Below, piece after piece: positions 1 to 64,000 of a stretch of 64,000 nucleotides of DNA. Source of the DNA: a virus. The position numbers and the translations under genes were made by a program. The stretch spans positions 87,374 to 151,373 of the IMG/VR virus record IMGVR_UViG_3300017917_004503. One strand, written 5' to 3'. Within the stretch, counting starts at the first letter, position 1, and each line of letters starts with the position of its first letter. Under the pieces are notes generated by a model. The model was given only the letters and a program-made list of their open reading frames with translations, made no database searches and was not told where the DNA came from.

Positions 1-603
1 TCAAACGACGAAGGCAACGGAACACAGGGGCAAGCAGAGGTTCAGCAAGTTAAAAAAGCTGTGGATCAGATTTCTAAAGATGGAAGTAAACCTAATGCTG
101 AAACCGGTGATCTAATTAAAAAACTTTTGGGCAGTGACGAGTTTAGAAGGCTTCTAAAATTCCAACAATCTTCTAGTTTTCTTGAAAATTATCAAATGCC
201 ATTGAGCTTTCTGACTGGTGCCCCTATAGGTGAATGGCATTTAACAATAGGAAATCCTTGCAACCCAATTGCCATGATAGGTAATTTGGTGTGTACTGAC
301 GTTAAAATAGACTTTACAGAGGTTTTAGGACCTGATGATTTCCCAACCGGAATAAAGGCTACCTTTACATTAGAACACGGAAGAGATCGAGAAAGAGGCG
401 AGATAGAAAGCATCTTTAACCGAGGCGACGGTCGTCTATATCACTCTGCACAGGAAACCTCTGCAAATCAGCAAAGTTTCACTGCATTTGCAGATACTGC
501 AGGCAATGTTTTAACATACGATTCTCCTGGATCTTTAATGGATGGTTTCTGGAACTCTCAATTAAATACTATCCCAGATCAATTGGGACCAAATAACCCT
601 TAA
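1..603 (+). CDS. Tail tube/baseplate-tube-like structural protein, 5'-truncated by window edge
   Basis: The reading frame is open from base 1, so the true start lies outside the window; the GTG at 61 is an internal codon. The visible 200 residues begin with a polar, Q/K-rich stretch and continue into a compact domain with the motifs GEWHLTIGNP, CNPIAMIGNL and LGPDDFPTGIKATFTLEHGR, ending in a Gly/Pro/Asn tail. The pattern of a tube-fold structural domain beside gp53-, gp27- and gp5-like genes suggests a baseplate tube or tube-cap protein (T4 gp48/gp54-like role). That role is inferred from context and fold feel only. A virion structural protein is likely; the exact identity is unsure. Confidence 0.5.
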   Translation, partial: SNDEGNGTQGQAEVQQVKKAVDQISKDGSKPNAETGDLIKKLLGSDEFRRLLKFQQSSSFLENYQMPLSFLTGAPIGEWHLTIGNPCNPIAMIGNLVCTDVKIDFTEVLGPDDFPTGIKATFTLEHGRDRERGEIESIFNRGDGRLYHSAQETSANQQSFTAFADTAGNVLTYDSPGSLMDGFWNSQLNTIPDQLGPNNP

Positions 604-606
604 TTT

Positions 607-1197
607 ATGGCATTAATGATTGATACTATATCTACTAATAAAAAAGTTTTTAACCCGAATCCGGAATTGAATAGTACAGGAAATTATGGGGTTTGGGATT
701 TGACACAAGGTTCTATAACTTATTCTGGGGTTGGTGTTCAAATACAATCTTTGTTCACTGTTACTGAATATCTACAAATGAGACCCGACTTAATTTCACA
801 AATTAAATTATCAGATCAGGGTAAGATGGGATCGCTTTTAAAGTTTAATTCAATCAGTAATCCCTTTTCTCTTAACGAAGGACAAATTTTGGCAATACCC
901 TCAACTAGAACTATTGATGAAAGTTTCAGAGTTAAAAAAATAGAACAGCAATCAGGTACTTCTAACACTAATACAAATCCAGCAAACACTTTTAAGAAAA
1001 ATCAAGAGCAGAAGAAGTTTAAGGTAAGTGAAGGCAGAAAGAAATTCTTGGATGAGAAAGTAAAAAATCCTCCCGGATTAAATTTACCTCCTAATATGTT
1101 ACAACCAGGAGAATCTACAATTCAAAGGGAGAATGGATTTATAATCTTCGCACCAAATGCTGGAGGTGGTGGGAGTAACACGCCTCAAACCAATTAA
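607..1197 (+). CDS. gp53-like baseplate wedge protein with LysM-like segment
   Basis: 196 residues starting 3 nt after the previous stop. Residues about 50-100 read like the T4 gp53/LysM-type fold: a tyrosine-rich start (FTVTEYLQMRPDLIS), a helix, then ISNPFSLNEGQILAIPS, which matches the usual 'NgI.NPf.l..G..L.IP' ending of this domain. The C-terminal half is low-complexity (Asn/Thr/Lys, then a Gly run) and probably a flexible arm. In T4, gene 53 lies beside gene 5, and here a gp5-like gene is three genes downstream, which supports the call. gp53 joins wedge to hub in the baseplate. The assignment is by motif and neighbourhood and not certain. Confidence 0.55.
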   Translation: MALMIDTISTNKKVFNPNPELNSTGNYGVWDLTQGSITYSGVGVQIQSLFTVTEYLQMRPDLISQIKLSDQGKMGSLLKFNSISNPFSLNEGQILAIPSTRTIDESFRVKKIEQQSGTSNTNTNPANTFKKNQEQKKFKVSEGRKKFLDEKVKNPPGLNLPPNMLQPGESTIQRENGFIIFAPNAGGGGSNTPQTN

Positions 1198-1217
1198 TAA
1201 CATCTAATTCTGAATAA

Positions 1218-2777
1218 ATGGAAAGAGATTCTATTATTATTTCTGTGATTGCCAATAATAACGTTAAGCTGGATGAACAAAATCAGGTTGATCGAGCTAA
1301 TGGCTCTGTTGATCAGGAAACCCTGAGGAATGCGAATGAAATATCTGCCCAAATAACGGGTTTAAATGTTCCCTTTATTACTATTAATGGTTATTCTGTG
1401 ACCAATTATTTAACTAGGTTTTCTCTAGATCTTTCAGGTTTTTTACCTGTGATGAAATTTTCTTTTATTGCCGCACAAAACGTTTTCATTTCAGTTAACT
1501 ATCCAAAAGATGGAGATCTGGCTTCTCTTTATATGAGATCGCCGGGAGAAATTTATAAACCGATAAGGATGGATTTTAACATCTTGAGTGTTCATAGTGA
1601 AGTTTCCAGTAAGTATTCAGAAACTGGATCTGATCCTGATGGAAAGGGGATTAATTTAAGATTCAATATAGTAGCAGAATGCAGAGTCCCAGGACTTTAT
1701 TCGAATAGAATCAAATCTTATCCAGTTACCAGTTCTTTCGATACCCTTCTACAGGCAGCACAAGAGATAAATTTGGGGTTTGCTTCTAACGAGAAGACAC
1801 TAGAAGATAACATGACTTGGATTTGCCCTAATTATTCTTTTTTTGACTTTTTTCAAGAGGTCTCAATTAGAGCTTTTAAAGACGATCAAACCAGTTTTTT
1901 TGATTGCTGGATTGATCCGTATTATAATTTGAATTTTGTGAATCTGGGTAATCAATTTGCCTATGAAACAGATCCTCAACAAGAAGTAATGTTTCTTCCT
2001 GGATATACCAATAAAGGGTTGAAAGTTGATTCAGGATACCCCGGTTCTAATACACCAGATTTAATTCAAACCAAATTAGTTTTAACAAACTTTTTCGGAT
2101 CAGCAGAGCTTCCTTTTTATATTAACGGATACACTCTAACCTCTAGAGCAGGAAGTAATGTTAATAGCATGGGGTATATTACTGAAATATCTTTTTATGA
2201 TGAAAATATACTTAAAGAAGATCCTAGTCAAAAGTACATTAAATATGACATCGAATCATTTACAACCGAAAATGTTGGAAGTGGAGCAGTCTTACAAAAA
2301 GGAAGAGCCAGAGATAACGAATACAAAGAAGAAAAAAGAAGAGAGTGGTTAGGCGTTTTAAATTCACAAGTCACACCAGACGATGGGGTTCATCCAAACT
2401 ATCTTCATGCAAAGTTTCAAAATCTTGTAAATATAAACGATTGTACAAAACTAACACTGGAAGTTGAACTTGATAATTATTTTCCTGGTATTTATAGAGG
2501 AATGGTAGTTCCCGTCGCAATTTATATTTTTGACGATGGCACTAGAAAACAAAATGCAGGTAACATTTCAAATTCACAAGATAATACTGGTTCTGGTCCA
2601 ACTAAGGATATTTTTTTATCCGGTAACTATGTTGTTATGGGTATGACAGTAAACTGGTCGTTTAGTTCTGGTGGGATGAGACAATATCTTACTTTGGCCA
2701 AAAGAACTTGGTATCTAAATACATCAGGATCTATACCTAAAGCATTTCCTATTTCTGTCAAAAATAACAAATTTTGA
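1218..2777 (+). CDS. Baseplate hub protein, gp27/late control D-like
   Basis: 519 residues. The N-terminal part (about 55-230) has the alternating beta pattern of the phage hub/VgrG gp27 fold: ITINGYSVTNYLTRFSLDLS, then a long beta region, then a helix-containing segment (SSFDTLLQAAQEINLGF) and FFDCWIDPYYNLNFVN, which resembles the 'W.D..G.L.f.n' segment of hub proteins. The C-terminal region carries an OB-like beta-rich part (YFPGIYRGMVVPVAIYIF). The gp27 family forms a trimeric ring that connects the tail tube to the gp5 spike, and the gp5-like gene is two genes downstream. Identity is inferred from fold pattern and context. No frameshift or truncation is visible. Confidence 0.55.
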   Translation: MERDSIIISVIANNNVKLDEQNQVDRANGSVDQETLRNANEISAQITGLNVPFITINGYSVTNYLTRFSLDLSGFLPVMKFSFIAAQNVFISVNYPKDGDLASLYMRSPGEIYKPIRMDFNILSVHSEVSSKYSETGSDPDGKGINLRFNIVAECRVPGLYSNRIKSYPVTSSFDTLLQAAQEINLGFASNEKTLEDNMTWICPNYSFFDFFQEVSIRAFKDDQTSFFDCWIDPYYNLNFVNLGNQFAYETDPQQEVMFLPGYTNKGLKVDSGYPGSNTPDLIQTKLVLTNFFGSAELPFYINGYTLTSRAGSNVNSMGYITEISFYDENILKEDPSQKYIKYDIESFTTENVGSGAVLQKGRARDNEYKEEKRREWLGVLNSQVTPDDGVHPNYLHAKFQNLVNINDCTKLTLEVELDNYFPGIYRGMVVPVAIYIFDDGTRKQNAGNISNSQDNTGSGPTKDIFLSGNYVVMGMTVNWSFSSGGMRQYLTLAKRTWYLNTSGSIPKAFPISVKNNKF

Positions 2778-2812
2778 TTTCAGGATAAATATTAAAAATA
2801 ATCACCAAGAAA

Positions 2813-5104
2813 TTGCTTGCAACAGATCAACAAAGAAGTTTATTCCTCAAGGGATTTAAACTTTCAAACCAAGGAAAATATGAAGATCCAACTTATCTAG
2901 GATTTAAGATAGTTTTCGATTTCGGAGTTTTACCTGTGAGAGCTGACGATGGGTTAGCTCCAAGTCCTCTTTTTAGGATAGGAAGTTATGAGGATCAACA
3001 ATTTTTTCCTTTAAATCCATTTGCTCAACCACAGTATTCGTATAAGACTGGTCCTAATATAGCTTATTATTCCGCTGCTGAATACCTCAGACAAAGAGAG
3101 CAAAACTTTCCCCGTGGTGGAAAGAGGGCAGATATGTTGATTCAGTTTCGTAATTTATTAAACGATCTTGTTTCAAATTCACCATGGTTTTTACAATCTA
3201 TCGATGGTTTGGACCAATTGGAAAAAGTAGAGCGTCCAGGATTTCCCACATTGGATATCGGTGGTTTTGATCCACAGAGAACAGGTAATAAGGTATTAAC
3301 TTTCAACACTTTAGAGTCTCTGAATTTAAGAATGACTGCTTTAGCTGATCTTTATAATCAGGCTACTTTTGATTATGATAATATGAGGGAACTAGTCCCT
3401 AGGAATCTCCGAAGATTTACGATGTTTATCTTCGTTCAAGAAATTAGAAATTTCTTTAAAACTTCTAGATTGATTGGTTCTTCTGCAGCTTTAACTTCAC
3501 TCAACAATCTATCTGATCTACTGGGAGCAGGTAATAATCCTGGCAGTAATCTCGGAGCAGCTACTAACATAGCGAATCAGTTTGGACAGGAATTTGGTCA
3601 AGCTAATTCTGGTGGTGGAGGACCATTATCTTCTTTTGTAGGTAACGTATTTAATAATTCTGGTGTTGATAATGACTATGCTATATTCACAAATCAGCAG
3701 GATCAAAGCGGGATTAAGCCAATGCTAATCTATGAATGCAGAAATTGTGAATTTGATTTTAGCGACAGTACACCAATACCTAGCTCTATAAACGTTGGTG
3801 TTGATACAGCTACACCTGTTGGACAGAGCTTTAGAATTTTGGTTGGAAAGGTTAGAAAGAAGAGTCAATATCCAAATATCAGGCAAGATGGAAAGCCCTT
3901 AATTCTTGCTGATAGCTGGGATTCTTCTCGCTCGTCTGTTCAAAAAAATCCACAAGACACGAATGACATCTTATCTATTGGCGAAGAGCTTTTAACTAAC
4001 TTTGTAAGTAATTCACTAAACGATCTTATTAACGAAGGTATAAATAATTATGTTCTACCTGCGATTGCAGGAGCAGATAGATTAGCCTTAGGTAATGTTT
4101 ATAGTTTAGATCCTGGACAGATCTTATCAGATCTATCCTTTAACAATGCACAGAATTTTCTAAATCAATTGGGTAACGTCTCTGAAATTTCACTTCCTAA
4201 TCCACAGACTTTAGGACAAGGTGGACCTCCAGAGAGGGTTTATATTAAACCAACTGGTGACGTTTATGCACAGGTTCCAGGAAGAGATCTTGGTGTTCCT
4301 GAAAGAGTTTACGTTAAGCCTAGTGGAGATTCCTATCCTGATGTACCAGGAAGGGATTTAGGGGTTCCTGGAAGAGTTTATAATACTCCATCTGGTGATG
4401 CCTATCCTGATGTTCCTGGTAAGGATCTCGGTGTTCCAGATAGAGTTTACACTCCACCTTCAGGTGATGCCTATCCTGATGTTCCAGGAAGAGATCTTGG
4501 TGTTCCTGATAGAGTTTATCCTTTACCAACTGGTGATGTCTATCCTGATGTTCCAGGAAGAGACCTCGGTGTTCCAGATAGAGTATATCCACCATCAACC
4601 GGAGATGTTTACACCGACGTACCTGGTAGAGATTTAGGTGTTCCTGATAGGGTTTACGGTAAGCCAGGAGGAGATGTTTATTCGAATGTTCCTGGTACAG
4701 ATTTAGGTGTTCCTGATAGAAATTACAATAAACCTCAGGGAAAGGTTTATCCTGATTCCCAGCCTTCTCCTAAATTAGGTGAATCGCAGGTTTATCCTGA
4801 TTTTATTCCATCATCTCCTATCGATATTTCGTCTCAAAGAGTTTATACAGATACTCCAAAAGTTAGTTACAACGGAGAACTGAGAGATGAATCTAATACT
4901 TTCTCGAGTAATCCTGGAAGAGTCTATCCTGTCAACAAACCTTTTTCTGGTCAGAGTAGAGGAGATATCGGAAAGGCTTATCCTGAGACTACAGGAGATT
5001 TCATAATCGAAAAACCTTTAAATCTAGGAAATCTTAAACCAGAAGACAAATATAATATTAGTCTGGGACAAAACAATCCAGATCCTAATCAATTTGAAGA
5101 TTAA
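2813..5104 (+). CDS. Tail/baseplate structural protein with C-terminal 23-residue tandem repeats
   Basis: 763 residues from a TTG start; the in-frame stop at 2786 leaves no upstream ATG. Residues about 1-440 form a unique virion-type domain (LFLKGFKLSNQGKYEDPTYL, FVQEIRNFFKTSRLIGSS) with a Gly/Asn-rich insert near 230-265. From about residue 476 the chain becomes tandem 23-residue units of pattern RVYxxPxGDxYPDVPGRDLG, seven clear copies then degenerate ones with VYPD/VYTD/AYPE to the C-terminus. The repeats have exact 69-nt spacing. The gene sits between the hub and spike genes, so a baseplate or tail-tip role is likely. The N-terminal family is not recognised. The repeats could be an extended proline/tyrosine-rich arm or ligand-binding tail. 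Confidence 0.6.
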   Translation: MLATDQQRSLFLKGFKLSNQGKYEDPTYLGFKIVFDFGVLPVRADDGLAPSPLFRIGSYEDQQFFPLNPFAQPQYSYKTGPNIAYYSAAEYLRQREQNFPRGGKRADMLIQFRNLLNDLVSNSPWFLQSIDGLDQLEKVERPGFPTLDIGGFDPQRTGNKVLTFNTLESLNLRMTALADLYNQATFDYDNMRELVPRNLRRFTMFIFVQEIRNFFKTSRLIGSSAALTSLNNLSDLLGAGNNPGSNLGAATNIANQFGQEFGQANSGGGGPLSSFVGNVFNNSGVDNDYAIFTNQQDQSGIKPMLIYECRNCEFDFSDSTPIPSSINVGVDTATPVGQSFRILVGKVRKKSQYPNIRQDGKPLILADSWDSSRSSVQKNPQDTNDILSIGEELLTNFVSNSLNDLINEGINNYVLPAIAGADRLALGNVYSLDPGQILSDLSFNNAQNFLNQLGNVSEISLPNPQTLGQGGPPERVYIKPTGDVYAQVPGRDLGVPERVYVKPSGDSYPDVPGRDLGVPGRVYNTPSGDAYPDVPGKDLGVPDRVYTPPSGDAYPDVPGRDLGVPDRVYPLPTGDVYPDVPGRDLGVPDRVYPPSTGDVYTDVPGRDLGVPDRVYGKPGGDVYSNVPGTDLGVPDRNYNKPQGKVYPDSQPSPKLGESQVYPDFIPSSPIDISSQRVYTDTPKVSYNGELRDESNTFSSNPGRVYPVNKPFSGQSRGDIGKAYPETTGDFIIEKPLNLGNLKPEDKYNISLGQNNPDPNQFED
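4229..4735 (+). repeat. 69-bp in-frame tandem repeat (about 7 copies)
   Basis: Successive 'gtttay' codons fall at 4238 and 4307 and continue at 69-nt steps. Each unit encodes a 23-residue RVY..P.GD.YPDVPGRDLGVP block. Third-codon differences between copies show that the protein sequence is under selection and that copies are not freshly duplicated. Degenerate copies continue to about 5000. It lies entirely inside the gene at 2813-5104. Confidence 0.9.
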
Positions 5105-5106
5105 TT

Positions 5107-5808
5107 ATGCCGAGTGAAAGAGTCTATTTGGGTCAAATCGTAGATAATAAAGATCCCTTATACCAGGGAAGAGCAAGGGTAAATGTTTTTGGTTTTTTCG
5201 ATGGAATACCGACTGAAGATCTACCTTGGGCAGAGCAGATAGCTGGACTTTCCTTTGATGGAGGATTCGGAGGCGGAAATATCTCTATTCCTAGAATAGG
5301 TACTGTTGTTGCTGTTCATTTTGAGGAGAATAATTACTATAAAATGAATTATCACTACATTAAAGAGATCTCTCCTTCGTTATTAGAAGAGCTTAAACAA
5401 GAAAATTCATACGAGGGTACTCAATCAATAGTCTATGACACCGAAGCTCAGCCAGGCACACTTAAAATGATTTATACGAGGAAAAATGGTTTGGTCTTTC
5501 AATTAGGTGATGCAACAATTCAACTTGATACACAGAATGCTGGAACTGATAAAGAAAAACTCAGAATCAAGATAAAGATGAATGATGATGAGATTAGAAT
5601 GGAGAAGAATGCGGGTAAGCAAAAAGTAATTATCAAGTCTGGAAACATAGAGCTAGGTGAAGAAGCTGTTGAAAAAATTATTTTAGGTAGCACCTTTTTG
5701 GATTTCTTTAATAAGCATACACACCCAACCGGGGTTGGACCATCTGGTGTTCCCGTGATACCTATGATAGATCAAGTTCATTTAAGTCAAGTTTCAAAAA
5801 CTAAATAA
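5107..5808 (+). CDS. gp5/gpV-like baseplate spike protein (OB-fold plus beta-helix)
   Basis: 233 residues, starting 2 nt after the upstream stop. The N-terminus (about 5-90) is the phage_base_V/gp5 OB fold: VYLGQIVDNKDPLYQGRARV, then LPWAEQIAG and a Gly-rich loop, then IPRIGTVVAVHFEENNYYK. A middle region (about 130-195) has short alternating beta strands (IRIKIKMNDDEIRMEK, KVIIKSGNIELG) expected of a trimeric beta-helical spike. The end carries H204-T-H206 within KHTHPTGVGPSGVP; an HxH motif at a spike tip can bind metal in P2 gpV-type spikes. There is no T4-type lysozyme domain. It punctures the outer membrane during injection. Adjacent hub-like genes support the call. Confidence 0.8.
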   Translation: MPSERVYLGQIVDNKDPLYQGRARVNVFGFFDGIPTEDLPWAEQIAGLSFDGGFGGGNISIPRIGTVVAVHFEENNYYKMNYHYIKEISPSLLEELKQENSYEGTQSIVYDTEAQPGTLKMIYTRKNGLVFQLGDATIQLDTQNAGTDKEKLRIKIKMNDDEIRMEKNAGKQKVIIKSGNIELGEEAVEKIILGSTFLDFFNKHTHPTGVGPSGVPVIPMIDQVHLSQVSKTK

Positions 5809-5809
5809 C

Positions 5810-7516
5810 ATGCCAGCTGATTGGGTATCTTTTATAACAAATGTTTCTAATAAACTTGACGGTCAATCCATTCAAGCTTCTTATGATTCTGCGGGTTCAG
5901 ATGTTGATGATTTTGCAACTTATCTGGCACAACAGTATACAAATGCTACAGTCGGTAAAGCACAATCCCCTTACGGCAATACACATGTGAAGGGTAACGA
6001 ATCCATTTTGATAGCAGGATTTTCCGAGGCTTTTAAGAAACTAGAATCCGAAAGATCCCCTACCTTTGAAGAAAAATCCAAAGATCCTAACTATAAAGAT
6101 TTAAAGGAAGAACCAACTGAGCAACAACTTGAATCGGCTAGATCGAAATTTGATCTAGATTTTTTAGCTTGGGCTGAAGAAAATGGTTCAAACATACCGG
6201 ATTTCATATATTCTCAATTTTTTAGTCAATATCCTGGATTTCCCAATACAGAGGAGCAAAGGGTTCTTGAATTAGCTAGAAGAATTATTAATCAATTTGA
6301 CGGAACTTCAGATTATTTACAATGGATATACACTTTAAAGATACAGAATGATGAGTATAAAACTATATCTAGCAAAGTTTATGATAAAATTTTAGAATTA
6401 ACCAAGGGACTAGGGTCTTCTGAGATAAAAGTCGGGGATGAAGTTCAAGGACTTTCTCTTTATCCTTTGAATCCAAACGGAACTGAAAATAGAAATTCTC
6501 CAAATAAGGGCGGTGAATTGATAAGAGGTAAGGTTTCATCTATTAATAAAATTAAAATACCTCTCTTATCAGGATCTAATATTTATTCAGTGACAGTAAA
6601 TTCAAATGGTAAAAACATAGAAAGAATTTTAGTTCCTGATACTATTCAAAAGAAAATTAATGTCTCTGATTTTCGTAATGTTAGAAACGTGAATTTATCT
6701 AAAAAAATCTTACAAGAAGACCATGTATCTGATCCTAGCAGAATACCTAATTATTTGACATCTAAATTCATTACCCGTTTCACATACGATCCAAACAATG
6801 ATAAAAATCTTTTTTATAGGATAATTAGAGCTACGCTAAATTTAGTTAATTATGATGGGGTTCAAAATTCCATAAACCAAAATCTATCTCCGAATAATGT
6901 ACTTTATAGTGGATCTATTACTAAATTTTTAGACGGAGATTTTACTAATGCACAAATACAAGGCGCTAATATTCTAAGTACTCAGTTCCTTAACAATTCT
7001 AGAAATTATAAAGATTCTCTTAGCGTAAATAATTTTCTAGTATCACTTTCCTCTAAAAAATCCACGTCATATTCAGTTGAAGCCTCGAGATTTCTCCAGC
7101 TTAAAAGATCTTACATTGATTATTTAGTTCAAGAATCTAAAATACAGGATGAATCTGTCAATACTGAAGATCCATATTACAAAATGGCTGATAGTGTTAT
7201 AAAATACTGGATTAGTTGTTTACAACAACCTCTTTCTTCGTCTCCTCCTGTACCACCTTGTACAATATTACCGCCATCAAACGGTGTTTATGTTGGTGTA
7301 TATTATGGATCTATAAAAAAACTAGGAGACAGTTTACGCCGTGCATTTAACGATGGCAAAAGTTTCAAGACTGGTAAAACTGGAAAAATAGTTGCAAGTT
7401 CTTTGGCTTCATCTTTCCAAAAGCATTTACTAGAACTAAAATTTATTTATAATGGTGGTATCCCTACAACAGGTGGACCTGTACCAATGTCAGGATTTGT
7501 TTCGTTAGTTTTTTAA
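5810..7516 (+). CDS. Hypothetical tail/baseplate protein, 568 aa
   Basis: The family is not recognised. The ATG follows the spike gene by one base, so it is translated from the same message. The N-terminus (MPADWVSFITNVSNKLDG, then DVDDFATYLAQQY and GFSEAFKKLESE) is helical. Residues about 210-290 contain a beta-rich segment (KVGDEVQGLSLYPL, LIRGKVSSINKIKIPLL), which may be a small OB-like or SH3-like insert. The C-terminus has a Pro/Cys-rich loop (SSPPVPPCTILPPSNGVY) and a final helix plus Gly-rich tail. No catalytic motif is visible. Position between spike and wedge genes suggests a baseplate component, by context only. Confidence 0.5.
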   Translation: MPADWVSFITNVSNKLDGQSIQASYDSAGSDVDDFATYLAQQYTNATVGKAQSPYGNTHVKGNESILIAGFSEAFKKLESERSPTFEEKSKDPNYKDLKEEPTEQQLESARSKFDLDFLAWAEENGSNIPDFIYSQFFSQYPGFPNTEEQRVLELARRIINQFDGTSDYLQWIYTLKIQNDEYKTISSKVYDKILELTKGLGSSEIKVGDEVQGLSLYPLNPNGTENRNSPNKGGELIRGKVSSINKIKIPLLSGSNIYSVTVNSNGKNIERILVPDTIQKKINVSDFRNVRNVNLSKKILQEDHVSDPSRIPNYLTSKFITRFTYDPNNDKNLFYRIIRATLNLVNYDGVQNSINQNLSPNNVLYSGSITKFLDGDFTNAQIQGANILSTQFLNNSRNYKDSLSVNNFLVSLSSKKSTSYSVEASRFLQLKRSYIDYLVQESKIQDESVNTEDPYYKMADSVIKYWISCLQQPLSSSPPVPPCTILPPSNGVYVGVYYGSIKKLGDSLRRAFNDGKSFKTGKTGKIVASSLASSFQKHLLELKFIYNGGIPTTGGPVPMSGFVSLVF

Positions 7517-7535
7517 AAACCGGAACTTATTGGTG

Positions 7536-7543
7536 GATATATA
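7536..7543 (+). promoter_or_regulatory. GATATATA octamer, candidate promoter element
   Basis: GATATATA (in context tggtGGATATATACTAAG) lies 32 nt before the ATG of the S1-like gene, in a 59-nt intergenic gap. The same octamer recurs before at least eight other starts in this window, always on the coding strand. Function is inferred. Confidence 0.4.
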
Positions 7544-7575
7544 CTAAGATTGTTTAACTTCTTAATAAAAAAAAT

Positions 7576-8763
7576 ATGACTGATTTTCTCAAAGAAAACG
7601 AACCAAAAACAAACGACTTTAACTGGGACATTCAAAATGGGATCAAACCCAACAAGAAATTGAAGAGAGTTCCTGCAGGATTCAAGGTGTTCTGTCATGA
7701 ACCTTATGCACAGGCTATGCTAGATTCCTACAACCAATTTTTTTCAGGATCCTCCCAAGTTGATGAATATGCTAAGGATTTATCCGAAGGTATGGTTTAT
7801 TCTTGTAGGATTGTAGTTCTGAAAGAAGACGAGGCACTAGCACAAACTTCGACAGGACAAACTATCTACATTGATCTAAAGAAAGAGAAAAAAGACGCGG
7901 AAAAGCTCAATATTAGCGGCTTAACATTTAACATCGGAGATACAGTTCAGGCTAGGATTAGAGTTTCTAATTCTAACTATTATGGTTCTGTTATTGAATA
8001 TTATATCCACAGCTTGAGACTGGAACTTTTTGAACAAATCAAAAAAGAAAACAGTGCTTATAGAGTAAAAATCGAAAGCATAAATAAGGGCGGATACATC
8101 GTAGATCTTTCTGGTATTAAGTGCTTCTTACCAGGTTCGTTAGCTGCGGCAAACAGAATTACCGATTTTGAATCATATTTAGGTAAAGAAATCCATGTTA
8201 TGATCGAGGGATATGTTGAGTCTAAGGACATTTTTATAGTTTCTTACAAGAAGTATCTTAGTAAAATTATGGAATCTAAGATACAAGAGCTTGATTTAAC
8301 TAAAAAATATAAAGGATTCGTTACTGGAACTAGTGAGTTTGGAGTTTTTGTTGAATGGGAGGAAGTTTACACTGGTCTTATTCATAAAACAGAATTCTTA
8401 GAGGATTCTGAGCTTACTTCAATCCATCCTGGAGACGAGATTGAATTTTACGTTAAAGAGATCAAGGATAACAATCGTCTTACTTTAACTCTAGAGAAAC
8501 CTTTAGAAAGAAATGTAATTATCCAAGATTTAGATAATCAAATTAAAGAAGGATCTATTGAACCACAAGAAGCGCGTATTAAGCACAGAAGAAAAAATGG
8601 AATTCTCGTTGACTTAATTAATCTTGGATTAATGGCCTTAGTCCCTCAGGAAAAGATTGGAAAGAAATCTAAGAATCTTAAACCTGGGGATGATCTGCTA
8701 GTTTTAGTTTATGAAGTTGAACCTTCTAGCGGAAAAATTTACGCTAGAACATTCAATGACTGA
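7576..8763 (+). CDS. Ribosomal protein S1-like multi-S1-domain RNA-binding protein
   Basis: 395 residues with repeated S1/OB-type modules. The clearest are about 160-225 (VKIESINKGGYIVDLSGIKC, FLPGSLAA) and 242-307 (KYKGFVTGTSEFGVFVEWEE, then TGLIHKTEF, then IHPGDEIEFYVKEI), plus a degenerate N-terminal one about 70-145 and a C-terminal one about 330-393 (ARIKHRRKNGILVDLINLGL, LVPQEKIG). The GFVxxxxxFGVFV and GLIH signatures are typical of S1 domains. Cellular S1 helps the 30S subunit bind unstructured AT-rich leaders, and S1-like proteins are known from some very large phages. It may steer ribosomes to this phage's leaders that lack Shine-Dalgarno sites. It overlaps the next gene by 8 nt. 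Confidence 0.8.
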   Translation: MTDFLKENEPKTNDFNWDIQNGIKPNKKLKRVPAGFKVFCHEPYAQAMLDSYNQFFSGSSQVDEYAKDLSEGMVYSCRIVVLKEDEALAQTSTGQTIYIDLKKEKKDAEKLNISGLTFNIGDTVQARIRVSNSNYYGSVIEYYIHSLRLELFEQIKKENSAYRVKIESINKGGYIVDLSGIKCFLPGSLAAANRITDFESYLGKEIHVMIEGYVESKDIFIVSYKKYLSKIMESKIQELDLTKKYKGFVTGTSEFGVFVEWEEVYTGLIHKTEFLEDSELTSIHPGDEIEFYVKEIKDNNRLTLTLEKPLERNVIIQDLDNQIKEGSIEPQEARIKHRRKNGILVDLINLGLMALVPQEKIGKKSKNLKPGDDLLVLVYEVEPSSGKIYARTFND

Positions 8764-10162
8764 TAATAGAAATCATTTTGATAAACTCAATGCACTAAGC
8801 TCTTCTTTAATAGGATTCGAGTTTGAATTCTATACAAATATGATGAAGGGCAAAGTTGCTGATTCTTTGTCAAAACTTCTAAACAAAAAAGTTCAGGTAT
8901 CGGAGAAATATCACTCAAAATTACCTGTAGACGCTAATACTTTTAAACTGGAGCCTGATTATTCGGGAGGTAGCAACATGATGGAATTCATTACTGGACC
9001 TCTCCCGTATAATGAGGCTATTCCTGTTTTAATAAAGTCACTTAATTGGATCGATGAAAACGGATGGACCAATGACAGATGTGCGTTTCAATTTTCTGTG
9101 AGCTTTGATAAATTCAGAAGGGACGTTAAAGACAGAATAGAAAATCTAGATAAATTAAAATTTATTCTAGGCCTGGATGAGGGATTAATTTATTCGAAGT
9201 TTGGTAACAGAAATAAAAATGTTTATGCTAAATCTATTAAAAGGGTAGTACCTAGAAATAGATTTTCTGTAGTTGAAAATATAACTACTATTGACCCCAA
9301 GATGTTTAAAATTCCTGAGGATAAGTATTATGGCGTCAATTTTACGAAAGCACCCAAAGGATATCTGGAGTTTCGCTACTTAGGTAATAGAGACTACCAG
9401 AAAAAAACTAAAGATATAAGGGAAATAATAGATTATGTTATTCTTTATCTCTATGATCTCCTTAGCCACAGAATTTCTGGATATACGAAGGAAGATTTAA
9501 AGAAATTGCAAGAACTTATGAACCAATACACAAAGGTTGTAAGATCGTTTAGCAATCCAGATTTCTTTTTCAGAAACTACCCAGATTTTCATGTCTTTGT
9601 TGATTTAAAGGGCTGGGATGAGAATATTAAAACATATTTTCCTGTCATAAGGGATAAGATCTTTGATATAATAGTGGAGGGAAACGTTAAATCTTGTTAT
9701 TTTAACTATGACACTACAACAGGTAGATACCAGTTAAAAGAAGCTAGAAGTAGAGAAGCTTTTATATTAGAAGACTTGGATCTCATTTCATGTGACATAA
9801 AAAATGGAATTGTTAAGAATTGTAACATATACGGTTCGAACATTAAAAAATCTTCTTTAGAAGATTGTAATGTTGTTTCCGATAACACTATCAAATCTTC
9901 AAAAATTAAAAATACTATATTAGGTTTTAAAAATGAAGTAGAGGATAGCTTTATCGATTGTGAAGGTAAGAATATCAACTGTAAAATAATAGGCGGTGTT
10001 TTTAGAGCTGGTAATGTTGGAGATCTAGCCGAAATTAGTAAAGAAACACTTAAAGTTAAGGGCTGGGAAGATTTTAGAAAACAGAGATTTGTTACAGATA
10101 GCAGATTAAAGAATTCTAATGATAAATACAATGTTTCCAAATTCGGAAACATGAATTTCTAA
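8756..10162 (+). CDS. Amidoligase-like protein with C-terminal beta-helix repeats
   Basis: Start chosen at ATG 8756, which overlaps the upstream stop (ATGACTGA); a longer frame from 8711 is possible but less likely. Residues 18-120 match the amidoligase/glutamine-synthetase-like pattern: LIGFEFEFY (the 'GiEiEf' strand), KLEPDYSGG, NMMEFITGPL, then a helix and CAFQFSVSFD in place of the usual 'cG.HvHv'. YLEFRYLG may be a second active-site strand. From about residue 336 to 420 there are short repeats (LEDLDLISCDIKNG, NCNIYGSNIKKSSLEDCNVV) resembling a right-handed beta-helix or pentapeptide-type fold. Known amidoligases make peptide-like bonds using ATP. Substrate is unknown. 468 residues. Confidence 0.6.
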   Translation: MTDNRNHFDKLNALSSSLIGFEFEFYTNMMKGKVADSLSKLLNKKVQVSEKYHSKLPVDANTFKLEPDYSGGSNMMEFITGPLPYNEAIPVLIKSLNWIDENGWTNDRCAFQFSVSFDKFRRDVKDRIENLDKLKFILGLDEGLIYSKFGNRNKNVYAKSIKRVVPRNRFSVVENITTIDPKMFKIPEDKYYGVNFTKAPKGYLEFRYLGNRDYQKKTKDIREIIDYVILYLYDLLSHRISGYTKEDLKKLQELMNQYTKVVRSFSNPDFFFRNYPDFHVFVDLKGWDENIKTYFPVIRDKIFDIIVEGNVKSCYFNYDTTTGRYQLKEARSREAFILEDLDLISCDIKNGIVKNCNIYGSNIKKSSLEDCNVVSDNTIKSSKIKNTILGFKNEVEDSFIDCEGKNINCKIIGGVFRAGNVGDLAEISKETLKVKGWEDFRKQRFVTDSRLKNSNDKYNVSKFGNMNF

Positions 10163-10178
10163 AATTAAACATCTAAAA

Positions 10179-10961
10179 ATGACAGAACAAGAGCTTATCC
10201 AAGAAATAGAAGATGCTTTATCGTTTAGCTGTGCTTTACCCTATAATTTAAATCAGGATGAGGTAAAAAGAATAATCAAAAGGGCCAGAGCTTGGTTTTT
10301 GGATAATTATCAATACGCTGTAGAAGATAGAGTTTTTATTTTAGCTAATCAGATATTTCAACATCCAGAGTTTAGACAAACCCGACAAATTAAACTTCCT
10401 GAATCCATAGTTACTGTTTACGAAGTGAGAGAAGTCGGTGGTTATGGAATTTCAGGTAATCCTGATCGTGATTTTAGTGATTCCAAATTGCTTGGTTCTG
10501 AACTTTTACTTTCACCTTTTGTAGGTGACAATCTCGTTTATCGAACTGTAATGTACTCTTATTTTGATCTTGCTAAAGCATATCTTTTAAACACATTTGC
10601 TTTCAAGTGGAATAAAAATAGTAAAAAATTAACAATATTGGGTAGAGATCCGGGAAGATCTGGAAAGGGACAAGCTCAGCTAGCCCAAGGTTTTGGTGTT
10701 GGTGGAACTGATGTTTATATCAGATGCTTCGTATCCCTCAATGACGATGATCTTTTTGCAGATGAACTTTTTATAAGATATTGTATAGCAAAGTCCAAAA
10801 TTGCTTTGGCCAATATGCTTTCTGTTTTTACCTACAATCTTCCAGGAGGTGTTCAGATAAATTCTAGCGACATCAGATCAACAGGAGAAGCTGAATTACA
10901 GGAGGTCATGGATATGATTAATGGTGAAAACACACCTTCTTATTTCTTACAGTGGAATTAA
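10179..10961 (+). CDS. Probable virion structural protein, 260 aa
   Basis: The family is not firmly recognised. The protein starts with a helical segment (MTEQELIQEIEDALSF, VKRIIKRARAWFLDNY), has a middle beta region with a Gly-rich loop (GRDPGRSGKGQ) that is not a proper Walker A because the expected flanking strand and T/S are missing, and ends with helices RYCIAKSKIALANMLSVF, YNLPGGVQIN and EAELQEVMDMI. It lies immediately before gp25- and gp6-like wedge genes, so a neck, connector or baseplate role is plausible. This is context inference only. Sixteen nt separate it from the amidoligase-like gene. Confidence 0.5.
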   Translation: MTEQELIQEIEDALSFSCALPYNLNQDEVKRIIKRARAWFLDNYQYAVEDRVFILANQIFQHPEFRQTRQIKLPESIVTVYEVREVGGYGISGNPDRDFSDSKLLGSELLLSPFVGDNLVYRTVMYSYFDLAKAYLLNTFAFKWNKNSKKLTILGRDPGRSGKGQAQLAQGFGVGGTDVYIRCFVSLNDDDLFADELFIRYCIAKSKIALANMLSVFTYNLPGGVQINSSDIRSTGEAELQEVMDMINGENTPSYFLQWN

Positions 10962-11026
10962 AATGCTAATATGCTGTGAATATGTGATATTCGCACTATA
11001 TTAAATTTTACCTCGTTTTGGTTTCT

Positions 11027-11034
11027 GATATATA
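11027..11034 (+). promoter_or_regulatory. GATATATA octamer, candidate promoter element
   Basis: TTTCTGATATATAATATC lies 11 nt before the ATG of the gp25-like gene, in the 84-nt gap after 10961. It is a member of the recurrent octamer set. The short distance to the start codon would leave almost no leader if it is a -10-type element. Confidence 0.35.
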
Positions 11035-11045
11035 ATATCAAAGGT

Positions 11046-11417
11046 ATGAGAGAGATTTATAACAGGGACCCACTAGATCCAAATTACAACCCGTTCCAGA
11101 TTGAAACCACAGATCCGGTTGAGATCTGTGTTGGCCAGCTTAAAATGATGCTTTTATCCAATAAGGGTGAGGTTTTAGGTGATCCCCGATTTGGTCTCAA
11201 TCTTGAGGATCTTATCTTCAATCTAGAACTTTCCGAGACAAGCATTAGAAATGAATTGGATTTATTTCTAAAAACTTATATACCACTCTTTCAGAAACTT
11301 GGTGGTACATACACTTTAAAATTTTTCGCCGGAACCCAAAGAGATATAGCTACATTAGATTTTTCTATACCAGCTAACGGTGGATTGAGCCCGGTTGTTA
11401 CTTTACGAATAACTTAA
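11046..11417 (+). CDS. gp25-like baseplate wedge protein
   Basis: 123 residues, the usual length of the GPW/gp25 family. It has the diagnostic central part: VEICVGQLKMMLLSNKGEVL followed by GDPRFGLNLEDLIF, matching the 'T..GE...P.fG..l...lF' core that includes the EPR-type salt-bridge region. It ends with strands TYTLKFFAGTQRDIATLDFS and a C-terminal TLRIT. gp25 is the most conserved part of contractile injection baseplates and nucleates sheath assembly. The next gene is gp6-like, the normal gp25-gp6 core bundle pairing. Its stop is immediately followed by the next start region. Confidence 0.88.
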   Translation: MREIYNRDPLDPNYNPFQIETTDPVEICVGQLKMMLLSNKGEVLGDPRFGLNLEDLIFNLELSETSIRNELDLFLKTYIPLFQKLGGTYTLKFFAGTQRDIATLDFSIPANGGLSPVVTLRIT

Positions 11418-11426
11418 TTGACTATA

Positions 11427-13157
11427 ATGAATATTTTTAAAAAGAACAACATATTAATTAATGGTTTACTAAACGATACTTTCGTTTTTCTTCAAGACAC
11501 TTATAATCAGACTGCTGCCATGTTTACTGTAGCTTCGGCTTGGGGTCAGATTCTTTTTGTTCTTCAAAACCTTTCTCAGATGATCCTGTATTTCATAGAG
11601 GATTCTATAACAGAACTTAATATAGAACAGGCATCAAGAGACTCTTCAATTAGAAGCTTAGCCAGAATAGCTGGATATGATCCTGGAAGAGCATCAACTG
11701 CTCAGGGAGAAGTTATTTTATCCTGGAATAGAAGAGAATCTGATGTCGGTGGAGGTGCAGTTATCATTAACAATAAATCTCAGATAAGATGTGATCAAAA
11801 TGGAAAGGTTTATTCTATGATATTCGGCTCAACCCGTGTTACTCTTCCATTAGCTTCAAGCTCAAGTCCTCTGAGAGTTAAAATAGCACAGGGTGATTTC
11901 CAAACTGCAATTGTAACTGGAACCGGTTTAGCTCTCCAGAGTTTTAACCTACCTTCTGCTAGCGCTGCTTTTCTGGATCAATTTTACGTAGATGTCTATG
12001 TGAACGAAGAAAAATGGAAGATGTTTGATTCTTTATATGATATTCCACTCAACGGTAAAGGATTTATAGTAAGAACCGGTATTCAAGAGGGACTGGACGT
12101 CTATTTCGGAAATTCTAATTTTGGGATGGTTCCTCAGAGAGGAGCCAGAATTAGAATAGAATATCTTCAAACGTCAGGTGTATCTGGAAATGCCGCATCA
12201 ACCAAAGATACTCCGTTGACGTATCGATTTGTATCAACTGGTACCGATTTATTTGGTAGTGAGGTTGACCTTAATAACTATTTGGTGATAGCTAATTCCA
12301 TTGATCCTTCATTTGGATCTAATCCTGAGCCATTAAACCTTGTTAGATTAGTAGCTCCTAAAACATCTAGATCTTTCGTTTTTGCTAATTCTACTAACTA
12401 TGAGATATTCCTTAATAAGCTTGGAATTTTTTCTCAAGTTCAAGCCTTTACGACTTTTGATGATGAGTATTTGGATGATGATAATGTCATTTACATTTAT
12501 CTTGTTCCGGACGTTACCCTAAATATAAGTTCGAATGAAGATTATTTTAGTATTCCAGTATCAAACTTTCTTTTAACCCAACAACAGAGATTAAGTGTCT
12601 TAAACTTAATAGAAGATTCTGGATCTATGATTGCTACGACGGTAGTTAAAATAGTTGAACCTGTTATAACTAGATACGTAGCTAATGTTGTTATTACGAT
12701 GTTTGAAGGATTTGATCCTGAAACCATTAGACAAGAAATCAGAAATAAAATATCCGATTATATGTTAAATCTCAAAAGAAGAGATTTTATACCAAAATCC
12801 GATATGATTGCTATAATAGAGTCAGTTGAGGGAGTTGATTCAGTTTCTTTCTTCTTCGTTGGACAAAAAAATGAAGCTAATCAGATATTAATGAGATCTT
12901 TAACTAATGTTACACCAGCTCAGATGGAACAACAAATAGGACTGAATTCATTCGGTGATATTATAATTGGAAGAAATGAATTGGTTGTTTTAAGAGGTGG
13001 ATGGACAGATAGAAATGGAATAAATTACGAGGAATCTATTACCGCAGGTAAACCTGGACCTTTAAATATTAGTATTTCTAACATAGTTCAGAGAGGATAT
13101 AACTCAGGACTAAATACTGATTTAAAAAGACAAATCATAGCATCATCTACAGTATAA
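11427..13157 (+). CDS. gp6/baseplate J-like wedge protein
   Basis: Start taken at ATG 11427; an in-frame TTG at 11418 directly after the gp25 stop would add three residues. The N-terminus has long helices (VASAWGQILFVLQNLSQMIL) followed by SIRSLARIAGYDPGRASTA, which matches the baseplate J/gp6 region where helices lead into the first beta domain. Later parts include VDVYVNEEKWKMFDS, LDVYFGNSNFGMVPQRG (the 'FGdg..G..p..G' loop typical of this family) and a C-terminal alpha/beta domain (IRQEIRNKISDYMLNLKRRD). Together with gp25 and gp7 homologues it forms the wedge core. About 576 residues, near T4 gp6 length. The last base overlaps the next start (TAATG). Confidence 0.82.
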   Translation: MNIFKKNNILINGLLNDTFVFLQDTYNQTAAMFTVASAWGQILFVLQNLSQMILYFIEDSITELNIEQASRDSSIRSLARIAGYDPGRASTAQGEVILSWNRRESDVGGGAVIINNKSQIRCDQNGKVYSMIFGSTRVTLPLASSSSPLRVKIAQGDFQTAIVTGTGLALQSFNLPSASAAFLDQFYVDVYVNEEKWKMFDSLYDIPLNGKGFIVRTGIQEGLDVYFGNSNFGMVPQRGARIRIEYLQTSGVSGNAASTKDTPLTYRFVSTGTDLFGSEVDLNNYLVIANSIDPSFGSNPEPLNLVRLVAPKTSRSFVFANSTNYEIFLNKLGIFSQVQAFTTFDDEYLDDDNVIYIYLVPDVTLNISSNEDYFSIPVSNFLLTQQQRLSVLNLIEDSGSMIATTVVKIVEPVITRYVANVVITMFEGFDPETIRQEIRNKISDYMLNLKRRDFIPKSDMIAIIESVEGVDSVSFFFVGQKNEANQILMRSLTNVTPAQMEQQIGLNSFGDIIIGRNELVVLRGGWTDRNGINYEESITAGKPGPLNISISNIVQRGYNSGLNTDLKRQIIASSTV

Positions 13158-13687
13158 TGGAAAACTTTTCACCTTTTTTTCCAGATTCCGAAAGTGGAAT
13201 AAGTTACACGGTTTCTGGTATAAAACCTAAGACGAATAACACTACTTTTTATAAAAGTAATGATGTTTATGATACCGAAGCTCAGGCTTTGGATAGAGCC
13301 TATAATATAGGTTGTTCTGGGTATAGAAGGGTACTAGTAAGTTCACAAGGCCAATATAAATATTCTCCATGTTCCGATGTTGATGTTTATAAAAGCTCTA
13401 TGAAACTGATGCCAAAAATGCCTGTCGATAGAAGATATTATGATTACGATCCAACAGAAAATCCTTATGATGTGAGAGATAGTTTGAATGATAATTTATA
13501 TAATGGATTCGATTACAAAAATGAGATACTAAAAAGAAGTTTATCGAATATAATTTTTAAGGATCCAATAAAAGCTGGGATACTCCACTATTTTAATAGA
13601 GTAGTATTTGGATTGGTTGAAACGACCAAGCAGATAAAGAATTATGTGAACTATACAGTTAAAAACAATAATAGAAGAGTATTTTAA
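13157..13687 (+). CDS. Hypothetical baseplate-associated protein, 176 aa
   Basis: It overlaps the gp6-like stop by one base (TAATG), so it is very likely translationally coupled. No family is recognised. The N-terminal half contains ISYTVSGIKPK, EAQALDRAYNIGCSGYRR and a short GQYKYSPCSD element, suggesting a small alpha/beta domain. The middle is tyrosine/aspartate-rich (RRYYDYDPTENPYDVRD) and the C-terminus is a helix (YFNRVVFGLVETTKQIK). The position between gp6-like and the giant wedge-like protein suggests a baseplate role. Confidence 0.5.
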   Translation: MENFSPFFPDSESGISYTVSGIKPKTNNTTFYKSNDVYDTEAQALDRAYNIGCSGYRRVLVSSQGQYKYSPCSDVDVYKSSMKLMPKMPVDRRYYDYDPTENPYDVRDSLNDNLYNGFDYKNEILKRSLSNIIFKDPIKAGILHYFNRVVFGLVETTKQIKNYVNYTVKNNNRRVF

Positions 13688-13690
13688 GCT

Positions 13691-16600
13691 ATGTCCAATT
13701 TTTTCTATAGAAGACTAGAATTTTTCGATAAAACAGGAAGTCCTTTAAATCTTGATTATGTAGGACCGACCGGACCGACTCCTTTAGATTCGAGATTCAC
13801 TTTCGTGACCGGAGCAACTGCTTCATCTTTGGGGTATTGTTCTGTTAGTCAATTTGATTCTGATCCCGGTTCAATAAGTTTCAACTACACCGATTTTAAC
13901 AATTTCAGTTTAGCTTCTTGGGTTTCAGAAGTTAATGATTTTCTATTGAATGGTGCAGAGGTTTTTTTAAACGGTAGGGTTGCAGGCCAAAATCAGTTTT
14001 CTGGAAAAATCCAGTCTGTGACTGATAATACCACTTTCTTTACAGTTAATTTTTTTCCTGACAGCATACAGGGTCAAAGATTAATAAGTTTAGATAATCA
14101 AATCTTTTTTAATAGCACATATAAATACAGACCTGGCGGTTATTGGAGAGGTAACATTTATTTCGATCCAGTTTCGTCTGGACTTTATGAAAACCAACAA
14201 ATTTTCGTAATCCAGAATTTTGACGTGGTTGGATCAAAATTTTATGGCCACCCGCATACTGGAGTTACAGGTGCAACTGCAGCCAAATGGAGAACCCGCT
14301 GGTATAATGATAGTTACGGCAATACTGATGTTTCTGAAATTATTTTTACCTATAAGATACAAGAAGATCTTTCCGGTGGAGATGGTTATCCCCTTATAGT
14401 TTCGTATCCTAATGTGGTTTACCCTATAGATGTTTATCCAACAGACACTTTAATTTCTGGTGGTTATGTAGAAACTCTTTCTGTAGACTCGTCTGCTTTG
14501 TCAATAAACGTCGCACTTAATGCCAGCGATTTAGCTGCAAACATATATGAGAGAAAATTAATCATAGAAGACATAAGTGCTGGACCGACAGGTCCTATTA
14601 AAGTAGCTGAAATAGATTTTTACGGTGAAGTTGTAGGTGAAGATGAAAGATTCAAAGTCATGTTACAAAACATAGGAAGGGCTTTTTATCCAAGTGACTC
14701 TCTAATTCTAAGAGACCATGATCCATCCGAGCCCTTACCAAATTTTATAGAAATTAATGAAAAGAGAAAAGAACTTCTTTTATCAGGAGAAGAGATTTTT
14801 CCTTATGCTGGAAGTTATAAAGGTCTTATAAGTGCTATCAAATTTTTTGGTTATCAAGATTTGAGAATTAAAGAATATTGGTTAAATCTGGAGTATCAAA
14901 GTTTAAAGCTTGAATCGCCTCTTCAGCAGAATGCACAATTTCTAAATCAAATAAAAAGACAGCAATCAAACGGATATTCTCAATCCTACCAGATTGGTGA
15001 TGTTCTAGATAATCCTAATTCTGGAAAGTATAGAATGGTTCAAACTTATGGACCAGATCAGGATGGGAATTATATTTTAGATGTCTCTAGTGAGGACACA
15101 TTAGTTCCAAGCAGAACTTATAAAAAGACATCTTTGTTTGGTCTTTTTTATGATATTACCAAAACAACTGGTATTGAAGGAGAATTCGGATATCCTGAAG
15201 TTGTTGACGCTTTCCAATTTACACAGGAAGAAGTTTTAATAAAACTTTTTGCACTTAAGGAAAGATTGAAAAGAGACTATCTACCGATTAATGCTAGAAT
15301 AGTTGATATAACAGGAGAAGGAGTTTATTTTAATGTCTATAACACTAAAGCTTGGAGCGACGTTATGGAAAGACCTGATATTGAATCGGGTATTTATGCA
15401 GAGGTCAGGTCAAATCCAGATTTTGGGTTTCTTGAAGATTTAAGAAATTTTGAGATAAGACCCTCAAGCTTAGCAATACAAACTCCAAGCAACTATTATG
15501 ATACTTTTACTATAGACGCTGCTGTTGCAGGTGGAACTGGATCTGCCTTTTTCTTTTCTGGTATTCCTGCTACTGGACCAAACCCAACCTTATCTGTAAC
15601 TGCAGGAAAAACGTATAATTTTAATTTTTTAACCGAAGATTTTGATTTGTTTTTAACAACCAACCAAAATTTAACGCAGTCAGATCCTGTTGGTGTTACT
15701 AATAACGGAGCTACTTCAGGAGGACCAAATCTAACTTGGTATGTTAATCCTCTACAGAGCTCACCTGTCTATTACTATTCTTCGAAGAATAAGTCTTTGT
15801 TGACCGGTTCTATAATCGTTTTACCTTCTGAATTATCTGATCTTGGTAACATCGTTAATCCTCTATCAAATCAACAAATATTTACACCACAGCAGAACGA
15901 ATCGCTTCTTTCTGCCATAGGTAACTTTTATGAACTTAAACAACAAGGACAAATTGTTGAGCTTGGTGATGGTAAATATGATCCACCGTCTTTTATTAAT
16001 CCTACAACGGGAGAACCGTACGAGGTTCCTGTTGGTATGCCTATAATATTAGAACTCATCACTGATGTTTGGACTTGGGACGAGTTGAATATTAATTGGT
16101 CTGCCCTATTAATACCTGTTTTTAGAATAGGAAATAGAGTTCAAAGAAAATCTGACGGAGAATTTGGAAGTGTAACTGCAGTTAATTATTCAACCGGAAT
16201 TTATACAGTACTCCTTGACGATTTAACTGTGATTACTGTGGATGAATCTGAGCTTTTTTCGACCATCCAGAATTATGCTCTTTTAACATGGAAGAATATT
16301 GATTTTTCAAATTTGGTTGAGATTGAATGGATAATAAACAAACCTTCTACCCAATCAGGATCACCTTATAATTTCCAATTTAGAGGATCTATAGTGGACT
16401 TTTATAAGTTAGCCCACTTTGTACCATATACAGGAATTTATCAAGTCACATGTAACATTTATGACGCTTTTAACGCAAAAACCGTTGTTATAAAAAACCA
16501 AGCCATTGTCGTTAATCCTAAAATTGTAGATATCGATGCCTGGACTAGATATAGAGAGGTTGAAGACTACAGATGGACGAACGTTCAAAAATCTTGGTCT

Positions 16601-18892
16601 GATTATGATTCCATTTGGGAGTATCCAGCAGAAGGTGAAACTATCGAACAGCTAGAAAAAAGTATACCTAGTGAGATTCTCGATTTTGCAACATATGGTA
16701 ATAAATCAGAAGAGGGTCAGGATGTTTATGTAAGAGTTCAGGTAGATCCAGTCGGCGCTACTGGTTTTATTAACTTTACTCAATCTGAATTTACTATAAC
16801 CGAGATATCTTCAAATTTAATTATTCCTGGTCAATATGCTTTTGCCAAAGTCTACACGTCGACTCCTCATGGCCTAGTCAATGATCAAGAAGTTAGTATT
16901 TTTAACACAATACCTCAGATAAACGGTAGATGGAATGTAACAGTACCTGACGGAGCAACCTCTGAATTTATCATACCAATTACGATTGATCCTTCATGGA
17001 ATAATGTGTTAATATTATCAACACCAACTAGATTAGCCGTAGATGGAAGCTTTTTCACTAATCAGTATTTAACCCCTTCGGGATCTATCGAGGTTTTTGT
17101 TAATGGTAGATTGATTGGATCCGCAGAGGCAGGAGATAATTTGTACACCACTGTTAATTCTATAGTTTCCTCTATAAATTCACTACGAACATTCCCTGAT
17201 TATTTTGCTTCTTGTACTGTTCCAAGTGAGGATCCAGTAACACTTTTGATTAGTGCTCCAAATGAACTTGGTGCTGATCAAAATGGAGTCGAGTTAACGT
17301 ATAATGTCTCCGGATCTCTATCGGTTTCGTCATATTCTACTGGACTTTCAGGAGGATCTAGCATTACTGAATCCTATGTTTATTGGAGTGAATCTAGTGA
17401 AGAATATCCAAACGCTAACCTAAAATATTGGGGAACTAAAAATCTGGATTGGAATATTTTTACAGAAAATTCATGGGATGACGCTTATGCCCATTCTTGG
17501 TTTGACTTTGAGTTTAATAATGATTGGTTGGGTGGATTTGAACTTCATAATTTGTCTCCTGGAGATTTTGTAAAAGTTAGTACAGCTAATGAATTTTTCC
17601 CCTTTCCTATTGGGATAACAGTTCAGCCGGGTGTTTCTAGCTTAAGTGTTCAAGAATTGGCAGATCAGCTCAATAATTCATCGGACCCAAATATAACTAA
17701 TTTCTACTATAGACCAATACCAAATGAAAATGGAGATTCTGATGTTGATAGTCCACCTATTAATTTAGAAATACAAAACACATTAATACCAGCTTCAGCA
17801 TATTCTCCTGCACTCTCATTGATTGGGGGAAGTGGAGTATTGATAGCTAATTTCACATACACTGGAGGCACAGTTTTATTACCGACAACAACAACCACTA
17901 CTAGTACATCGACTAGTACAACAACGACAACAACTGCACCTCCAACCAGTACGACAACATCGACTTCGACAACATCGACAACATCGACAACAACTGCACC
18001 TCCGACTAGTACGACAACATCGACTTCGACAACATCGACAACGACTATTGCTCCAACGTCTACAACGACATCGACAACATCGACTAGTACGACTACGACA
18101 TTGCCACCAGGAACTTTTACTTTGAGTACTTCTGGAATTTCTAACATCCTTACATCGTATGGATTTGCACAGACTTCTCCTTTCAGTATTTCTTATCTTT
18201 CTGGAACGAACCTTACACCAGGATCACCTGTAACATTTACCCCTACTTTTGGTAACAGTGGTGTTATATTAGCTTCGAGCTCATCGACCACACCATCAAC
18301 ACAACTTGTTTTCCAAACTGCTCCAACGACAGTTAGCGCATCAATGATAACATATCCTGGAGGGGCAATTTACATAGGAACTGTCACAGGTACTGGAACT
18401 ACTAGAAACGTTGTATGGTCTTCTGTTAATTTGGTTGGTATAACTTCTATGGCTGTAAATATTACTGCTTCGACTTTAACAACCACAACTAGTACAAGTA
18501 CCACAACAACAAGTACAAGTACTTCAACCACGACAACTACGACAACGTTAGCCCCAGGAACAGGTAAATTTAAGAACAGTGGATCAATAGTTATGACATC
18601 ATATAGCTTAAATCAGACTGCACCATTTAGCACATCTCTTACATCTGGATCTAATCTAACACCAACTAGTTCTGCAACTTTTAGTGCTTACTTTAACTCT
18701 GGAACCTCTTTACAGTCTTCTGTGACGTTCAATAGTTCTCCTACAACAGTTACCGCTACTTTAACGAGATATCCTTCAGGAACAACAACTAATGGATCTA
18801 TAACAGGAAGCGGAAGTAGTAGAACAATAAGCTGGAGCGCAGTAGATCTTTCAACCTCTACATCTTACCAGATACAGATTGGTGGATCTTAA
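13691..18892 (+). CDS. Giant baseplate/tail protein with Ser/Thr-rich stalks and C-terminal fibre modules
   Basis: 1733 residues. It follows gp6-like and one small gene, the place of gp7 in T4, but homology to gp7 cannot be shown by eye. The first about 560 residues are a structural region (MSNFFYRRLEFFDKTG; YKGLISAIKFFGYQDLRIKE; VLIKLFALKERLKRDYLPIN). Middle beta domains are PKD/Ig-like (YRWTNVQKSWSDYDSIWEYP). Residues about 1398-1473 are almost pure Thr/Ser with APP breaks, followed by a beta domain of about 115 residues, a second Thr/Ser linker (about 1594-1622), and a related beta domain ending in IGGS. That final domain recurs at the end of the fibre at 40689-42698. The Ser/Thr stalks are likely extended and are plausible O-glycosylation sites. 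Confidence 0.65.
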   Translation: MSNFFYRRLEFFDKTGSPLNLDYVGPTGPTPLDSRFTFVTGATASSLGYCSVSQFDSDPGSISFNYTDFNNFSLASWVSEVNDFLLNGAEVFLNGRVAGQNQFSGKIQSVTDNTTFFTVNFFPDSIQGQRLISLDNQIFFNSTYKYRPGGYWRGNIYFDPVSSGLYENQQIFVIQNFDVVGSKFYGHPHTGVTGATAAKWRTRWYNDSYGNTDVSEIIFTYKIQEDLSGGDGYPLIVSYPNVVYPIDVYPTDTLISGGYVETLSVDSSALSINVALNASDLAANIYERKLIIEDISAGPTGPIKVAEIDFYGEVVGEDERFKVMLQNIGRAFYPSDSLILRDHDPSEPLPNFIEINEKRKELLLSGEEIFPYAGSYKGLISAIKFFGYQDLRIKEYWLNLEYQSLKLESPLQQNAQFLNQIKRQQSNGYSQSYQIGDVLDNPNSGKYRMVQTYGPDQDGNYILDVSSEDTLVPSRTYKKTSLFGLFYDITKTTGIEGEFGYPEVVDAFQFTQEEVLIKLFALKERLKRDYLPINARIVDITGEGVYFNVYNTKAWSDVMERPDIESGIYAEVRSNPDFGFLEDLRNFEIRPSSLAIQTPSNYYDTFTIDAAVAGGTGSAFFFSGIPATGPNPTLSVTAGKTYNFNFLTEDFDLFLTTNQNLTQSDPVGVTNNGATSGGPNLTWYVNPLQSSPVYYYSSKNKSLLTGSIIVLPSELSDLGNIVNPLSNQQIFTPQQNESLLSAIGNFYELKQQGQIVELGDGKYDPPSFINPTTGEPYEVPVGMPIILELITDVWTWDELNINWSALLIPVFRIGNRVQRKSDGEFGSVTAVNYSTGIYTVLLDDLTVITVDESELFSTIQNYALLTWKNIDFSNLVEIEWIINKPSTQSGSPYNFQFRGSIVDFYKLAHFVPYTGIYQVTCNIYDAFNAKTVVIKNQAIVVNPKIVDIDAWTRYREVEDYRWTNVQKSWSDYDSIWEYPAEGETIEQLEKSIPSEILDFATYGNKSEEGQDVYVRVQVDPVGATGFINFTQSEFTITEISSNLIIPGQYAFAKVYTSTPHGLVNDQEVSIFNTIPQINGRWNVTVPDGATSEFIIPITIDPSWNNVLILSTPTRLAVDGSFFTNQYLTPSGSIEVFVNGRLIGSAEAGDNLYTTVNSIVSSINSLRTFPDYFASCTVPSEDPVTLLISAPNELGADQNGVELTYNVSGSLSVSSYSTGLSGGSSITESYVYWSESSEEYPNANLKYWGTKNLDWNIFTENSWDDAYAHSWFDFEFNNDWLGGFELHNLSPGDFVKVSTANEFFPFPIGITVQPGVSSLSVQELADQLNNSSDPNITNFYYRPIPNENGDSDVDSPPINLEIQNTLIPASAYSPALSLIGGSGVLIANFTYTGGTVLLPTTTTTTSTSTSTTTTTTAPPTSTTTSTSTTSTTSTTTAPPTSTTTSTSTTSTTTIAPTSTTTSTTSTSTTTTLPPGTFTLSTSGISNILTSYGFAQTSPFSISYLSGTNLTPGSPVTFTPTFGNSGVILASSSSTTPSTQLVFQTAPTTVSASMITYPGGAIYIGTVTGTGTTRNVVWSSVNLVGITSMAVNITASTLTTTTSTSTTTTSTSTSTTTTTTTLAPGTGKFKNSGSIVMTSYSLNQTAPFSTSLTSGSNLTPTSSATFSAYFNSGTSLQSSVTFNSSPTTVTATLTRYPSGTTTNGSITGSGSSRTISWSAVDLSTSTSYQIQIGGS
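17881..18107 (+). repeat. Thr/Ser-codon low-complexity tract with a 60-bp duplication
   Basis: The tract is built of ACA/ACG/ACT and TCG/AGT codons. A unit beginning caactgcacctcc occurs at 17931 and again at 17991, exactly 60 nt apart, and the next 55 or so bases match with few changes. It encodes a 20-residue mucin-like unit (APPTSTTTSTSTTSTTSTTT). It lies wholly within the gene at 13691-18892. Confidence 0.85.
18474..18556 (+). repeat. Second Thr/Ser-codon low-complexity tract
   Basis: A shorter tract of Thr and Ser codons (ACA, ACT, ACG, AGT) joins the two C-terminal beta domains of the 13691-18892 product. It gives about 28 residues of nearly pure Thr/Ser ending in LAPGT. Confidence 0.8.
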
Positions 18893-18928
18893 TCGGAACT
18901 TTAACTTGCTTTTCTGATAAAATTTTTT

Positions 18929-19894
18929 ATGATTAATAAAAAGATTACTTTTATATGCGCACAGCCAGATGTGCCATATTTTCACTGGCAAGTTGAGGTT
19001 TTTTTACATAATGCAATGAAAAACGGTATTAATCCAAATTGGATTGAAATACTTTTTGCTTATGATACAAGCCCTTCGAATGCTGGTGTTTCTTTAGCCT
19101 CTAGATACCCTTATGTTAGGTTCTTTTTTTATAAAAAAACCCCATGCGAGAACTATGGGTATATTCCAATATTAAGACCAGATATTCTTGAGCAACACTT
19201 CGAGAGATTTCCACAGCTTTCTCAAGAACCAATTTTCTATCATGACTCTGATATAATTTTTAGAGAATTACCTGATTTTGAAAGTCTTCTATCTGATGAT
19301 AAATGGTATTTCAGTGACACAGTTTCTTATATTGGATCGAACTATATAAGGAGTAAATCAGAAGAGCTATTTGAGAATATGTGCGAAATAGCAGAGGTTC
19401 CCAAAGAATTAGTGATGGAAAATGAATTAAACTCCGGTGGTGCTCAATATCTAATGAAGGGAATAGATCATTTATTTTGGAGAGATGTGAAGAATGTTTC
19501 TTTAGACCTTTATAAATATATGCTTAAAAGGGAGGAAGACGAAAGAATCACCTTATCTTCGGATCAGCTTCTTCATTATAATCCTATCCAAAAGTGGTGT
19601 GCTGATATGTGGGCCGTTTTTTGGTGTGGTCTTAAAAGAGGGGCACAGATAAGAATATCTAATGAGTTAAGCTTTAGTTGGGGGTCAACTTACGGACAGG
19701 ATGAATGGAATAAGCATAAGATTTATCACAATGCTGGAGTTGTGAATAATCAGGACGGTAAGGTTTTTTACAAAGGAGAATTTATAGATAAATCCCCTTT
19801 CGATCACGATTTTTCACAAATAGATCCACAACATAACACGTACAATTATGTTCAAGCTATTTTATATGCTAAAGAAAAACGTTCTTTAGTATAG
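18929..19894 (+). CDS. Glycosyltransferase-like protein (GT-A type, DxD)
   Basis: 321 residues, ATG at 18929 after a 36-nt gap. The sequence reads as a nucleotide-sugar transferase: an N-terminal Rossmann-like strand (KITFICAQPDVPYFHWQ), a DxD-type metal motif D106-S-D108 in PIFYHDSDIIF, an acceptor-side NSGGAQYLMKG motif near 168-178 typical of GT8-like enzymes, CADMWAVFW near 224-232, and KIYHNAG near 264-270 where the second metal ligand histidine would be expected. No signal peptide or membrane segment is present, so it acts in the cytoplasm. Directly upstream is the giant protein with Thr/Ser stalks, which makes virion protein glycosylation the most attractive role. DNA or lipid sugar transfer is not excluded. 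Confidence 0.65.
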   Translation: MINKKITFICAQPDVPYFHWQVEVFLHNAMKNGINPNWIEILFAYDTSPSNAGVSLASRYPYVRFFFYKKTPCENYGYIPILRPDILEQHFERFPQLSQEPIFYHDSDIIFRELPDFESLLSDDKWYFSDTVSYIGSNYIRSKSEELFENMCEIAEVPKELVMENELNSGGAQYLMKGIDHLFWRDVKNVSLDLYKYMLKREEDERITLSSDQLLHYNPIQKWCADMWAVFWCGLKRGAQIRISNELSFSWGSTYGQDEWNKHKIYHNAGVVNNQDGKVFYKGEFIDKSPFDHDFSQIDPQHNTYNYVQAILYAKEKRSLV

Positions 19895-19907
19895 GTTAAT
19901 TTATCCG

Positions 19908-19915
19908 GATATATA
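19908..19915 (+). promoter_or_regulatory. GATATATA octamer, candidate promoter element
   Basis: ATCCGGATATATAAAATT lies 21 nt before the ATG at 19937, in the 42-nt gap after the glycosyltransferase gene. It is a member of the recurrent octamer set. Confidence 0.4.
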
Positions 19916-19936
19916 AAATTAAACATAAATTCCTGA

Positions 19937-21652
19937 ATGGCCCAACAAATAGAACAAGGAGATTACATATTTTACCAAGATGCAACTGTGGGCGGACCAC
20001 CAGTTCTTTGGAACTGGCTTTTTCCTGGTGGAACCCCCACCGGAAGTTCAAATCAAAATCCAATTGTTAGATATCTGGCACCAAACTCTTTAGGGTATAA
20101 TGTTACCCTTTACGTGGAAGACACATATTCAATATATTCGAGTAAAACTGAAAATAATGCCATAGTTGTTGTTCCTGAGAATCTTTCTTCTATATCGTTA
20201 TCTGCTTCGACAGCCAACGCTACACTCAGTGAAACTGTTTTATATACTGTTGCGGGTCCAACAGGAAAGTTGTCTTATTATGATTGGGATTTACCAGGAA
20301 CAGGAGGATTTACTGGACCGACCTCTCAAACGCAATCACTAACAGTCAATAGTTGGTTGGATTTGACTGGTTCTGATGCAGGGTCTTTCTTTTCCATAGC
20401 ATCTTTAGATGCTTCTGTTACTTATTTTTCAGTTACTGGAAATAGTCTTACTGTTACAACACCCATAAATTTTATAAAATCTGGATATTTTGAATCTTTT
20501 AACCTATTAAGTGCAACTGGAGCTTTTCCTTCTCCTACAACTCAGTACACCCAAGCTATTAATACCGTTACGCAAACCAGTTCAATTGGTCTTGGAGGAG
20601 GAGGATATGTCTGGCTTTTTGGACAGCCTTACTATCCTAATGCTATAGAAAATTTGTCATCTCGGGTACAGGGAGAAACTGTAGATTTTTGGTCTTGTAG
20701 TAAAGATTTTGCATTTCCTTTTGGTTCTATAGATGCAGGAAAACTTGAAAATTTACAATTTGTAGCTTCTAAACAGGCATTTGATGTTTTAGGAGTTTCA
20801 CCTACTGGATGGGAGTCTTTAAGCAGATATACTGTGGGTAACTATATGTTTCCGTATGATCTTTCTACATATTTTAATTCTAGTTTTTATTTAGCTGATG
20901 TGAATAGTTTGGTTGCAGGGACACCTATTTCAAATAATGGATATTCATCTTTTAATTCTCTCTTTCTGAATGATGCTTATTATGCCTCACAAAGTTCGGC
21001 TAGCATGTCTGCTAGGTACCCTTCTGTTCAACCAGCAGCATTTCTCCTTAATTTAGATGGTGCAGCAGGGGCAAGTGGATCTCCTGGATTGCAATGTATA
21101 CCCTCACCAACTCTTGTTGGCGGAACTGTAACATTAACACTCACTGTTCAATATAGTACTAATGGAAAAATAAGCGGATATAATCCTGCGTCTGATAATG
21201 TTATAAATATTAATTTTTCACCGCCGGGAAACAGCCCTGATGCTTCTTTATTTTTTGCACAGGATACCATAGGAGGCAGCGGATTTGTAAGCTTGATAAA
21301 TGCAGCTTTAACAAGTGCTGGTCTTGCTTCTAATATAGAAGCTATTGCAAGTCCGAGTTTTTGTTGGTCCCCAGCTTTATATGAATTAACAACGGGCCAA
21401 TATTTCCAAGGATGTAAAATAGTCATCAAAGATGTAGTTGATCCGGGCAACCCACATTTGAAGATAATAAGAGTCAGGGTCCAAGGAAACTCAGGCAGCT
21501 GGAACCCACCATACAATTTATATACGGTAACAGGAAATGCTGGATCCGGAAGTTGGCTTTGTTTTGCTGACGAGTACATTTCTAATCCTTATCAAGAATA
21601 TGACACTCAATCTTTGCCTTTTAGAGGTTTTAAGTTTAGAGGTAACACCTAA
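19937..21652 (+). CDS. PKD-like tail/fibre protein
   Basis: 571 residues. The first two segments look like PKD/Ig-type beta sandwiches: residues about 8-80 (GDYIFYQDATVGG, VLWNWLFPGGTPTGSS, NSLGYNVTLYVED) and about 87-160 (YTVAGPTGKLSYYDWDLPGT). The 'W.W.fpgg.p..s' pattern is the PKD core. The remainder is beta-rich with many Gly/Ser/Tyr residues, ending in GNAGSGSWLCFADEYISNPY. No enzymatic motif is seen. It starts a set of adhesion-type genes behind the giant stalk protein. A host-surface-binding or fibre role is inferred from composition and position. Confidence 0.55.
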   Translation: MAQQIEQGDYIFYQDATVGGPPVLWNWLFPGGTPTGSSNQNPIVRYLAPNSLGYNVTLYVEDTYSIYSSKTENNAIVVVPENLSSISLSASTANATLSETVLYTVAGPTGKLSYYDWDLPGTGGFTGPTSQTQSLTVNSWLDLTGSDAGSFFSIASLDASVTYFSVTGNSLTVTTPINFIKSGYFESFNLLSATGAFPSPTTQYTQAINTVTQTSSIGLGGGGYVWLFGQPYYPNAIENLSSRVQGETVDFWSCSKDFAFPFGSIDAGKLENLQFVASKQAFDVLGVSPTGWESLSRYTVGNYMFPYDLSTYFNSSFYLADVNSLVAGTPISNNGYSSFNSLFLNDAYYASQSSASMSARYPSVQPAAFLLNLDGAAGASGSPGLQCIPSPTLVGGTVTLTLTVQYSTNGKISGYNPASDNVININFSPPGNSPDASLFFAQDTIGGSGFVSLINAALTSAGLASNIEAIASPSFCWSPALYELTTGQYFQGCKIVIKDVVDPGNPHLKIIRVRVQGNSGSWNPPYNLYTVTGNAGSGSWLCFADEYISNPYQEYDTQSLPFRGFKFRGNT

Positions 21653-21669
21653 TTAAAAAACAAATTAAA

Positions 21670-24600
21670 ATGCCCAATAGTACATTATACATAAACGACA
21701 TAGCATTAGACAAAGAACTATTTGTTTGGGCCAGTGGACAAGATATTCGAAAATACACTGGAACGTCCTGGGAATATTATAATAGTTCCAATTCGGCAGT
21801 TCCCCAAGCTTCCCCATATTATTTAGATACCCGAAGCATTTCTATAGATCCCGAAAATAAAGCTTGGGTTGGAGTTGCCCAAGGACCAACATCTGGATTT
21901 AATGAAGTTGCCGTATTTTGGATAAACGCTTCAAATGTAACTGAAGGTGATTTTTGGAATTTCAGTGATCTTGGATCTTTTTCAGAGACCCAAGAAATTT
22001 CTTTAGTTTATGCTTGTCCTTTTGGTGATGACATCTTAGCATTCTCTACTCCTTTGAACGGTGTTGGTGGTACAGGAGCTACAGCTTATACTAGAATATT
22101 TGGTGCCACTGGAGGCAGATTGTTTCATTATCTGAAAGAAACTGACCAATGGAAAGAAACAGCACCTGGATATATTTGGCCTCACATATATTCTATATCG
22201 ACTAAGGGCAATAAAGGAACTGGATATTATTATTATCTAGGAACCAGCGAAGGTCTAATGGTTATACCCCAAGGGGTTTTGAGTACTATAGAGCTATCAA
22301 ACGGATTAAAGTATATTCAACAGGCCACAGTTTATAATTCTCATACCTCTGGAATAATATCCGATAACATCTATTGTTTATCCTTTGATGAGAATGAAAA
22401 TTTGTGGATCGGTACTGATTTAGGTCTTTCTTTTTTTAACGGAGAAAAATTTTGGAATTATCCTCTGAGCGGTCCTGTAACTGCCATACAGAGTAGAGAT
22501 AATGGCCACGTGTTTTATGCGATGGGTGACGGTGAGATGTTTCAAGGAACTGGTATTTGGCATTTCAACGGTACAACCCACACACAGATAAATTCTTCTA
22601 ATTCAGAATTACAAAACAATCAGGTACTAGACTTTAATATTCTGGAGCATAACGTGGTTCAGGGATCTAGGATTTTACATGAAAATTCTTTCTGGGTTCT
22701 CGAATACAATTACCTGTCGTCTCTAGATTATGATTTACCCCATGTTTATGCTTCTTCAAAATATGCTGGAGCAACCGGGTGGAATTTTACGTACTATACC
22801 CCTACTGGTGGTGGACCCGATATACCAAAAGTAAATAAGTACACCTGGACGTATCCTGAATGGCTTGTCTATGATAACGAATATCTTAAAGAAAAACATC
22901 CAGGATTGGATCCAAGAAACCTTTTTCTGACCACTAAGTTACAGGATATTGCAGACGGTAAAGCAGGGGAACAACCATACTGGAATAACTGGCCTTTACC
23001 TTCGTATGAAGAATCAGTAAAGATTGACCAGTTTGCTTCTCCAGCATGGGATGGCCAGATTATGATTTACAATGGGACACAATCCAACGTAAATATAACT
23101 TCTTCAACCGTACAGGAATTTCAAGGATATAAGAAATATTATGTTTCTGGTACAATTCTTCCACCAGCTCAGAATGTTGAAACAGTCGTACAGTTCGGAT
23201 ATTACTCAGACTCTACACCTGCAACTTTGACTGCAACTAATCCATCAATAAACGCTGATTTAAATTCAGTTAACGACACTTTCAGTCAGGGCAAGACCTC
23301 TTTTATAGTTTGTTACTCTGAGTCCGGTACGGTTGATGCTATACTGCCATTTAAAGGGAATAGCACAGAGATCCAATCCCTATGCTCTAGTCCTGATGGT
23401 AATTACATTTACGCAGGAGGAACTTTTAACAAATTTATCGAGGTTGGTGATTTCGTCTGGGGTTCTTCAGCTAATATTTTAGGTGCTTCTGGTCCAACTG
23501 GTGCACCTGTAGGTATCACTAATAATCAATTTTCATCATATGGAGCTACTTCCGACCTTGGTTGGATATACCCTATAACCGATCCTGGAATAACTACGAA
23601 TATTTATTGGACGATGACTGCTTTCCCTGGAGAATTTGAAAATGTTTCTTCCGGATTTGCTGATTTTAAGTTTGGTGGATATCCGTCCGGTACAATAGGA
23701 ACTTGGGAAACGATAGAAAACATCTATCTTAATTACTTGGACAATTTTACAGCAGATCAATCTGCTTTTTTGAATAGTGTTTTAATTGGATCTACTATTA
23801 AAATAACTCTAACAGGTGGTGTAACACAAACTGCCTATTATAGAATTGATGCTTCATCCAATAATTCAGGTAACAGTATAACATATTGGATCACATATCA
23901 AACCGGAGCAAGTGGTCCAGTTGAAGATTATAGCATTGCTCTCGTATCGTTAGATGCTGAGTTTTTCTCTTATAATTCGAATACCTTTCCTTATACTAAA
24001 TTTCAGGACACATTATTAAGTGATTCGTCAGCATTTTTCGTTGCTAAAATAGGTAGAGATTTAGGAAATATTTCAAGTTTTTCTGGTGTTACTGGCGATT
24101 TCAACACCTCTGTTAGAAAGTCATATAGAATAAATGAGTTTAGGCATTTCCCTGTTATTGGGACTTACAATTCAGCAATACAAAACATTACAATCGACGC
24201 ATCTAAATACTATTTGAATATAGGATTTTCCAATAATTCTGCAGTCAACAGATATTCAACACTAAAAAATCTCTGGACTAGAAGCGGTGATTTCATCGAT
24301 GCACCTAGTGAGTTTGGTAGTTCTACATCATCATATTTTATTTCGTATATGAGATTAACCACAGAAAACTTTGATTTGATTGATGTTGAGACCACAACTT
24401 CATCAAGTTTCATTTATCTGAAAGAAATCCAATCATCAAATAGCGAAAATAGTGTTTTGTTAACAGGAGTCTCTAATAACAGCTTCTCTATGTTGGATAT
24501 TGACCTGAATAACCCAATACCTTCTTCATCTTATCCTTTTTATATTATCACCGGACAAGGATCAACCGGATCAACCGGAGCTTTTGTTGATATCGGCGGA

Positions 24601-25680
24601 ACCTCTTCTTATTCTAATTTAAAGAAGATCTCTTGTGACAAGGACAGCAAATCACACTATTATGTCAGTACAGTAACTGGAGACTATGGCCAAGGATTAA
24701 CTGGAAGTTTTTTTGGACAGCAATACGTTTTAGGATCAACCGGTCAGAATTTCTTTGTCTCCGCCAAGATTACTGAACAAGGACAAGTTTTAGATTTGTT
24801 TACTAATTCTACAGGGATCCTTGATAGGAATATGCAAATACTTTCATTTGAAAATCTAAATCAAGATCAGAATTTCATAACATACCAAACAGGAGCTACT
24901 GGAATAACTGGATTTAACATAGGTTTTATTAAAACTAACATGGATGGTAAAAATCTAGATTCTAATAATTTAGGTTTATTTTATGGACCTGTTACTACTA
25001 TAACCGATTCTTCATCTAACATTTTTTCTTCTGGTGCTAATTGGGGTGGACTCACAGGTGGAACTGCTTATGTGAATGTCGGTGCAACATCAGGATTTAA
25101 TTTTCTGAGTAAACAATTTGTTCCTGAACTTGGTATTAATTTAGGAAATGTTATTTCTAGACCTGGCTCAGGAGCTTGGACATGGTGTGACGTACATTCG
25201 ACTGATAATTTTTTGCAGATACCAATATTATCTACAGTAGTTTTCAGTAACTATGCTTCAAATATTTACGGAAAACAAAATAACACATGGGTTCTAAGTA
25301 ATTCCCAAACCGGTGTTGAAATATTAAATGTTAAATCAACACCTTATTTTATTTTCACTTTTACAGAGTCTGGATATTTTACTATTTATAACAAAGTTGA
25401 GGATTCTGCAGGAAATGTGTACGAAATAACAAAACCAGGATTTATCCAGATAGTCGATCATAAGAACGAAAAAAGAGCTGATGATAGAAGACCAGACTTT
25501 GTGGATTCTAACGATTATGGTTATCCTAACGTTCCTTTTTCTGCCAGAGATTACCAAGTAAATAGGCTGAATAAAGATTTAATTATAGAAGAAGCCCAAA
25601 TTCTAGAGTCTAATAAAACACAGTTTGGATCTGGAATAGTTATACCAGGTAATCCTGATTCTACATTTGACTCTGAATAA
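21670..25680 (+). CDS. Large beta-propeller-like tail protein (Reg_prop-type repeats)
   Basis: 1336 residues. Near residue 233-290 it carries a two-component-regulator-propeller repeat (IYCLSFDENENLWIGT, DLGLSFFNGEKFWNY), and similar blades occur earlier (SISIDPENKAWVGVAQGP). This blade type is abundant in Bacteroidota sensor proteins, so the sequence may have been drawn from that pool. The rest is beta-rich with YIYAGGTFNKF-like blade turns and short Gly-Ser-Thr islands (GQGSTGSTGAF, QTGATGITG). The C-terminal 50 residues are charged and helical. It ends just before a palindromic terminator. A tail-associated or receptor-binding protein is likely; the precise role is unknown. Confidence 0.55.
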   Translation: MPNSTLYINDIALDKELFVWASGQDIRKYTGTSWEYYNSSNSAVPQASPYYLDTRSISIDPENKAWVGVAQGPTSGFNEVAVFWINASNVTEGDFWNFSDLGSFSETQEISLVYACPFGDDILAFSTPLNGVGGTGATAYTRIFGATGGRLFHYLKETDQWKETAPGYIWPHIYSISTKGNKGTGYYYYLGTSEGLMVIPQGVLSTIELSNGLKYIQQATVYNSHTSGIISDNIYCLSFDENENLWIGTDLGLSFFNGEKFWNYPLSGPVTAIQSRDNGHVFYAMGDGEMFQGTGIWHFNGTTHTQINSSNSELQNNQVLDFNILEHNVVQGSRILHENSFWVLEYNYLSSLDYDLPHVYASSKYAGATGWNFTYYTPTGGGPDIPKVNKYTWTYPEWLVYDNEYLKEKHPGLDPRNLFLTTKLQDIADGKAGEQPYWNNWPLPSYEESVKIDQFASPAWDGQIMIYNGTQSNVNITSSTVQEFQGYKKYYVSGTILPPAQNVETVVQFGYYSDSTPATLTATNPSINADLNSVNDTFSQGKTSFIVCYSESGTVDAILPFKGNSTEIQSLCSSPDGNYIYAGGTFNKFIEVGDFVWGSSANILGASGPTGAPVGITNNQFSSYGATSDLGWIYPITDPGITTNIYWTMTAFPGEFENVSSGFADFKFGGYPSGTIGTWETIENIYLNYLDNFTADQSAFLNSVLIGSTIKITLTGGVTQTAYYRIDASSNNSGNSITYWITYQTGASGPVEDYSIALVSLDAEFFSYNSNTFPYTKFQDTLLSDSSAFFVAKIGRDLGNISSFSGVTGDFNTSVRKSYRINEFRHFPVIGTYNSAIQNITIDASKYYLNIGFSNNSAVNRYSTLKNLWTRSGDFIDAPSEFGSSTSSYFISYMRLTTENFDLIDVETTTSSSFIYLKEIQSSNSENSVLLTGVSNNSFSMLDIDLNNPIPSSSYPFYIITGQGSTGSTGAFVDIGGTSSYSNLKKISCDKDSKSHYYVSTVTGDYGQGLTGSFFGQQYVLGSTGQNFFVSAKITEQGQVLDLFTNSTGILDRNMQILSFENLNQDQNFITYQTGATGITGFNIGFIKTNMDGKNLDSNNLGLFYGPVTTITDSSSNIFSSGANWGGLTGGTAYVNVGATSGFNFLSKQFVPELGINLGNVISRPGSGAWTWCDVHSTDNFLQIPILSTVVFSNYASNIYGKQNNTWVLSNSQTGVEILNVKSTPYFIFTFTESGYFTIYNKVEDSAGNVYEITKPGFIQIVDHKNEKRADDRRPDFVDSNDYGYPNVPFSARDYQVNRLNKDLIIEEAQILESNKTQFGSGIVIPGNPDSTFDSE

Positions 25681-25681
25681 T

Positions 25682-25717
25682 AAAAAAAGGCTAAATTTAA
25701 ATTTAGCCTTTTTTATT
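25682..25717. terminator. Bidirectional Rho-independent terminator between converging genes
   Basis: A near-perfect palindrome AAAAAGGCTAAATTT/AAATTTAGCCTTTTT is followed by a T-run on the + strand and by an A-run that becomes a T-run on the minus strand. It fills the 38-nt gap between the + strand propeller gene and the minus strand phoH and can serve both. Confidence 0.9.
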
Positions 25718-25718
25718 T

Positions 25719-26486
25719 TTAATCCTTTCCTAATTTTGGGTTTTTTTGTTCCCAATCATCAAAAGTTTCCTCTATGATTTTTACTATAGGATCCCTCACT
25801 ATATCAGAAACCGAAAAATTCATAGTACCTATATCTTCTTTGTCGTCAAATAACTTAATTACAAGATCCAGTGCTGACATTCTAGAGTTTTTAATGTCTA
25901 TTTGTTTGGTGTCTCCTGTTATGATCATTTTAGTATCCGTCCCAATTCTAGTCATAGTGGATCTCATGTTTTTCTGAGTTATGTTTTGGGCTTCATCCAC
26001 TATGATTATTGCATTGTCTATCGATCTACCCCTTATATAAGCTAAGGGTAAAACCTCTATGTATCCTTGGTCTAACATTAATTGTGTTAAAGACTCTCCT
26101 ATTAATTTATGAAAATTATCTAGGAAAGAAATAGTAAAAGGGTACATTTTCTCTTTTAGATCTCCTTTTAAAAATCCAACTTCTTCACCCTCTAAAACTG
26201 TTACACTTTTAACTAAGATTATTTTTTTAAATCTTTGATCCGTTTTGAGCAATTTTAGTGCTTGAGCACATGCAAGGTAAGTTTTACCCGTTCCTGCTGG
26301 TCCTGCTGCAATAGTGATTTTGTTTTCATTTATTAGATTTATGAGTTTTTTCTGGTTTTCATTCTTAAACTTGTAATCTAACTTAAGTTTTTGAAGATCG
26401 AATCTAGATCCATGCTGGTTTGGGTTTCCTGAATGAAACGTTTCGTAATACTCTTCATCTGTAATTTTCTTTTTTCTACTTGCCAT
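25719..26486 (-). CDS. phoH: PhoH-like ATPase
   Basis: 255 residues on the minus strand, ATG complement at 26484-26486, and the only minus-strand gene in the window. Walker A is GPAGTGKT (62-69) and Walker B is IIIVDEAQN (161-168). It also has the PhoH signature segments VKSVTVLEGEEVGFLKGDL, EVLPLAYIRGRSIDNA and MIITGDTKQID. The first 45 residues are a charged extension. PhoH-type ATPases are common in T4-like phages and are linked to RNA metabolism, but their phage role is unsettled. Opposite orientation and its own bidirectional terminator suggest separate, perhaps early, expression. Confidence 0.93.
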   Translation of the reverse strand: MASRKKKITDEEYYETFHSGNPNQHGSRFDLQKLKLDYKFKNENQKKLINLINENKITIAAGPAGTGKTYLACAQALKLLKTDQRFKKIILVKSVTVLEGEEVGFLKGDLKEKMYPFTISFLDNFHKLIGESLTQLMLDQGYIEVLPLAYIRGRSIDNAIIIVDEAQNITQKNMRSTMTRIGTDTKMIITGDTKQIDIKNSRMSALDLVIKLFDDKEDIGTMNFSVSDIVRDPIVKIIEETFDDWEQKNPKLGKD

Positions 26487-26737
26487 AGAGGTTTCTTTTT
26501 ATTGTTTTTTTTATTTCATACCAAAACACCACAACTCCTGATGTTTGGTAGTTTCTTTGGTTAATAAAGGGGAATGTAATTTTTTCTGGATTTTCTTGGA
26601 ATAAAATCCACCTTTTTGACTTAAATGAGTGACTCCGATGTAGATATTACTCAGTTTAATTTTTTTATCTGTCATATTTAAGTGTTGTCGGAGACATTGA
26701 TATATATTTTACTTAAAAAAGAAATAAAAGATATAAA
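26487..26737. other. 251-bp divergent intergenic region
   Basis: This gap separates phoH (minus) from the + strand appendage genes and must hold promoters for both directions. The + side has GATATATA at 26699. The minus side has only an A-rich leader, with no GATATATA and no clear TTG/TATAAT or TAnnTTTG pair that I could support. CTCCGA (about 26633) and TCGGAG (about 26688) form a short widely spaced inverted pair. No ORF or RNA gene was seen. Confidence 0.6.
26699..26706 (+). promoter_or_regulatory. GATATATA octamer, candidate promoter element
   Basis: ACATTGATATATATTTTAC lies 31 nt before the ATG at 26738, inside the divergent region. As the first + strand gene after a terminator, this gene needs a promoter here, which makes this the best-supported copy of the octamer. 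Confidence 0.5.
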
Positions 26738-27646
26738 ATGGCAACAGTAAACATTTCAGAAATTTTAGGCTCCGATTCTATTTCTGGATCTAGAACAACT
26801 ATCAATTCCAATTTTTTAATATTACAAAACTGGATCAACGGTTATGTAACTGTATTTGGTGTAGATAGTGTAAATGGCATCCTGGATTTAACAGGGGCTT
26901 CAACCGGAAAAGTAGCAGCAAAAATTGGATCTTTCGATGCTATATCTGTACCAACAACAGGAACAGCAAAAGCAAGCGTTAGTAGTGCTGGTGTGGCTTC
27001 TTTTGTAACGGTGCAAACAACAACACTAACTGCATCTGGAACAGTCACATTCAATGGAAACGTAACATTCGGGAGTTCTTCCATATTTACGGTAGGTGGA
27101 ACTGCTAGTTTCAACGGCTCAACTAGTTTAAACGGAGGCTTAACTTTCGGACCTCTTGGACACGTAGTTAGTACTAACACTACTGCTGCAGGTGGAACTG
27201 GAACTGCATTCCCTGTAAATACGTCTGGAATAGGGGGAGGCGGATATTTAACATCTGTAAATTCTCCTTATGCAATTACAGGATTGGAAGATGTAATTTA
27301 TGCCAATTGCGGACCTACTGGTTTCTATATGAAGGTTGTTGATGGAACTTCTCCGGTTGGTGGTACTTTACCTAACATTCCTCAAGGTACAAGAATTACT
27401 ATAGTAAATACTTCTGCTGCTACAGGTTATATTTATACCGGTGTTACTGGAACATCTAGTTCATATTACACTGGATTTAACACCAGTTCAAGCTATGGAG
27501 GATATTCACCTTCAGGTATAGTGGTAAGTGCAAGCAAATCTTACAGATCATCGATTACCTTGCAATGGGAACCTAGAGTTGGACAGGGTCAAGCAACCCA
27601 GAATGGATCTTGGATAGTCCTCGGAGCAGCTAATGTTACTGTTTAA
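26738..27646 (+). CDS. Fibre/appendage-type structural protein, 302 aa
   Basis: The N-terminus ISGSRTTINSNFLILQNWI has the 'NxNF..I..' pattern common at the start of phage fibre proteins and resembles the starts of the collagen-like fibres further right. Residues about 80-140 are tandem short beta repeats (TLTASGTVTFNGNVTFGSS, TASFNGSTSLNGGLTFG) as in beta-helical or triple-stranded shafts. The C-terminus is a beta domain ending SWIVLGAANVTV with the 'G.W..LG' feel of head-fibre or decoration proteins. It could be a head fibre, whisker or short tail fibre. First gene of the + strand run after phoH. Confidence 0.5.
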   Translation: MATVNISEILGSDSISGSRTTINSNFLILQNWINGYVTVFGVDSVNGILDLTGASTGKVAAKIGSFDAISVPTTGTAKASVSSAGVASFVTVQTTTLTASGTVTFNGNVTFGSSSIFTVGGTASFNGSTSLNGGLTFGPLGHVVSTNTTAAGGTGTAFPVNTSGIGGGGYLTSVNSPYAITGLEDVIYANCGPTGFYMKVVDGTSPVGGTLPNIPQGTRITIVNTSAATGYIYTGVTGTSSSYYTGFNTSSSYGGYSPSGIVVSASKSYRSSITLQWEPRVGQGQATQNGSWIVLGAANVTV

Positions 27647-27669
27647 CATAGAAAATAAATCATAATAAA

Positions 27670-29871
27670 ATGGCTAAAACCCCATTTATAAGACCTTTAC
27701 AAGTACAGGGTGGAACTTTTTACACATTTTCGTCCTCTGCTGAAGATCTATCTTTTACATTCAATAATTCTGTCGACAAATTCAGATTTTCGAAGTTTGC
27801 ACTTTTGAACATACCCAATATAGACAACAGTGCTTCAACAGACACTAACCTCATTAGATTAAATGGACCAGATAGTGCTTTTTTGGATTGGGCTAATTCT
27901 ACAGGCCAAATTATTACCGGCGATGCAAACGTAGATTTTTCACAGAGTTTCCAAAGTTATTGTCTCAATATAGAATCCACAATTACAGGAGCAGATGAGT
28001 ATGATTCATCCTTAAAACAAAACATTTCAGAGAGAATCTTCTTTAAGTGGCTTAAGGAAATTGGAGCCATTAGATGGAGAGCTGCTAATTCATCTGAGGT
28101 TTCTCCTGCTTTAGATCAAAATACCGTTACTGTTGTTAACGATCTTCCTTTGACCCAGAAAAGATACGTAGAAGGAGATGCAACCGCAGGAACAACGGGA
28201 TCTTATGGTATGACAGGAGCTACCTATAATAGAGTTGTTCAATATATTGGAAATTTAGATATCGTTAATTCGGTGAAAAATTCGAATAACTCTTATTCTG
28301 AAGTTTATGTTTACATCCCAACCAAAGATGGAAATACCCCATATGTTTTATTCAAAAACATTGTTGATGTAAATTATTATCCTGACTACCAATGGACAAA
28401 TAATCCAACTAATCCACTGAATGATGAATATCTTTTCGGCAGGGATTATACTGAAATTAATCCTAGCGGACTGACAACTCTAGCAATCTTTGATGATGAC
28501 GTTTTGGGACAGCCAGTTGCTAGTTATTATGACACTGGAGTTCTAGGAGCAACTGCTGCAGGAAATTGGTATTCTCCAAGGGATACAGCTAATACTTATT
28601 TTAGTGAGGATATTTTTACTGATCCGTCAAACTATATTTTAACTAAAACAGCTAATTCCAATACTTTAAGATATGTTAGAAGTAAATTAGATTCGATAGG
28701 TATAGACTTTAATCCAAACTCATATGAAGGTATAATTTCAAATCCAAACATAAGTACATTAGAAGAATTTAATTCGACTGGAGATGCAGCGGATTTTTCT
28801 TTCAATTGTGTTTTGATCTATTATGATGTTTACGATCCAGCTGAACCTAGTAATTCTGCTACTAATCTTTATGGAGTACTCTTTTTAGATGATGTGAATA
28901 GCACTGGTGGTGAAATTTACATCCCGAGATTTAATAAATATCGTCCTAACCCCGTAACTAAGCTTAACGGTAATTCTTATGGATTGAAGCTAAATCTGAA
29001 ATTTGATACGGACATCGATCAAACAGGTGTCGAACAGGCAATCAATGATTATTCGCCTTTTTCTCTGTCAATGTTCATGGATGCTCTTAATGTCTTACAA
29101 GATGCAAGCTCAACACTTAATAACGCATCTTCAGACTTCATAGAACTGAGTAACAGAGTTACTGCCATAGAAAACATTACCTTGTCTTCTTCGACCGCTT
29201 TAAACTTAGATAAAAGGATCTTAGCTTTAGAGAAAAGCCTAGCAGCAAATCAAGCATTATTTAATAACACCCAATCTATTATGCAGCTGATTGGACAAAA
29301 TTACGATCTTGTTAGGGCAATATTAAATAATCAAACGAGTGTTCAGATCTCATATGACCTAGATCTGATAAAGCAAGGGCCTGGTATAACTGTTGATAGA
29401 TCTATACCTAATCAGGTTGGGATCATAAATGACAATCAGGACTTTAACGTTGGATCAAATGGAGGTTACGGAATACTTACTCAAAACGGAAGTAACGAAA
29501 TTTCCCTTCTTAGATTTTCTAATTACTTTAAGCATGTGAATAATGGTATTCCTCTGACTTTAACCGGAGATTTAACCATAAGATTAAACGATACTGACAT
29601 CCAATGGAAAAGAGGACAAAGATTTAGATTTTCTTTTGGTGATCAAATTTATCCTGGTGATTTCATCATTACATTCTTAACTAACGCTGTTGGATTATAT
29701 CCTTTGACTAATCCATCAGGAGCAAATTATTCTACTGTCATAGTTTCATTAGACGAATCAAACTTTGTTGATTATGATTACCAACCAGTTTTTGATATAG
29801 TTTGTGTCGATGAGATAGCACTTAAATTCCAAGTAGACGCAGTAGGAAAAAGTATAACTAATAATCAATAA
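27670..29871 (+). CDS. Large virion appendage protein with central coiled coil, 733 aa
   Basis: The family is not recognised. The N-terminus (MAKTPFIRPLQVQGGTFYTF) and the beta-rich first 460 residues suggest a structural domain. Residues about 470-553 are helical with heptad-like spacing (LNVLQDASSTLNNASSDFI, LSNRVTAIENI, LDKRILALEKSLAANQAL), probably a trimeric coiled coil. The last 170 residues return to beta structure (GPGITVDRSIPNQVGIINDN resembles fibre 'GtGI.V' elements). Arrangement of beta, coiled coil, beta fits a fibre or whisker. Starts 23 nt after the previous gene. Confidence 0.5.
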   Translation: MAKTPFIRPLQVQGGTFYTFSSSAEDLSFTFNNSVDKFRFSKFALLNIPNIDNSASTDTNLIRLNGPDSAFLDWANSTGQIITGDANVDFSQSFQSYCLNIESTITGADEYDSSLKQNISERIFFKWLKEIGAIRWRAANSSEVSPALDQNTVTVVNDLPLTQKRYVEGDATAGTTGSYGMTGATYNRVVQYIGNLDIVNSVKNSNNSYSEVYVYIPTKDGNTPYVLFKNIVDVNYYPDYQWTNNPTNPLNDEYLFGRDYTEINPSGLTTLAIFDDDVLGQPVASYYDTGVLGATAAGNWYSPRDTANTYFSEDIFTDPSNYILTKTANSNTLRYVRSKLDSIGIDFNPNSYEGIISNPNISTLEEFNSTGDAADFSFNCVLIYYDVYDPAEPSNSATNLYGVLFLDDVNSTGGEIYIPRFNKYRPNPVTKLNGNSYGLKLNLKFDTDIDQTGVEQAINDYSPFSLSMFMDALNVLQDASSTLNNASSDFIELSNRVTAIENITLSSSTALNLDKRILALEKSLAANQALFNNTQSIMQLIGQNYDLVRAILNNQTSVQISYDLDLIKQGPGITVDRSIPNQVGIINDNQDFNVGSNGGYGILTQNGSNEISLLRFSNYFKHVNNGIPLTLTGDLTIRLNDTDIQWKRGQRFRFSFGDQIYPGDFIITFLTNAVGLYPLTNPSGANYSTVIVSLDESNFVDYDYQPVFDIVCVDEIALKFQVDAVGKSITNNQ

Positions 29872-29888
29872 TAATAACATAAAAGGAA

Positions 29889-32800
29889 ATGGCAGGAACG
29901 CAAAATTCGATTAGTTCATTAGTAGCACAGTTTCTAAGGCTACAGAAAAATTCCTTGGAAATTACAAACGGCTTGAATGAGGTAGCAGTTTCAACTAACG
30001 AAACTGTTTCTATTGAAGTTTTGGATGAGCAAGGATTACCCAAGACAGTAAATATTCCTTCTTATGGGTACATAAGAGGAGAAATCCAAAGAATAGACAA
30101 CAACATAAGATCTTTAGCTGGAATAGGCGAAACCTATTCGACTGTAAGAAATGCCGATGGTACATATTCTCAAGTTTTTAAAGCCGAACCTCTTAAAGAG
30201 CCAGTAAGAATAACAAATCTGGTTGTACCTAGTACATTTGATGTTAAGGATAATTGGTTTTTTGAAAGCTTTCTGAGTCCTCTGCTTTATGTGAATGTTG
30301 ATGTGACTGGTCAAATACCAGAGGCATCTGACAGAATAGTAGTTAAAAGAATTATTGCAAATACTACTACCGATCAACAAAAGTTTTATTTTGATCAAAA
30401 TTTAAAAGGCAGAAACGATCTATCTTATGATGAATTCATTAATATTCTAAATGATCAAGGCATAGGATATTTTACAGATGAAGATATCGAACAACTTCCT
30501 CTCAGAACTATCAGGTATGTAGGTTCTTTTAGCGTTCTTTCATACTACGACGATGTCGTAAATTTAATAGATGCAAACGGTAATCCTTATCAGGAGACAA
30601 GAAGAAACTATAAACTTGATAAATTAACATATACTGATACCCTAAGCAATATTATAGATGGTAGATCCTTGAATGTTGGTGATAAAATATCAACACAAGA
30701 TGGTTCACAATATCAAGTTACTAAAGTTGATAACGATCAAGCTTCAATTCAGGCTAAACTCGTTTCTGGATTCCAACCAATTTTGCTCGGAGCAGATACT
30801 TTACAAATTTCTTCTACTGACTTTGGACCAAGATACGTTCAGGTTAATGTTGGGTATGATGAAAGACAAGGTGTGTTTTTTAAACCTATAGATGACAATT
30901 TTAACATCGTAGCTGCAATATGGTCTACTGGTATTATATTTTGGAGTAGTGAACTTAGAACCAAAAATCAAAACGGAGAAGTAGTAACTCTAGAAAATTA
31001 TTATCTAACAGAGGTAGCTGATCTTGGTAAAATATTTTTAGGAGCAGCAAAAGAAAAGAAAGTTCCTGCAATAGAAGGGATAAAGCCGGAAGCTCCGGTT
31101 GTGACACAAGATAGTTTTAAGGTAGTACAGATAAACAAACAGGTTACAGATTCTGTTCCTATATCCGTTATAACGGACAAACTTTCTGCTAAAACAGCTT
31201 TACAAAGCGAAATACAATCATTAGATAATGCAATCAATCAATCTAGATTGCAGTTAAATACTGGCTTGGCTATAACAAATCAAGGAGCAGTAACTCTCAC
31301 AAACGTTAGCGATAGTCCAATACTAGGTGCTAATCTAACACCGAATTCGGTAGTTTCTCAGAGAAATACTCCTATTGGTGTTAATACCGAATCAGTTAAA
31401 GCCAACTTAAATAATCTAATAGATCAAAGGATAAAAAAGGTTGAACTCTATGGATCTCTTGTATCTGAAGTTAAAACCCTAACTCAAGACGTACCTCAAA
31501 TAGTAACTCCGCCTAAATATAGAGTAAGAGGATTTTGGCCATTCCCAACCCCTAAAATTAGTCCTTCTACTGGACTACAGCAAGTGATCCAATTTTCGGT
31601 TCGATATAGATACCTTAGCGATAGTGGAGCAGCTCAACCTTCTGAACAGATTGATTTTACTGATAATAACGGATCTAGAAAAAACGCAGCCTTTTCAAAC
31701 TGGACTGAGTATAAAACTGACATTAGAAAAAAGGTTTACGATTCTAACACCGGAACTTATGTTTGGGCTCCTGAAGATACCTCTGATGCAAATGTTCAAA
31801 ATATAAATCAGCTTGATATTGCTATCACTAAAGGTGAAAGATTAGAAATTCAAATAGCATCGATTTCTGAAGCTGGATGGCCAGACAATCCTATCATGTC
31901 TGATTATTCCCCTTCTGTTATAGTTTCTTTCCCTGATAGCTTAAGTGTGAATGGAATATCTCCTGCTTTGCAGACTAACCTTGAAGATTCTGCAGTAGTA
32001 AAAGTTCAAAGTAATTTGAATGCACAAGGATTACCTATCCATTTATCACAACAGTTCGTTTCTGGAGATAAAACATATTTTCACGATTCTAACGGTATAG
32101 CCAGTGGATTCTACACCAATACTGGATCAGTGATAAATTTATTCGACAAGCTTATAGATTTACAGAATCAAATTACACAGCTAAGATCTCAAATCGAGCA
32201 GGCTAAAGGTATCCTCGAAGTTTATATTATCGATTCTAATAACAATAAAATCAAGGTTTCGAGAGGTTCTACGATTAAACTGAATGCTGGATTTTATAAT
32301 GAAATCTTTACCAATCCTTTAACATCGGATGCTGGTAAGATTGCTTCTATTACATATAGTATTCAACTTTACAATCCTCAGGCTTCTCCTGTTGAATTAG
32401 CATCCACAGTTCCTGGAGGACTTGAGACTAGAGTCCCAACAGATCTGACAACAATAAGCGGATATAGCACTAATTTAAGGTATGGAGATGGACCTATTTC
32501 ATTAACCTCAATAGTTCCAACTGATGTTACAGCTTCAACAAGCTTCATACAGGCCCCACCTTATGCTTCTTGTTCTGCTTTTTCACAGTTCATCTATCCT
32601 CGATACAGAAATGTTGGATTCAATCAAGTTTTATATAATAACAATCAGACTGATCTGTCTCAATATTTCACGAACACTTATAGTAATTCCTATACATACA
32701 ATGGTCAATCAGCATCACAGCAAATTAATTTTGGTGTAGCTGGAACATACCCTCAGAATGGACAGATATTCACTCCTTATGATCCTACACTGTACAGTGA

Positions 32801-33533
32801 CTATCTAACAGTAACAGGCGGAACTGCAGCTGCTGTTTGGAACGGAACGTTTACCTCAGGTACAGGAGGAACTGCTAATGGTAGCGGATATCTTTCTGAA
32901 TTCTGTATCCATACGAGCCATCCTTATTTAGTTTCTATTGGATCTAGTTATTCTTTTACTAACTATCCTGATTTGGTAAAACCTTATAATGCAAGTGGAG
33001 TAACTTATGCACCATTCAGACATACCCAAACATTCTGGGGTGATACAAGTTTATCTGTTTACTGGGTTCAACAATCTTTTAGGGAGGTAACTCAAACTTT
33101 CCCTACTGGAGCAACTGCATCAAGAAATGATAGAATGTATCCAGATAAATTAGGGTTTTCTTCAAATGATGAATATCTAATTGGTAAATTCTCTTGTGGT
33201 GCATATTTATATTTAGGACCAGTAACTTTAAGTGCTGTTCAAGTTCCTGGTACAACTGCGATGAGTATTAGATTCCTCGGTGACGGAGATAGCAATGCGA
33301 TAAACGTCCCTCTTATTTACCAATTTAGAGCCGTTGATAAATTAGGGTATATTGGTGGTTGGAGAAAGGCAGGAAACCTTTCTAACATCACGTATACAAA
33401 GAAGATTGGAATTGACATCCAGGTTAAGGGCGAAGATATATTCTCATTCGATGTTCAGGTAACAGGAGCATACCAAAATGATACGTTAGTTGCACCTAAT
33501 TTCGATAGTGGAGTAAAGGCGCTAAATTTTTAA
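29889..33533 (+). CDS. Large virion structural protein, 1214 aa
   Basis: No family recognised. The N-terminus is helical (SISSLVAQFLRLQKNSLEI) followed by VNIPSYGYIRGEIQRIDNNI. Two coiled-coil segments are visible: about 434-460 (LQSEIQSLDNAINQSRLQL) and about 749-785 (LFDKLIDLQNQITQLRSQI). Between and after are beta domains that look fibronectin-like (VIQFSVRYRYLSDSG, KGERLEIQIASISEAGWPDN). One of the few genes with a purine-rich site before the start (aaaaggaaATG). Likely part of the baseplate periphery or a long appendage; role inferred only from size, composition and neighbours. Confidence 0.5.
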   Translation: MAGTQNSISSLVAQFLRLQKNSLEITNGLNEVAVSTNETVSIEVLDEQGLPKTVNIPSYGYIRGEIQRIDNNIRSLAGIGETYSTVRNADGTYSQVFKAEPLKEPVRITNLVVPSTFDVKDNWFFESFLSPLLYVNVDVTGQIPEASDRIVVKRIIANTTTDQQKFYFDQNLKGRNDLSYDEFINILNDQGIGYFTDEDIEQLPLRTIRYVGSFSVLSYYDDVVNLIDANGNPYQETRRNYKLDKLTYTDTLSNIIDGRSLNVGDKISTQDGSQYQVTKVDNDQASIQAKLVSGFQPILLGADTLQISSTDFGPRYVQVNVGYDERQGVFFKPIDDNFNIVAAIWSTGIIFWSSELRTKNQNGEVVTLENYYLTEVADLGKIFLGAAKEKKVPAIEGIKPEAPVVTQDSFKVVQINKQVTDSVPISVITDKLSAKTALQSEIQSLDNAINQSRLQLNTGLAITNQGAVTLTNVSDSPILGANLTPNSVVSQRNTPIGVNTESVKANLNNLIDQRIKKVELYGSLVSEVKTLTQDVPQIVTPPKYRVRGFWPFPTPKISPSTGLQQVIQFSVRYRYLSDSGAAQPSEQIDFTDNNGSRKNAAFSNWTEYKTDIRKKVYDSNTGTYVWAPEDTSDANVQNINQLDIAITKGERLEIQIASISEAGWPDNPIMSDYSPSVIVSFPDSLSVNGISPALQTNLEDSAVVKVQSNLNAQGLPIHLSQQFVSGDKTYFHDSNGIASGFYTNTGSVINLFDKLIDLQNQITQLRSQIEQAKGILEVYIIDSNNNKIKVSRGSTIKLNAGFYNEIFTNPLTSDAGKIASITYSIQLYNPQASPVELASTVPGGLETRVPTDLTTISGYSTNLRYGDGPISLTSIVPTDVTASTSFIQAPPYASCSAFSQFIYPRYRNVGFNQVLYNNNQTDLSQYFTNTYSNSYTYNGQSASQQINFGVAGTYPQNGQIFTPYDPTLYSDYLTVTGGTAAAVWNGTFTSGTGGTANGSGYLSEFCIHTSHPYLVSIGSSYSFTNYPDLVKPYNASGVTYAPFRHTQTFWGDTSLSVYWVQQSFREVTQTFPTGATASRNDRMYPDKLGFSSNDEYLIGKFSCGAYLYLGPVTLSAVQVPGTTAMSIRFLGDGDSNAINVPLIYQFRAVDKLGYIGGWRKAGNLSNITYTKKIGIDIQVKGEDIFSFDVQVTGAYQNDTLVAPNFDSGVKALNF

Positions 33534-33556
33534 TAAAATAAACTTGAGCTTCAAAT

Positions 33557-36500
33557 ATGTCTCAATCAAAGCTTTTCGATTATAATTCTTCTTTTTCTGT
33601 AATCAGAACGAATCCTAAACTTGCCGGTAATTTTAAAATAACGGTCGATTCTGATGGCGGGGTTTGGTTTAATTCAATGAATGTTAATCCTATTCTCTCA
33701 CAGGATAAGTACAAAAAATTCAATATCTCTGGTGACAATACTTATGCTTCAGATATTAACAAGTTTTTCGATGAAGGTAAGTTATCATCAGATATAATCT
33801 TTCAGGTTGGTAAATTTACTGATGGTGAAAATCAATCGGCTCAGCAGTTTGCCGAACAGTATGATTTTTTTTATGCTAGTGGTGCTCAGGCCTTAATAGA
33901 TAAAAATTACGGGGAAGATTTTAGTTATTTTGCACCTTTGTGGGTTAAGAATGAAATCCCAGATTTCTTTGTAATCTTTAAAGTCTCTGATCCTTTAGAT
34001 TATCCTTATTCTCAAAATGTAACCGATATCCAAGAAAATCTTAATTACATAGTTATCCAAGATTATACTTCTACTGAAAACTTTGTAGTTTCATACGGAA
34101 AAGATTCTGCAGGTAATGATTTATTTTTTGGCAATGGAGAGGTTTTTCAAGGAAAGATTAATCTTTCATCATATCAAATAATTAGTGGAACCGGTAAGGT
34201 TGCAGTTTATGATGAGTTATATTACCTACCGGACGTCAATGACATTTCTTCTACTTTTACACAAAAGATTCTTAATAAAGCAACTGTTATAAAAACATTC
34301 GATCTGAGAGAAAATACAAAAATTGGTAATTATATCAGATCTATTTTCAATAACCCTGGTTTTTCTAAATCTCCTCTTGAGGTTAGTTGGGGATATGATT
34401 CTTATACTTATTTTAAAGGTGCCAGCATTACTGAAGGAGTATACACAAAAAAAGGTGAGCTTCTAAATGACTACTTTTCAACATCTGCATCAGATGGTAT
34501 GATAGATTTTGAGGATTACTTAACTTCTGGATTTTCTAGAAATAATATAGTCTGTCCTAATTTATTAAATTTAGAATTTCTTTTTAATGACGATGAATCT
34601 GAACTGTATACGATTAATAGATACCTTGGATTTTATGTTTCTCGAAACGATGTTGCTCAATTTAGAATGAATGGTCAATTCTTCTACGAATTTAGAAACC
34701 TTGAAGGGAATGATAATCTACCTAAACCAACAAGAAATGATTTTGGATACTATTACAACAACTATTCTAAAATTTTCGGTGCAACTTCTGGAATTAGATT
34801 GTTTTATGAAAACGCAACAGGATTTTTGCCTGGATCAAATAACGTCAATTTGTTAGATTCAGATAAACTCTTTTATGTTACTGATAAAAATGACAACTTC
34901 TACAGTCTTAAAAGATCTGAAAGTTATGTCGTATCTGGTGTTACTGGTCCTGAATATTCTTATGGACCTTATGACTACTCATTAGGTTCATTCTCAGCTA
35001 CAGGATCAACTGGTGCAACTTCTGGATCAATTGTAATTCAGAATACAACAGCTAACATAAATTGGTTTACTGGTACAGATGATAAGGTAGCAACAATACT
35101 TGGTTCTAGGCCAGATTCTGCTGGTAGATCTTATATAGAGATTAAATTTTTAGAAAACTATAACGAGACCCAGCCTTTAACCCTAAAATTGTATTGGCCA
35201 AACGGATCCCAAAAAGAAGGACCTAGAAAGTTTGATATTATTAGAAGCGGTGATTTTTCTTCAATTTTAATCTGGACAGCTGGATCGTATTATTCAACTG
35301 GAAATTCTTATTATTTCAACGCTTCTACCGGAACAACATTCGAAGTAGCTGATGCTTTAGCTTCTGTTATAAAAGATTTAGATCAAGTAACAATAGATAG
35401 CGGACAAAATGAAAATTCTTCGATAATAAGGGTTAAAAATCCCGGGACATTCGGTAACGAATCTTATTCTCTATCGGTTTTTGATGATTATGATTCTTTT
35501 AAGAGTAAATTCAAAGGGACATGGAACAATACAACATCATATTTATTAGGCGATATTGTAAATTATTTAGGTAATTATTATGAAGCTTTATCTTCTGTTG
35601 TTCCACCTACTGGAGGTACGACAACGTCTCCTGATTCTAATGCTTCTTGGTCTACATATTATACTTTCTCGACATCTGGATTAATAGAGATTAATGGTAT
35701 AGATGCTTCTTTACTTAATCAGGACGTCAACTTTATAGGTGGCACACAAACAAGTAATACCAGGATAATATTTTCAGCAGAAAGAAAAGATCAGGTTCAG
35801 ATCGGTAATTATATAAAAACAAACTCAGGCTATTCTAGAATCGATAGCGTAACCAAATATGTTGATGATGCTATATTAGATGCAAATAATCAAGTTGTTG
35901 GATTTGATAATTTTTCGTATTGGTTAGTTGCTAATGTAGAGGATAATAATAGTATTATTGAATTAGGTTCGAATCAATCTTTTAACGTTTATCAATATGC
36001 ACAATCATCGTTGGGTGTATTCACATTCTTTGATGTAAAAGAATTTGATTTTGATTTCTGGAGTTCTAATTATAACTACACTCCAAACCCTGAAACCTAT
36101 AAATATTTTCAAATCCAGGCTAATACGGAGGGAGTTATTGAACCAAATATACCTTATTTTGTAAAGCGTGGACAAATAAGTTATGGTGGAAATATCTATA
36201 ATCAAGGTAATTTATTTTACGGTGTAACAGGATACACATCCTTTGAAGTTTCAGATCCTAGCTTAAATACTCCTTTCGATCAAATTCTTTCTGCCCAATC
36301 TAATTTTGCGACATCTCAGCAAATCTCAGTTTCTTCTAATGTTGTAGTTTTTCCAGCTCAGTATTCTGATGTTATTTATAATTCTTCCACTACTTCATAC
36401 GATAACATTGGTTATCAGACTGATATGAATTCATTTAATGGATTCATTGGAATACAGGGTATTTTATTGGATCCACAAAATATAGACCCAACTAAGGAAG

Positions 36501-39106
36501 AAATTTTTGCTTATGGTAAGTTGAAAACTGAATACGAATACTTAAAAGAGAACTTCACAGTACAAAGATCGAATATATCAAGAATTGTACCTTATATTAA
36601 CAAATGGGGTTCTTCTATAGGGACTGATTCGAGAGGAAATAGATATAGACTGAACATTAGTCCAGCTTTTTCACCTACCAATTTTTCTCCAAGTTTTGAA
36701 AAGATAACACCAGATCCCAAATATCTAACACACGAATGGTTTTTACTTGAAACACCTCCTAGATATTTTCCTCTGGATTATATGAATGAACAAAACAGCT
36801 ATCTATCGGGTCCCATAGATCTGGATAGAGCAAGAAGTGTAGATCCGAATGATAATCTTTACCTTTCTTCTTATTTTACAGTCGAACCCGAAGACTATGA
36901 AGCTGCCTTTAGAGATACCAGTAATTACACCAAAGAGTTCTTTACTAATTTTCAGTTTAATCAAGCTTCAGGTTATTATGAAACTATATTTAGAGGATGT
37001 AAGATAGTTTTAAAGAAAAGATCTGATGTTGTTACGGAGGGATTGGAAGAATCAGACCGATATATCAGAGGATATAGAGGATATGAGGATTATAAATTTG
37101 CTGCACTATTGAGAGCAGTGGAAGAAGATGACACAACTATACAATCACCTGTCAAATACCAAGTGATAGAAAACACTGAACAAAAATTTGTTTTATTCGT
37201 TTGTGATATAGTTATCAGAGAGCAGAGGGCTTTTGATTTAGGTGTTACTGGTCCTACCGGATTAACGGGTCCAAACCCAACCATAGATTACACGTTCTTA
37301 TACTCTGTAGATTCTAAATTGAAAGCTGTAAATCCTCCGCAAAACGGACAGGCTTTCACCAGTGTTGATGATATCAAATTGAGTTGCTCTTTAGATCTTT
37401 CTTTAGGCTCTTCTAGCTTTGTTAATGAAACTAGCAGTCCTGGTATAATAAACATATACAGAAATCCTGAATATGAAACAGATCTAAGAGAAGAAATTCA
37501 TGTTTTTTATGTTGAAAATTCATCAGGATCAACCGGAGGTCCTAGCTCAACTGGTAAAGCAAGTTTTACTGTACCTTCTATTTCAAGCACATATCCTTGG
37601 CCTACTGGAGTTGGCCCAAGTTATGTTGAGTTTGGAAAGGTTGCAACGGCTTCAAATTATGTGTTCTCTATTCCTTTTTCTCTAGTGACCCCTAATATAG
37701 TTCCTATTGGTCCTTCTTCTGTATATAGAAATAAACCAGTTTTCCAGAAAGAGGGTGGGGATTCTTATTATAAATCTTTATTAGGAAGAATTTCGGTAGC
37801 TTACATTTCGGATAAATTTAATAGAAGCTCTCCGTATATTTCTTATACAACTTACGATTTAGACAACCAAACTGGACAAGAAGTTATAACATCAAATAAC
37901 TTTGAACTGTATTTTGAAAAACCTACTAAGATTACTAAAATTACTGGAAGTACTCCCGTTGTATCCTTTAATGGACCTCAGATATTAAGAGGTTCTAGAA
38001 GTATAACTGGATATAACATTATCCAAAATAACAGATCTATTCCTTCTATTATGATTAGATATTCTGGAGACTATGAACCTTTGACCAGAAAGATAATCTA
38101 CTTTGATAAGGATAAATCCGATACTTTAATTGGGTCTAATAATGTTGATTTGTCTTTTAGAAATTGCAACTTTGCACCTAATAAAAAATATTTTGGAGTA
38201 TCTAGAAATTTAAATTACACCAAGGTTTCTTTGGGTAATAATATATTATCTTCTGCTACTAAATTTCCAGAAGGTGCTAGATACCCTTACATAGGTATAA
38301 CACCAATCTCTTATAAAGACTTTAATTTATTTTCTTCATCTTGGGATCCTGGATATTATAATAGATATGATTCTGCAACTAGAATGAGAAAAGTGGCAGG
38401 AACAAGAAGCATGAAAGAATTTAAAACTTTCTTTGGTTCTAAGATAATGCAAACTCCTGATCCTGTTTCTGTAAATAATTATATTACACTTCAAGTTTCT
38501 AGAACTTCTGGTGATAGTAGGGTAAGCGTTTTAAATGATCAGATACTTTCTTCTGTTAAGACCATTCAAGAGATAAATAAAAACAATTCAGGAACCGGTA
38601 TTGGATCTTTTGGACCATATCTTTCAAGCGTTGATTATAACAAGCTAGATCAAGCAATTTTTCCAAACGTTGAAATTTTTTGGCAATGGTTTGAAAATGA
38701 GAGAAAGATTAAAGGAGTAATTAGGCTAGATAGAATGCTAAGAAGATTCCTTTTAAATAGTGGTATAAAACAAGTTTTTGTTGATAATATGATAACTGAA
38801 TTTGGTGTTGGAAATCCCAAATCAATTAACGATGATGTTAATGAGTATATCGATTTAAACGTGAATCCTATTTATCAAGGAGATGTGTTTAATTTATATG
38901 TAAAGAAAACTGCCTCTGAGACAATTCCTACCATTCAGATAGTTAGAGGAGATATAGCCACTGTGGATAAATATAAGATGGAATATTTCGAGGATACGAA
39001 CTATAAATTAACTAAGCAGAGTAACCTCATTTATGAATTCGAGTATTCGACTGAGTCTAATTTTTATTACTCGATTTTGTTTAATTTCAGAATAACCAAA
39101 ATTTAA
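33557..39106 (+). CDS. Giant virion structural protein, 1849 aa
   Basis: The longest protein in the window. The first 150 residues form a compact region (LFDYNSSFSVIRTNPKLAGN, VWFNSMNVNPILSQDKYKK, APLWVKNEIPDFFVIFKVSD) that looks like an attachment domain. The rest is beta-rich with many Tyr/Asn/Ser residues. Collagen-like mini-islands occur near residue 485 (ATGSTGATSGS) and 1228 (LGVTGPTGLTGPN). The C-terminal 300 residues include helical parts (EIFWQWFENERKIKGVIRLD, MLRRFLLNSGIKQVFVDNMI). No enzymatic motif is seen. It lies directly before the collagen-like fibres and may be their attachment platform. Confidence 0.5.
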   Translation: MSQSKLFDYNSSFSVIRTNPKLAGNFKITVDSDGGVWFNSMNVNPILSQDKYKKFNISGDNTYASDINKFFDEGKLSSDIIFQVGKFTDGENQSAQQFAEQYDFFYASGAQALIDKNYGEDFSYFAPLWVKNEIPDFFVIFKVSDPLDYPYSQNVTDIQENLNYIVIQDYTSTENFVVSYGKDSAGNDLFFGNGEVFQGKINLSSYQIISGTGKVAVYDELYYLPDVNDISSTFTQKILNKATVIKTFDLRENTKIGNYIRSIFNNPGFSKSPLEVSWGYDSYTYFKGASITEGVYTKKGELLNDYFSTSASDGMIDFEDYLTSGFSRNNIVCPNLLNLEFLFNDDESELYTINRYLGFYVSRNDVAQFRMNGQFFYEFRNLEGNDNLPKPTRNDFGYYYNNYSKIFGATSGIRLFYENATGFLPGSNNVNLLDSDKLFYVTDKNDNFYSLKRSESYVVSGVTGPEYSYGPYDYSLGSFSATGSTGATSGSIVIQNTTANINWFTGTDDKVATILGSRPDSAGRSYIEIKFLENYNETQPLTLKLYWPNGSQKEGPRKFDIIRSGDFSSILIWTAGSYYSTGNSYYFNASTGTTFEVADALASVIKDLDQVTIDSGQNENSSIIRVKNPGTFGNESYSLSVFDDYDSFKSKFKGTWNNTTSYLLGDIVNYLGNYYEALSSVVPPTGGTTTSPDSNASWSTYYTFSTSGLIEINGIDASLLNQDVNFIGGTQTSNTRIIFSAERKDQVQIGNYIKTNSGYSRIDSVTKYVDDAILDANNQVVGFDNFSYWLVANVEDNNSIIELGSNQSFNVYQYAQSSLGVFTFFDVKEFDFDFWSSNYNYTPNPETYKYFQIQANTEGVIEPNIPYFVKRGQISYGGNIYNQGNLFYGVTGYTSFEVSDPSLNTPFDQILSAQSNFATSQQISVSSNVVVFPAQYSDVIYNSSTTSYDNIGYQTDMNSFNGFIGIQGILLDPQNIDPTKEEIFAYGKLKTEYEYLKENFTVQRSNISRIVPYINKWGSSIGTDSRGNRYRLNISPAFSPTNFSPSFEKITPDPKYLTHEWFLLETPPRYFPLDYMNEQNSYLSGPIDLDRARSVDPNDNLYLSSYFTVEPEDYEAAFRDTSNYTKEFFTNFQFNQASGYYETIFRGCKIVLKKRSDVVTEGLEESDRYIRGYRGYEDYKFAALLRAVEEDDTTIQSPVKYQVIENTEQKFVLFVCDIVIREQRAFDLGVTGPTGLTGPNPTIDYTFLYSVDSKLKAVNPPQNGQAFTSVDDIKLSCSLDLSLGSSSFVNETSSPGIINIYRNPEYETDLREEIHVFYVENSSGSTGGPSSTGKASFTVPSISSTYPWPTGVGPSYVEFGKVATASNYVFSIPFSLVTPNIVPIGPSSVYRNKPVFQKEGGDSYYKSLLGRISVAYISDKFNRSSPYISYTTYDLDNQTGQEVITSNNFELYFEKPTKITKITGSTPVVSFNGPQILRGSRSITGYNIIQNNRSIPSIMIRYSGDYEPLTRKIIYFDKDKSDTLIGSNNVDLSFRNCNFAPNKKYFGVSRNLNYTKVSLGNNILSSATKFPEGARYPYIGITPISYKDFNLFSSSWDPGYYNRYDSATRMRKVAGTRSMKEFKTFFGSKIMQTPDPVSVNNYITLQVSRTSGDSRVSVLNDQILSSVKTIQEINKNNSGTGIGSFGPYLSSVDYNKLDQAIFPNVEIFWQWFENERKIKGVIRLDRMLRRFLLNSGIKQVFVDNMITEFGVGNPKSINDDVNEYIDLNVNPIYQGDVFNLYVKKTASETIPTIQIVRGDIATVDKYKMEYFEDTNYKLTKQSNLIYEFEYSTESNFYYSILFNFRITKI

Positions 39107-39108
39107 AA

Positions 39109-40659
39109 ATGCCAAGTACTAATATACAAACAATTTTATATTCTGATAATACAGATCAGACCATAGACAAGCTCAATAATAATTTCGATGAAATTGTTGA
39201 GCTTCATGGAGGTACTATAGGTACTATAGGTCCAACTGGAAGTCCAGGTGCTCTAGGAGAAAGAGGAATCCCAGGATCAACCGGAATATCTGGACCAAGA
39301 GGAACAAGATGGTTTATTTCAACATCTGCTCCTGCAGGACCTGCTCAGGAGGGAGATTATTGGATAGATTCGGATTCCAGTCAAATATACCAATTATATT
39401 CTTCCGGCTGGATATTTACAGGTTTTAATGTTAATATTTCGGGTGATCTATTTCAATCTATACTTACACAGCTTCCACCCTCTTCCGGATATGCTGGAGG
39501 GACTGGAATATCTGTAGGAATGGATCAGGTGTTACCTAATAATTATCTATACACTTTAAGTGACGTAACACCCGAATTTGGTATAACCAACCAAACTTTG
39601 TCGAAATTTCTAATCGCAACAAATTCTACAGAGAATGATGCTCCGCTTTTAGAATTTTCTAAAAGTAATGTTGAAAGTGGACAGATCTCTGATTATTCTA
39701 AACATCCTGTTTTTACGTGGCCGAATGTTAATCCCTCTGATAATTCTTTAGAGTTAACAGTTCCAGGAGGGAGTTTTTCAATGGGTCTTTCTGGAGGAAC
39801 GAAAGCCGGATTTAATAATTTTAGTCTGGATTCTCAGGGACCAATTGTAATTGATTATGGAGCTACTTCATCAAGTGGAATATACTCTACTGGAGGTTTT
39901 TCTTTCGATGCTTCTTCTGGAAGATTTAATATCACTAGCCAATTTTTAAGAATACTTGGTGGATCCGGAGAATTTAGAAATCCAATTTCTTCTACAGCAA
40001 CACTAAATGAAAGCAATCCATCGGTTACTGTTTCGATAGGAGGAACCTCCGGATTATTAAGCACGAGATCTGGTGATTCTCATTCAACTATTTCGCATAA
40101 CGTTAATCACATTTCATTAGAAACAACGTCATCGACACAATTTTCGCTTAACACAAAAGGTAAGCTAACTACAAAAAAGACAGTAGAGGGTATAACGTAC
40201 GCAAGTCAAACTCCCGGTGTTACTGGTACAGTGAGTGCAGATTTCGTTAACTGGTATCTAATATCCAAACCTGGATCTTCAGTTTCTTCTTCAGTTCTTA
40301 GCAATGGTAATACCATGATTATAAGTCCTTCTGTTTCAAGTGGAAAAATTGGGGTTGGATTTTACACAAATCCATCTGATTATTTTGGATGGGGTAGCAC
40401 AGCAGGCGTCTTAGCTGGTGAGTCGATGGATGTGAAAGTTTTTCTTTCTTCTGAGAACTTTTCTCAAACATACGGCGGAATAAGCTATCTTGGCGTTGGA
40501 GCTACTTCTGGATCAATAGTCAATAAGGTTTCTTTGCCTTTTAGGGCTTCTGCAATAGATTTTACTATAGCCAAAGGAGTTACCGGTGGACAGGTTACCA
40601 CTGTGTATTATACAGCTTACGGAATAACTGGAGGATCAGGGGGATCTTTTACTTTCTGA
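39109..40659 (+). CDS. Collagen-like trimeric fibre protein A
   Basis: 516 residues, first of three tandem paralogues. The shared order is an N-terminal anchor with NxNFDxIV (residues 22-30), ten or eleven Gly-X-Y triplets at residues 35-66 (GPTGSPGALGERGIPGSTG), then a GDYWIDSDSS...GWIFTGFN element, then a long beta-rich shaft. The C-terminal region (SGGTKAGFNNFSLD to the end GGSGGSFTF) is Ser/Gly-rich. Gly-X-Y segments in phage fibres form collagen triple helices that direct trimerisation. No host-binding domain is recognised. Starts 2 nt after the giant protein. Confidence 0.7.
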   Translation: MPSTNIQTILYSDNTDQTIDKLNNNFDEIVELHGGTIGTIGPTGSPGALGERGIPGSTGISGPRGTRWFISTSAPAGPAQEGDYWIDSDSSQIYQLYSSGWIFTGFNVNISGDLFQSILTQLPPSSGYAGGTGISVGMDQVLPNNYLYTLSDVTPEFGITNQTLSKFLIATNSTENDAPLLEFSKSNVESGQISDYSKHPVFTWPNVNPSDNSLELTVPGGSFSMGLSGGTKAGFNNFSLDSQGPIVIDYGATSSSGIYSTGGFSFDASSGRFNITSQFLRILGGSGEFRNPISSTATLNESNPSVTVSIGGTSGLLSTRSGDSHSTISHNVNHISLETTSSTQFSLNTKGKLTTKKTVEGITYASQTPGVTGTVSADFVNWYLISKPGSSVSSSVLSNGNTMIISPSVSSGKIGVGFYTNPSDYFGWGSTAGVLAGESMDVKVFLSSENFSQTYGGISYLGVGATSGSIVNKVSLPFRASAIDFTIAKGVTGGQVTTVYYTAYGITGGSGGSFTF

Positions 40660-40665
40660 TATATA
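40658..40665 (+). promoter_or_regulatory. GATATATA octamer, candidate promoter element
   Basis: TTTCTGATATATACTTAAAG overlaps the stop codon of fibre A and lies 23 nt before the ATG of fibre B. It is a member of the recurrent octamer set. Confidence 0.4.
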
Positions 40666-40688
40666 CTTAAAGATCAAGATTCTATAAA

Positions 40689-42698
40689 ATGCCAGATTTA
40701 AAATTGTTAAGAATAGAACAAGGTGATAGCCAGAAGAATTTAGCTGACAAAGTTAATCAAAATTTTTCTGACATTATTGCTTTTGGTGGTGGACCCTATG
40801 GAAAAGTAGGTAAACAGGGACCACAGGGTGATCAAGGAATAACCGGCCCAGTTGGACCGTATGGATCGCTTGGATATAGAGGCAGCATATGGACTGTTGG
40901 CCCAACACAGCCTTCTGCTACCGGAGGGTTTAATGGCGACTATTGGATTAACCCTGAAAATTTTAATTCTGTTTATATTCTTAATTCTGGTTCATGGTCA
41001 CCTTATGGATTTAATCTACTCGGTCAAGATTTATTTAGAATTTATGAACCAGTAACAACGTCTTCTGGAAACTCTACATATTCTGGCTATTATATTTCAT
41101 CTATTAATCCACAGCAGAATACTCTAGTTTTAAGTGATAATATTGTAGCTAACGACTCAGTTACAGCAAATCCGCAGTATTCTAAAGTTGTTATTTCTAT
41201 AGATGGTGGTGCAACAGGTAAGAACTTAATGGAGTTTACAAAAAGCGAGTATGTTGATAATACTTCTTTTAGAAGTTCTACACCCAGATTTTTCTGGAGC
41301 GATAGATCTTTAACTAATTACAATCTTTCTTTCCTAAGTGGAGGATCTTTATTTTTCGATCTTTCGTCAAATCTCTCTTTGCAATCTAAGGCTTTTGGGT
41401 ATAATCTAAATTTTAGAAGTTCAGGGATGATCCTGAATCTAAACTCTTCACTCGGATTTTCTGCTAGATCTTCTGGAGGAAATATCATATTAGATTTCAA
41501 AACAACAGGGACTGCTAATTTTTCAGCTGGCAATATCAGATATTCATCTAGTTTATTTACCATGCCTGTTAATTTTGTGATCACCTCACAGAGCACAGAC
41601 TCGCTTCCTGCATTATGGTTATCGAATTCTAATTCTTCCGTTAGTGGATTTAGACACAAATCTAACATCCAACCGAATAGAAGTTCTAGACTTTTTCGAG
41701 CTTACGATGTTGCTTCTGCATCATCAATGTTTGAAGTTTTGGGCGACGGAGAGGTCTATTTAAACAGAAAGGTAAGTTCAATACAACCAAGCCAATCTGT
41801 TTCAAAAGGAGGAACAGGAACTGTTTATATTGGAGCAACTTCATCTGTTTCTGTTGGCTGGTATGCAGTAATCCCGACGATTGCCATTACCTCCTCTGTT
41901 ACTAATACTGTAAATTGTAATAACGGTTCTAATTTTGTAATAACACCAACATCGACTGGACCATCCAGTGCAACTGGTATTTATTTATGGACACCTTCAA
42001 CAGGTGGAGGTATTAACACCAATCCTGGATGGCTAAATCTAATCAATAATCAAAATTCTGAGTCTATAAGTTTTACTGTTAGAACAGATTCAGAAAGTAA
42101 ATTGGTTAGATTTATAGGCTTAGGACTTGGACAGACTTATGATGTTTTACCTCCTGGAGAATATATCTCTTCCACCGGAAACGGAGGATTTGTGGATCTG
42201 ACAGGAAACAATTCAATCGGCGCTTCTCATATAGACTTTACGATTATAAACTTATACGGTCAGAGTGCAGTAGCTAACAACAGATGGTTTAAGGTTTACT
42301 ATAGTGCTTATGGAGGAAATTTAGGTTCAGTTAAATGTGGTGTTCTTTACACCCCACCTTTTAGTGCTTATATTAACACTGGATCTATCTATATGACAGA
42401 TTCATCTCTGAGCCAAACTCTTCCTTTTTCTAGTACTATTTTAGCAACAGGTACACCTATAACACCTGGGCAATCTAGAAACTTTACACCTCCTTCTTTC
42501 CCAAGTGGAAGTGCCTTTAGTGCAACAGCTACTTTTTCATCTGCACCGACAACAGTAACTGCTACTCTGATAAGGTATCCATCTGGAACATCTACAAACG
42601 GTACTATTAGTGGATCTGGAACTAGCAGAACTATTACTTGGAGTGGAATAGATTTATCTACTTCTACTGCCTATGTGGTTAGAATTGGTGGATCTTAA
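40689..42698 (+). CDS. Collagen-like trimeric fibre protein B with C-terminal module shared with the giant stalk protein
   Basis: 669 residues, paralogue of fibre A. It has VNQNFSDII (residues 22-30), Gly-X-Y triplets at 35-66 (GKQGPQGDQGITGPVGPYG), then GDYWINPENFNS...GSWSPYGFN. The shaft is Ser/Asn-rich beta. The final about 110 residues (FSSAPTTVTATLIRYPSG, ISGSGTSRTITWSGIDLS, ending RIGGS) closely match the C-terminal domain of the 1733-residue protein at 13691-18892. This indicates a shared, transferable C-terminal module that may be a host-binding or trimerisation head. Confidence 0.72.
   Translation: MPDLKLLRIEQGDSQKNLADKVNQNFSDIIAFGGGPYGKVGKQGPQGDQGITGPVGPYGSLGYRGSIWTVGPTQPSATGGFNGDYWINPENFNSVYILNSGSWSPYGFNLLGQDLFRIYEPVTTSSGNSTYSGYYISSINPQQNTLVLSDNIVANDSVTANPQYSKVVISIDGGATGKNLMEFTKSEYVDNTSFRSSTPRFFWSDRSLTNYNLSFLSGGSLFFDLSSNLSLQSKAFGYNLNFRSSGMILNLNSSLGFSARSSGGNIILDFKTTGTANFSAGNIRYSSSLFTMPVNFVITSQSTDSLPALWLSNSNSSVSGFRHKSNIQPNRSSRLFRAYDVASASSMFEVLGDGEVYLNRKVSSIQPSQSVSKGGTGTVYIGATSSVSVGWYAVIPTIAITSSVTNTVNCNNGSNFVITPTSTGPSSATGIYLWTPSTGGGINTNPGWLNLINNQNSESISFTVRTDSESKLVRFIGLGLGQTYDVLPPGEYISSTGNGGFVDLTGNNSIGASHIDFTIINLYGQSAVANNRWFKVYYSAYGGNLGSVKCGVLYTPPFSAYINTGSIYMTDSSLSQTLPFSSTILATGTPITPGQSRNFTPPSFPSGSAFSATATFSSAPTTVTATLIRYPSGTSTNGTISGSGTSRTITWSGIDLSTSTAYVVRIGGS
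42366..42695 (+). repeat. C-terminal fibre module, copy shared with 18567-18889
   Basis: The translated segment matches the last domain of the 13691-18892 product at many positions, including PTTVTATL-RYPSGT and DLSTST-Y-IGGS. A more distant third copy lies at about 18108-18470. This is a dispersed protein-level repeat in two separate genes 24 kb apart. Confidence 0.8.
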
Positions 42699-42726
42699 TA
42701 AATAAATTAGAACAAAGTATTTAGAC

Positions 42727-44457
42727 ATGCACTTTAACATAAAACATATTTTCAAAGGAGAATCTGAATCTGAAATAGTTAAAAAGATTAATTATAACTT
42801 CGATCAGATTATATCTTTTGCTGTCGGTCCAGACGGACAAGGTGGTCCAAAGGGTTCTTTAGGAATACCTGGACCAGCGGGTAAAAAAGGAGCAACTGGA
42901 CCAACTGGAACTAGATCAAGTCTTTTTACTAAACAGGATACATCACCTGCCACTGGGGATTCCAATCCATATGATTATTGGATAGATTCATCTTCGAGTG
43001 ATTATAGCATATATTCTTATGGTGTAACTGGATCTGGCTCGTGGTCTTTCACTGGTTATTCTTTATTCTCTTCTCCATATTTTAATGTATACGACGGAAT
43101 AGTAGGACCAGGAGGAGCTACTGATAAGTTTGCGATAGCTTTTAAAAATGGAGCATCGTTTCTTGTTGATAACGGTCTTTCGGTTTCTGATGCTAGCTTA
43201 ATAATATCCGATGGAACTATTACATCTTCTAATGGAAATCCGAATCGTTCTAAACTTGTGATTGCGACCGAAGATCAAACTTCTAGACCTATATTAGCCT
43301 TTGCTAAAACTGGTTCATCTAACTCAGGAATACCTTCTTTCTATTGGACAAATAGTGGTAATTCTACGAATTTATCTTTTAGAAGCACCGGTGATTTTTA
43401 CATATCGTCACTTTTAGGCTTAACCGTAGATTCATATACCGCAAGTTCTATTTTGAATGGTAACTCTGCTTCAATCACTTCGACGAGTGATATTACGATA
43501 GGTGGAACCGGCGATTTTTTCCTAAATACTAATACGACTGTTGGTGTTGGTTCTAATTTCATCGTTAGCTCTGGTAACTTAACTTTCAGTAGCACATCTT
43601 TTAGAAGTTCGAATCCTGTAAAGATTACAAATACTTCACAAACGTCGGGGTATGTGTTTGATACTACAAAAAACTCGACTGCATTTCTTTCTTATTCAGG
43701 TGTAGAAATATACGGTGGTAGTTTTGCAACAAAAATGTTTGAATTTAGAGATAGTAATAATGCAACTATTTTCTCTAGTAGCGTAAAGGGACCAGTTCAA
43801 ACCAACAATTATGGACAAACGACATTTGGATCTACCGGCGGTTTACCTGCAGGAGGAACTGCTGGTCCATATTTTTATCATGTTAAAAGATCTACTGAAT
43901 ATAGGCAAAGTACATATTCACTATTTTGTTTAGGTGCTAATAATATTGCAACGACATCAAGTACTTTAGTTTCGGGTACAATAAGGAACGTCTTTGACAT
44001 TTCAAACCCTGAATCATTTTTAACTGATACTATTATAATTACACCAACCACGTACGAGTCTCCGTCCACATCAACTGTTTATGTAAGAATACCTAGTTAT
44101 TTTGCATCAACCTTACCTGGTGTTTATTATTCAAACACTTCTTGTAATTATAGGATTATACTTAATGATGAATCAGGATCTCCAACATATTCTTTAGGTG
44201 GATTAGTTTTTACTTATTATAATTATCCTTCTCTTTTTAATTACTACTTTACCAGTGATTATTACGTTCCTTTTAATTCCTCTTCTACATGCTATTATGT
44301 TGATTTATTTTTTGCACCAGCTGCTAGTTCAACTAATGCAAATCCTAGAATTTTTTGGAAAACGTGCGATGGTAGATCTGGATACCTAACTACAACAAAT
44401 AAAAATACTGTTGGTACTTTCTCTGCTTCTGGAACAACGTTTAGCGGAAGTGCATAA
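42727..44457 (+). CDS. Collagen-like trimeric fibre protein C
   Basis: 576 residues, third paralogue. It has INYNFDQII (21-29), Gly-X-Y from G34 to G61 (GPKGSLGIPGPAGKKGATG), then YDYWIDSSSSDYSIY...GSWSFTGYS. The shaft resembles fibres A and B, including an ASLIISDGTITSSNGNPNRS segment. The C-terminal about 130 residues differ from the other two (FNYYFTSDYYVPFNSSSTCY, cysteine- and tyrosine-rich), as expected if the tips have diversified for different receptors. Starts 28 nt after fibre B. Confidence 0.7.
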   Translation: MHFNIKHIFKGESESEIVKKINYNFDQIISFAVGPDGQGGPKGSLGIPGPAGKKGATGPTGTRSSLFTKQDTSPATGDSNPYDYWIDSSSSDYSIYSYGVTGSGSWSFTGYSLFSSPYFNVYDGIVGPGGATDKFAIAFKNGASFLVDNGLSVSDASLIISDGTITSSNGNPNRSKLVIATEDQTSRPILAFAKTGSSNSGIPSFYWTNSGNSTNLSFRSTGDFYISSLLGLTVDSYTASSILNGNSASITSTSDITIGGTGDFFLNTNTTVGVGSNFIVSSGNLTFSSTSFRSSNPVKITNTSQTSGYVFDTTKNSTAFLSYSGVEIYGGSFATKMFEFRDSNNATIFSSSVKGPVQTNNYGQTTFGSTGGLPAGGTAGPYFYHVKRSTEYRQSTYSLFCLGANNIATTSSTLVSGTIRNVFDISNPESFLTDTIIITPTTYESPSTSTVYVRIPSYFASTLPGVYYSNTSCNYRIILNDESGSPTYSLGGLVFTYYNYPSLFNYYFTSDYYVPFNSSSTCYYVDLFFAPAASSTNANPRIFWKTCDGRSGYLTTTNKNTVGTFSASGTTFSGSA

Positions 44458-44494
44458 AATTATCAGATATAATTTAAAATAAATATATAAAAAG

Positions 44495-44764
44495 ATGATC
44501 GAACTAAACAAAGAAGAAAAAAATAAAATTCTTGATTTATCTAGAGATTTTATTAGAATCCACGGAGAATTACTTTCTGTTGAGGAATCAATTAAAAAGC
44601 TGGAAGCTAAATCTTTGGATCTTATCGCACAGCTTGAGGAATGCCGAACCACAGATAAGCAATTTTCAGATCAGCTAAAAGAAAAATATGGTCCAGGACG
44701 TTTAGATGTCAATGGATTATGTTGGAAAAATGAAGAAACTTTAATTTATGAAGAACTTAGGTAA
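44495..44764 (+). CDS. Small coiled-coil protein, 89 aa
   Basis: Charged helical protein without membrane segment or signal peptide. Residues about 1-55 show heptad-like spacing (KNKILDLSRDFIRIHGELLS, VEESIKKLEAKSLDLIAQLE). The C-terminal end is LCWKNEETLIYEELR. It overlaps the following membrane-anchored gene by 17 nt, so the two are probably co-translated and may act together. Family not recognised. An AATATATAA variant of the octamer lies 4 nt before the start. Confidence 0.6.
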   Translation: MIELNKEEKNKILDLSRDFIRIHGELLSVEESIKKLEAKSLDLIAQLEECRTTDKQFSDQLKEKYGPGRLDVNGLCWKNEETLIYEELR

Positions 44765-45581
44765 CATATTAAAAGCCTTAACCAGTCGAGGATCTCTTGT
44801 AATGGTTATCATTTTACTATTCTTTTTGTTCATGAGACAGTGTAATGAAACTGCTCACTTAGAAGCCGAGGTTAGAAGAGAACATAATAATTATTTGGCC
44901 CAGTTAGATAGTGTCAGAACAATTAAAAGTGAGAATGGTCATTTGATACAGGAGAAATCTACTTTCCAATTAAAAATCTCTGAATTGTCATCTGAACAAA
45001 AGGATCTAATAAAAAGACTTGAATTGAAAAGTAATGGTAGAGGAACAACACCTAAGAGCGTAATTCAAACTGTTGGTAACATTAAGGACGATAAGATTTT
45101 TGTAAAATCGAGTGTTTCTAAAGATACTAGTGGTTTAGAAACGATAAACTTTGTCTATGAACCAACTTTACCAGGAAAGAATAGATTGAAAATTACAGGA
45201 AAGACTCCTTATGAAATTAATTTGAAAAGAAATCCTAATGACTCTTTAAATTATATTACATCGATAATACCAGGTACAACTAATCTTTCATTAGAACAGA
45301 GTATTGATATAGTAACAGCTATTTACCAGGATCCTAAAACAAAAAGATTAATGACCAGGGTAACTACCGACTACCCAAATCTCACATTTAGCGATATTAA
45401 TTCTTTTGAGGTAACCGACAATCCCGAAACGAGAAAGGCTCTAAAATCTGCAAGAAAGGAATTTGGCCTTGGGATTCATCTTGGTTATGGTATATCTGGA
45501 TCTTCGACAGGAATGAATCCCGGTATTTATTTAGGATTTGGTCTTCATTACTCTCCGAAGTTTTTACAATTTGGAAAATAA
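44748..45581 (+). CDS. Membrane-anchored coiled-coil protein with outer-membrane-like C-terminus (possible spanin)
   Basis: 277 residues. N-terminus KNLGNILKALTSRG is positive and followed by a hydrophobic helix at about 16-30 (SLVMVIILLFFLFM), giving an N-in anchor with a periplasmic body. Residues about 35-105 are coiled coil (LEAEVRREHNNYLAQLDSV, KISELSSEQKDLIKRLE). The middle is beta-rich. The C-terminal 40 residues are two amphipathic Gly-rich strands (FGLGIHLGYGI, GIYLGFGLHYSP), like a beta-hairpin for the outer membrane. A chain that links inner and outer membranes is what a unimolecular spanin does in phage lysis. The resemblance to Bacteroidota DUF6808-type proteins is my impression only. 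Confidence 0.5.
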   Translation: MKNLGNILKALTSRGSLVMVIILLFFLFMRQCNETAHLEAEVRREHNNYLAQLDSVRTIKSENGHLIQEKSTFQLKISELSSEQKDLIKRLELKSNGRGTTPKSVIQTVGNIKDDKIFVKSSVSKDTSGLETINFVYEPTLPGKNRLKITGKTPYEINLKRNPNDSLNYITSIIPGTTNLSLEQSIDIVTAIYQDPKTKRLMTRVTTDYPNLTFSDINSFEVTDNPETRKALKSARKEFGLGIHLGYGISGSSTGMNPGIYLGFGLHYSPKFLQFGK

Positions 45582-45592
45582 AATTTTAAAAA

Positions 45593-47878
45593 ATGTCATT
45601 TAGCAGCACTTCAAAATATGTCCAACTTACTCCGTATCTTCTTATGGAGTACATGTATGCTGACGAACCACAACCCGAATCCTATTTTGTTAATAGTGGA
45701 CCTGTAACAGTTGGATATCAGAAGCTGATAAATGGGTATGCGTCCAATAGTGTTCAAGTATTCAATCCTAATTCTGATTTTGATATAACACATAACACTG
45801 CTAATAATAGTGTGGTACAGATTGCTACAAATTCTTTTGTGACACTTGATTCTAATCTAATCATACCTTTTAATGATTACTCTGAGAAGTTAACAGATAC
45901 CAACAATCTACCCATCACATTTCCTTCTAATTTATCTGTAGTATATGATACTGTTAGATACCATATTAGAGCAGGATATACCTTGAATAACACAGATGGA
46001 ATAATTTTACAAATCGAATTGCAAGATCAAAACCTGAGTTATGTTACAATTTCACAAATCTTGCTACAGAAAGGAACCCAACAGGAATATACCCTAAATC
46101 CGAATCCTGTAACAATTGGATCAAATATTTATGATAAATATTTTGAAATAAAAATTCCAAATTCGCTAGATATGAACAACAAATATCTAGCGGCTTCAAG
46201 TAGTTTTAAACCACAAACACTAGCCTCTTTAATCAGTCAAAGTGGAAATGGATTTGTTTACGGAGCTCCTATGAGAATTGGGGTTTGGCAGGTTCAAAGT
46301 ACTATCGATTTTGAAGGATATTCTAGATATGATTCTGCTAGAATTGCTTTATTGTCTCTTGAAGCTGAAGATCCTTTTTCGAATATAGGTGCTACAATCA
46401 AAATTTCAGATCAAGGTCAGTTTTTTGAATACTATGCAACCGATAATGAAGGATTTATTGAGGATTTCATACTGTTTCAGAATTCAATTGGGAATAGCTA
46501 TTATATTAGTCACAAGATAGAAGTCCTAGAACAAATAGGAACTGCAGTTATACAAACATCTAGCTTTGAATCTATTCAAACGACAGCATATGATTCACCC
46601 AATTATTATCGTCCAATAGTTAGGAATGCAGCTTATTCAGTTTCTTTTACATTGAGATACACTATGTCTTTAATTAATAATGTTGATCAAAGTAGAGTAA
46701 TAAGAATATCTTCATACACATCAGATAATCCTGCTAACTGGGGATTGACAATAACTCAAATACAGCTACAAAATCTTCCTCAGGTACAGAAAATCTATAA
46801 TAGAGTTTATGACCAACCTTCGATAACTATGGGTAACAATGGGTCACTTCAACCTAGAGAGATTCTAAAATATACTAATGTTTTCATTCAGCAGAATTAC
46901 GTAACAGCAACAAGTAATAATCTAACTTTTTCTTCAGGTACTTTGGCAGAGTCAGTGGGAACAACTTCAGTTACTGCTGTCGGATCTGGTAAATTAACTA
47001 TTTCAATTTCACCTTTTGATAACTATTATAAATTCAAATTTATAAAGAATGTAGCGAACGGAACACCTTCTGCTATTGATTTGAGTGATAGTGGATTATT
47101 TAAACTTGCATTTCTCGACAAGGCAGGAAATAAAACTTATATCCCTGCTTTAGCAGACTTAACGATAGCCAGACCATCTTCGGGAGAACTTGCTTTTAAG
47201 ATTGACGAGTCAACCTCAGGTAAAATTCTACAGTTTACTGATAGAAGATTTTTCATAACCAACGGTGGAGGTGCTACTGGTTCAGTCTCAAGTCCTCCAG
47301 CTACACAATTAGCAGCAGCAACTACTGGAACTACTCCTGAAGCTGCGAGAAGAACCGCAGCAATTGTAAATTCTGTTGCTTCGGTTACCAATCAGTCAAC
47401 TTCAGTTTTATATTGGGGATACTGGAAAAAAGACGGAGAATCTGACGTTGTGGTTCCAACTACACCGGCTCCTCCTGTTTCATCTGGATCTGGAGCAAGA
47501 GTTCTAGGAACAATCGGTGGAGTTACAAATGCTCCTAAACCAGCAATAAGCCAAATAGCACCTCCAGCTTCTCAAACTATTTCAGATGTCAGAATATCTG
47601 ATGGCGGGCCTCAGGCTAAACCTAGTTTAACAGGCAGCGCTTTAATTTCTGCACTATCAGCTCAAATTGATGGATATAAAGCAACCGGATGGGCTGATCA
47701 AACAATAATAACATATTTTTTAACCCCAGGTAGAGCTGGATATTTACAGTATCCTGGATTAACAAAAGAACAATTTGTTACTGCTGCTGAAGGGATATTA
47801 GCTCCTTCTAGCTTACAGTCTCTTGTTAGTCCTAACAGAGGGAAAAGAAATGGTGGATCTACTGTTGGTCCAGTTTAA
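45593..47878 (+). CDS. Virion structural protein, 761 aa
   Basis: No family recognised. Starts MSFSSTSKYVQLTPYLLMEY in a leader ending tttaaaaaATG. Long beta-rich body with many Asn/Ser/Tyr residues; YRPIVRNAAYSVSFTLRYTM and IYNRVYDQPSITMGNNGS are distinctive. From about residue 560 to 665 it becomes a low-complexity Ala/Thr/Pro/Gly linker (SSPPATQLAAATTGTT, VVPTTPAPPVSSGSG). The final 70 residues form a small helical domain (LISALSAQIDGYKATGWADQ, LTKEQFVTAAEGIL) resembling a peptide-binding or attachment domain. Likely virion component by composition and neighbourhood. Confidence 0.5.
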   Translation: MSFSSTSKYVQLTPYLLMEYMYADEPQPESYFVNSGPVTVGYQKLINGYASNSVQVFNPNSDFDITHNTANNSVVQIATNSFVTLDSNLIIPFNDYSEKLTDTNNLPITFPSNLSVVYDTVRYHIRAGYTLNNTDGIILQIELQDQNLSYVTISQILLQKGTQQEYTLNPNPVTIGSNIYDKYFEIKIPNSLDMNNKYLAASSSFKPQTLASLISQSGNGFVYGAPMRIGVWQVQSTIDFEGYSRYDSARIALLSLEAEDPFSNIGATIKISDQGQFFEYYATDNEGFIEDFILFQNSIGNSYYISHKIEVLEQIGTAVIQTSSFESIQTTAYDSPNYYRPIVRNAAYSVSFTLRYTMSLINNVDQSRVIRISSYTSDNPANWGLTITQIQLQNLPQVQKIYNRVYDQPSITMGNNGSLQPREILKYTNVFIQQNYVTATSNNLTFSSGTLAESVGTTSVTAVGSGKLTISISPFDNYYKFKFIKNVANGTPSAIDLSDSGLFKLAFLDKAGNKTYIPALADLTIARPSSGELAFKIDESTSGKILQFTDRRFFITNGGGATGSVSSPPATQLAAATTGTTPEAARRTAAIVNSVASVTNQSTSVLYWGYWKKDGESDVVVPTTPAPPVSSGSGARVLGTIGGVTNAPKPAISQIAPPASQTISDVRISDGGPQAKPSLTGSALISALSAQIDGYKATGWADQTIITYFLTPGRAGYLQYPGLTKEQFVTAAEGILAPSSLQSLVSPNRGKRNGGSTVGPV

Positions 47879-47892
47879 AAAAATAATATAAG

Positions 47893-48441
47893 ATGATTTT
47901 AAATCCAAAAGGCAGTAGTTTTTATTTCAATTTTCCTAAAGGCTTTTTTTCTGAAAGAGTTGTTTCCAAATACACTAAATACATCGAGAAACAGCCTTCT
48001 CCCTTCGAAAACGTTCCGCAGTACGTGAATAGTACTATACAGTCGATTTCATTCCCTAGCTTAAATATTGACAGCGTTGAGCAAGTAAGACCTTTGGGCA
48101 AGAAGGTTAGCTATAAAAGTTCTACTCCTCTGCAGGATTTATTTTCTAAAGACATAAGTATAAATTTTAAGGCTGCTGATGGATTCGTTAATTATTTTAT
48201 AATGCTTGACACTGTTCTTGATTTTTTAAATTTTGGAAATCCTCAAGTCTTTATTCAAACTTTGCCATTAAGGGTTATGGATGGTGAAGGAAACATAGTA
48301 TTCTCTGTTGAATTCCAGGAAGTTATTTTTACTTCTTTTAGTGGATTAGAGCTCAATTACACATCAAATAACCCATCTTATACTGGCTTTACGTTGGGAT
48401 TCACATGTAACTATTTAGACGTAAAGTTTGAAGCTAAATAA
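47893..48441 (+). CDS. Tail-tube-like structural protein, 182 aa
   Basis: The length and beta pattern suit a tail tube or tube-related protein of contractile tails: VPQYVNSTIQSISFPSLNID, then LFSKDISINFKAADGFVNYF, then LPLRVMDGEGNIVFSVEFQE, LNYTSNNPSYTGFTLGFTCN. Paired long strands with a helix (YFIMLDTVLDFLNFGN) match the tube-fold layout of two orthogonal sheets. It is far from the main tail genes at the left edge, so it might instead be a second tube-like or tail-completion protein. Assignment by pattern only. Confidence 0.45.
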   Translation: MILNPKGSSFYFNFPKGFFSERVVSKYTKYIEKQPSPFENVPQYVNSTIQSISFPSLNIDSVEQVRPLGKKVSYKSSTPLQDLFSKDISINFKAADGFVNYFIMLDTVLDFLNFGNPQVFIQTLPLRVMDGEGNIVFSVEFQEVIFTSFSGLELNYTSNNPSYTGFTLGFTCNYLDVKFEAK

Positions 48442-48443
48442 GA

Positions 48444-48451
48444 GATATATA
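48444..48451 (+). promoter_or_regulatory. GATATATA octamer, candidate promoter element
   Basis: ATAAGAGATATATAGTAAAAC lies 19 nt before the ATG at 48471, directly after the structural gene stop. It marks the border between virion and DNA-metabolism genes. Confidence 0.42.
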
Positions 48452-48470
48452 GTAAAACAAATTATATAAA

Positions 48471-48710
48471 ATGAAAAAGTTTTCAGAAATTAAAGAGTTG
48501 AACGAAATGAAATACGGACAATTCTTAGGTGATTCTAAAGATCAAATGAAAAATCTTTTGGTTGCAGCTGCAGGAAATGATCAGAGAGTTCTTAATGATC
48601 TAGTTTCTAGTTTAACTGACGATCAAATGAAAAAATGCTTTGATAAGTTATCCAAAGTTTATGGATATACCGGTTCTATTGGTCAAATTGTTCACCCTGC
48701 AGTTAATTAA
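48471..48710 (+). CDS. Small protein with capsid-targeting-like leader, 79 aa
   Basis: Family not recognised. The N-terminus MKKFSEIKELNE resembles the short leader of T4 internal capsid proteins, and residues 10-12 (LNE) fit the (L/I)xE site used by T4 gp21-type prohead proteases. The rest is helical (QMKNLLVAAAGNDQRVLNDL, DDQMKKCFDKLSKVYG) and neutral to slightly basic. If the leader is real, this could be an internal virion protein. The 3-nt gap to the RuvC-like gene suggests a common transcript. Confidence 0.5.
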   Translation: MKKFSEIKELNEMKYGQFLGDSKDQMKNLLVAAAGNDQRVLNDLVSSLTDDQMKKCFDKLSKVYGYTGSIGQIVHPAVN

Positions 48711-48713
48711 TAT

Positions 48714-49439
48714 ATGTCATTTAAACAAAATCTAGTAGGTATTGACTTTTCTATCAATTCCCCATCTTTTTGCTGTTACAAGGACGGGAAATACACCTGG
48801 GGATCTTTAACAAGATCCGATAGAAGCTCAGAGTCATTAATGAAAAATTCAAAAAAGCCATTTTCAATACTAGATTCTCATCCTGACTTTGAATTGTGCT
48901 TTTTAGATAAGAACGAGCTTCCCGAAGAATATTCGGCTAGAGAAAGAGTTAAAATTACTTATTTTGAAGATATTGTTAACTCACTTTGGTCTTCGATAGA
49001 GAGAATTATGGGAGGATCTGAATTTCAAGTTGCTATGGAGGGTTTAAGTTTCTCTTCGAACGGTAACGCATTAATTGATATTTCCATGGCAACTGCACTA
49101 CTTCGTCAAAGAATAATAAATAGAGTAGGGACTGAAAATTTTCACGTTTTCTCTCCAACATCTATTAAAAAGTTTGCTTTCAAGGGTAATGCCAAGAAGG
49201 ATGAACTTTATGAAGCTTTGATAAAATTTGAGGAGACTGGAACAAATTTGGTATCTCTTACTACTATATTGGAAGAAAACAAGATTGAGTGGATTACACC
49301 TAAGAAAGTGGTGAATAAACCAGTCGATGATATTGTGGATTCAACTTGGATTACATTGTATTTAAAAAGTAAATTGGAGGAATTTTATGGAATTGAGGAA
49401 ATTTTGGAACAACAAATCGCGTCAATTGACGCAATCTAA
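48714..49439 (+). CDS. RuvC-like resolvase/nuclease
   Basis: 241 residues. The RNase H-like fold acidic residues are visible: D11 in LVGIDFSINSP (strand 1), E109 in FQVAMEGLSFSSNGN (strand 4), and D205/D206/D209 in NKPVDDIVDSTWI (C-terminal helix), with the intervening K-rich FKGNAKKDELYEAL. The 'hhGIDxS.....' and 'h..E......' order matches phage RuvC-type Holliday junction nucleases. Such enzymes resolve branched replication intermediates before packaging. Its place next to ssDNA-binding protein, primase, UvsY- and UvsW-like genes supports that. A 150-residue core plus insertions fits the family. Confidence 0.7.
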   Translation: MSFKQNLVGIDFSINSPSFCCYKDGKYTWGSLTRSDRSSESLMKNSKKPFSILDSHPDFELCFLDKNELPEEYSARERVKITYFEDIVNSLWSSIERIMGGSEFQVAMEGLSFSSNGNALIDISMATALLRQRIINRVGTENFHVFSPTSIKKFAFKGNAKKDELYEALIKFEETGTNLVSLTTILEENKIEWITPKKVVNKPVDDIVDSTWITLYLKSKLEEFYGIEEILEQQIASIDAI

Positions 49440-49623
49440 CAGATCGTATTCGGAAAGATCTTATTCCGGTTTATCATTTTTCGATCAAAAAATCTTTTCT
49501 TTTCATTTTTCAAATTTTAATGGATACATTTCTTTGCATCCCGATATAATTCTGTGTATAATTATTAAATAATCTAGGAACATTTTCAAAATAACAACTA
49601 AAAAAATAAATTTTTAAAAAATC
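49440..49623. other. 184-bp intergenic region upstream of the SSB gene
   Basis: AT-rich gap between the RuvC-like and gp32-like genes. It contains the sigma70-like promoter at 49534-49562 and a long A-rich leader (aaaaaaataaatttttaaaaaa) without Shine-Dalgarno sequence. A short open frame crossing the region (49387-49572) lies mostly on the end of the RuvC-like gene and is not supported as a gene. Confidence 0.6.
49534..49562 (+). promoter_or_regulatory. Candidate sigma70-type promoter for the ssDNA-binding protein gene
   Basis: TTGCAT (49534-49539) and TATAAT (49557-49562) are separated by 17 nt, a consensus -10 with ideal spacing and a moderate -35. The Bacteroidota -7 form TAnnTTTG is not matched. 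The start codon follows at 49624, giving an A-rich leader of about 55 nt. High expression is expected for a stoichiometric SSB. Confidence 0.45.
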
Positions 49624-50634
49624 ATGAGTAATTTAGACATCTTTAATTTGGACGCTGATGCGTTCGTAACTAAACCACAATCACAATCAGGAGGAAAGGA
49701 TTTAGATCTTTACAAACCTTATCCAGAAGACGGAAAGGACGGAGTTTACAAATCTCTTATCAGATTCGTACCGAATCCTGTTAATGCAGCAAAATCCAAG
49801 GTTCACAAGTACTACGTTTATTTGACTGATCCTTCTTCCGGGAACTCTTTCTCTGTAGATTGTCCTTCAACAGTTGGTAAAAAATCAATTCTAAAAGACC
49901 TTTTCTGGAAGCTCAAGAACTCACATTCTGCAGCAGACCAAGAACTTTCTAAAAAATTTGCCAGAAAGGAAGATTATTATTCTTTAGTTCAAATCGTTCA
50001 AGATAAAAATAAACCTGAGCTTGAAGGTAAAATCATGATCTTCAAATTTGGTAAGAAACTAAATGATTTGATCGAAGCCCAGTTAAAACCTGAATATGGA
50101 GATTCTTGTAACCCTTATGATTTATTTGAGGGTAGAGAGTTTGCAATTCATGTTAGAAAAGTTGGCGAATGGAATAACTACGATCTTTGCTCTTTTGTAG
50201 GCGAAAGAACTCCTATTAAAATTAATGGTGTTCCTATGCAGAAAAATCAAGATGATATGAAATCGATCATTGATTATTTAAACGAAGGTCCTAAGAATCT
50301 AACATCTTTTGATTATAAAGATTGGGACGATGAAACCCATGAAAAGGTTTTGGGAGTTATTAAAAGCACTGTCCCTGAAGCAAGAATAGTTAATGAGATC
50401 ATCTCTGGTGCTAACGCATCTACTTCTAAATCAACTTCTACTCCGAGCACACCGCCAGCTAACCCTAGCCCTAGCTCTAATCCTAAACCATCTGAGGTTT
50501 CTAATGACTTCTACGCTGAAGCTAACATGACTAAGGTTGGATCTAATAAAAACGATTCAGCTCCACCTTCTCCTCAGAGATCAACCCCGAATTCTTCGAT
50601 GTCATCTTTAGAGGATCTATATAACGATCTATAA
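49624..50634 (+). CDS. gp32-like single-stranded DNA-binding protein
   Basis: 336 residues, T4 gp32-like in layout. LIRFVPNP (near 45) equals the gp32 'vIRFLPs' strand. YSLVQIVQDKNKPELEGKIM and IFKFGKKLNDLI match gp32 'vlvvkDp..PenEGkvf.yrFGkki.dki'. NPYDLFEGREFAIHVRKVGE and NNYDLCSF match 'P.dl.eG.nF.lkvk.v.g..nYd.S.F'. The zinc-binding Cys/His cluster of T4 gp32 is missing: the region has only one Cys (VDCPSTVG). The C-terminal 90 residues are a Ser/Pro/Asn linker ending in an acidic, hydrophobic tip (SSLEDLYNDL), the expected protein-interaction tail. Followed by a terminator. Confidence 0.85.
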   Translation: MSNLDIFNLDADAFVTKPQSQSGGKDLDLYKPYPEDGKDGVYKSLIRFVPNPVNAAKSKVHKYYVYLTDPSSGNSFSVDCPSTVGKKSILKDLFWKLKNSHSAADQELSKKFARKEDYYSLVQIVQDKNKPELEGKIMIFKFGKKLNDLIEAQLKPEYGDSCNPYDLFEGREFAIHVRKVGEWNNYDLCSFVGERTPIKINGVPMQKNQDDMKSIIDYLNEGPKNLTSFDYKDWDDETHEKVLGVIKSTVPEARIVNEIISGANASTSKSTSTPSTPPANPSPSSNPKPSEVSNDFYAEANMTKVGSNKNDSAPPSPQRSTPNSSMSSLEDLYNDL

Positions 50635-50647
50635 AAAATTTCAAATC

Positions 50648-50679
50648 AGGACAGTTCTATAACGGGACTGTCCTTTTTT
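50648..50679 (+). terminator. Rho-independent terminator after the SSB gene
   Basis: AGGACAGT and ACTGTCCT (8-bp stem, 11-nt loop) followed by TTTTT. It separates the SSB gene from the primase gene, only 9 nt before the primase ATG, so the primase must rely on readthrough or overlap with the SSB message. Confidence 0.85.
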
Positions 50680-50687
50680 AATTTAAG

Positions 50688-51752
50688 ATGGAAGTAGAAA
50701 AAATCGAAAGATTTGTTCATGAAATTCTTGTTAAAGAATTTCACAACAATCCGGGGAAACAAAATGTTTTCAAGGCAGGAAATCGCTTGAATTTTTCTTG
50801 TCCATATTGTGGAGATTCTATAGATCCCAGAAAGAAGAGAGGAAACTTCTATTTAGATACTCTTGCATACAAATGCTATAACGGAGGATGTGGTATATTT
50901 AAAGATCTATTAAGTTTTTTCAGAGATTTTGGATTTTATAATAAACTATCATCTGATGATAAGAATGATGTTAAAGCCATCTTAGATGAGAATAGAAACA
51001 AGAGGAGAACCATTTACGGGAAGGTTGATATTTCATATTTTTTTGAAAATGACATTTCCAATATTCTCATAGACAGAAAGTATTTCATGGAATCTCTAAA
51101 GCTTCAAGAAGTTTATGGCTCTAAGATCCAGAAATACATTCAGAGAAGAGGTCAAAAATTAGATTCTAGATTTGCTTGGGATCCTAAGTATGAGAGACTC
51201 TATCTTTTTAATCTTACTCCCGATGATAAAATATTGGGACTTCAAGTTAGAAATATGGATTCTTTTAAAGGATCTAGTAAATATTTAACATATAAACTCA
51301 GCGGGATTTATGAAAAAATCTTAAAAATTAACGATGAGAAAATCATCGAAGAAGCAAAGACTGTAGATCCAATCTCTCATGTTTTTGGTATCGGATTTTT
51401 AGATTTTGGCCTTGATATTACAGTTTTTGAAGGTCCAATGGATTCTTGGCTTTGGCCGAATTCTGTTGGATTGTGCTCAGTTGAAAACCGATTTCCATTC
51501 GAAGTTGAAAACGTTCGATTTTGGTATGACTGGGATAAAGCAGGTAATGACAAATCAGTTGAATTGTTAAGTAAGGGCCAAAGCGTTTTTAATTGGGGAA
51601 AATTTCTAGAAGAGAATGATATAACTAAGAATAGAAAATGGGATTTGAATGACCTTGTCATACATCTTAGATCGACTGGAAAAAAAATAAAAAGATTTGA
51701 AAAATATTTTACAGATGATGCACTTGACCTTGGATACTTTATTGACAAATGA
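50688..51752 (+). CDS. DnaG-type DNA primase (T4 gp61-like)
   Basis: 354 residues. The N-terminal zinc ribbon has C38-P-Y-C41 and C63-x4-C68 (SCPYCGDS, KCYNGGCG). The Toprim domain has E248 in VFEGPMDSW and the DxD motif D281-W-D283 in FWYDWDKAGND. A basic region follows (RSTGKKIKRFEKYF). Length equals T4 gp61 (342). Primases lay RNA primers on ssDNA for the lagging strand. Neighbouring SSB, UvsY- and UvsW-like genes make this a T4-type replication and recombination cluster. The gene overlaps the next small ORF at its 3' end. Confidence 0.85.
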   Translation: MEVEKIERFVHEILVKEFHNNPGKQNVFKAGNRLNFSCPYCGDSIDPRKKRGNFYLDTLAYKCYNGGCGIFKDLLSFFRDFGFYNKLSSDDKNDVKAILDENRNKRRTIYGKVDISYFFENDISNILIDRKYFMESLKLQEVYGSKIQKYIQRRGQKLDSRFAWDPKYERLYLFNLTPDDKILGLQVRNMDSFKGSSKYLTYKLSGIYEKILKINDEKIIEEAKTVDPISHVFGIGFLDFGLDITVFEGPMDSWLWPNSVGLCSVENRFPFEVENVRFWYDWDKAGNDKSVELLSKGQSVFNWGKFLEENDITKNRKWDLNDLVIHLRSTGKKIKRFEKYFTDDALDLGYFIDK

Positions 51753-51990
51753 TCCTAGCTCTGGCTTAGATATGACTGGTGAATGGGAAGAAGAATGTAA
51801 CATTCGAAATTCTCCTAAAATGAAATTTCCATTGAAGCTCATAGATGATTCTATGGAAAAAGTAGATCTAACGTTTGGAGAACCTGAATTAAAAGATCCA
51901 GAACCCAAAAAGAAAAAAAAGTTACAAGATCACAAAATTATAAATGTTGGACAGGGTTCCAAAAAAGAAAAAAAGAAAAGATTATTCTAA
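51715..51990 (+). CDS. Small charged protein between primase and UvsY-like gene
   Basis: Start uncertain: ATG at 51715 (overlapping the primase end) or 51772 just after the primase stop; a TTG at 51697 is in frame as well. The C-terminal 70 residues are strongly charged: acidic and hydrophobic (FPLKLIDDSMEKVDLTFGEP) then Lys-rich (PKKKKKLQ, KKEKKKRLF). No family is recognised. It overlaps the next start by one base (TAATG), so translational coupling with the UvsY-like protein is likely. It may be a partner of recombination or late transcription factors; this is only a guess from position. Confidence 0.5.
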   Translation: MMHLTLDTLLTNDPSSGLDMTGEWEEECNIRNSPKMKFPLKLIDDSMEKVDLTFGEPELKDPEPKKKKKLQDHKIINVGQGSKKEKKKRLF

Positions 51991-52433
51991 TGTCAACAGA
52001 AAAAACAGATTTTAATAAACTCTTTGAACAAGAGAGATCAGAGTGGAAAGAAAACATTCAGGTTATAGCCCTTCAAATGAAAGATATCAAAACTCTTGCT
52101 AAAGCTCAGGTTGATCTTTTTAGTCAGAGACAGATTTTACTTGAATATAGTTATAAACTAGCCTCAATAGTTACTAAACTAAATTCTAAACTAAGTTCAG
52201 AAAAAGCTAAAAAATTAAGAGAATATTCTGAAAGAACTGATGTTAGATATGGTTCGACAGAAAAAAACGTTTTGATCGAGGGTGATTTAACGGAGATCTC
52301 CGAAAAAATAGAACTTGTGGAGGGACATAGAAAATTTTTAGATCAAACTGTGCAAACTGTTGACCATATGCTTTACGCAATAAAAAATAGGATTGCACTG
52401 GAAGATTATCTAAGAGGATCTACAGTAAAATAA
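51990..52433 (+). CDS. UvsY-like recombination mediator
   Basis: 147 residues, close to T4 UvsY (137). Almost fully helical: QVIALQMKDIKTLAKAQVDL, LLEYSYKLASIVTKLNSKL, then a short loop RTDVRYGSTEKN and helices LVEGHRKFLDQTVQTVDHML, YAIKNRIALEDYLRG. The T4 counterpart also has helix, basic loop, then a helix ending 'aIk.....'. In T4, uvsY stands directly beside uvsW; here the UvsW-like helicase follows 32 nt later. UvsY loads the UvsX recombinase onto gp32-coated DNA. No UvsX is seen in this window. Weak sequence match strengthened by synteny. Confidence 0.55.
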   Translation: MSTEKTDFNKLFEQERSEWKENIQVIALQMKDIKTLAKAQVDLFSQRQILLEYSYKLASIVTKLNSKLSSEKAKKLREYSERTDVRYGSTEKNVLIEGDLTEISEKIELVEGHRKFLDQTVQTVDHMLYAIKNRIALEDYLRGSTVK

Positions 52434-52465
52434 GTGTAAATTTAGATTTACCGAAGTAAAATTAA

Positions 52466-54007
52466 ATGATTAAGTTTCAAATTACAGAAGACCAGCAATG
52501 GATGCTATTAACGGAGGCATTGGATGAGGTTGAAAAAAAGCAAATTGAGATTTCACTGACCCAAAAAATCCACAATTTTTATTTCCATCCTCTTGTTAAA
52601 AAGAAGATATGGGATGGTAGTATATGCTTTATAGAGAAAAAGGGTACATCCTGGAGAATCCCTATTGGTCTATGGCGGGAGGTCCTACAAATAGGAGATT
52701 CTTACAACATAAAAATTGAAATTGAAGGTCTCGATAATCTCATTTTTTCAGAATTGACTTTGGAGGATTTTACTGATTGGGTTAATAAATTTTTCGATGG
52801 GTCAGATAAACCACCGAGAGATTATCAAATAGAAACCGCTTGGAAAATAATAAGGTTTAGATATTCAGTTTCAGAAGTTGCAACTTCCTCTGGCAAAACA
52901 TTAATATCTTTTATGGTTTTTGCTTGGCTTAAACAATTTGGATATATTCGAAAATTTCTTATGATAGTACCAAGCACGAATTTAGTTTTTCAGGGCAGCG
53001 ACGATTTCATAGATTATGGCATAGATAAATTGGGATCCAAAATACAGCAAATAGGTGGAGGATCAAAACTAAGAGATGGGTGTGATGTTGTTATTGGAAC
53101 TTTTCAATCCCTTGTTAAACAAGATCCTGAATTTTTTGATGAAGTTGATCTAGTTTTTGTCGATGAAGCTCATCACACAAATAGCATGTCAATAAAAAAG
53201 ATAGTTGCTAATTGTATGAAGTCTAAATGGAGATTTGGACTTACCGGAACTTTAACTAAAAAAGGAACTGCAGATTATCTAACAGTTCAGCAATTTCTCG
53301 GTCCTTTGATTGTAGAGATCCCACCAAGCTTTTTATTTGCCAATAACTACGCTACTCCTGTGAATATTAAAATCGTTCAAATGGATTGGTTAGAGACAGA
53401 ATACAAGAATAAGCTTGCTGATTTAAAACAGAATAATAAGAACAGTCCAACTGAAAATAAACTAGAGGGAAATGAATTCTATAATATAGAAAGGAAACTT
53501 GTCGTTGAAAGCCGGAAGAGGTTAAACTTTGTAGTTGATTTCATCAATAAAACCTCTAAAAATTCTTTGGTCTTATTTCAATCTGTAAAAGACGAGTATG
53601 GTAAACAGATCTGGAATATGTTAAGAGAAAAAAGCTCAGAAAAGGAAGTGTTTTATGTTGATGGTGAAACTAGTGAAAATCTAAGAGAAGAATTCAAATC
53701 TAGAATGGCATCAGGAACCAATAAAATTCTGGTCGCTACTTACGGAACTTTTTCTACAGGTATTTCGATAAATAACCTTCATAATATTTTTTTAGTAGAG
53801 TCTTACAAAAGTGAGGTTTTGATTAAACAAAGCTTAGGAAGAGGTATGAGAAAAATGGACGGGAAAGAAAAAGTAAACGTTATAGATTTTGTTGATGATT
53901 TTTCTACACCTAAATATCAAAATTATCTCATGAAGCACAGTGAAGCAAGAATACAGATATATCAGAAAGAAGGTTTCGAGTACAAGATATTTAAAGTAAA
54001 ACTTTAA
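52466..54007 (+). CDS. uvsW: UvsW-like SF2 helicase
   Basis: 513 residues, near T4 UvsW length (about 500). Motif I is ATSSGKT (139-145), motif II DEAH (233-236) in VFVDEAHHTNS, motif III FGLTGTLT, motif VI QSLGRGMRKMD, with the Q-like PRDYQIETAWKI before motif I. The N-terminal about 110 residues match the UvsW small domain (KIHNFYFHPLVKKKIWDGSI). UvsW is a DNA and RNA-DNA helicase that removes R-loops, remodels branches and shuts off origin-dependent replication late in T4. Gene order after a UvsY-like protein is as in T4. Confidence 0.88.
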   Translation: MIKFQITEDQQWMLLTEALDEVEKKQIEISLTQKIHNFYFHPLVKKKIWDGSICFIEKKGTSWRIPIGLWREVLQIGDSYNIKIEIEGLDNLIFSELTLEDFTDWVNKFFDGSDKPPRDYQIETAWKIIRFRYSVSEVATSSGKTLISFMVFAWLKQFGYIRKFLMIVPSTNLVFQGSDDFIDYGIDKLGSKIQQIGGGSKLRDGCDVVIGTFQSLVKQDPEFFDEVDLVFVDEAHHTNSMSIKKIVANCMKSKWRFGLTGTLTKKGTADYLTVQQFLGPLIVEIPPSFLFANNYATPVNIKIVQMDWLETEYKNKLADLKQNNKNSPTENKLEGNEFYNIERKLVVESRKRLNFVVDFINKTSKNSLVLFQSVKDEYGKQIWNMLREKSSEKEVFYVDGETSENLREEFKSRMASGTNKILVATYGTFSTGISINNLHNIFLVESYKSEVLIKQSLGRGMRKMDGKEKVNVIDFVDDFSTPKYQNYLMKHSEARIQIYQKEGFEYKIFKVKL

Positions 54008-54014
54008 AATTTTG

Positions 54015-54022
54015 GATATATA
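54015..54022 (+). promoter_or_regulatory. GATATATA octamer, candidate promoter element
   Basis: TTTTGGATATATAAAAGAAA lies 16 nt before the ATG at 54039, right after uvsW. It is a member of the recurrent octamer set. Confidence 0.4.
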
Positions 54023-54038
54023 AAAGAAAAAACTCGGA

Positions 54039-54569
54039 ATGAGACTCGAAAAATTTGATAATTTTACATCTAAAATTCAAGAAAATGAATATAGCTACTA
54101 TGGAGGAAATACTTCTTTTAGTCGCTGGCTAAGAAGAATTGATGATAAACTTGATAGTGAATATAGAAGTTTAAAGGGCGACGATAAACCTTCTAATGAT
54201 TTAGGAGCTAGAACCCTAAAGATGGCTTCCGCTGGTATTCCGCTCTTTTCTAGACTGATAACTAGCGGTGGTGCAGCTATAGCTGATTTCTTTTTTAAGG
54301 GAAAGGACAGATCTAGATATTCTAGAATGTCTAAACAAGAGCTCAGAAAACATAAAAAAGATGTTTTGGAAGATTGGGAGGAAGAGACCATTAAAAACAA
54401 AAAGGTTACCGAAAAAGACGCCGAGGAATTTTATAAATCTGGTGTTCTAAAAGGAAAGAAATATTTTGGTGAAAAATACGATCCAAGAACTCCCGAAGGA
54501 GACGATCAAAAAGAATACACTGAATACTTTACTTCAGCTATGAAAAAATATTACCAATCTCTCAAATAA
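54039..54569 (+). CDS. Hypothetical protein with capsid-targeting-like leader, 176 aa
   Basis: Family not recognised. The N-terminus MRLEKFDNFTSKIQE has an alternating hydrophobic pattern followed by residues 13-15 IQE, which fits a (L/I)xE prohead protease site. The body is basic and helical with a hydrophobic stretch about residues 60-85 (MASAGIPLFSRLITSGGAAI), possibly membrane-interacting, then charged helices (KQELRKHKKDVLEDWEEETI). Two nt separate it from the nucleotidyltransferase. May be an internal virion protein. Confidence 0.5.
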   Translation: MRLEKFDNFTSKIQENEYSYYGGNTSFSRWLRRIDDKLDSEYRSLKGDDKPSNDLGARTLKMASAGIPLFSRLITSGGAAIADFFFKGKDRSRYSRMSKQELRKHKKDVLEDWEEETIKNKKVTEKDAEEFYKSGVLKGKKYFGEKYDPRTPEGDDQKEYTEYFTSAMKKYYQSLK

Positions 54570-54571
54570 CT

Positions 54572-55504
54572 ATGCCAAAAAGAATATTAAATTTTTCACA
54601 TTTTGAAAGAATTTTTGAGGGAGGATCTGCAATCAAATCATCTAGGAGAATTCGTGAGGATGAGTTTGAAAAAACGCTAGAGACCATACAAGATTTACTT
54701 TTTCCTATTATCGGAATGGATCCTGAAAAAATGGGCAAAGAATATATTGTGATTGGAAGTATAGGTAAAAAGAAAGAAGCCTCTGATACTTCTGGCGATC
54801 TTGATATAGGTTATGATGGAGTTTCTTTTGCTAGAAGACAAGGAATTAGCTATAAAGAATGCTCAAAGAGAATGTATGAACTTATTTCGCAATCTCTTCC
54901 CGAAGTTTTAGGCTATGATATTGAAATTAAATATATGCCAGGTCTAAATATTACTAGTTTGGGATGGCCTATAGAGGGTGAGGAAAATAAAGGTGTGGTT
55001 CAACTTGACCTTATACCTTTATCTGATATGGATTGGGCTAAATTTATTTATTACTCCCCTGACTATAAAAAATCCGAGAGCAAATATAAATCTGCCCATC
55101 GTAATTGGCTTCTGGCTTCAATACTTTCAGCTAGAAAAAATGTCATAGAAAGAGACGAAGAAGGAGAGATAATGGATTATGAAAAACCTGTTTTAATTCT
55201 TAGCGATGGAATTTATTGGCATAAAAAGTCATATAAAGGATCTAGGATTCCTAGATTAAAACACTCTAAAAAAATTGAGGGAAGCGAAAGATTTATTACC
55301 AACGATCCTCAAGAATTTATAGACTTTACACTAGGTCCAGGATATACCCAGGAGGATGTTAAAACTTTTGAACAGGTTCTAAAGATTATAGAAGATCCTA
55401 AATTTGAACTTCATGATCAATTACCAGAAATAAAGGAAACTTTTCTCCAGTACTTAGAAAGAGTTGGATTGGAAATACCATCCGAAATAAATAGAATAGC
55501 ATAA
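54572..55504 (+). CDS. Pol-beta-like nucleotidyltransferase with capsid-targeting-like leader
   Basis: 310 residues. Leader MPKRILNFSHFERIFE, with IFE at 14-16 fitting a prohead protease site. The catalytic pattern of the pol-beta nucleotidyltransferase fold is visible: IVIGSIGKKKEAS, then SGDLDIGYD (DxD), then VVQLDLIPLSDMDW as the third acidic strand. The C-terminal part (RIPRLKHSKKIEGSERF, LGPGYTQEDVKTFEQVL) is typical of phage-encoded versions. The family transfers nucleotides to RNA, proteins or small molecules; substrate here is unknown. Twenty nt before the ligase-NMNAT fusion, suggesting a joint function. Confidence 0.65.
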   Translation: MPKRILNFSHFERIFEGGSAIKSSRRIREDEFEKTLETIQDLLFPIIGMDPEKMGKEYIVIGSIGKKKEASDTSGDLDIGYDGVSFARRQGISYKECSKRMYELISQSLPEVLGYDIEIKYMPGLNITSLGWPIEGEENKGVVQLDLIPLSDMDWAKFIYYSPDYKKSESKYKSAHRNWLLASILSARKNVIERDEEGEIMDYEKPVLILSDGIYWHKKSYKGSRIPRLKHSKKIEGSERFITNDPQEFIDFTLGPGYTQEDVKTFEQVLKIIEDPKFELHDQLPEIKETFLQYLERVGLEIPSEINRIA

Positions 55505-55524
55505 AAGGACCAAATTTTAAAAAT

Positions 55525-57546
55525 ATGTCAGGAATAAGCCATTTATATGATCTTTATAATAAGAAAGGAAAGGAGTTCATCAATGAACTTTTTACCAATT
55601 ATGTAACGGTAAACGAAAAAATGGACGGCTCTGCTTTCATGTTTGAGAGAGACCCAGAGACGGGAAAATTTACGTTTTATAAAAGAGATCAAAGAACTCC
55701 TATCACACTTATAGATAGGACACTCATGAAATATTATGAGAAACCCATTCAATACATAGAATCACTTCCTGTTCATATAATTAAGGAAATTCCCAGAGGC
55801 TGGAGATTCGGATTGGAATATTTCGCTAATAATGCCCCTGTTGAGATAGTCTATGACGAAATCCCTAAAAACAATCTCATTTTATCTTACATCCATAAAA
55901 GAGACGAAGATGGAAAAATTAGAGGAACCATACAAGAAAAAGAAAGTTTAGATAACTGGGCAGATCTTCTAGGTGTTGAAAGACCGCCTATTATCTTTCA
56001 GGGTTATCTAAATGATGAACAAAAAAGACAGATTGTAGATTTTCTTCAAACCCCTTTCGAAGATTTGTTACAAGAATATAAAACCAAAAGTTTTGTAGCT
56101 TTTATAGTTGGAGTTCTTAATCCTGAATTAAAGAAGACTGCTTTAAATTTTGATCTTGAAAAACCTATCGAAGGTATAGTTTTTAGATTCGGAGACGAAT
56201 CATCTGATAAAGAACCAATTCTATCCAAGATGGTTGATCCGATTTTCACAGAAATGGCTAAAAATAAAGCTAGAAAAAAGATAGATGAAAAACCAAGCGA
56301 TTTTCTAGGCTTAACCCTTTTAGATGTTATGAATTTCATCTTAGAAAAAGGCGTCAATAGTTTTGAATCTCGAGGTAAAACAGAGGATCAAAGATACATT
56401 TCTTTTATATCTGATGTTTTTTCCAAATTTCTTGATGAGTATGCTTATAAATACAAAGGGGCCGATTTTCAAGAACCTGAATATCTGAAGAAGGATGAAT
56501 TCAGACTTAATAAGTCACTTATAAACGATAAAAGGGTTTTAAGCTATCTTGATCAAGATGAATCCTTCGAATCCCTCTTTAAGCTTATTTTAAACTCTTT
56601 TAGGAAGATTAAGAAGAGATCCGGAGGAATAATTACCCCTGGTATAATAAATCAATTTAATGATGTTGTAAAGGACATAGAAAAGAAAGTCTCTGTGGAT
56701 CAACCAAAGCTTCAAATAATGGAATCCGAATTACCTTCTTTTATGGACTTTAAAAAGTTGAATTTTCCAGACAAGAAGGTAGAATATGTTACTTCGGAAA
56801 ACGAAGATCCAAAAGATGACCATTTTTACTCTTATAATGAATTCATAACTGCTTTAGAAACAATAGACACAACTCCTAAAAAAGAGGTTGTTGTTAATGA
56901 AGTTGACGAATCTGACAAAAAAGATCTCAAGGAGGTTAATCTTATAGTTGGTAGATTCCAGCCTTTTCATAATGGTCATTTAAAAATGGCAAAAGTTATG
57001 AAGGAAAAAAATGATTTACCTAGCATAGTTGCTGTTATACATCCTGGACACAACAAATCAGGAAAATCTCCATTTCCTCAGGATCTAGTTTCCAAATACA
57101 TGGAAAGTGTTGTTAAGGAAAATCCTGATGTGATCGAGGGTTTTTATATGTCACCTCGTGGACTTCTAGGAGTTCTTTACGGTAAAGCTAAAGAACTTGG
57201 ATATTCAATTAAAGCCATAGCAGCTGGGGATGATCGTTTAGATGACTATAAAAAGCAAGCTGAGTATCTTAAAAAAGCAGGTGGAGATTTCCCGGATGAT
57301 ATAGAAGTAGTTGAAACCCCTCGAACTACTAGTGGGACTGAAGTTAGAAACCATCTACAAAATGAAGACTATTTAGCTTTTAAAAAATCAGTTCCATCTG
57401 GAGTTTCTGCACTTTATAATCAACTCCTTTCTTCCGTAACTGGAAAATCTATACAAGAATCTGAACAAGTTCTACTAACAGAAAGCGATAAAGCCATAAA
57501 GCAAATGAAAAAGCTTTCCTCCGTTAAAAAAAATAACTCAAAATGA
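55525..57546 (+). CDS. Fusion of RNA-ligase-type nucleotidyltransferase and NMN adenylyltransferase-like domain
   Basis: 673 residues. The N-terminal domain (about 1-240) has the ligase motif I K32-M-D-G in VTVNEKMDGSAF, a motif III-like GWRFGLEYF, and motif IV IEGIVFRFGDE, as in ATP-dependent RNA/DNA ligases that form a lysyl-AMP. A helical middle (250-400) and a disordered acidic linker (400-470) follow. The C-terminal domain has GRFQPFHNGH (476-485), the HxGH nucleotidylyltransferase motif, and TTSGTEVR (601-608), the equivalent of the ISSTxxR motif, plus AAGDDR. This combination resembles NadM-type NMN adenylyltransferases. The two activities could be nucleic-acid repair plus NAD synthesis. 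The gene overlaps the next by 4 nt (ATGA). Confidence 0.75.
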   Translation: MSGISHLYDLYNKKGKEFINELFTNYVTVNEKMDGSAFMFERDPETGKFTFYKRDQRTPITLIDRTLMKYYEKPIQYIESLPVHIIKEIPRGWRFGLEYFANNAPVEIVYDEIPKNNLILSYIHKRDEDGKIRGTIQEKESLDNWADLLGVERPPIIFQGYLNDEQKRQIVDFLQTPFEDLLQEYKTKSFVAFIVGVLNPELKKTALNFDLEKPIEGIVFRFGDESSDKEPILSKMVDPIFTEMAKNKARKKIDEKPSDFLGLTLLDVMNFILEKGVNSFESRGKTEDQRYISFISDVFSKFLDEYAYKYKGADFQEPEYLKKDEFRLNKSLINDKRVLSYLDQDESFESLFKLILNSFRKIKKRSGGIITPGIINQFNDVVKDIEKKVSVDQPKLQIMESELPSFMDFKKLNFPDKKVEYVTSENEDPKDDHFYSYNEFITALETIDTTPKKEVVVNEVDESDKKDLKEVNLIVGRFQPFHNGHLKMAKVMKEKNDLPSIVAVIHPGHNKSGKSPFPQDLVSKYMESVVKENPDVIEGFYMSPRGLLGVLYGKAKELGYSIKAIAAGDDRLDDYKKQAEYLKKAGGDFPDDIEVVETPRTTSGTEVRNHLQNEDYLAFKKSVPSGVSALYNQLLSSVTGKSIQESEQVLLTESDKAIKQMKKLSSVKKNNSK

Positions 57547-58097
57547 AAAGATTAATATCAAATTTCTTAGACTTTAAAATTAATTCCAAATCTGTTAACG
57601 AGTCGGATGGTTTTGGTACCTCGTCATTCCTCTTAAGAAAACAGAGTGACGTGTATAACTATTTTTTCAATATTGAATCTGAAGAAACTAAAGAATCTAT
57701 CGGATTTCATTTAATTATAGGAAAATATTCTGGAAATGAAACAGTTGAAGGTCCTAAAAACTCGTATTGCGTTTTGACTCTCAATCAGATCTCACATGAG
57801 TTAATAGAGGATATTGCGATAGATAAAGAAGATGTTCCACAGTCAAACGATATGCAATTTACAGCAAAGGGCAACGACGTTTCGAGAATTATGGAATACG
57901 TCTCCAAATGTATTTTGAATTACCTGGAACTTAATCCTAAGATATTCATCATTTATGACGAAATACAAAACAACCTTACGTTCAAAGGAAAGGGAGAATA
58001 TCTCGAATTTATGAAGTCTATTATACTCTCATATCTCGGTCCTAAATGGTCAGTTCAACAGGGTTCATCAAAGAAATCTGTAATAATCAGTAGATAA
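57543..58097 (+). CDS. Hypothetical protein, 184 aa, coupled to the ligase-NMNAT fusion
   Basis: ATG overlaps the upstream stop (ATGA), indicating translational coupling. N-terminus MKRLISNFLDFKINSKSVNE is amphipathic and followed by SDG; the VNE at 18-20 is a looser version of the prohead protease pattern. The body alternates strands and helices (YNYFFNIESEETKESIGFHL, VSRIMEYVSKCILNYLELNP) and ends KKSVIISR. No motif of a known enzyme is recognised. Likely shares a task with the upstream fusion protein. Confidence 0.5.
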   Translation: MKRLISNFLDFKINSKSVNESDGFGTSSFLLRKQSDVYNYFFNIESEETKESIGFHLIIGKYSGNETVEGPKNSYCVLTLNQISHELIEDIAIDKEDVPQSNDMQFTAKGNDVSRIMEYVSKCILNYLELNPKIFIIYDEIQNNLTFKGKGEYLEFMKSIILSYLGPKWSVQQGSSKKSVIISR

Positions 58098-58151
58098 ATG
58101 AAACATTTTGGGATTTATCACATAAAAAATTAAAATCTAATATTTAAAATC

Positions 58152-58331
58152 ATGGAAAAATTCGAACAGATCAAAACGTTGATCGAACAAACACAAGGCG
58201 ACATTGACAAATTTTTTAGTAAAGGCAACAGCTCAGCAGGTACAAGAGTTAGACAAGCTATGCAGGAATTAAAAAAACTTGCCCAAGAAGTAAGAATCGA
58301 AGTTCAAGAAGCAAAAAACAAAAACGTCTAA
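58152..58331 (+). CDS. Hc1-type histone H1-like DNA-binding protein, 59 aa
   Basis: Found by reading the gap between 58097 and 58360. The frame runs from ATG 58152 to TAA 58331. The sequence MEKFEQIKTLIEQTQGDIDK, then FFSKGNSSAGTRVRQAMQEL and KKLAQEVRIEVQEAKNKN is very close in pattern to the small histone H1-like (Hc1) proteins of Bacteroidota, with the diagnostic 'GN..AGTR.R..MQ.LK.LAQ.IR.EV' core. These are basic helical nucleoid proteins. In a phage it could compact viral DNA or compete for the host nucleoid. Leader aatatttaaaatcATG is A/T-rich without Shine-Dalgarno. Confidence 0.8.
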   Translation: MEKFEQIKTLIEQTQGDIDKFFSKGNSSAGTRVRQAMQELKKLAQEVRIEVQEAKNKNV

Positions 58332-58359
58332 TTTTTCAAACCCTTAAAAAATATATAAG

Positions 58360-58599
58360 ATGAGCTATTACAAAGTAGTCGTAAATTTCGAATCTGGTGA
58401 AGTAAACAAAAACGGTGATCCAGTACACAAAAAAGCAGAATTTTTAGTTTCAGCAGAATCTGTAATAGAGGTTGAAAAGAAAGTCGCTGATTATATGGAT
58501 GGTACCACCGGAGGATCTGAAACTATCCAGATCTCAAAAACAAAAATAGAAGCTGTCATTTTTGACAAAGACAAGTACCATGAGCAACTCCTCAACTAA
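58360..58599 (+). CDS. DUF4494-like small protein, 79 aa
   Basis: The single-domain pattern YYKVVVNFESGEVNKNGDPV, then KKAEFLVSAESVIEVEKKVA, then SETIQISKTKIEAVIF resembles the Bacteroidota DUF4494 family ('w...kv.y.k....g....v.e.ylvda.s..eae....'). Biochemical role unknown. The last 20 nt overlap the start of the next small gene. Leader aaaaaatatataagATG. Confidence 0.5.
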   Translation: MSYYKVVVNFESGEVNKNGDPVHKKAEFLVSAESVIEVEKKVADYMDGTTGGSETIQISKTKIEAVIFDKDKYHEQLLN

Positions 58600-58753
58600 G
58601 TCTGCGGAAACGAGTTCGTATCCTCCTCCAAAGACAATCAGAAAGATCCAAAAAGGAGATAAAGGATATGCTTTCGTAAAGAAAGCTTTCAGTAAGGCCT
58701 TTGAAAACCAAATATTGAGTTTTCAAGATTGGTTAAAAAAAGAACCCATCTAA
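58580..58753 (+). CDS. Small basic protein, first of a tandem paralogue pair, 57 aa
   Basis: Start taken at ATG 58580; an upstream TTG at 58562 is in frame but would sit deeper in the previous gene. The sequence SAETSSYPPPKTIRKIQKGD, then KGYAFVKKAFSKAFENQILS, then FQDWLKKE aligns along its length with the following gene. Function unknown. Stop is directly followed by the ATG of the paralogue, so the pair is co-translated. Confidence 0.6.
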   Translation: MSNSSTKSAETSSYPPPKTIRKIQKGDKGYAFVKKAFSKAFENQILSFQDWLKKEPI

Positions 58754-58999
58754 ATGTCAAAGAAAGAACAAAGTGCAGAAACTAGTTTTTATGCTCCTCC
58801 TCAATCTCCTATTGCTATTCAACCAGGTGATACTGGATTTAAATTAATAGGTAAAGGATATAACAGATTCATCTGGACCTTTGGTGATTGGTATAAGAAG
58901 AAGAAAAAAATAATAGATCCCGATAAAAACTGGGATTTAGCTTCTAAACCAATAACTCCAAAGGAATGGGAGAAAAAACAAAAAGACCTATATCTATAG
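58754..58999 (+). CDS. Small basic protein, second of a tandem paralogue pair, 81 aa
   Basis: Residues 7-50 (SAETSFYAPPQSPIAIQPGD, TGFKLIGKGYNRFIWTFGDW, YKKKK) match the preceding 57-residue protein, then a charged extension follows (DPDKNWDLASKPITPKEWEK). The two probably arose by tandem duplication and diverged. The stop codon TAG lies inside the terminator stem at 58981-59008. Function unknown; the Pro-rich start and aromatic helix suggest protein binding. Confidence 0.6.
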   Translation: MSKKEQSAETSFYAPPQSPIAIQPGDTGFKLIGKGYNRFIWTFGDWYKKKKKIIDPDKNWDLASKPITPKEWEKKQKDLYL

Positions 59000-59008
59000 G
59001 TCTTTTTT
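58981..59008. terminator. Terminator overlapping the end of the second small paralogue
   Basis: AAAAGACCTATA and TATAGGTCTTTT flank a 2-nt spacer (so the real loop is slightly larger), with T-run after and A-run before. The last four codons and the TAG stop of the 58754-58999 gene form part of the stem. Confidence 0.88.
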
Positions 59009-59011
59009 GTT

Positions 59012-59019
59012 GATATATA
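59012..59019 (+). promoter_or_regulatory. GATATATA octamer, candidate promoter element
   Basis: TTGTTGATATATAGCTATAC lies directly behind the terminator and 8 nt before the ATG at 59028. If it is a -10-like element, the gene would be almost leaderless. Confidence 0.35.
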
Positions 59020-59027
59020 GCTATACA

Positions 59028-59834
59028 ATGGCAACTCCTAAGAAAGATTTTAAATCGACCTTAAAATTCTGTAAAAATTGCGGAGAACCGCTTGAATTAA
59101 AAGTATCCAGAGATCTAATAAGAAAAAATTTCTGTTCTAGAAGATGTAATGGGATTTTTAGAGGCAAAAAAGCATTTGAAGATCCTGTATTTAGAGAAAA
59201 ATTCATCTCATCTTCACACACTTTGGATGTGAACATGAAAAGATCCGAGAAAATGAAACGTGAAAATCATCCTTTATGGGTCGGAATGGATCTTAGAAAT
59301 TGTCTAAATTGTAATAAGGAATTCTCTTGCAGAAAAACGAAGAATAATAAATACTGTAGCCTTTCTTGCTCACTAAAAAAAATTCATCAGGATAATATAG
59401 GGGACAAAGTTGAAAAAATAGAGTATTCTTGTATTATCTGTGGAAATCCTTTCAAAAGAAGTATAAACTATAAATATAATCCACTCTATTGTTCTTATAG
59501 GTGTAATGGAATAGACAGATGCAAAAAAAGTAAAAAGAGTAGAACAGACATAGAAATTTTATTAGCCGGTATTTTAGAATCGATGAACCTCGATTTCATA
59601 GAACAGATAAATGTTAAGAATGTCTCGGTTGTTGATTTTTTACTTGATGATCTGATAATTTTTGCTGATGGCGAATACTGGCACAATTTACCAGGAAGAC
59701 TAGATAGAGATAAAGAACAAACCGAAAAACTTGAAAGATTGGGCTATAAGGTCTTTAGATTTTCTGGGGGTCAGATAAAAAATAACCCTGAATACATAAA
59801 AGAAAAAATATATAATTATTATGAATCAAATTAA
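59028..59834 (+). CDS. Zinc-ribbon Vsr/EDxHD-type endonuclease, possible free-standing homing endonuclease
   Basis: Start at ATG 59028; TTG 59007 is in frame but lies in the terminator. Three N-terminal zinc-ribbon-like modules are visible: FCKNCG...NFCSRRCNG, NCLNCN...YCSLSC, SCIICGNPF...YCSYRCNG. The C-terminal domain is a Vsr/DUF559-like nuclease: RTDIEILLAGILE, then VSVVDFLLDDLIIFADGEYW followed by H, then EKLERLGYKVFRFSGGQI. The E...D...H...layout fits EDxHD homing endonucleases. These enzymes move their own gene into related phages. The gene overlaps the next start by 14 nt. Confidence 0.7.
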   Translation: MATPKKDFKSTLKFCKNCGEPLELKVSRDLIRKNFCSRRCNGIFRGKKAFEDPVFREKFISSSHTLDVNMKRSEKMKRENHPLWVGMDLRNCLNCNKEFSCRKTKNNKYCSLSCSLKKIHQDNIGDKVEKIEYSCIICGNPFKRSINYKYNPLYCSYRCNGIDRCKKSKKSRTDIEILLAGILESMNLDFIEQINVKNVSVVDFLLDDLIIFADGEYWHNLPGRLDRDKEQTEKLERLGYKVFRFSGGQIKNNPEYIKEKIYNYYESN

Positions 59835-60219
59835 CGAAAAGTCCGTTAGCTCTGCACAACAAGCTCTAATGGGACAGGCTTATGCAATCAAGATTGGTTC
59901 TTTAGATCCTATGGACGTAGATCCTAAATACAGAAAACAGATCTTAGACTTAGTAAAAAACATGACTAAGAAAGAACTAGAGAAGTTTGCCAAAACCAAA
60001 CATAAAGACCTTCCGCATCACGTCGACGAGTCTGAAGATGTCAATAATGAGATGGAGGTTAGTTTAGAGCCTGTTGGTTCTTCAGATATGCCTAAGTTTG
60101 TACCGAAGGGACCCGGAAAAATAGTTCCTTTTCTAGATCCAGATTCTAAACAAAAGCTTAAAGGTAAGAAGAATTTGCAGAATTTGAAAGATTATAGAGA
60201 TTGGATCAACCAAAAATAA
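59821..60219 (+). CDS. DUF3008-like protein, 132 aa
   Basis: Residues 8-70 (VSSAQQALMGQAYAIKIGSL, then MTKKELEKFAKTKHKDLPHHV) match the DUF3008 pattern 'aaQ..mG..ya.k.G......k..a..m....l..fA.tkhkgLP'. This small domain is widespread in T4-like phages and of unknown function. The C-terminal half adds an acidic stretch and a short basic tail. Overlaps the endonuclease gene by 14 nt, so it was probably the older neighbour of an inserted endonuclease. Confidence 0.6.
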   Translation: MNQINEKSVSSAQQALMGQAYAIKIGSLDPMDVDPKYRKQILDLVKNMTKKELEKFAKTKHKDLPHHVDESEDVNNEMEVSLEPVGSSDMPKFVPKGPGKIVPFLDPDSKQKLKGKKNLQNLKDYRDWINQK

Positions 60220-60294
60220 TTTCTGAACTTATAGTTAGTGGCTAAATTTCCATCTAATTTTAAAATAGGTTAGAATAAAGAATATATAATATAC

Positions 60295-60720
60295 GTGAAG
60301 CATTTACTTGAATATTCTAAATATGAACCGGAGGAGGAGTATAAATCTGACTCGAGGAGAAAGATCAATCTGGACGTCGTGAGAGAATTTCCCGAATATA
60401 GAATGATTTTGGATCTTGGATTTAAGGATGTAACTTCACACCAGCAAGAACTAAATAACACCTTGAAATTTACCAGAACTACTGACGTACAAAGAGAAAG
60501 AGGTCACGGTAAAGTTTTTTACACAATACATCCAACTGGAATTGTCCGTAGATATAATCCGGTAAAGAATAGAAAAAATCCTGCTGAATTAGATGAAGGT
60601 AACGGTAATGATTTGAGAGATTTCGGTAAACCGTTCAAAAGAGCTATCGATTATGTCAAAGGACTTAAATACCTTTTACAATATCTAAAGAGAAAAGAAC
60701 AAAAAGGAGATTATCGATAA
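60295..60720 (+). CDS. Hypothetical protein, 141 aa (GTG start)
   Basis: GTG start after an AATATATAATATAC stretch; no upstream ATG in frame. Sequence KHLLEYSKYEPEEEYKSDSR, then VREFPEYRMILDLGFKDVTS, then GHGKVFYTIHPTGIVRRYNP, then KPFKRAIDYVKGLKYLLQYL. Mixed alpha/beta with basic C-terminus. The family is not recognised. It overlaps the next gene by one base (TAATG). Confidence 0.5.
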   Translation: MKHLLEYSKYEPEEEYKSDSRRKINLDVVREFPEYRMILDLGFKDVTSHQQELNNTLKFTRTTDVQRERGHGKVFYTIHPTGIVRRYNPVKNRKNPAELDEGNGNDLRDFGKPFKRAIDYVKGLKYLLQYLKRKEQKGDYR

Positions 60721-60947
60721 TGTGCAATTGTACCAACAGCAGAGAAGTAATTCAAACCCACAAGAATTCTTCAAAACCTTTAAGTCCATTGATCAATAAG
60801 TGGATCATAGATAATATGGGTAGAAAATTATTAGTGCAAGAATCTATCTATGATATATACAATGATATAATCGGATACATAACCAAAAATTCTGACGGCC
60901 AAACCATAAGAATTTTTGAATCCAACGTAAAACAAATTTTAGACTAA
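60720..60947 (+). CDS. Hypothetical protein, 75 aa
   Basis: One-base overlap with the upstream stop. MCNCTNSREVIQTH carries a CxC motif near the N-terminus; the rest is INKWIIDNMGRKLLVQESIY, then YITKNSDGQTIRIFESNVKQ. Function unknown. Confidence 0.5.
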   Translation: MCNCTNSREVIQTHKNSSKPLSPLINKWIIDNMGRKLLVQESIYDIYNDIIGYITKNSDGQTIRIFESNVKQILD

Positions 60948-60948
60948 T

Positions 60949-61404
60949 ATGTTCCACCCAACCGGAAATTCACCAAAAGGAAAAACCCTCATATGTATGG
61001 AGGATGTCGAAAACGAATTAGATGATATTATTGACGAATGCGAACCTTCCAAGATGGTTGAAGGTATCACAAACTGGCTTAATGAACAGGGATATTGTGT
61101 AGAATGCTGGCAAATGAAAGAATATCTGAAAGCCAAAGGACTAAGCGAAGAAACTGTTAATGAAGATATGGCTGCTGCAGCACCCGCTCCAGGATTAGCA
61201 ACACTAGGTACAGTATCTGGTATGGGCAATCCAGCACCTCCAAGTTCGGCCGGAGCCACAAACGCAGGATTCTATAATCCTGCAAATCAAGGATCTGGTG
61301 ATAAGTTTCCATCTCTCACCGTAGGAACTCCTGCGGCAAAATCTAAAAAAGGAAGAAGCGTAGCTACCTTTTTAGATTTCATTAAGAAGAGAAAGAAATC
61401 GTAA
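60949..61404 (+). CDS. Hypothetical protein with low-complexity linker, 151 aa
   Basis: N-terminal 65 residues are acidic and contain CMEDVENELDDIIDECEPSK and EQGYCVECWQMKEYLKAKGL, perhaps a small helical or metal-binding unit (CxxC). The middle is Ala/Pro/Gly-rich (AAAAPAPGLATLGTVSGMGN) and the C-terminus is basic (KKGRSVATFLDFIKKRKKS). The linker type and KxxTFLDF-like end resemble proteins of T4-like phages. Followed by a terminator. Confidence 0.5.
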   Translation: MFHPTGNSPKGKTLICMEDVENELDDIIDECEPSKMVEGITNWLNEQGYCVECWQMKEYLKAKGLSEETVNEDMAAAAPAPGLATLGTVSGMGNPAPPSSAGATNAGFYNPANQGSGDKFPSLTVGTPAAKSKKGRSVATFLDFIKKRKKS

Positions 61405-61424
61405 AAAATAGCAAATATTTCGAC

Positions 61425-61454
61425 AAAATGTCCACCATCGGTGGACATTTTTTC
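61425..61454 (+). terminator. Rho-independent terminator before dnaK
   Basis: AAAATGTCCACC, loop ATC, GGTGGACATTTT: a 12-bp perfect stem followed by more T. It isolates dnaK from upstream genes, so dnaK needs its own promoter within 61455-61559, where I see only an A-rich leader and no strong -35/-10 pair. Confidence 0.9.
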
Positions 61455-61559
61455 TTGTATGGGGGTTTGGAATCTTTTTTGATGTGAATTCTAAGATTAT
61501 TAACATCTAAAAAGAAATCTTTACAAGAAAAAACAGTAAAAATAAAATAAAATAAACAT

Positions 61560-63449
61560 ATGTCAAAAGTAATAGGAATCGACTTAGGAACCACGAATTC
61601 GTGCGTTTCAGTAATTGAAGGATCTTCACCAGTTGTGATAGTGAATTCTGAAGGTAAAAGAACAACCCCTAGCGTTGTTTCATTTAAGGATAACGAGATT
61701 AAGGTTGGGGATCCAGCTAAGAGACAATCGGTTACAAATCCAGAAAACACCATTTACTCAGTCAAAAGATTTATTGGGTCTAAGTTCACTGAGGTTAAAA
61801 AAGAAGCTAAGAAAATGCCTTATAAGGTAAAGGAGGGCGAATCACAAAAAGTAATCATTGAAACCAACAATAGAAAATACGTTCCCCAAGAAATTTCTGC
61901 TATAGTTTTACAAAACTTGAAAAGAACAGCGGAAGAATATTTAGGTGACAGCGTCACAAAAGCAGTTATCACTGTTCCTGCCTATTTTAATGATAGTCAA
62001 AGACAAGCTACAAAAGAAGCCGGAGAAATTGCAGGTTTGGAAGTTCTTAGAATTATAAACGAGCCAACTGCAGCAGCTTTAGCTTATGGCCTTGATAAAG
62101 GAGACAAAGATATGAAAGTTGCAGTCTATGACTTAGGAGGAGGTACTTTCGACGTATCTATTCTTGAAATCGGATCTGGTGTTTTTGAAGTTTTATCTAC
62201 TAATGGAGACACACATCTCGGTGGTGATAATTTCGATGAGAAGATAATCGATTGGATCGTTGAAGAATTCAAGACTGAGTCTGGTATAGACACATCTAAA
62301 GACCCAATGGCATACCAAAGAATCAGAGAAGCAGCGGAAAAGGCTAAGATTGAATTATCTTCTTCTTCTGAGACTGAAATCAACTTACCATATTTAACTG
62401 CAGATTCAAGCGGACCTAAACACTTCGTCAAGAAAATCACCAGAGCAGCTTTTGAAGCTATGTGTTCGGATCTTATTGACAAAACGCTTGCACCTTGCAA
62501 AAAAGCCTTAAATGATGCAGGATTAAAAGCGTCAGATATTGACGAAGTTATTTTAGTTGGCGGATCAACTAGAATACCTAAAGTACAGGATGAGGTTGAA
62601 AAACTTTTCGGTAAGAAGCCATCTAAAAACGTAAATCCTGATGAAGTAGTAGCAATCGGTGCTGCTATCCAAGGAGGGGTTTTAGCAGGAGAGATTAAAG
62701 ACGTACTTCTTTTAGATGTAACCCCACTTTCCCTCGGTATTGAAACTATGGGCGGAGTTTTCACCAAACTGATTGAGTCCAATTCGACAATACCAATTAC
62801 AAAGAGTGAAATATTCTCTACTGCGGTAGATAATCAACATGCGGTTGATATTCACGTTTTGCAAGGCGAAAGACCTATGGCAGCTGATAATAGAACACTT
62901 GGTAAATTTCAATTAACCGACATTCCCCCAGCAATGAGGGGTGTACCTAAAATTGAAGTAACATTTGATATTGACGCAAATGGCATTATCAGCGTTTCTG
63001 CCAAGGATCAAGGAACAGGAAAGAAACAAAACATTCGAATTGAATCAGGAAGTAAATTAACACAAGATGAGATTGAAAAGATGAAGAGAGAAGCTGTTGA
63101 AAATGACGAAGCTGATAAGAAGAGATTGAAAAAATCCCAAATCTCCAACACAGCAGATTCGCTTTGCTTCCAGACCGAAAAAGCCCTTGATGATGTGAGT
63201 GAGAAGATCGAAGATGATGAGAAAGAGAAAATTAAAACTTTGGTTGATGAGCTAAGAAAACTAAAAGACGGAGATGACATTGACGCCACTGAATCCAAAA
63301 TGAAGGAACTTAGCGATAAAATGAATGAAGTAATGACCAAAGTTTACGCAGCTGAGTCACAAAATAATGAAAAGACTGAAACTGGTGAAGCAAGTGAGAA
63401 TGTGAATGTTGAGGATGCTGAATTCGAGGAAGTTACGGATAAAAATTAA
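61560..63449 (+). CDS. dnaK: Hsp70 chaperone DnaK, full length
   Basis: 629 residues, same length as cellular DnaK. The nucleotide-binding domain has [40 protein letters not shown] and [12 protein letters not shown]. The interdomain linker [20 protein letters not shown] is intact, and the substrate domain has [19 protein letters not shown]. The C-terminal lid ends in [11 protein letters not shown], close to the bacterial EEV terminus. All catalytic parts appear present, so it should be active. Leader is aaataaaataaaataaacatATG without Shine-Dalgarno. It probably assists folding of very large virion proteins or replication complexes. DnaJ and GrpE are not in this window; host partners may be used. 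Confidence 0.97.
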
Positions 63450-63470
63450 TAATCGATTACATAATATTAA

Positions 63471-63496
63471 AGCCGGGTATAACCCGGCTTTTTTTG
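63471..63496 (+). terminator. Rho-independent terminator after dnaK
   Basis: AGCCGGGT, loop ATA, ACCCGGCT: an 8-bp GC-rich stem followed by TTTTTTG. Confidence 0.92.
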
Positions 63497-63505
63497 TTTG
63501 GTGGG

Positions 63506-63513
63506 GATATATA
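63506..63513 (+). promoter_or_regulatory. GATATATA octamer, candidate promoter element
   Basis: GTGGGGATATATACAAAAAC lies just after the dnaK terminator and 20 nt before the ATG at 63534. A gene directly behind a strong terminator needs its own promoter, so this copy has good contextual support. Confidence 0.5.
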
Positions 63514-63533
63514 CAAAAACACTATTAGATTAA

Positions 63534-64000
63534 ATGCAAACTTTCAAACATTTTAAGGAAAATACAAACGAGGGCTTTGAAGTTGAATCGATCCAGATCT
63601 CAGCTTCACCAGAAGTAACTCAACCTAAAACTCTTGCTCCTGATATTGTCGAGGCTATCGAAAAAAGAATAGCAGGAGAATACGTAGCTCACTACACTTA
63701 CAGAAACGCAGCTAATTGGTGCAAAAATGCGAACTATAAAAAAGCAGCAGCTTTCTTTGAAGCCGAGGCGGCTTATGAATTGGATCACGCTAAAATGCTT
63801 CAGGATTATTTAACACAGTGGAACGTGATTCCTAAAATGCTTCCAGTTGATTCTAATCTTTGCTTCACATCATTGGTTCACATTATTGATGAAGCTTACG
63901 ATGTTGAATATAATCTTTTGAAGAATTATTCGGCAATGCAGATTGCTCTTTGCGAAGCACATCCAGCAACTTTCAATTTCATTCAGAAATTTGTTGATAT
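63534..64000 (+). CDS. Ferritin-like protein with capsid-targeting-like leader, 3'-truncated by window edge
   Basis: The visible 155 residues start MQTFKHFKENTNE, a leader type seen in other genes here, followed by an extended segment to about residue 35. Four-helix-bundle signs follow: helix A IVEAIEKRIAGEYVAHYTYR with E49, helix B KKAAAFFEAEAAYELDHAKM with the ExxH pair E82/H85, helix C SLVHIIDEAYDVEYNLLKNY with E120, and the start of helix D PATFNFIQKFVD. This matches the di-iron site pattern of ferritins and related ferritin-like proteins. It could store iron, protect DNA (Dps-like) or be a di-iron enzyme. The C-terminus is outside the window. Confidence 0.7.
   Translation, partial: MQTFKHFKENTNEGFEVESIQISASPEVTQPKTLAPDIVEAIEKRIAGEYVAHYTYRNAANWCKNANYKKAAAFFEAEAAYELDHAKMLQDYLTQWNVIPKMLPVDSNLCFTSLVHIIDEAYDVEYNLLKNYSAMQIALCEAHPATFNFIQKFVD

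Follow-up and report, generated by a model that had tools for sequence, protein, structure and literature searches.

The window analysed is a stretch of 64,000 nucleotides, bases 87374-151373 of a viral record of 151,373 bases. On its plus strand, positions 55525-57546 hold a coding sequence of 673 amino acids with an ATG start, supported by the list of open reading frames, by 78 related loci and by an AlphaFold model. Its product is arranged in the order ligase-type nucleotidyltransferase, helical domain, disordered linker and HIGH nucleotidyltransferase. The single open frame was found exactly as claimed by the original prediction, and all the motifs named there are present: EKMDG (K32), GWRFGLEYF (E98), IEGIVFRF (E216-G217), GRFQPFHNGH (residues 476-485) and TTSGTEVR (to R608). 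Genes for tail tube, gp32, primase, UvsY and UvsW proteins lie upstream and a DnaK-like ORF lies downstream; these neighbours identify the source as a T4-like myovirus.

A scan of viral contigs recovered 78 loci related to the fusion, nearly all encoding the full-length fusion, down to approximately 39% identity; the 462-kb phage LR756500 (locus L080) carries it at 31% identity. The survey of other phages that had been proposed thus yielded the same single-frame fusion in 78 viral loci. This recurrence rules out a sequencing error or two joined genes, whether by a frameshift or by an assembly joint: the fusion is real and widespread in large T4-like phages. The 78 loci share the gene order uvsY-uvsW-X-(pol-beta)-fusion-57543. 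In one locus (L012, 6420-8987) the fusion frame continues into the 57543 homologue to give 855 amino acids, as a natural fusion or an indel, and in L022, L025, L047, L065 and L067 one to three extra ORFs of approximately 210-530 amino acids separate the two genes. A pattern-based scan of cellular genome contigs for a cellular origin gave, among the matches listed, HIGH-domain matches only, mostly archaeal.

Amino acids 1-245 of the fusion (55525-56259, plus strand) form a covalent nucleotidyltransferase core, recognized by its motifs, by Foldseek and by Pfam matches in homologues. The ligase motifs follow in order: I (EKMDG, with K32 and D34-G35), III (E98), IV (E216-G217) and V (K235). The predicted adenylylated lysine, K32 (codon 55618-55620, plus strand), is lysine in 32 of 40 non-redundant homologues and asparagine or aspartate in 8. 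When the AlphaFold model (36 input sequences, pLDDT 78, residues approximately 394-465 disordered) was compared with solved structures by Foldseek, the best fold for the N-terminus was T4 RNA ligase 2 (2hvr, E 1.2e-7; also 2hvq and 1s68), and full-length Rnl2 entries outranked the core-only entry. This likeness comes from fold comparison only; when PDB sequences were searched with a profile of just the ligase domain, nothing informative came out. The fusion itself fell below the 27-bit cut-off of PF09414 (RNA_ligase), scoring 16.3 bits (E 0.011) when the protein was scanned and 18.5 bits when the genome was searched; 27 of 36 homologues matched the family at E <= 0.05, the best at 1.6e-7.

The core is followed by an all-helical domain (amino acids 246-393, 56260-56703, plus strand) with no beta (OB) domain, as judged from the secondary structure of the model. 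Rnl2 likewise has a helical domain at this place, where DNA ligases and capping enzymes have an OB domain. The predicted model contains the Rnl2-type fold, a ligase core with a helical C-terminal domain. The fusion shares with T4 Rnl2 (gp24.1) this fold, motifs I, III, IV and V and the helical second domain, but differs from it in its low Pfam score, in being joined to a HIGH domain and in the loss of the lysine in one clade. A role as replicative DNA ligase was ruled out by a separate replicative DNA ligase encoded in the same genome (PF01068, 6.3e-21).

The C-terminal part (amino acids 467-640, 56923-57444, plus strand) is a HIGH-superfamily nucleotidyltransferase carrying GRFQPFHNGH and SGTEVR. 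It matched PF01467 (CTP_transf_like) at 9.8e-8, with 32.7 bits against a cut-off of 21, and 34 of 36 homologues matched the same family; TIGR00125 was matched with 31.4 bits against a cut-off of 27.7, its (H/T)xGH site corresponding to H482 and H485. In the model this domain matched NadD, NMNAT and PPAT structures (Foldseek). With folds matching on both sides, the two-domain composition that had been predicted was confirmed. Between the helical and HIGH domains lies the disordered linker (amino acids 394-466, 56704-56922, plus strand), with pLDDT below 50 over most of its length. Its only invariant residues are E400, F406, F409 and F440, within [IV]xES..SFxDF and YNEF, which are kept in nearly all homologues.

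Upstream from the fusion, positions 54572-55504 (plus strand) encode a pol-beta-type nucleotidyltransferase of 310 amino acids (G62-S63, D76-x-D78, D146), recognized from alignment, model and Foldseek. The GS pair and D76, D78 and D146 are invariant in 35 aligned sequences. In the model (pLDDT 89.8) disorder is confined to residues 1-17, and the closest folds, pol beta, TUT7, Cid1, CutA and MenT3, are all of pol-beta type, with a best E of 7e-3 and none at or below 1e-3. RNA ligases of jumbo phages are often paired with a pol-beta enzyme, RlaP, a known theme of phage RNA repair (PMC7824862). As in these systems, a pol-beta nucleotidyltransferase adjoins an RNA-ligase-type enzyme; in contrast to them, the 54572 product has a leader resembling capsid-targeting sequences (CTS) and a HIGH domain is present. 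The product matched no Pfam, PHROG or NCBIfam family, hence no curated RlaP model; by analogy it may be RlaP-like in the role proposed below. The gene is missing from several fusion-bearing lineages.

The remaining neighbours are all on the plus strand. UvsY-type recombination mediator (51990-52433) and UvsW-type helicase (52466-54007) genes, both assigned by Pfam, PHROG and gene order, lie upstream, the latter as a conserved anchor. A conserved gene for 176 amino acids (54039-54569) was recognized by gene order and leader scans, and another for 184 amino acids (57543-58097) shares its first 4 bases with the end of the fusion gene. Further downstream are a DUF3008 protein (PF11450, 59821-60219), whose look-alike, S-SCSM1 ORF93, is annotated as a virion protein, and a full-length DnaK-like (Hsp70) ORF (61560-63449) that matched phrog_22485 at E 6.9e-262, a family with no function annotated. 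An HNH/DUF559-type endonuclease ORF (59007-59834), between the genes at 58754 and 59821, was unmatched at the same place in the relatives compared and is probably a mobile insertion. No tRNA genes were found in the examined genome sequence.

The ligase residues K32, E98, E216-G217 and K235 are intact in 32 non-redundant homologues out of 40, and 31 of these 32 also retain the HxGH of the HIGH site; both sites are intact down to approximately 54% identity. Locus L056 keeps the ligase residues and has lost the HIGH-site histidines, and in LR756500 (L080), conversely, the ligase site is changed and TxGH intact. Such partly independent decay argues against a strictly coupled reaction of the two activities. 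Loci L063-L072 carry K32N, E98A or V, E216D and G217S, together with an altered HIGH site (N482, SGT motif gone). In the 642-kb and 735-kb mahaphages LR756502 and LR756501, K32, K235 and the HIGH domain are absent. The loss of active-site residues in relatives, which had been named as evidence against the predicted functions, is thus true only of a divergent clade: in the tree, which has long branches, the lysine-less homologues are one side of one branch with support 97/99. Retention of the domain after loss of the lysine in 8 of 40 homologues indicates a non-catalytic role, at least in that clade. In LR756500 the gene directly upstream from the fusion (L080, 6704-7969) encodes a further ligase-type protein, whose motifs are intact.

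The association between ligase and HIGH domains is found in other architectures. In phrog_27149 (Campylobacter Firehammervirus CP21, 503 aa; Vibrio pv27, 484 aa) both occur in one chain in the same order; these proteins are shorter than the fusion and very divergent from it, and CP21 has a deviant HIGH motif (GKFRILTKAH). The pv27 ligase domain aligned with the fusion family by profile at E 4e-6, and a viral scan with the pv27 protein as query found no relatives. The phrog_3041 and phrog_395 "cytidyltransferase" families have a HIGH domain related to that of the fusion. In Stenotrophomonas phage Ps15 (a Menderavirus) and Xanthomonas phage X1, genes labelled, by motif only, as pol-beta-like and ligase-like stand in a row with an unknown gene and a HIGH gene (order pol-beta-like, unknown, ligase-like, HIGH) near the baseplate hub gene. 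The Ps15 pol-beta did not align with the 54572 product by profile comparison, nor did the pol-beta profile give a significant match in distant phage loci.

The reverse order, HIGH then ligase, was found in Microcystis phage Mel-JY01 (639 aa) and LR756508 (915 aa). In dozens of marine contigs it is extended to a kinase-HIGH-ligase chain of up to 1642 amino acids, with a P-loop kinase (AAA_33/zeta, matched at 6e-8 to 1e-7 in the two chains that were scanned). The ligase family of these proteins was assigned through its canonical motifs only (EKxDG, ARNKG, LE, EG and YKxTG) and gave no profile alignment with the ligase domain of the fusion. The marine proteins thus resemble the fusion in joining HIGH and ligase-type domains in one chain, but differ in domain order, in the ligase subfamily and in the added kinase and unknown domains. 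Among the marine contigs that encode such giant proteins are L116 (1916-5797) and L141 (1347-6275); in L116 the ligase is preceded by LIIE-GGAYGHMNHPF, which looks like a head-protease site.

Proteins encoded on both sides of the fusion start with leaders of the type that targets T4 proteins to the capsid. Like the adjacent nucleotidyltransferase gene, these leaders had been overlooked in the original prediction. The 54039, 54572 and 57543 products each have a short variable leader with [FY]xx[FW] that ends at a glutamate before the conserved core. In the 54039 protein it reads MRLEKFDNFTSKIQE-N; in the 54572 protein it comprises amino acids 1-16 (54572-54619, plus strand), ends at the invariant E16 followed by GG and is predicted to be cleaved; in the 57543 protein it is followed by a conserved (A/S/G)DGFG. 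Divergent homologues vary the leader and keep the pattern, as in MERKIRNFIEFINE-ADGFG and MASIKKFNEFLESVFE-SDGFG for 57543. The genome encodes a Peptidase_S77 (gp21-type) protease (1.3e-10).

Of 129 ORFs, 14 begin with a loose form of the leader motif; the corresponding numbers were 6.5 +- 2.0 for internal windows and 4.1 +- 1.9 for shuffled starts. The strict motif occurs 12 times in 49,226 amino acids, 8 of them within the first approximately 15 residues, and 3 of these 8 are the three genes around the fusion; the binomial value of approximately 2e-9 is indicative, because the motif was shaped after examples seen. These proteins resemble T4 internal proteins, which carry a CTS and are matured by gp21 (PMC10229621, PMC5694885). 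In the fusion, by contrast, the N-terminus (MSGISHLYDLYNKKGKEFI) has no CTS leader cut after [IL]xE, and a similar motif is found in the linker only. The linker does resemble the capsid-targeting leaders of this phage; the short motif of this type has 34 matches elsewhere in the proteome and was rejected as a diagnostic of packaging on its own.

Among distant relatives of the HIGH domain, S-SCSM1 ORF91, a HIGH-domain protein of 409 amino acids, was detected in cyanophage virions (PMC9602691), as was S-CREM2 ORF154; the authors of both papers allow for contamination. ORF91 starts with MKSFLQFLKE-A and matches the HIGH profile of the fusion at 3e-9. Neither protein is a ligase fusion. The S77 protease, the enrichment of leaders at protein starts, their persistence in homologues and the virion detection of ORF91 together argue for packaging: the flanking-gene products are probably packaged, and the fusion protein, for which the indication is weaker, may be.

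With moderate confidence, we propose that the fusion and the pol-beta enzyme form a cassette for the repair of RNA ends that is plausibly carried in the phage head. Starting from the domains, motifs, conservation, gene order, leaders and protease gene described above, the fusion would combine in one chain an Rnl2-like RNA ligase with a HIGH nucleotidyltransferase, and the pol-beta protein would be a third enzyme, all acting on RNA ends that host defences have cut. Missing nucleotides would be put back by the pol-beta enzyme, the ligase would activate the 5'-phosphate via lysyl-AMP and then seal, and the HIGH domain could assist by transferring an adenylyl or nucleotidyl group to that substrate or to a cofactor. 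The products of the flanking genes, at least, would enter the prohead through their T4-type leaders, be cut by the gp21-type protease and pass into the cell along with the DNA. In the fusion, the conserved disordered linker might serve the same purpose and let the ligase and HIGH parts be separated. The Rnl2 fold match, the helical second domain, the separate DNA ligase and the adjacent pol-beta fold, which also bear out the RNA-repair half of the original prediction, point to this role, as does the repeated association of ligase and HIGH, whether fused as here, fused the other way round with a kinase, or encoded by neighbouring genes. Against it stand the loss of the ligase lysine and other motifs in the clade of 8 homologues, the lineages lacking the pol-beta gene, and the reverse-order ligase and Ps15 pol-beta that did not align by profile; against packaging stand the absence of an N-terminal leader in the fusion, the frequency of linker-like motifs and the lack of a ligase in the virion-detected relatives.

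The other half of the original prediction, that the HIGH domain is an NMN adenylyltransferase converting NMN to NAD, so that end repair would be joined to NAD supply against NAD-depleting defences, now appears unlikely. GRFQPFHNGH and SGTEVR do resemble NadM/NadR-type NMNATs, the best PDB sequence matches of the domain were MJ0541 and other NMNATs, and the Rossmann-like fold is shared with NadM-, NadR- and NadD-type enzymes. However, the domain stays below the cut-off of every NMNAT equivalog or subfamily model in NCBIfam (best PRK01153, 27.4 against 127 bits; TIGR01527, 22.4 against 181), has a ligase in place of a Nudix or ribosylnicotinamide-kinase partner, and belongs to a family with its own conserved GxDRxxDYxxQ loop. 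NadV-type genes (PF04095) were found in seven of the fusion-bearing viral-contig genomes examined for them (G002, G003, G004, G005, G007, G011 and G012, of which G003 and G011 are near-identical in size), and the NAD reading could apply in G002 and G004, since the fusion holds the only HIGH domain found there. Such genes also occur in LR756500, two mahaphages, Ps15 and X1. But Ps15 and LR756500 have, besides the ligase-linked gene, a separate HIGH/NMNAT-type gene near NadV (in Ps15 with GRFQPFHIGH, 352 aa), and in mahaphage LR756502 such a gene adjoins NadV. In G003, G005 and G007 a Prs-like gene, read from the sequence by eye, lies close to NadV as in NARP1, a pathway that needs no NMNAT (PMC12774641). 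The loci concerned (L276, L274 and L277, respectively) were noted by eye as NARP1-like, G003 having macro-/NADAR-like ORFs as well and G007 being similar. NadV was not found in CP21, pv27, Mel-JY01 or the examined part of the source genome, and the HIGH-ligase association persists in phages without it: the HIGH domain travels with ligase-type proteins, not with NadV. The two folds, K32 and H485 as key residues and RNA repair were thus supported, while the NMN adenylyltransferase and its coupling to NAD supply were not. A survey of viral NAD systems describes NadM and NadR fusions, and a term search of that text found no ligase-HIGH fusion (PMC9503650).

A chiefly structural or binding role of the protein in the virion or in its assembly, with nucleotidyltransferase folds recruited as scaffolds and catalysis optional, seems quite improbable. 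Such a role would account for domains that outlive their catalytic residues (K32 in L063-L072, L080 and the mahaphages, with changes of E98, E216 or K235; the histidines in L056; the whole HIGH domain in the mahaphages), strict synteny would suit a core function, and neighbours bear head-type leaders; yet the two intact catalytic sites in 31 of 40 homologues, and ligase motifs kept in unrelated architectures, would be needless for pure scaffolds. Processing of phage or host DNA ends in replication, recombination or genome entry is highly improbable: the fusion lies near uvsW and uvsY in essentially all loci of the source lineage, but its position is not the same in other phages, and the Rnl2 structure, helical domain and separate DNA ligase speak against it. 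A virion-borne kit, in which one precursor enters the prohead, has its linker cut by the gp21-type protease and is injected to act before phage gene expression, strikes us as very doubtful; here the NMNAT-like chemistry of the HIGH domain, AMP onto a 5'-phosphate, would act on RNA 5' ends, providing the ligase with AppRNA or a similar cap. A review raises NMNATs as RNA NAD-capping enzymes, with no such activity reported for E. coli NadD and NadR (PMC8131947).

RNA-end repair is thus the best-supported role, and from sequence and predicted structure the fusion appears tied to ligase function and not to NAD salvage. HIGH proteins labelled "cytidyltransferase/NMNAT" are common in T4-like phages and have been seen in cyanophage virions, where they were explained through NAD metabolism; their repeated linkage to ligases, in both fused orders and as neighbours, points instead to nucleic-acid ends. 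If packaging is true, the repair enzymes injected by these phages would be able at once to counter RNA-cleaving defences that act early.

Elsewhere in the window, a PhoH-like gene (25719-26486, minus strand) lies inside a block of tail genes on the opposite strand, and an ORF of 483 amino acids (8711-10162) with LIGFEFEFYT has, by eye, the look of an amidoligase-type start.
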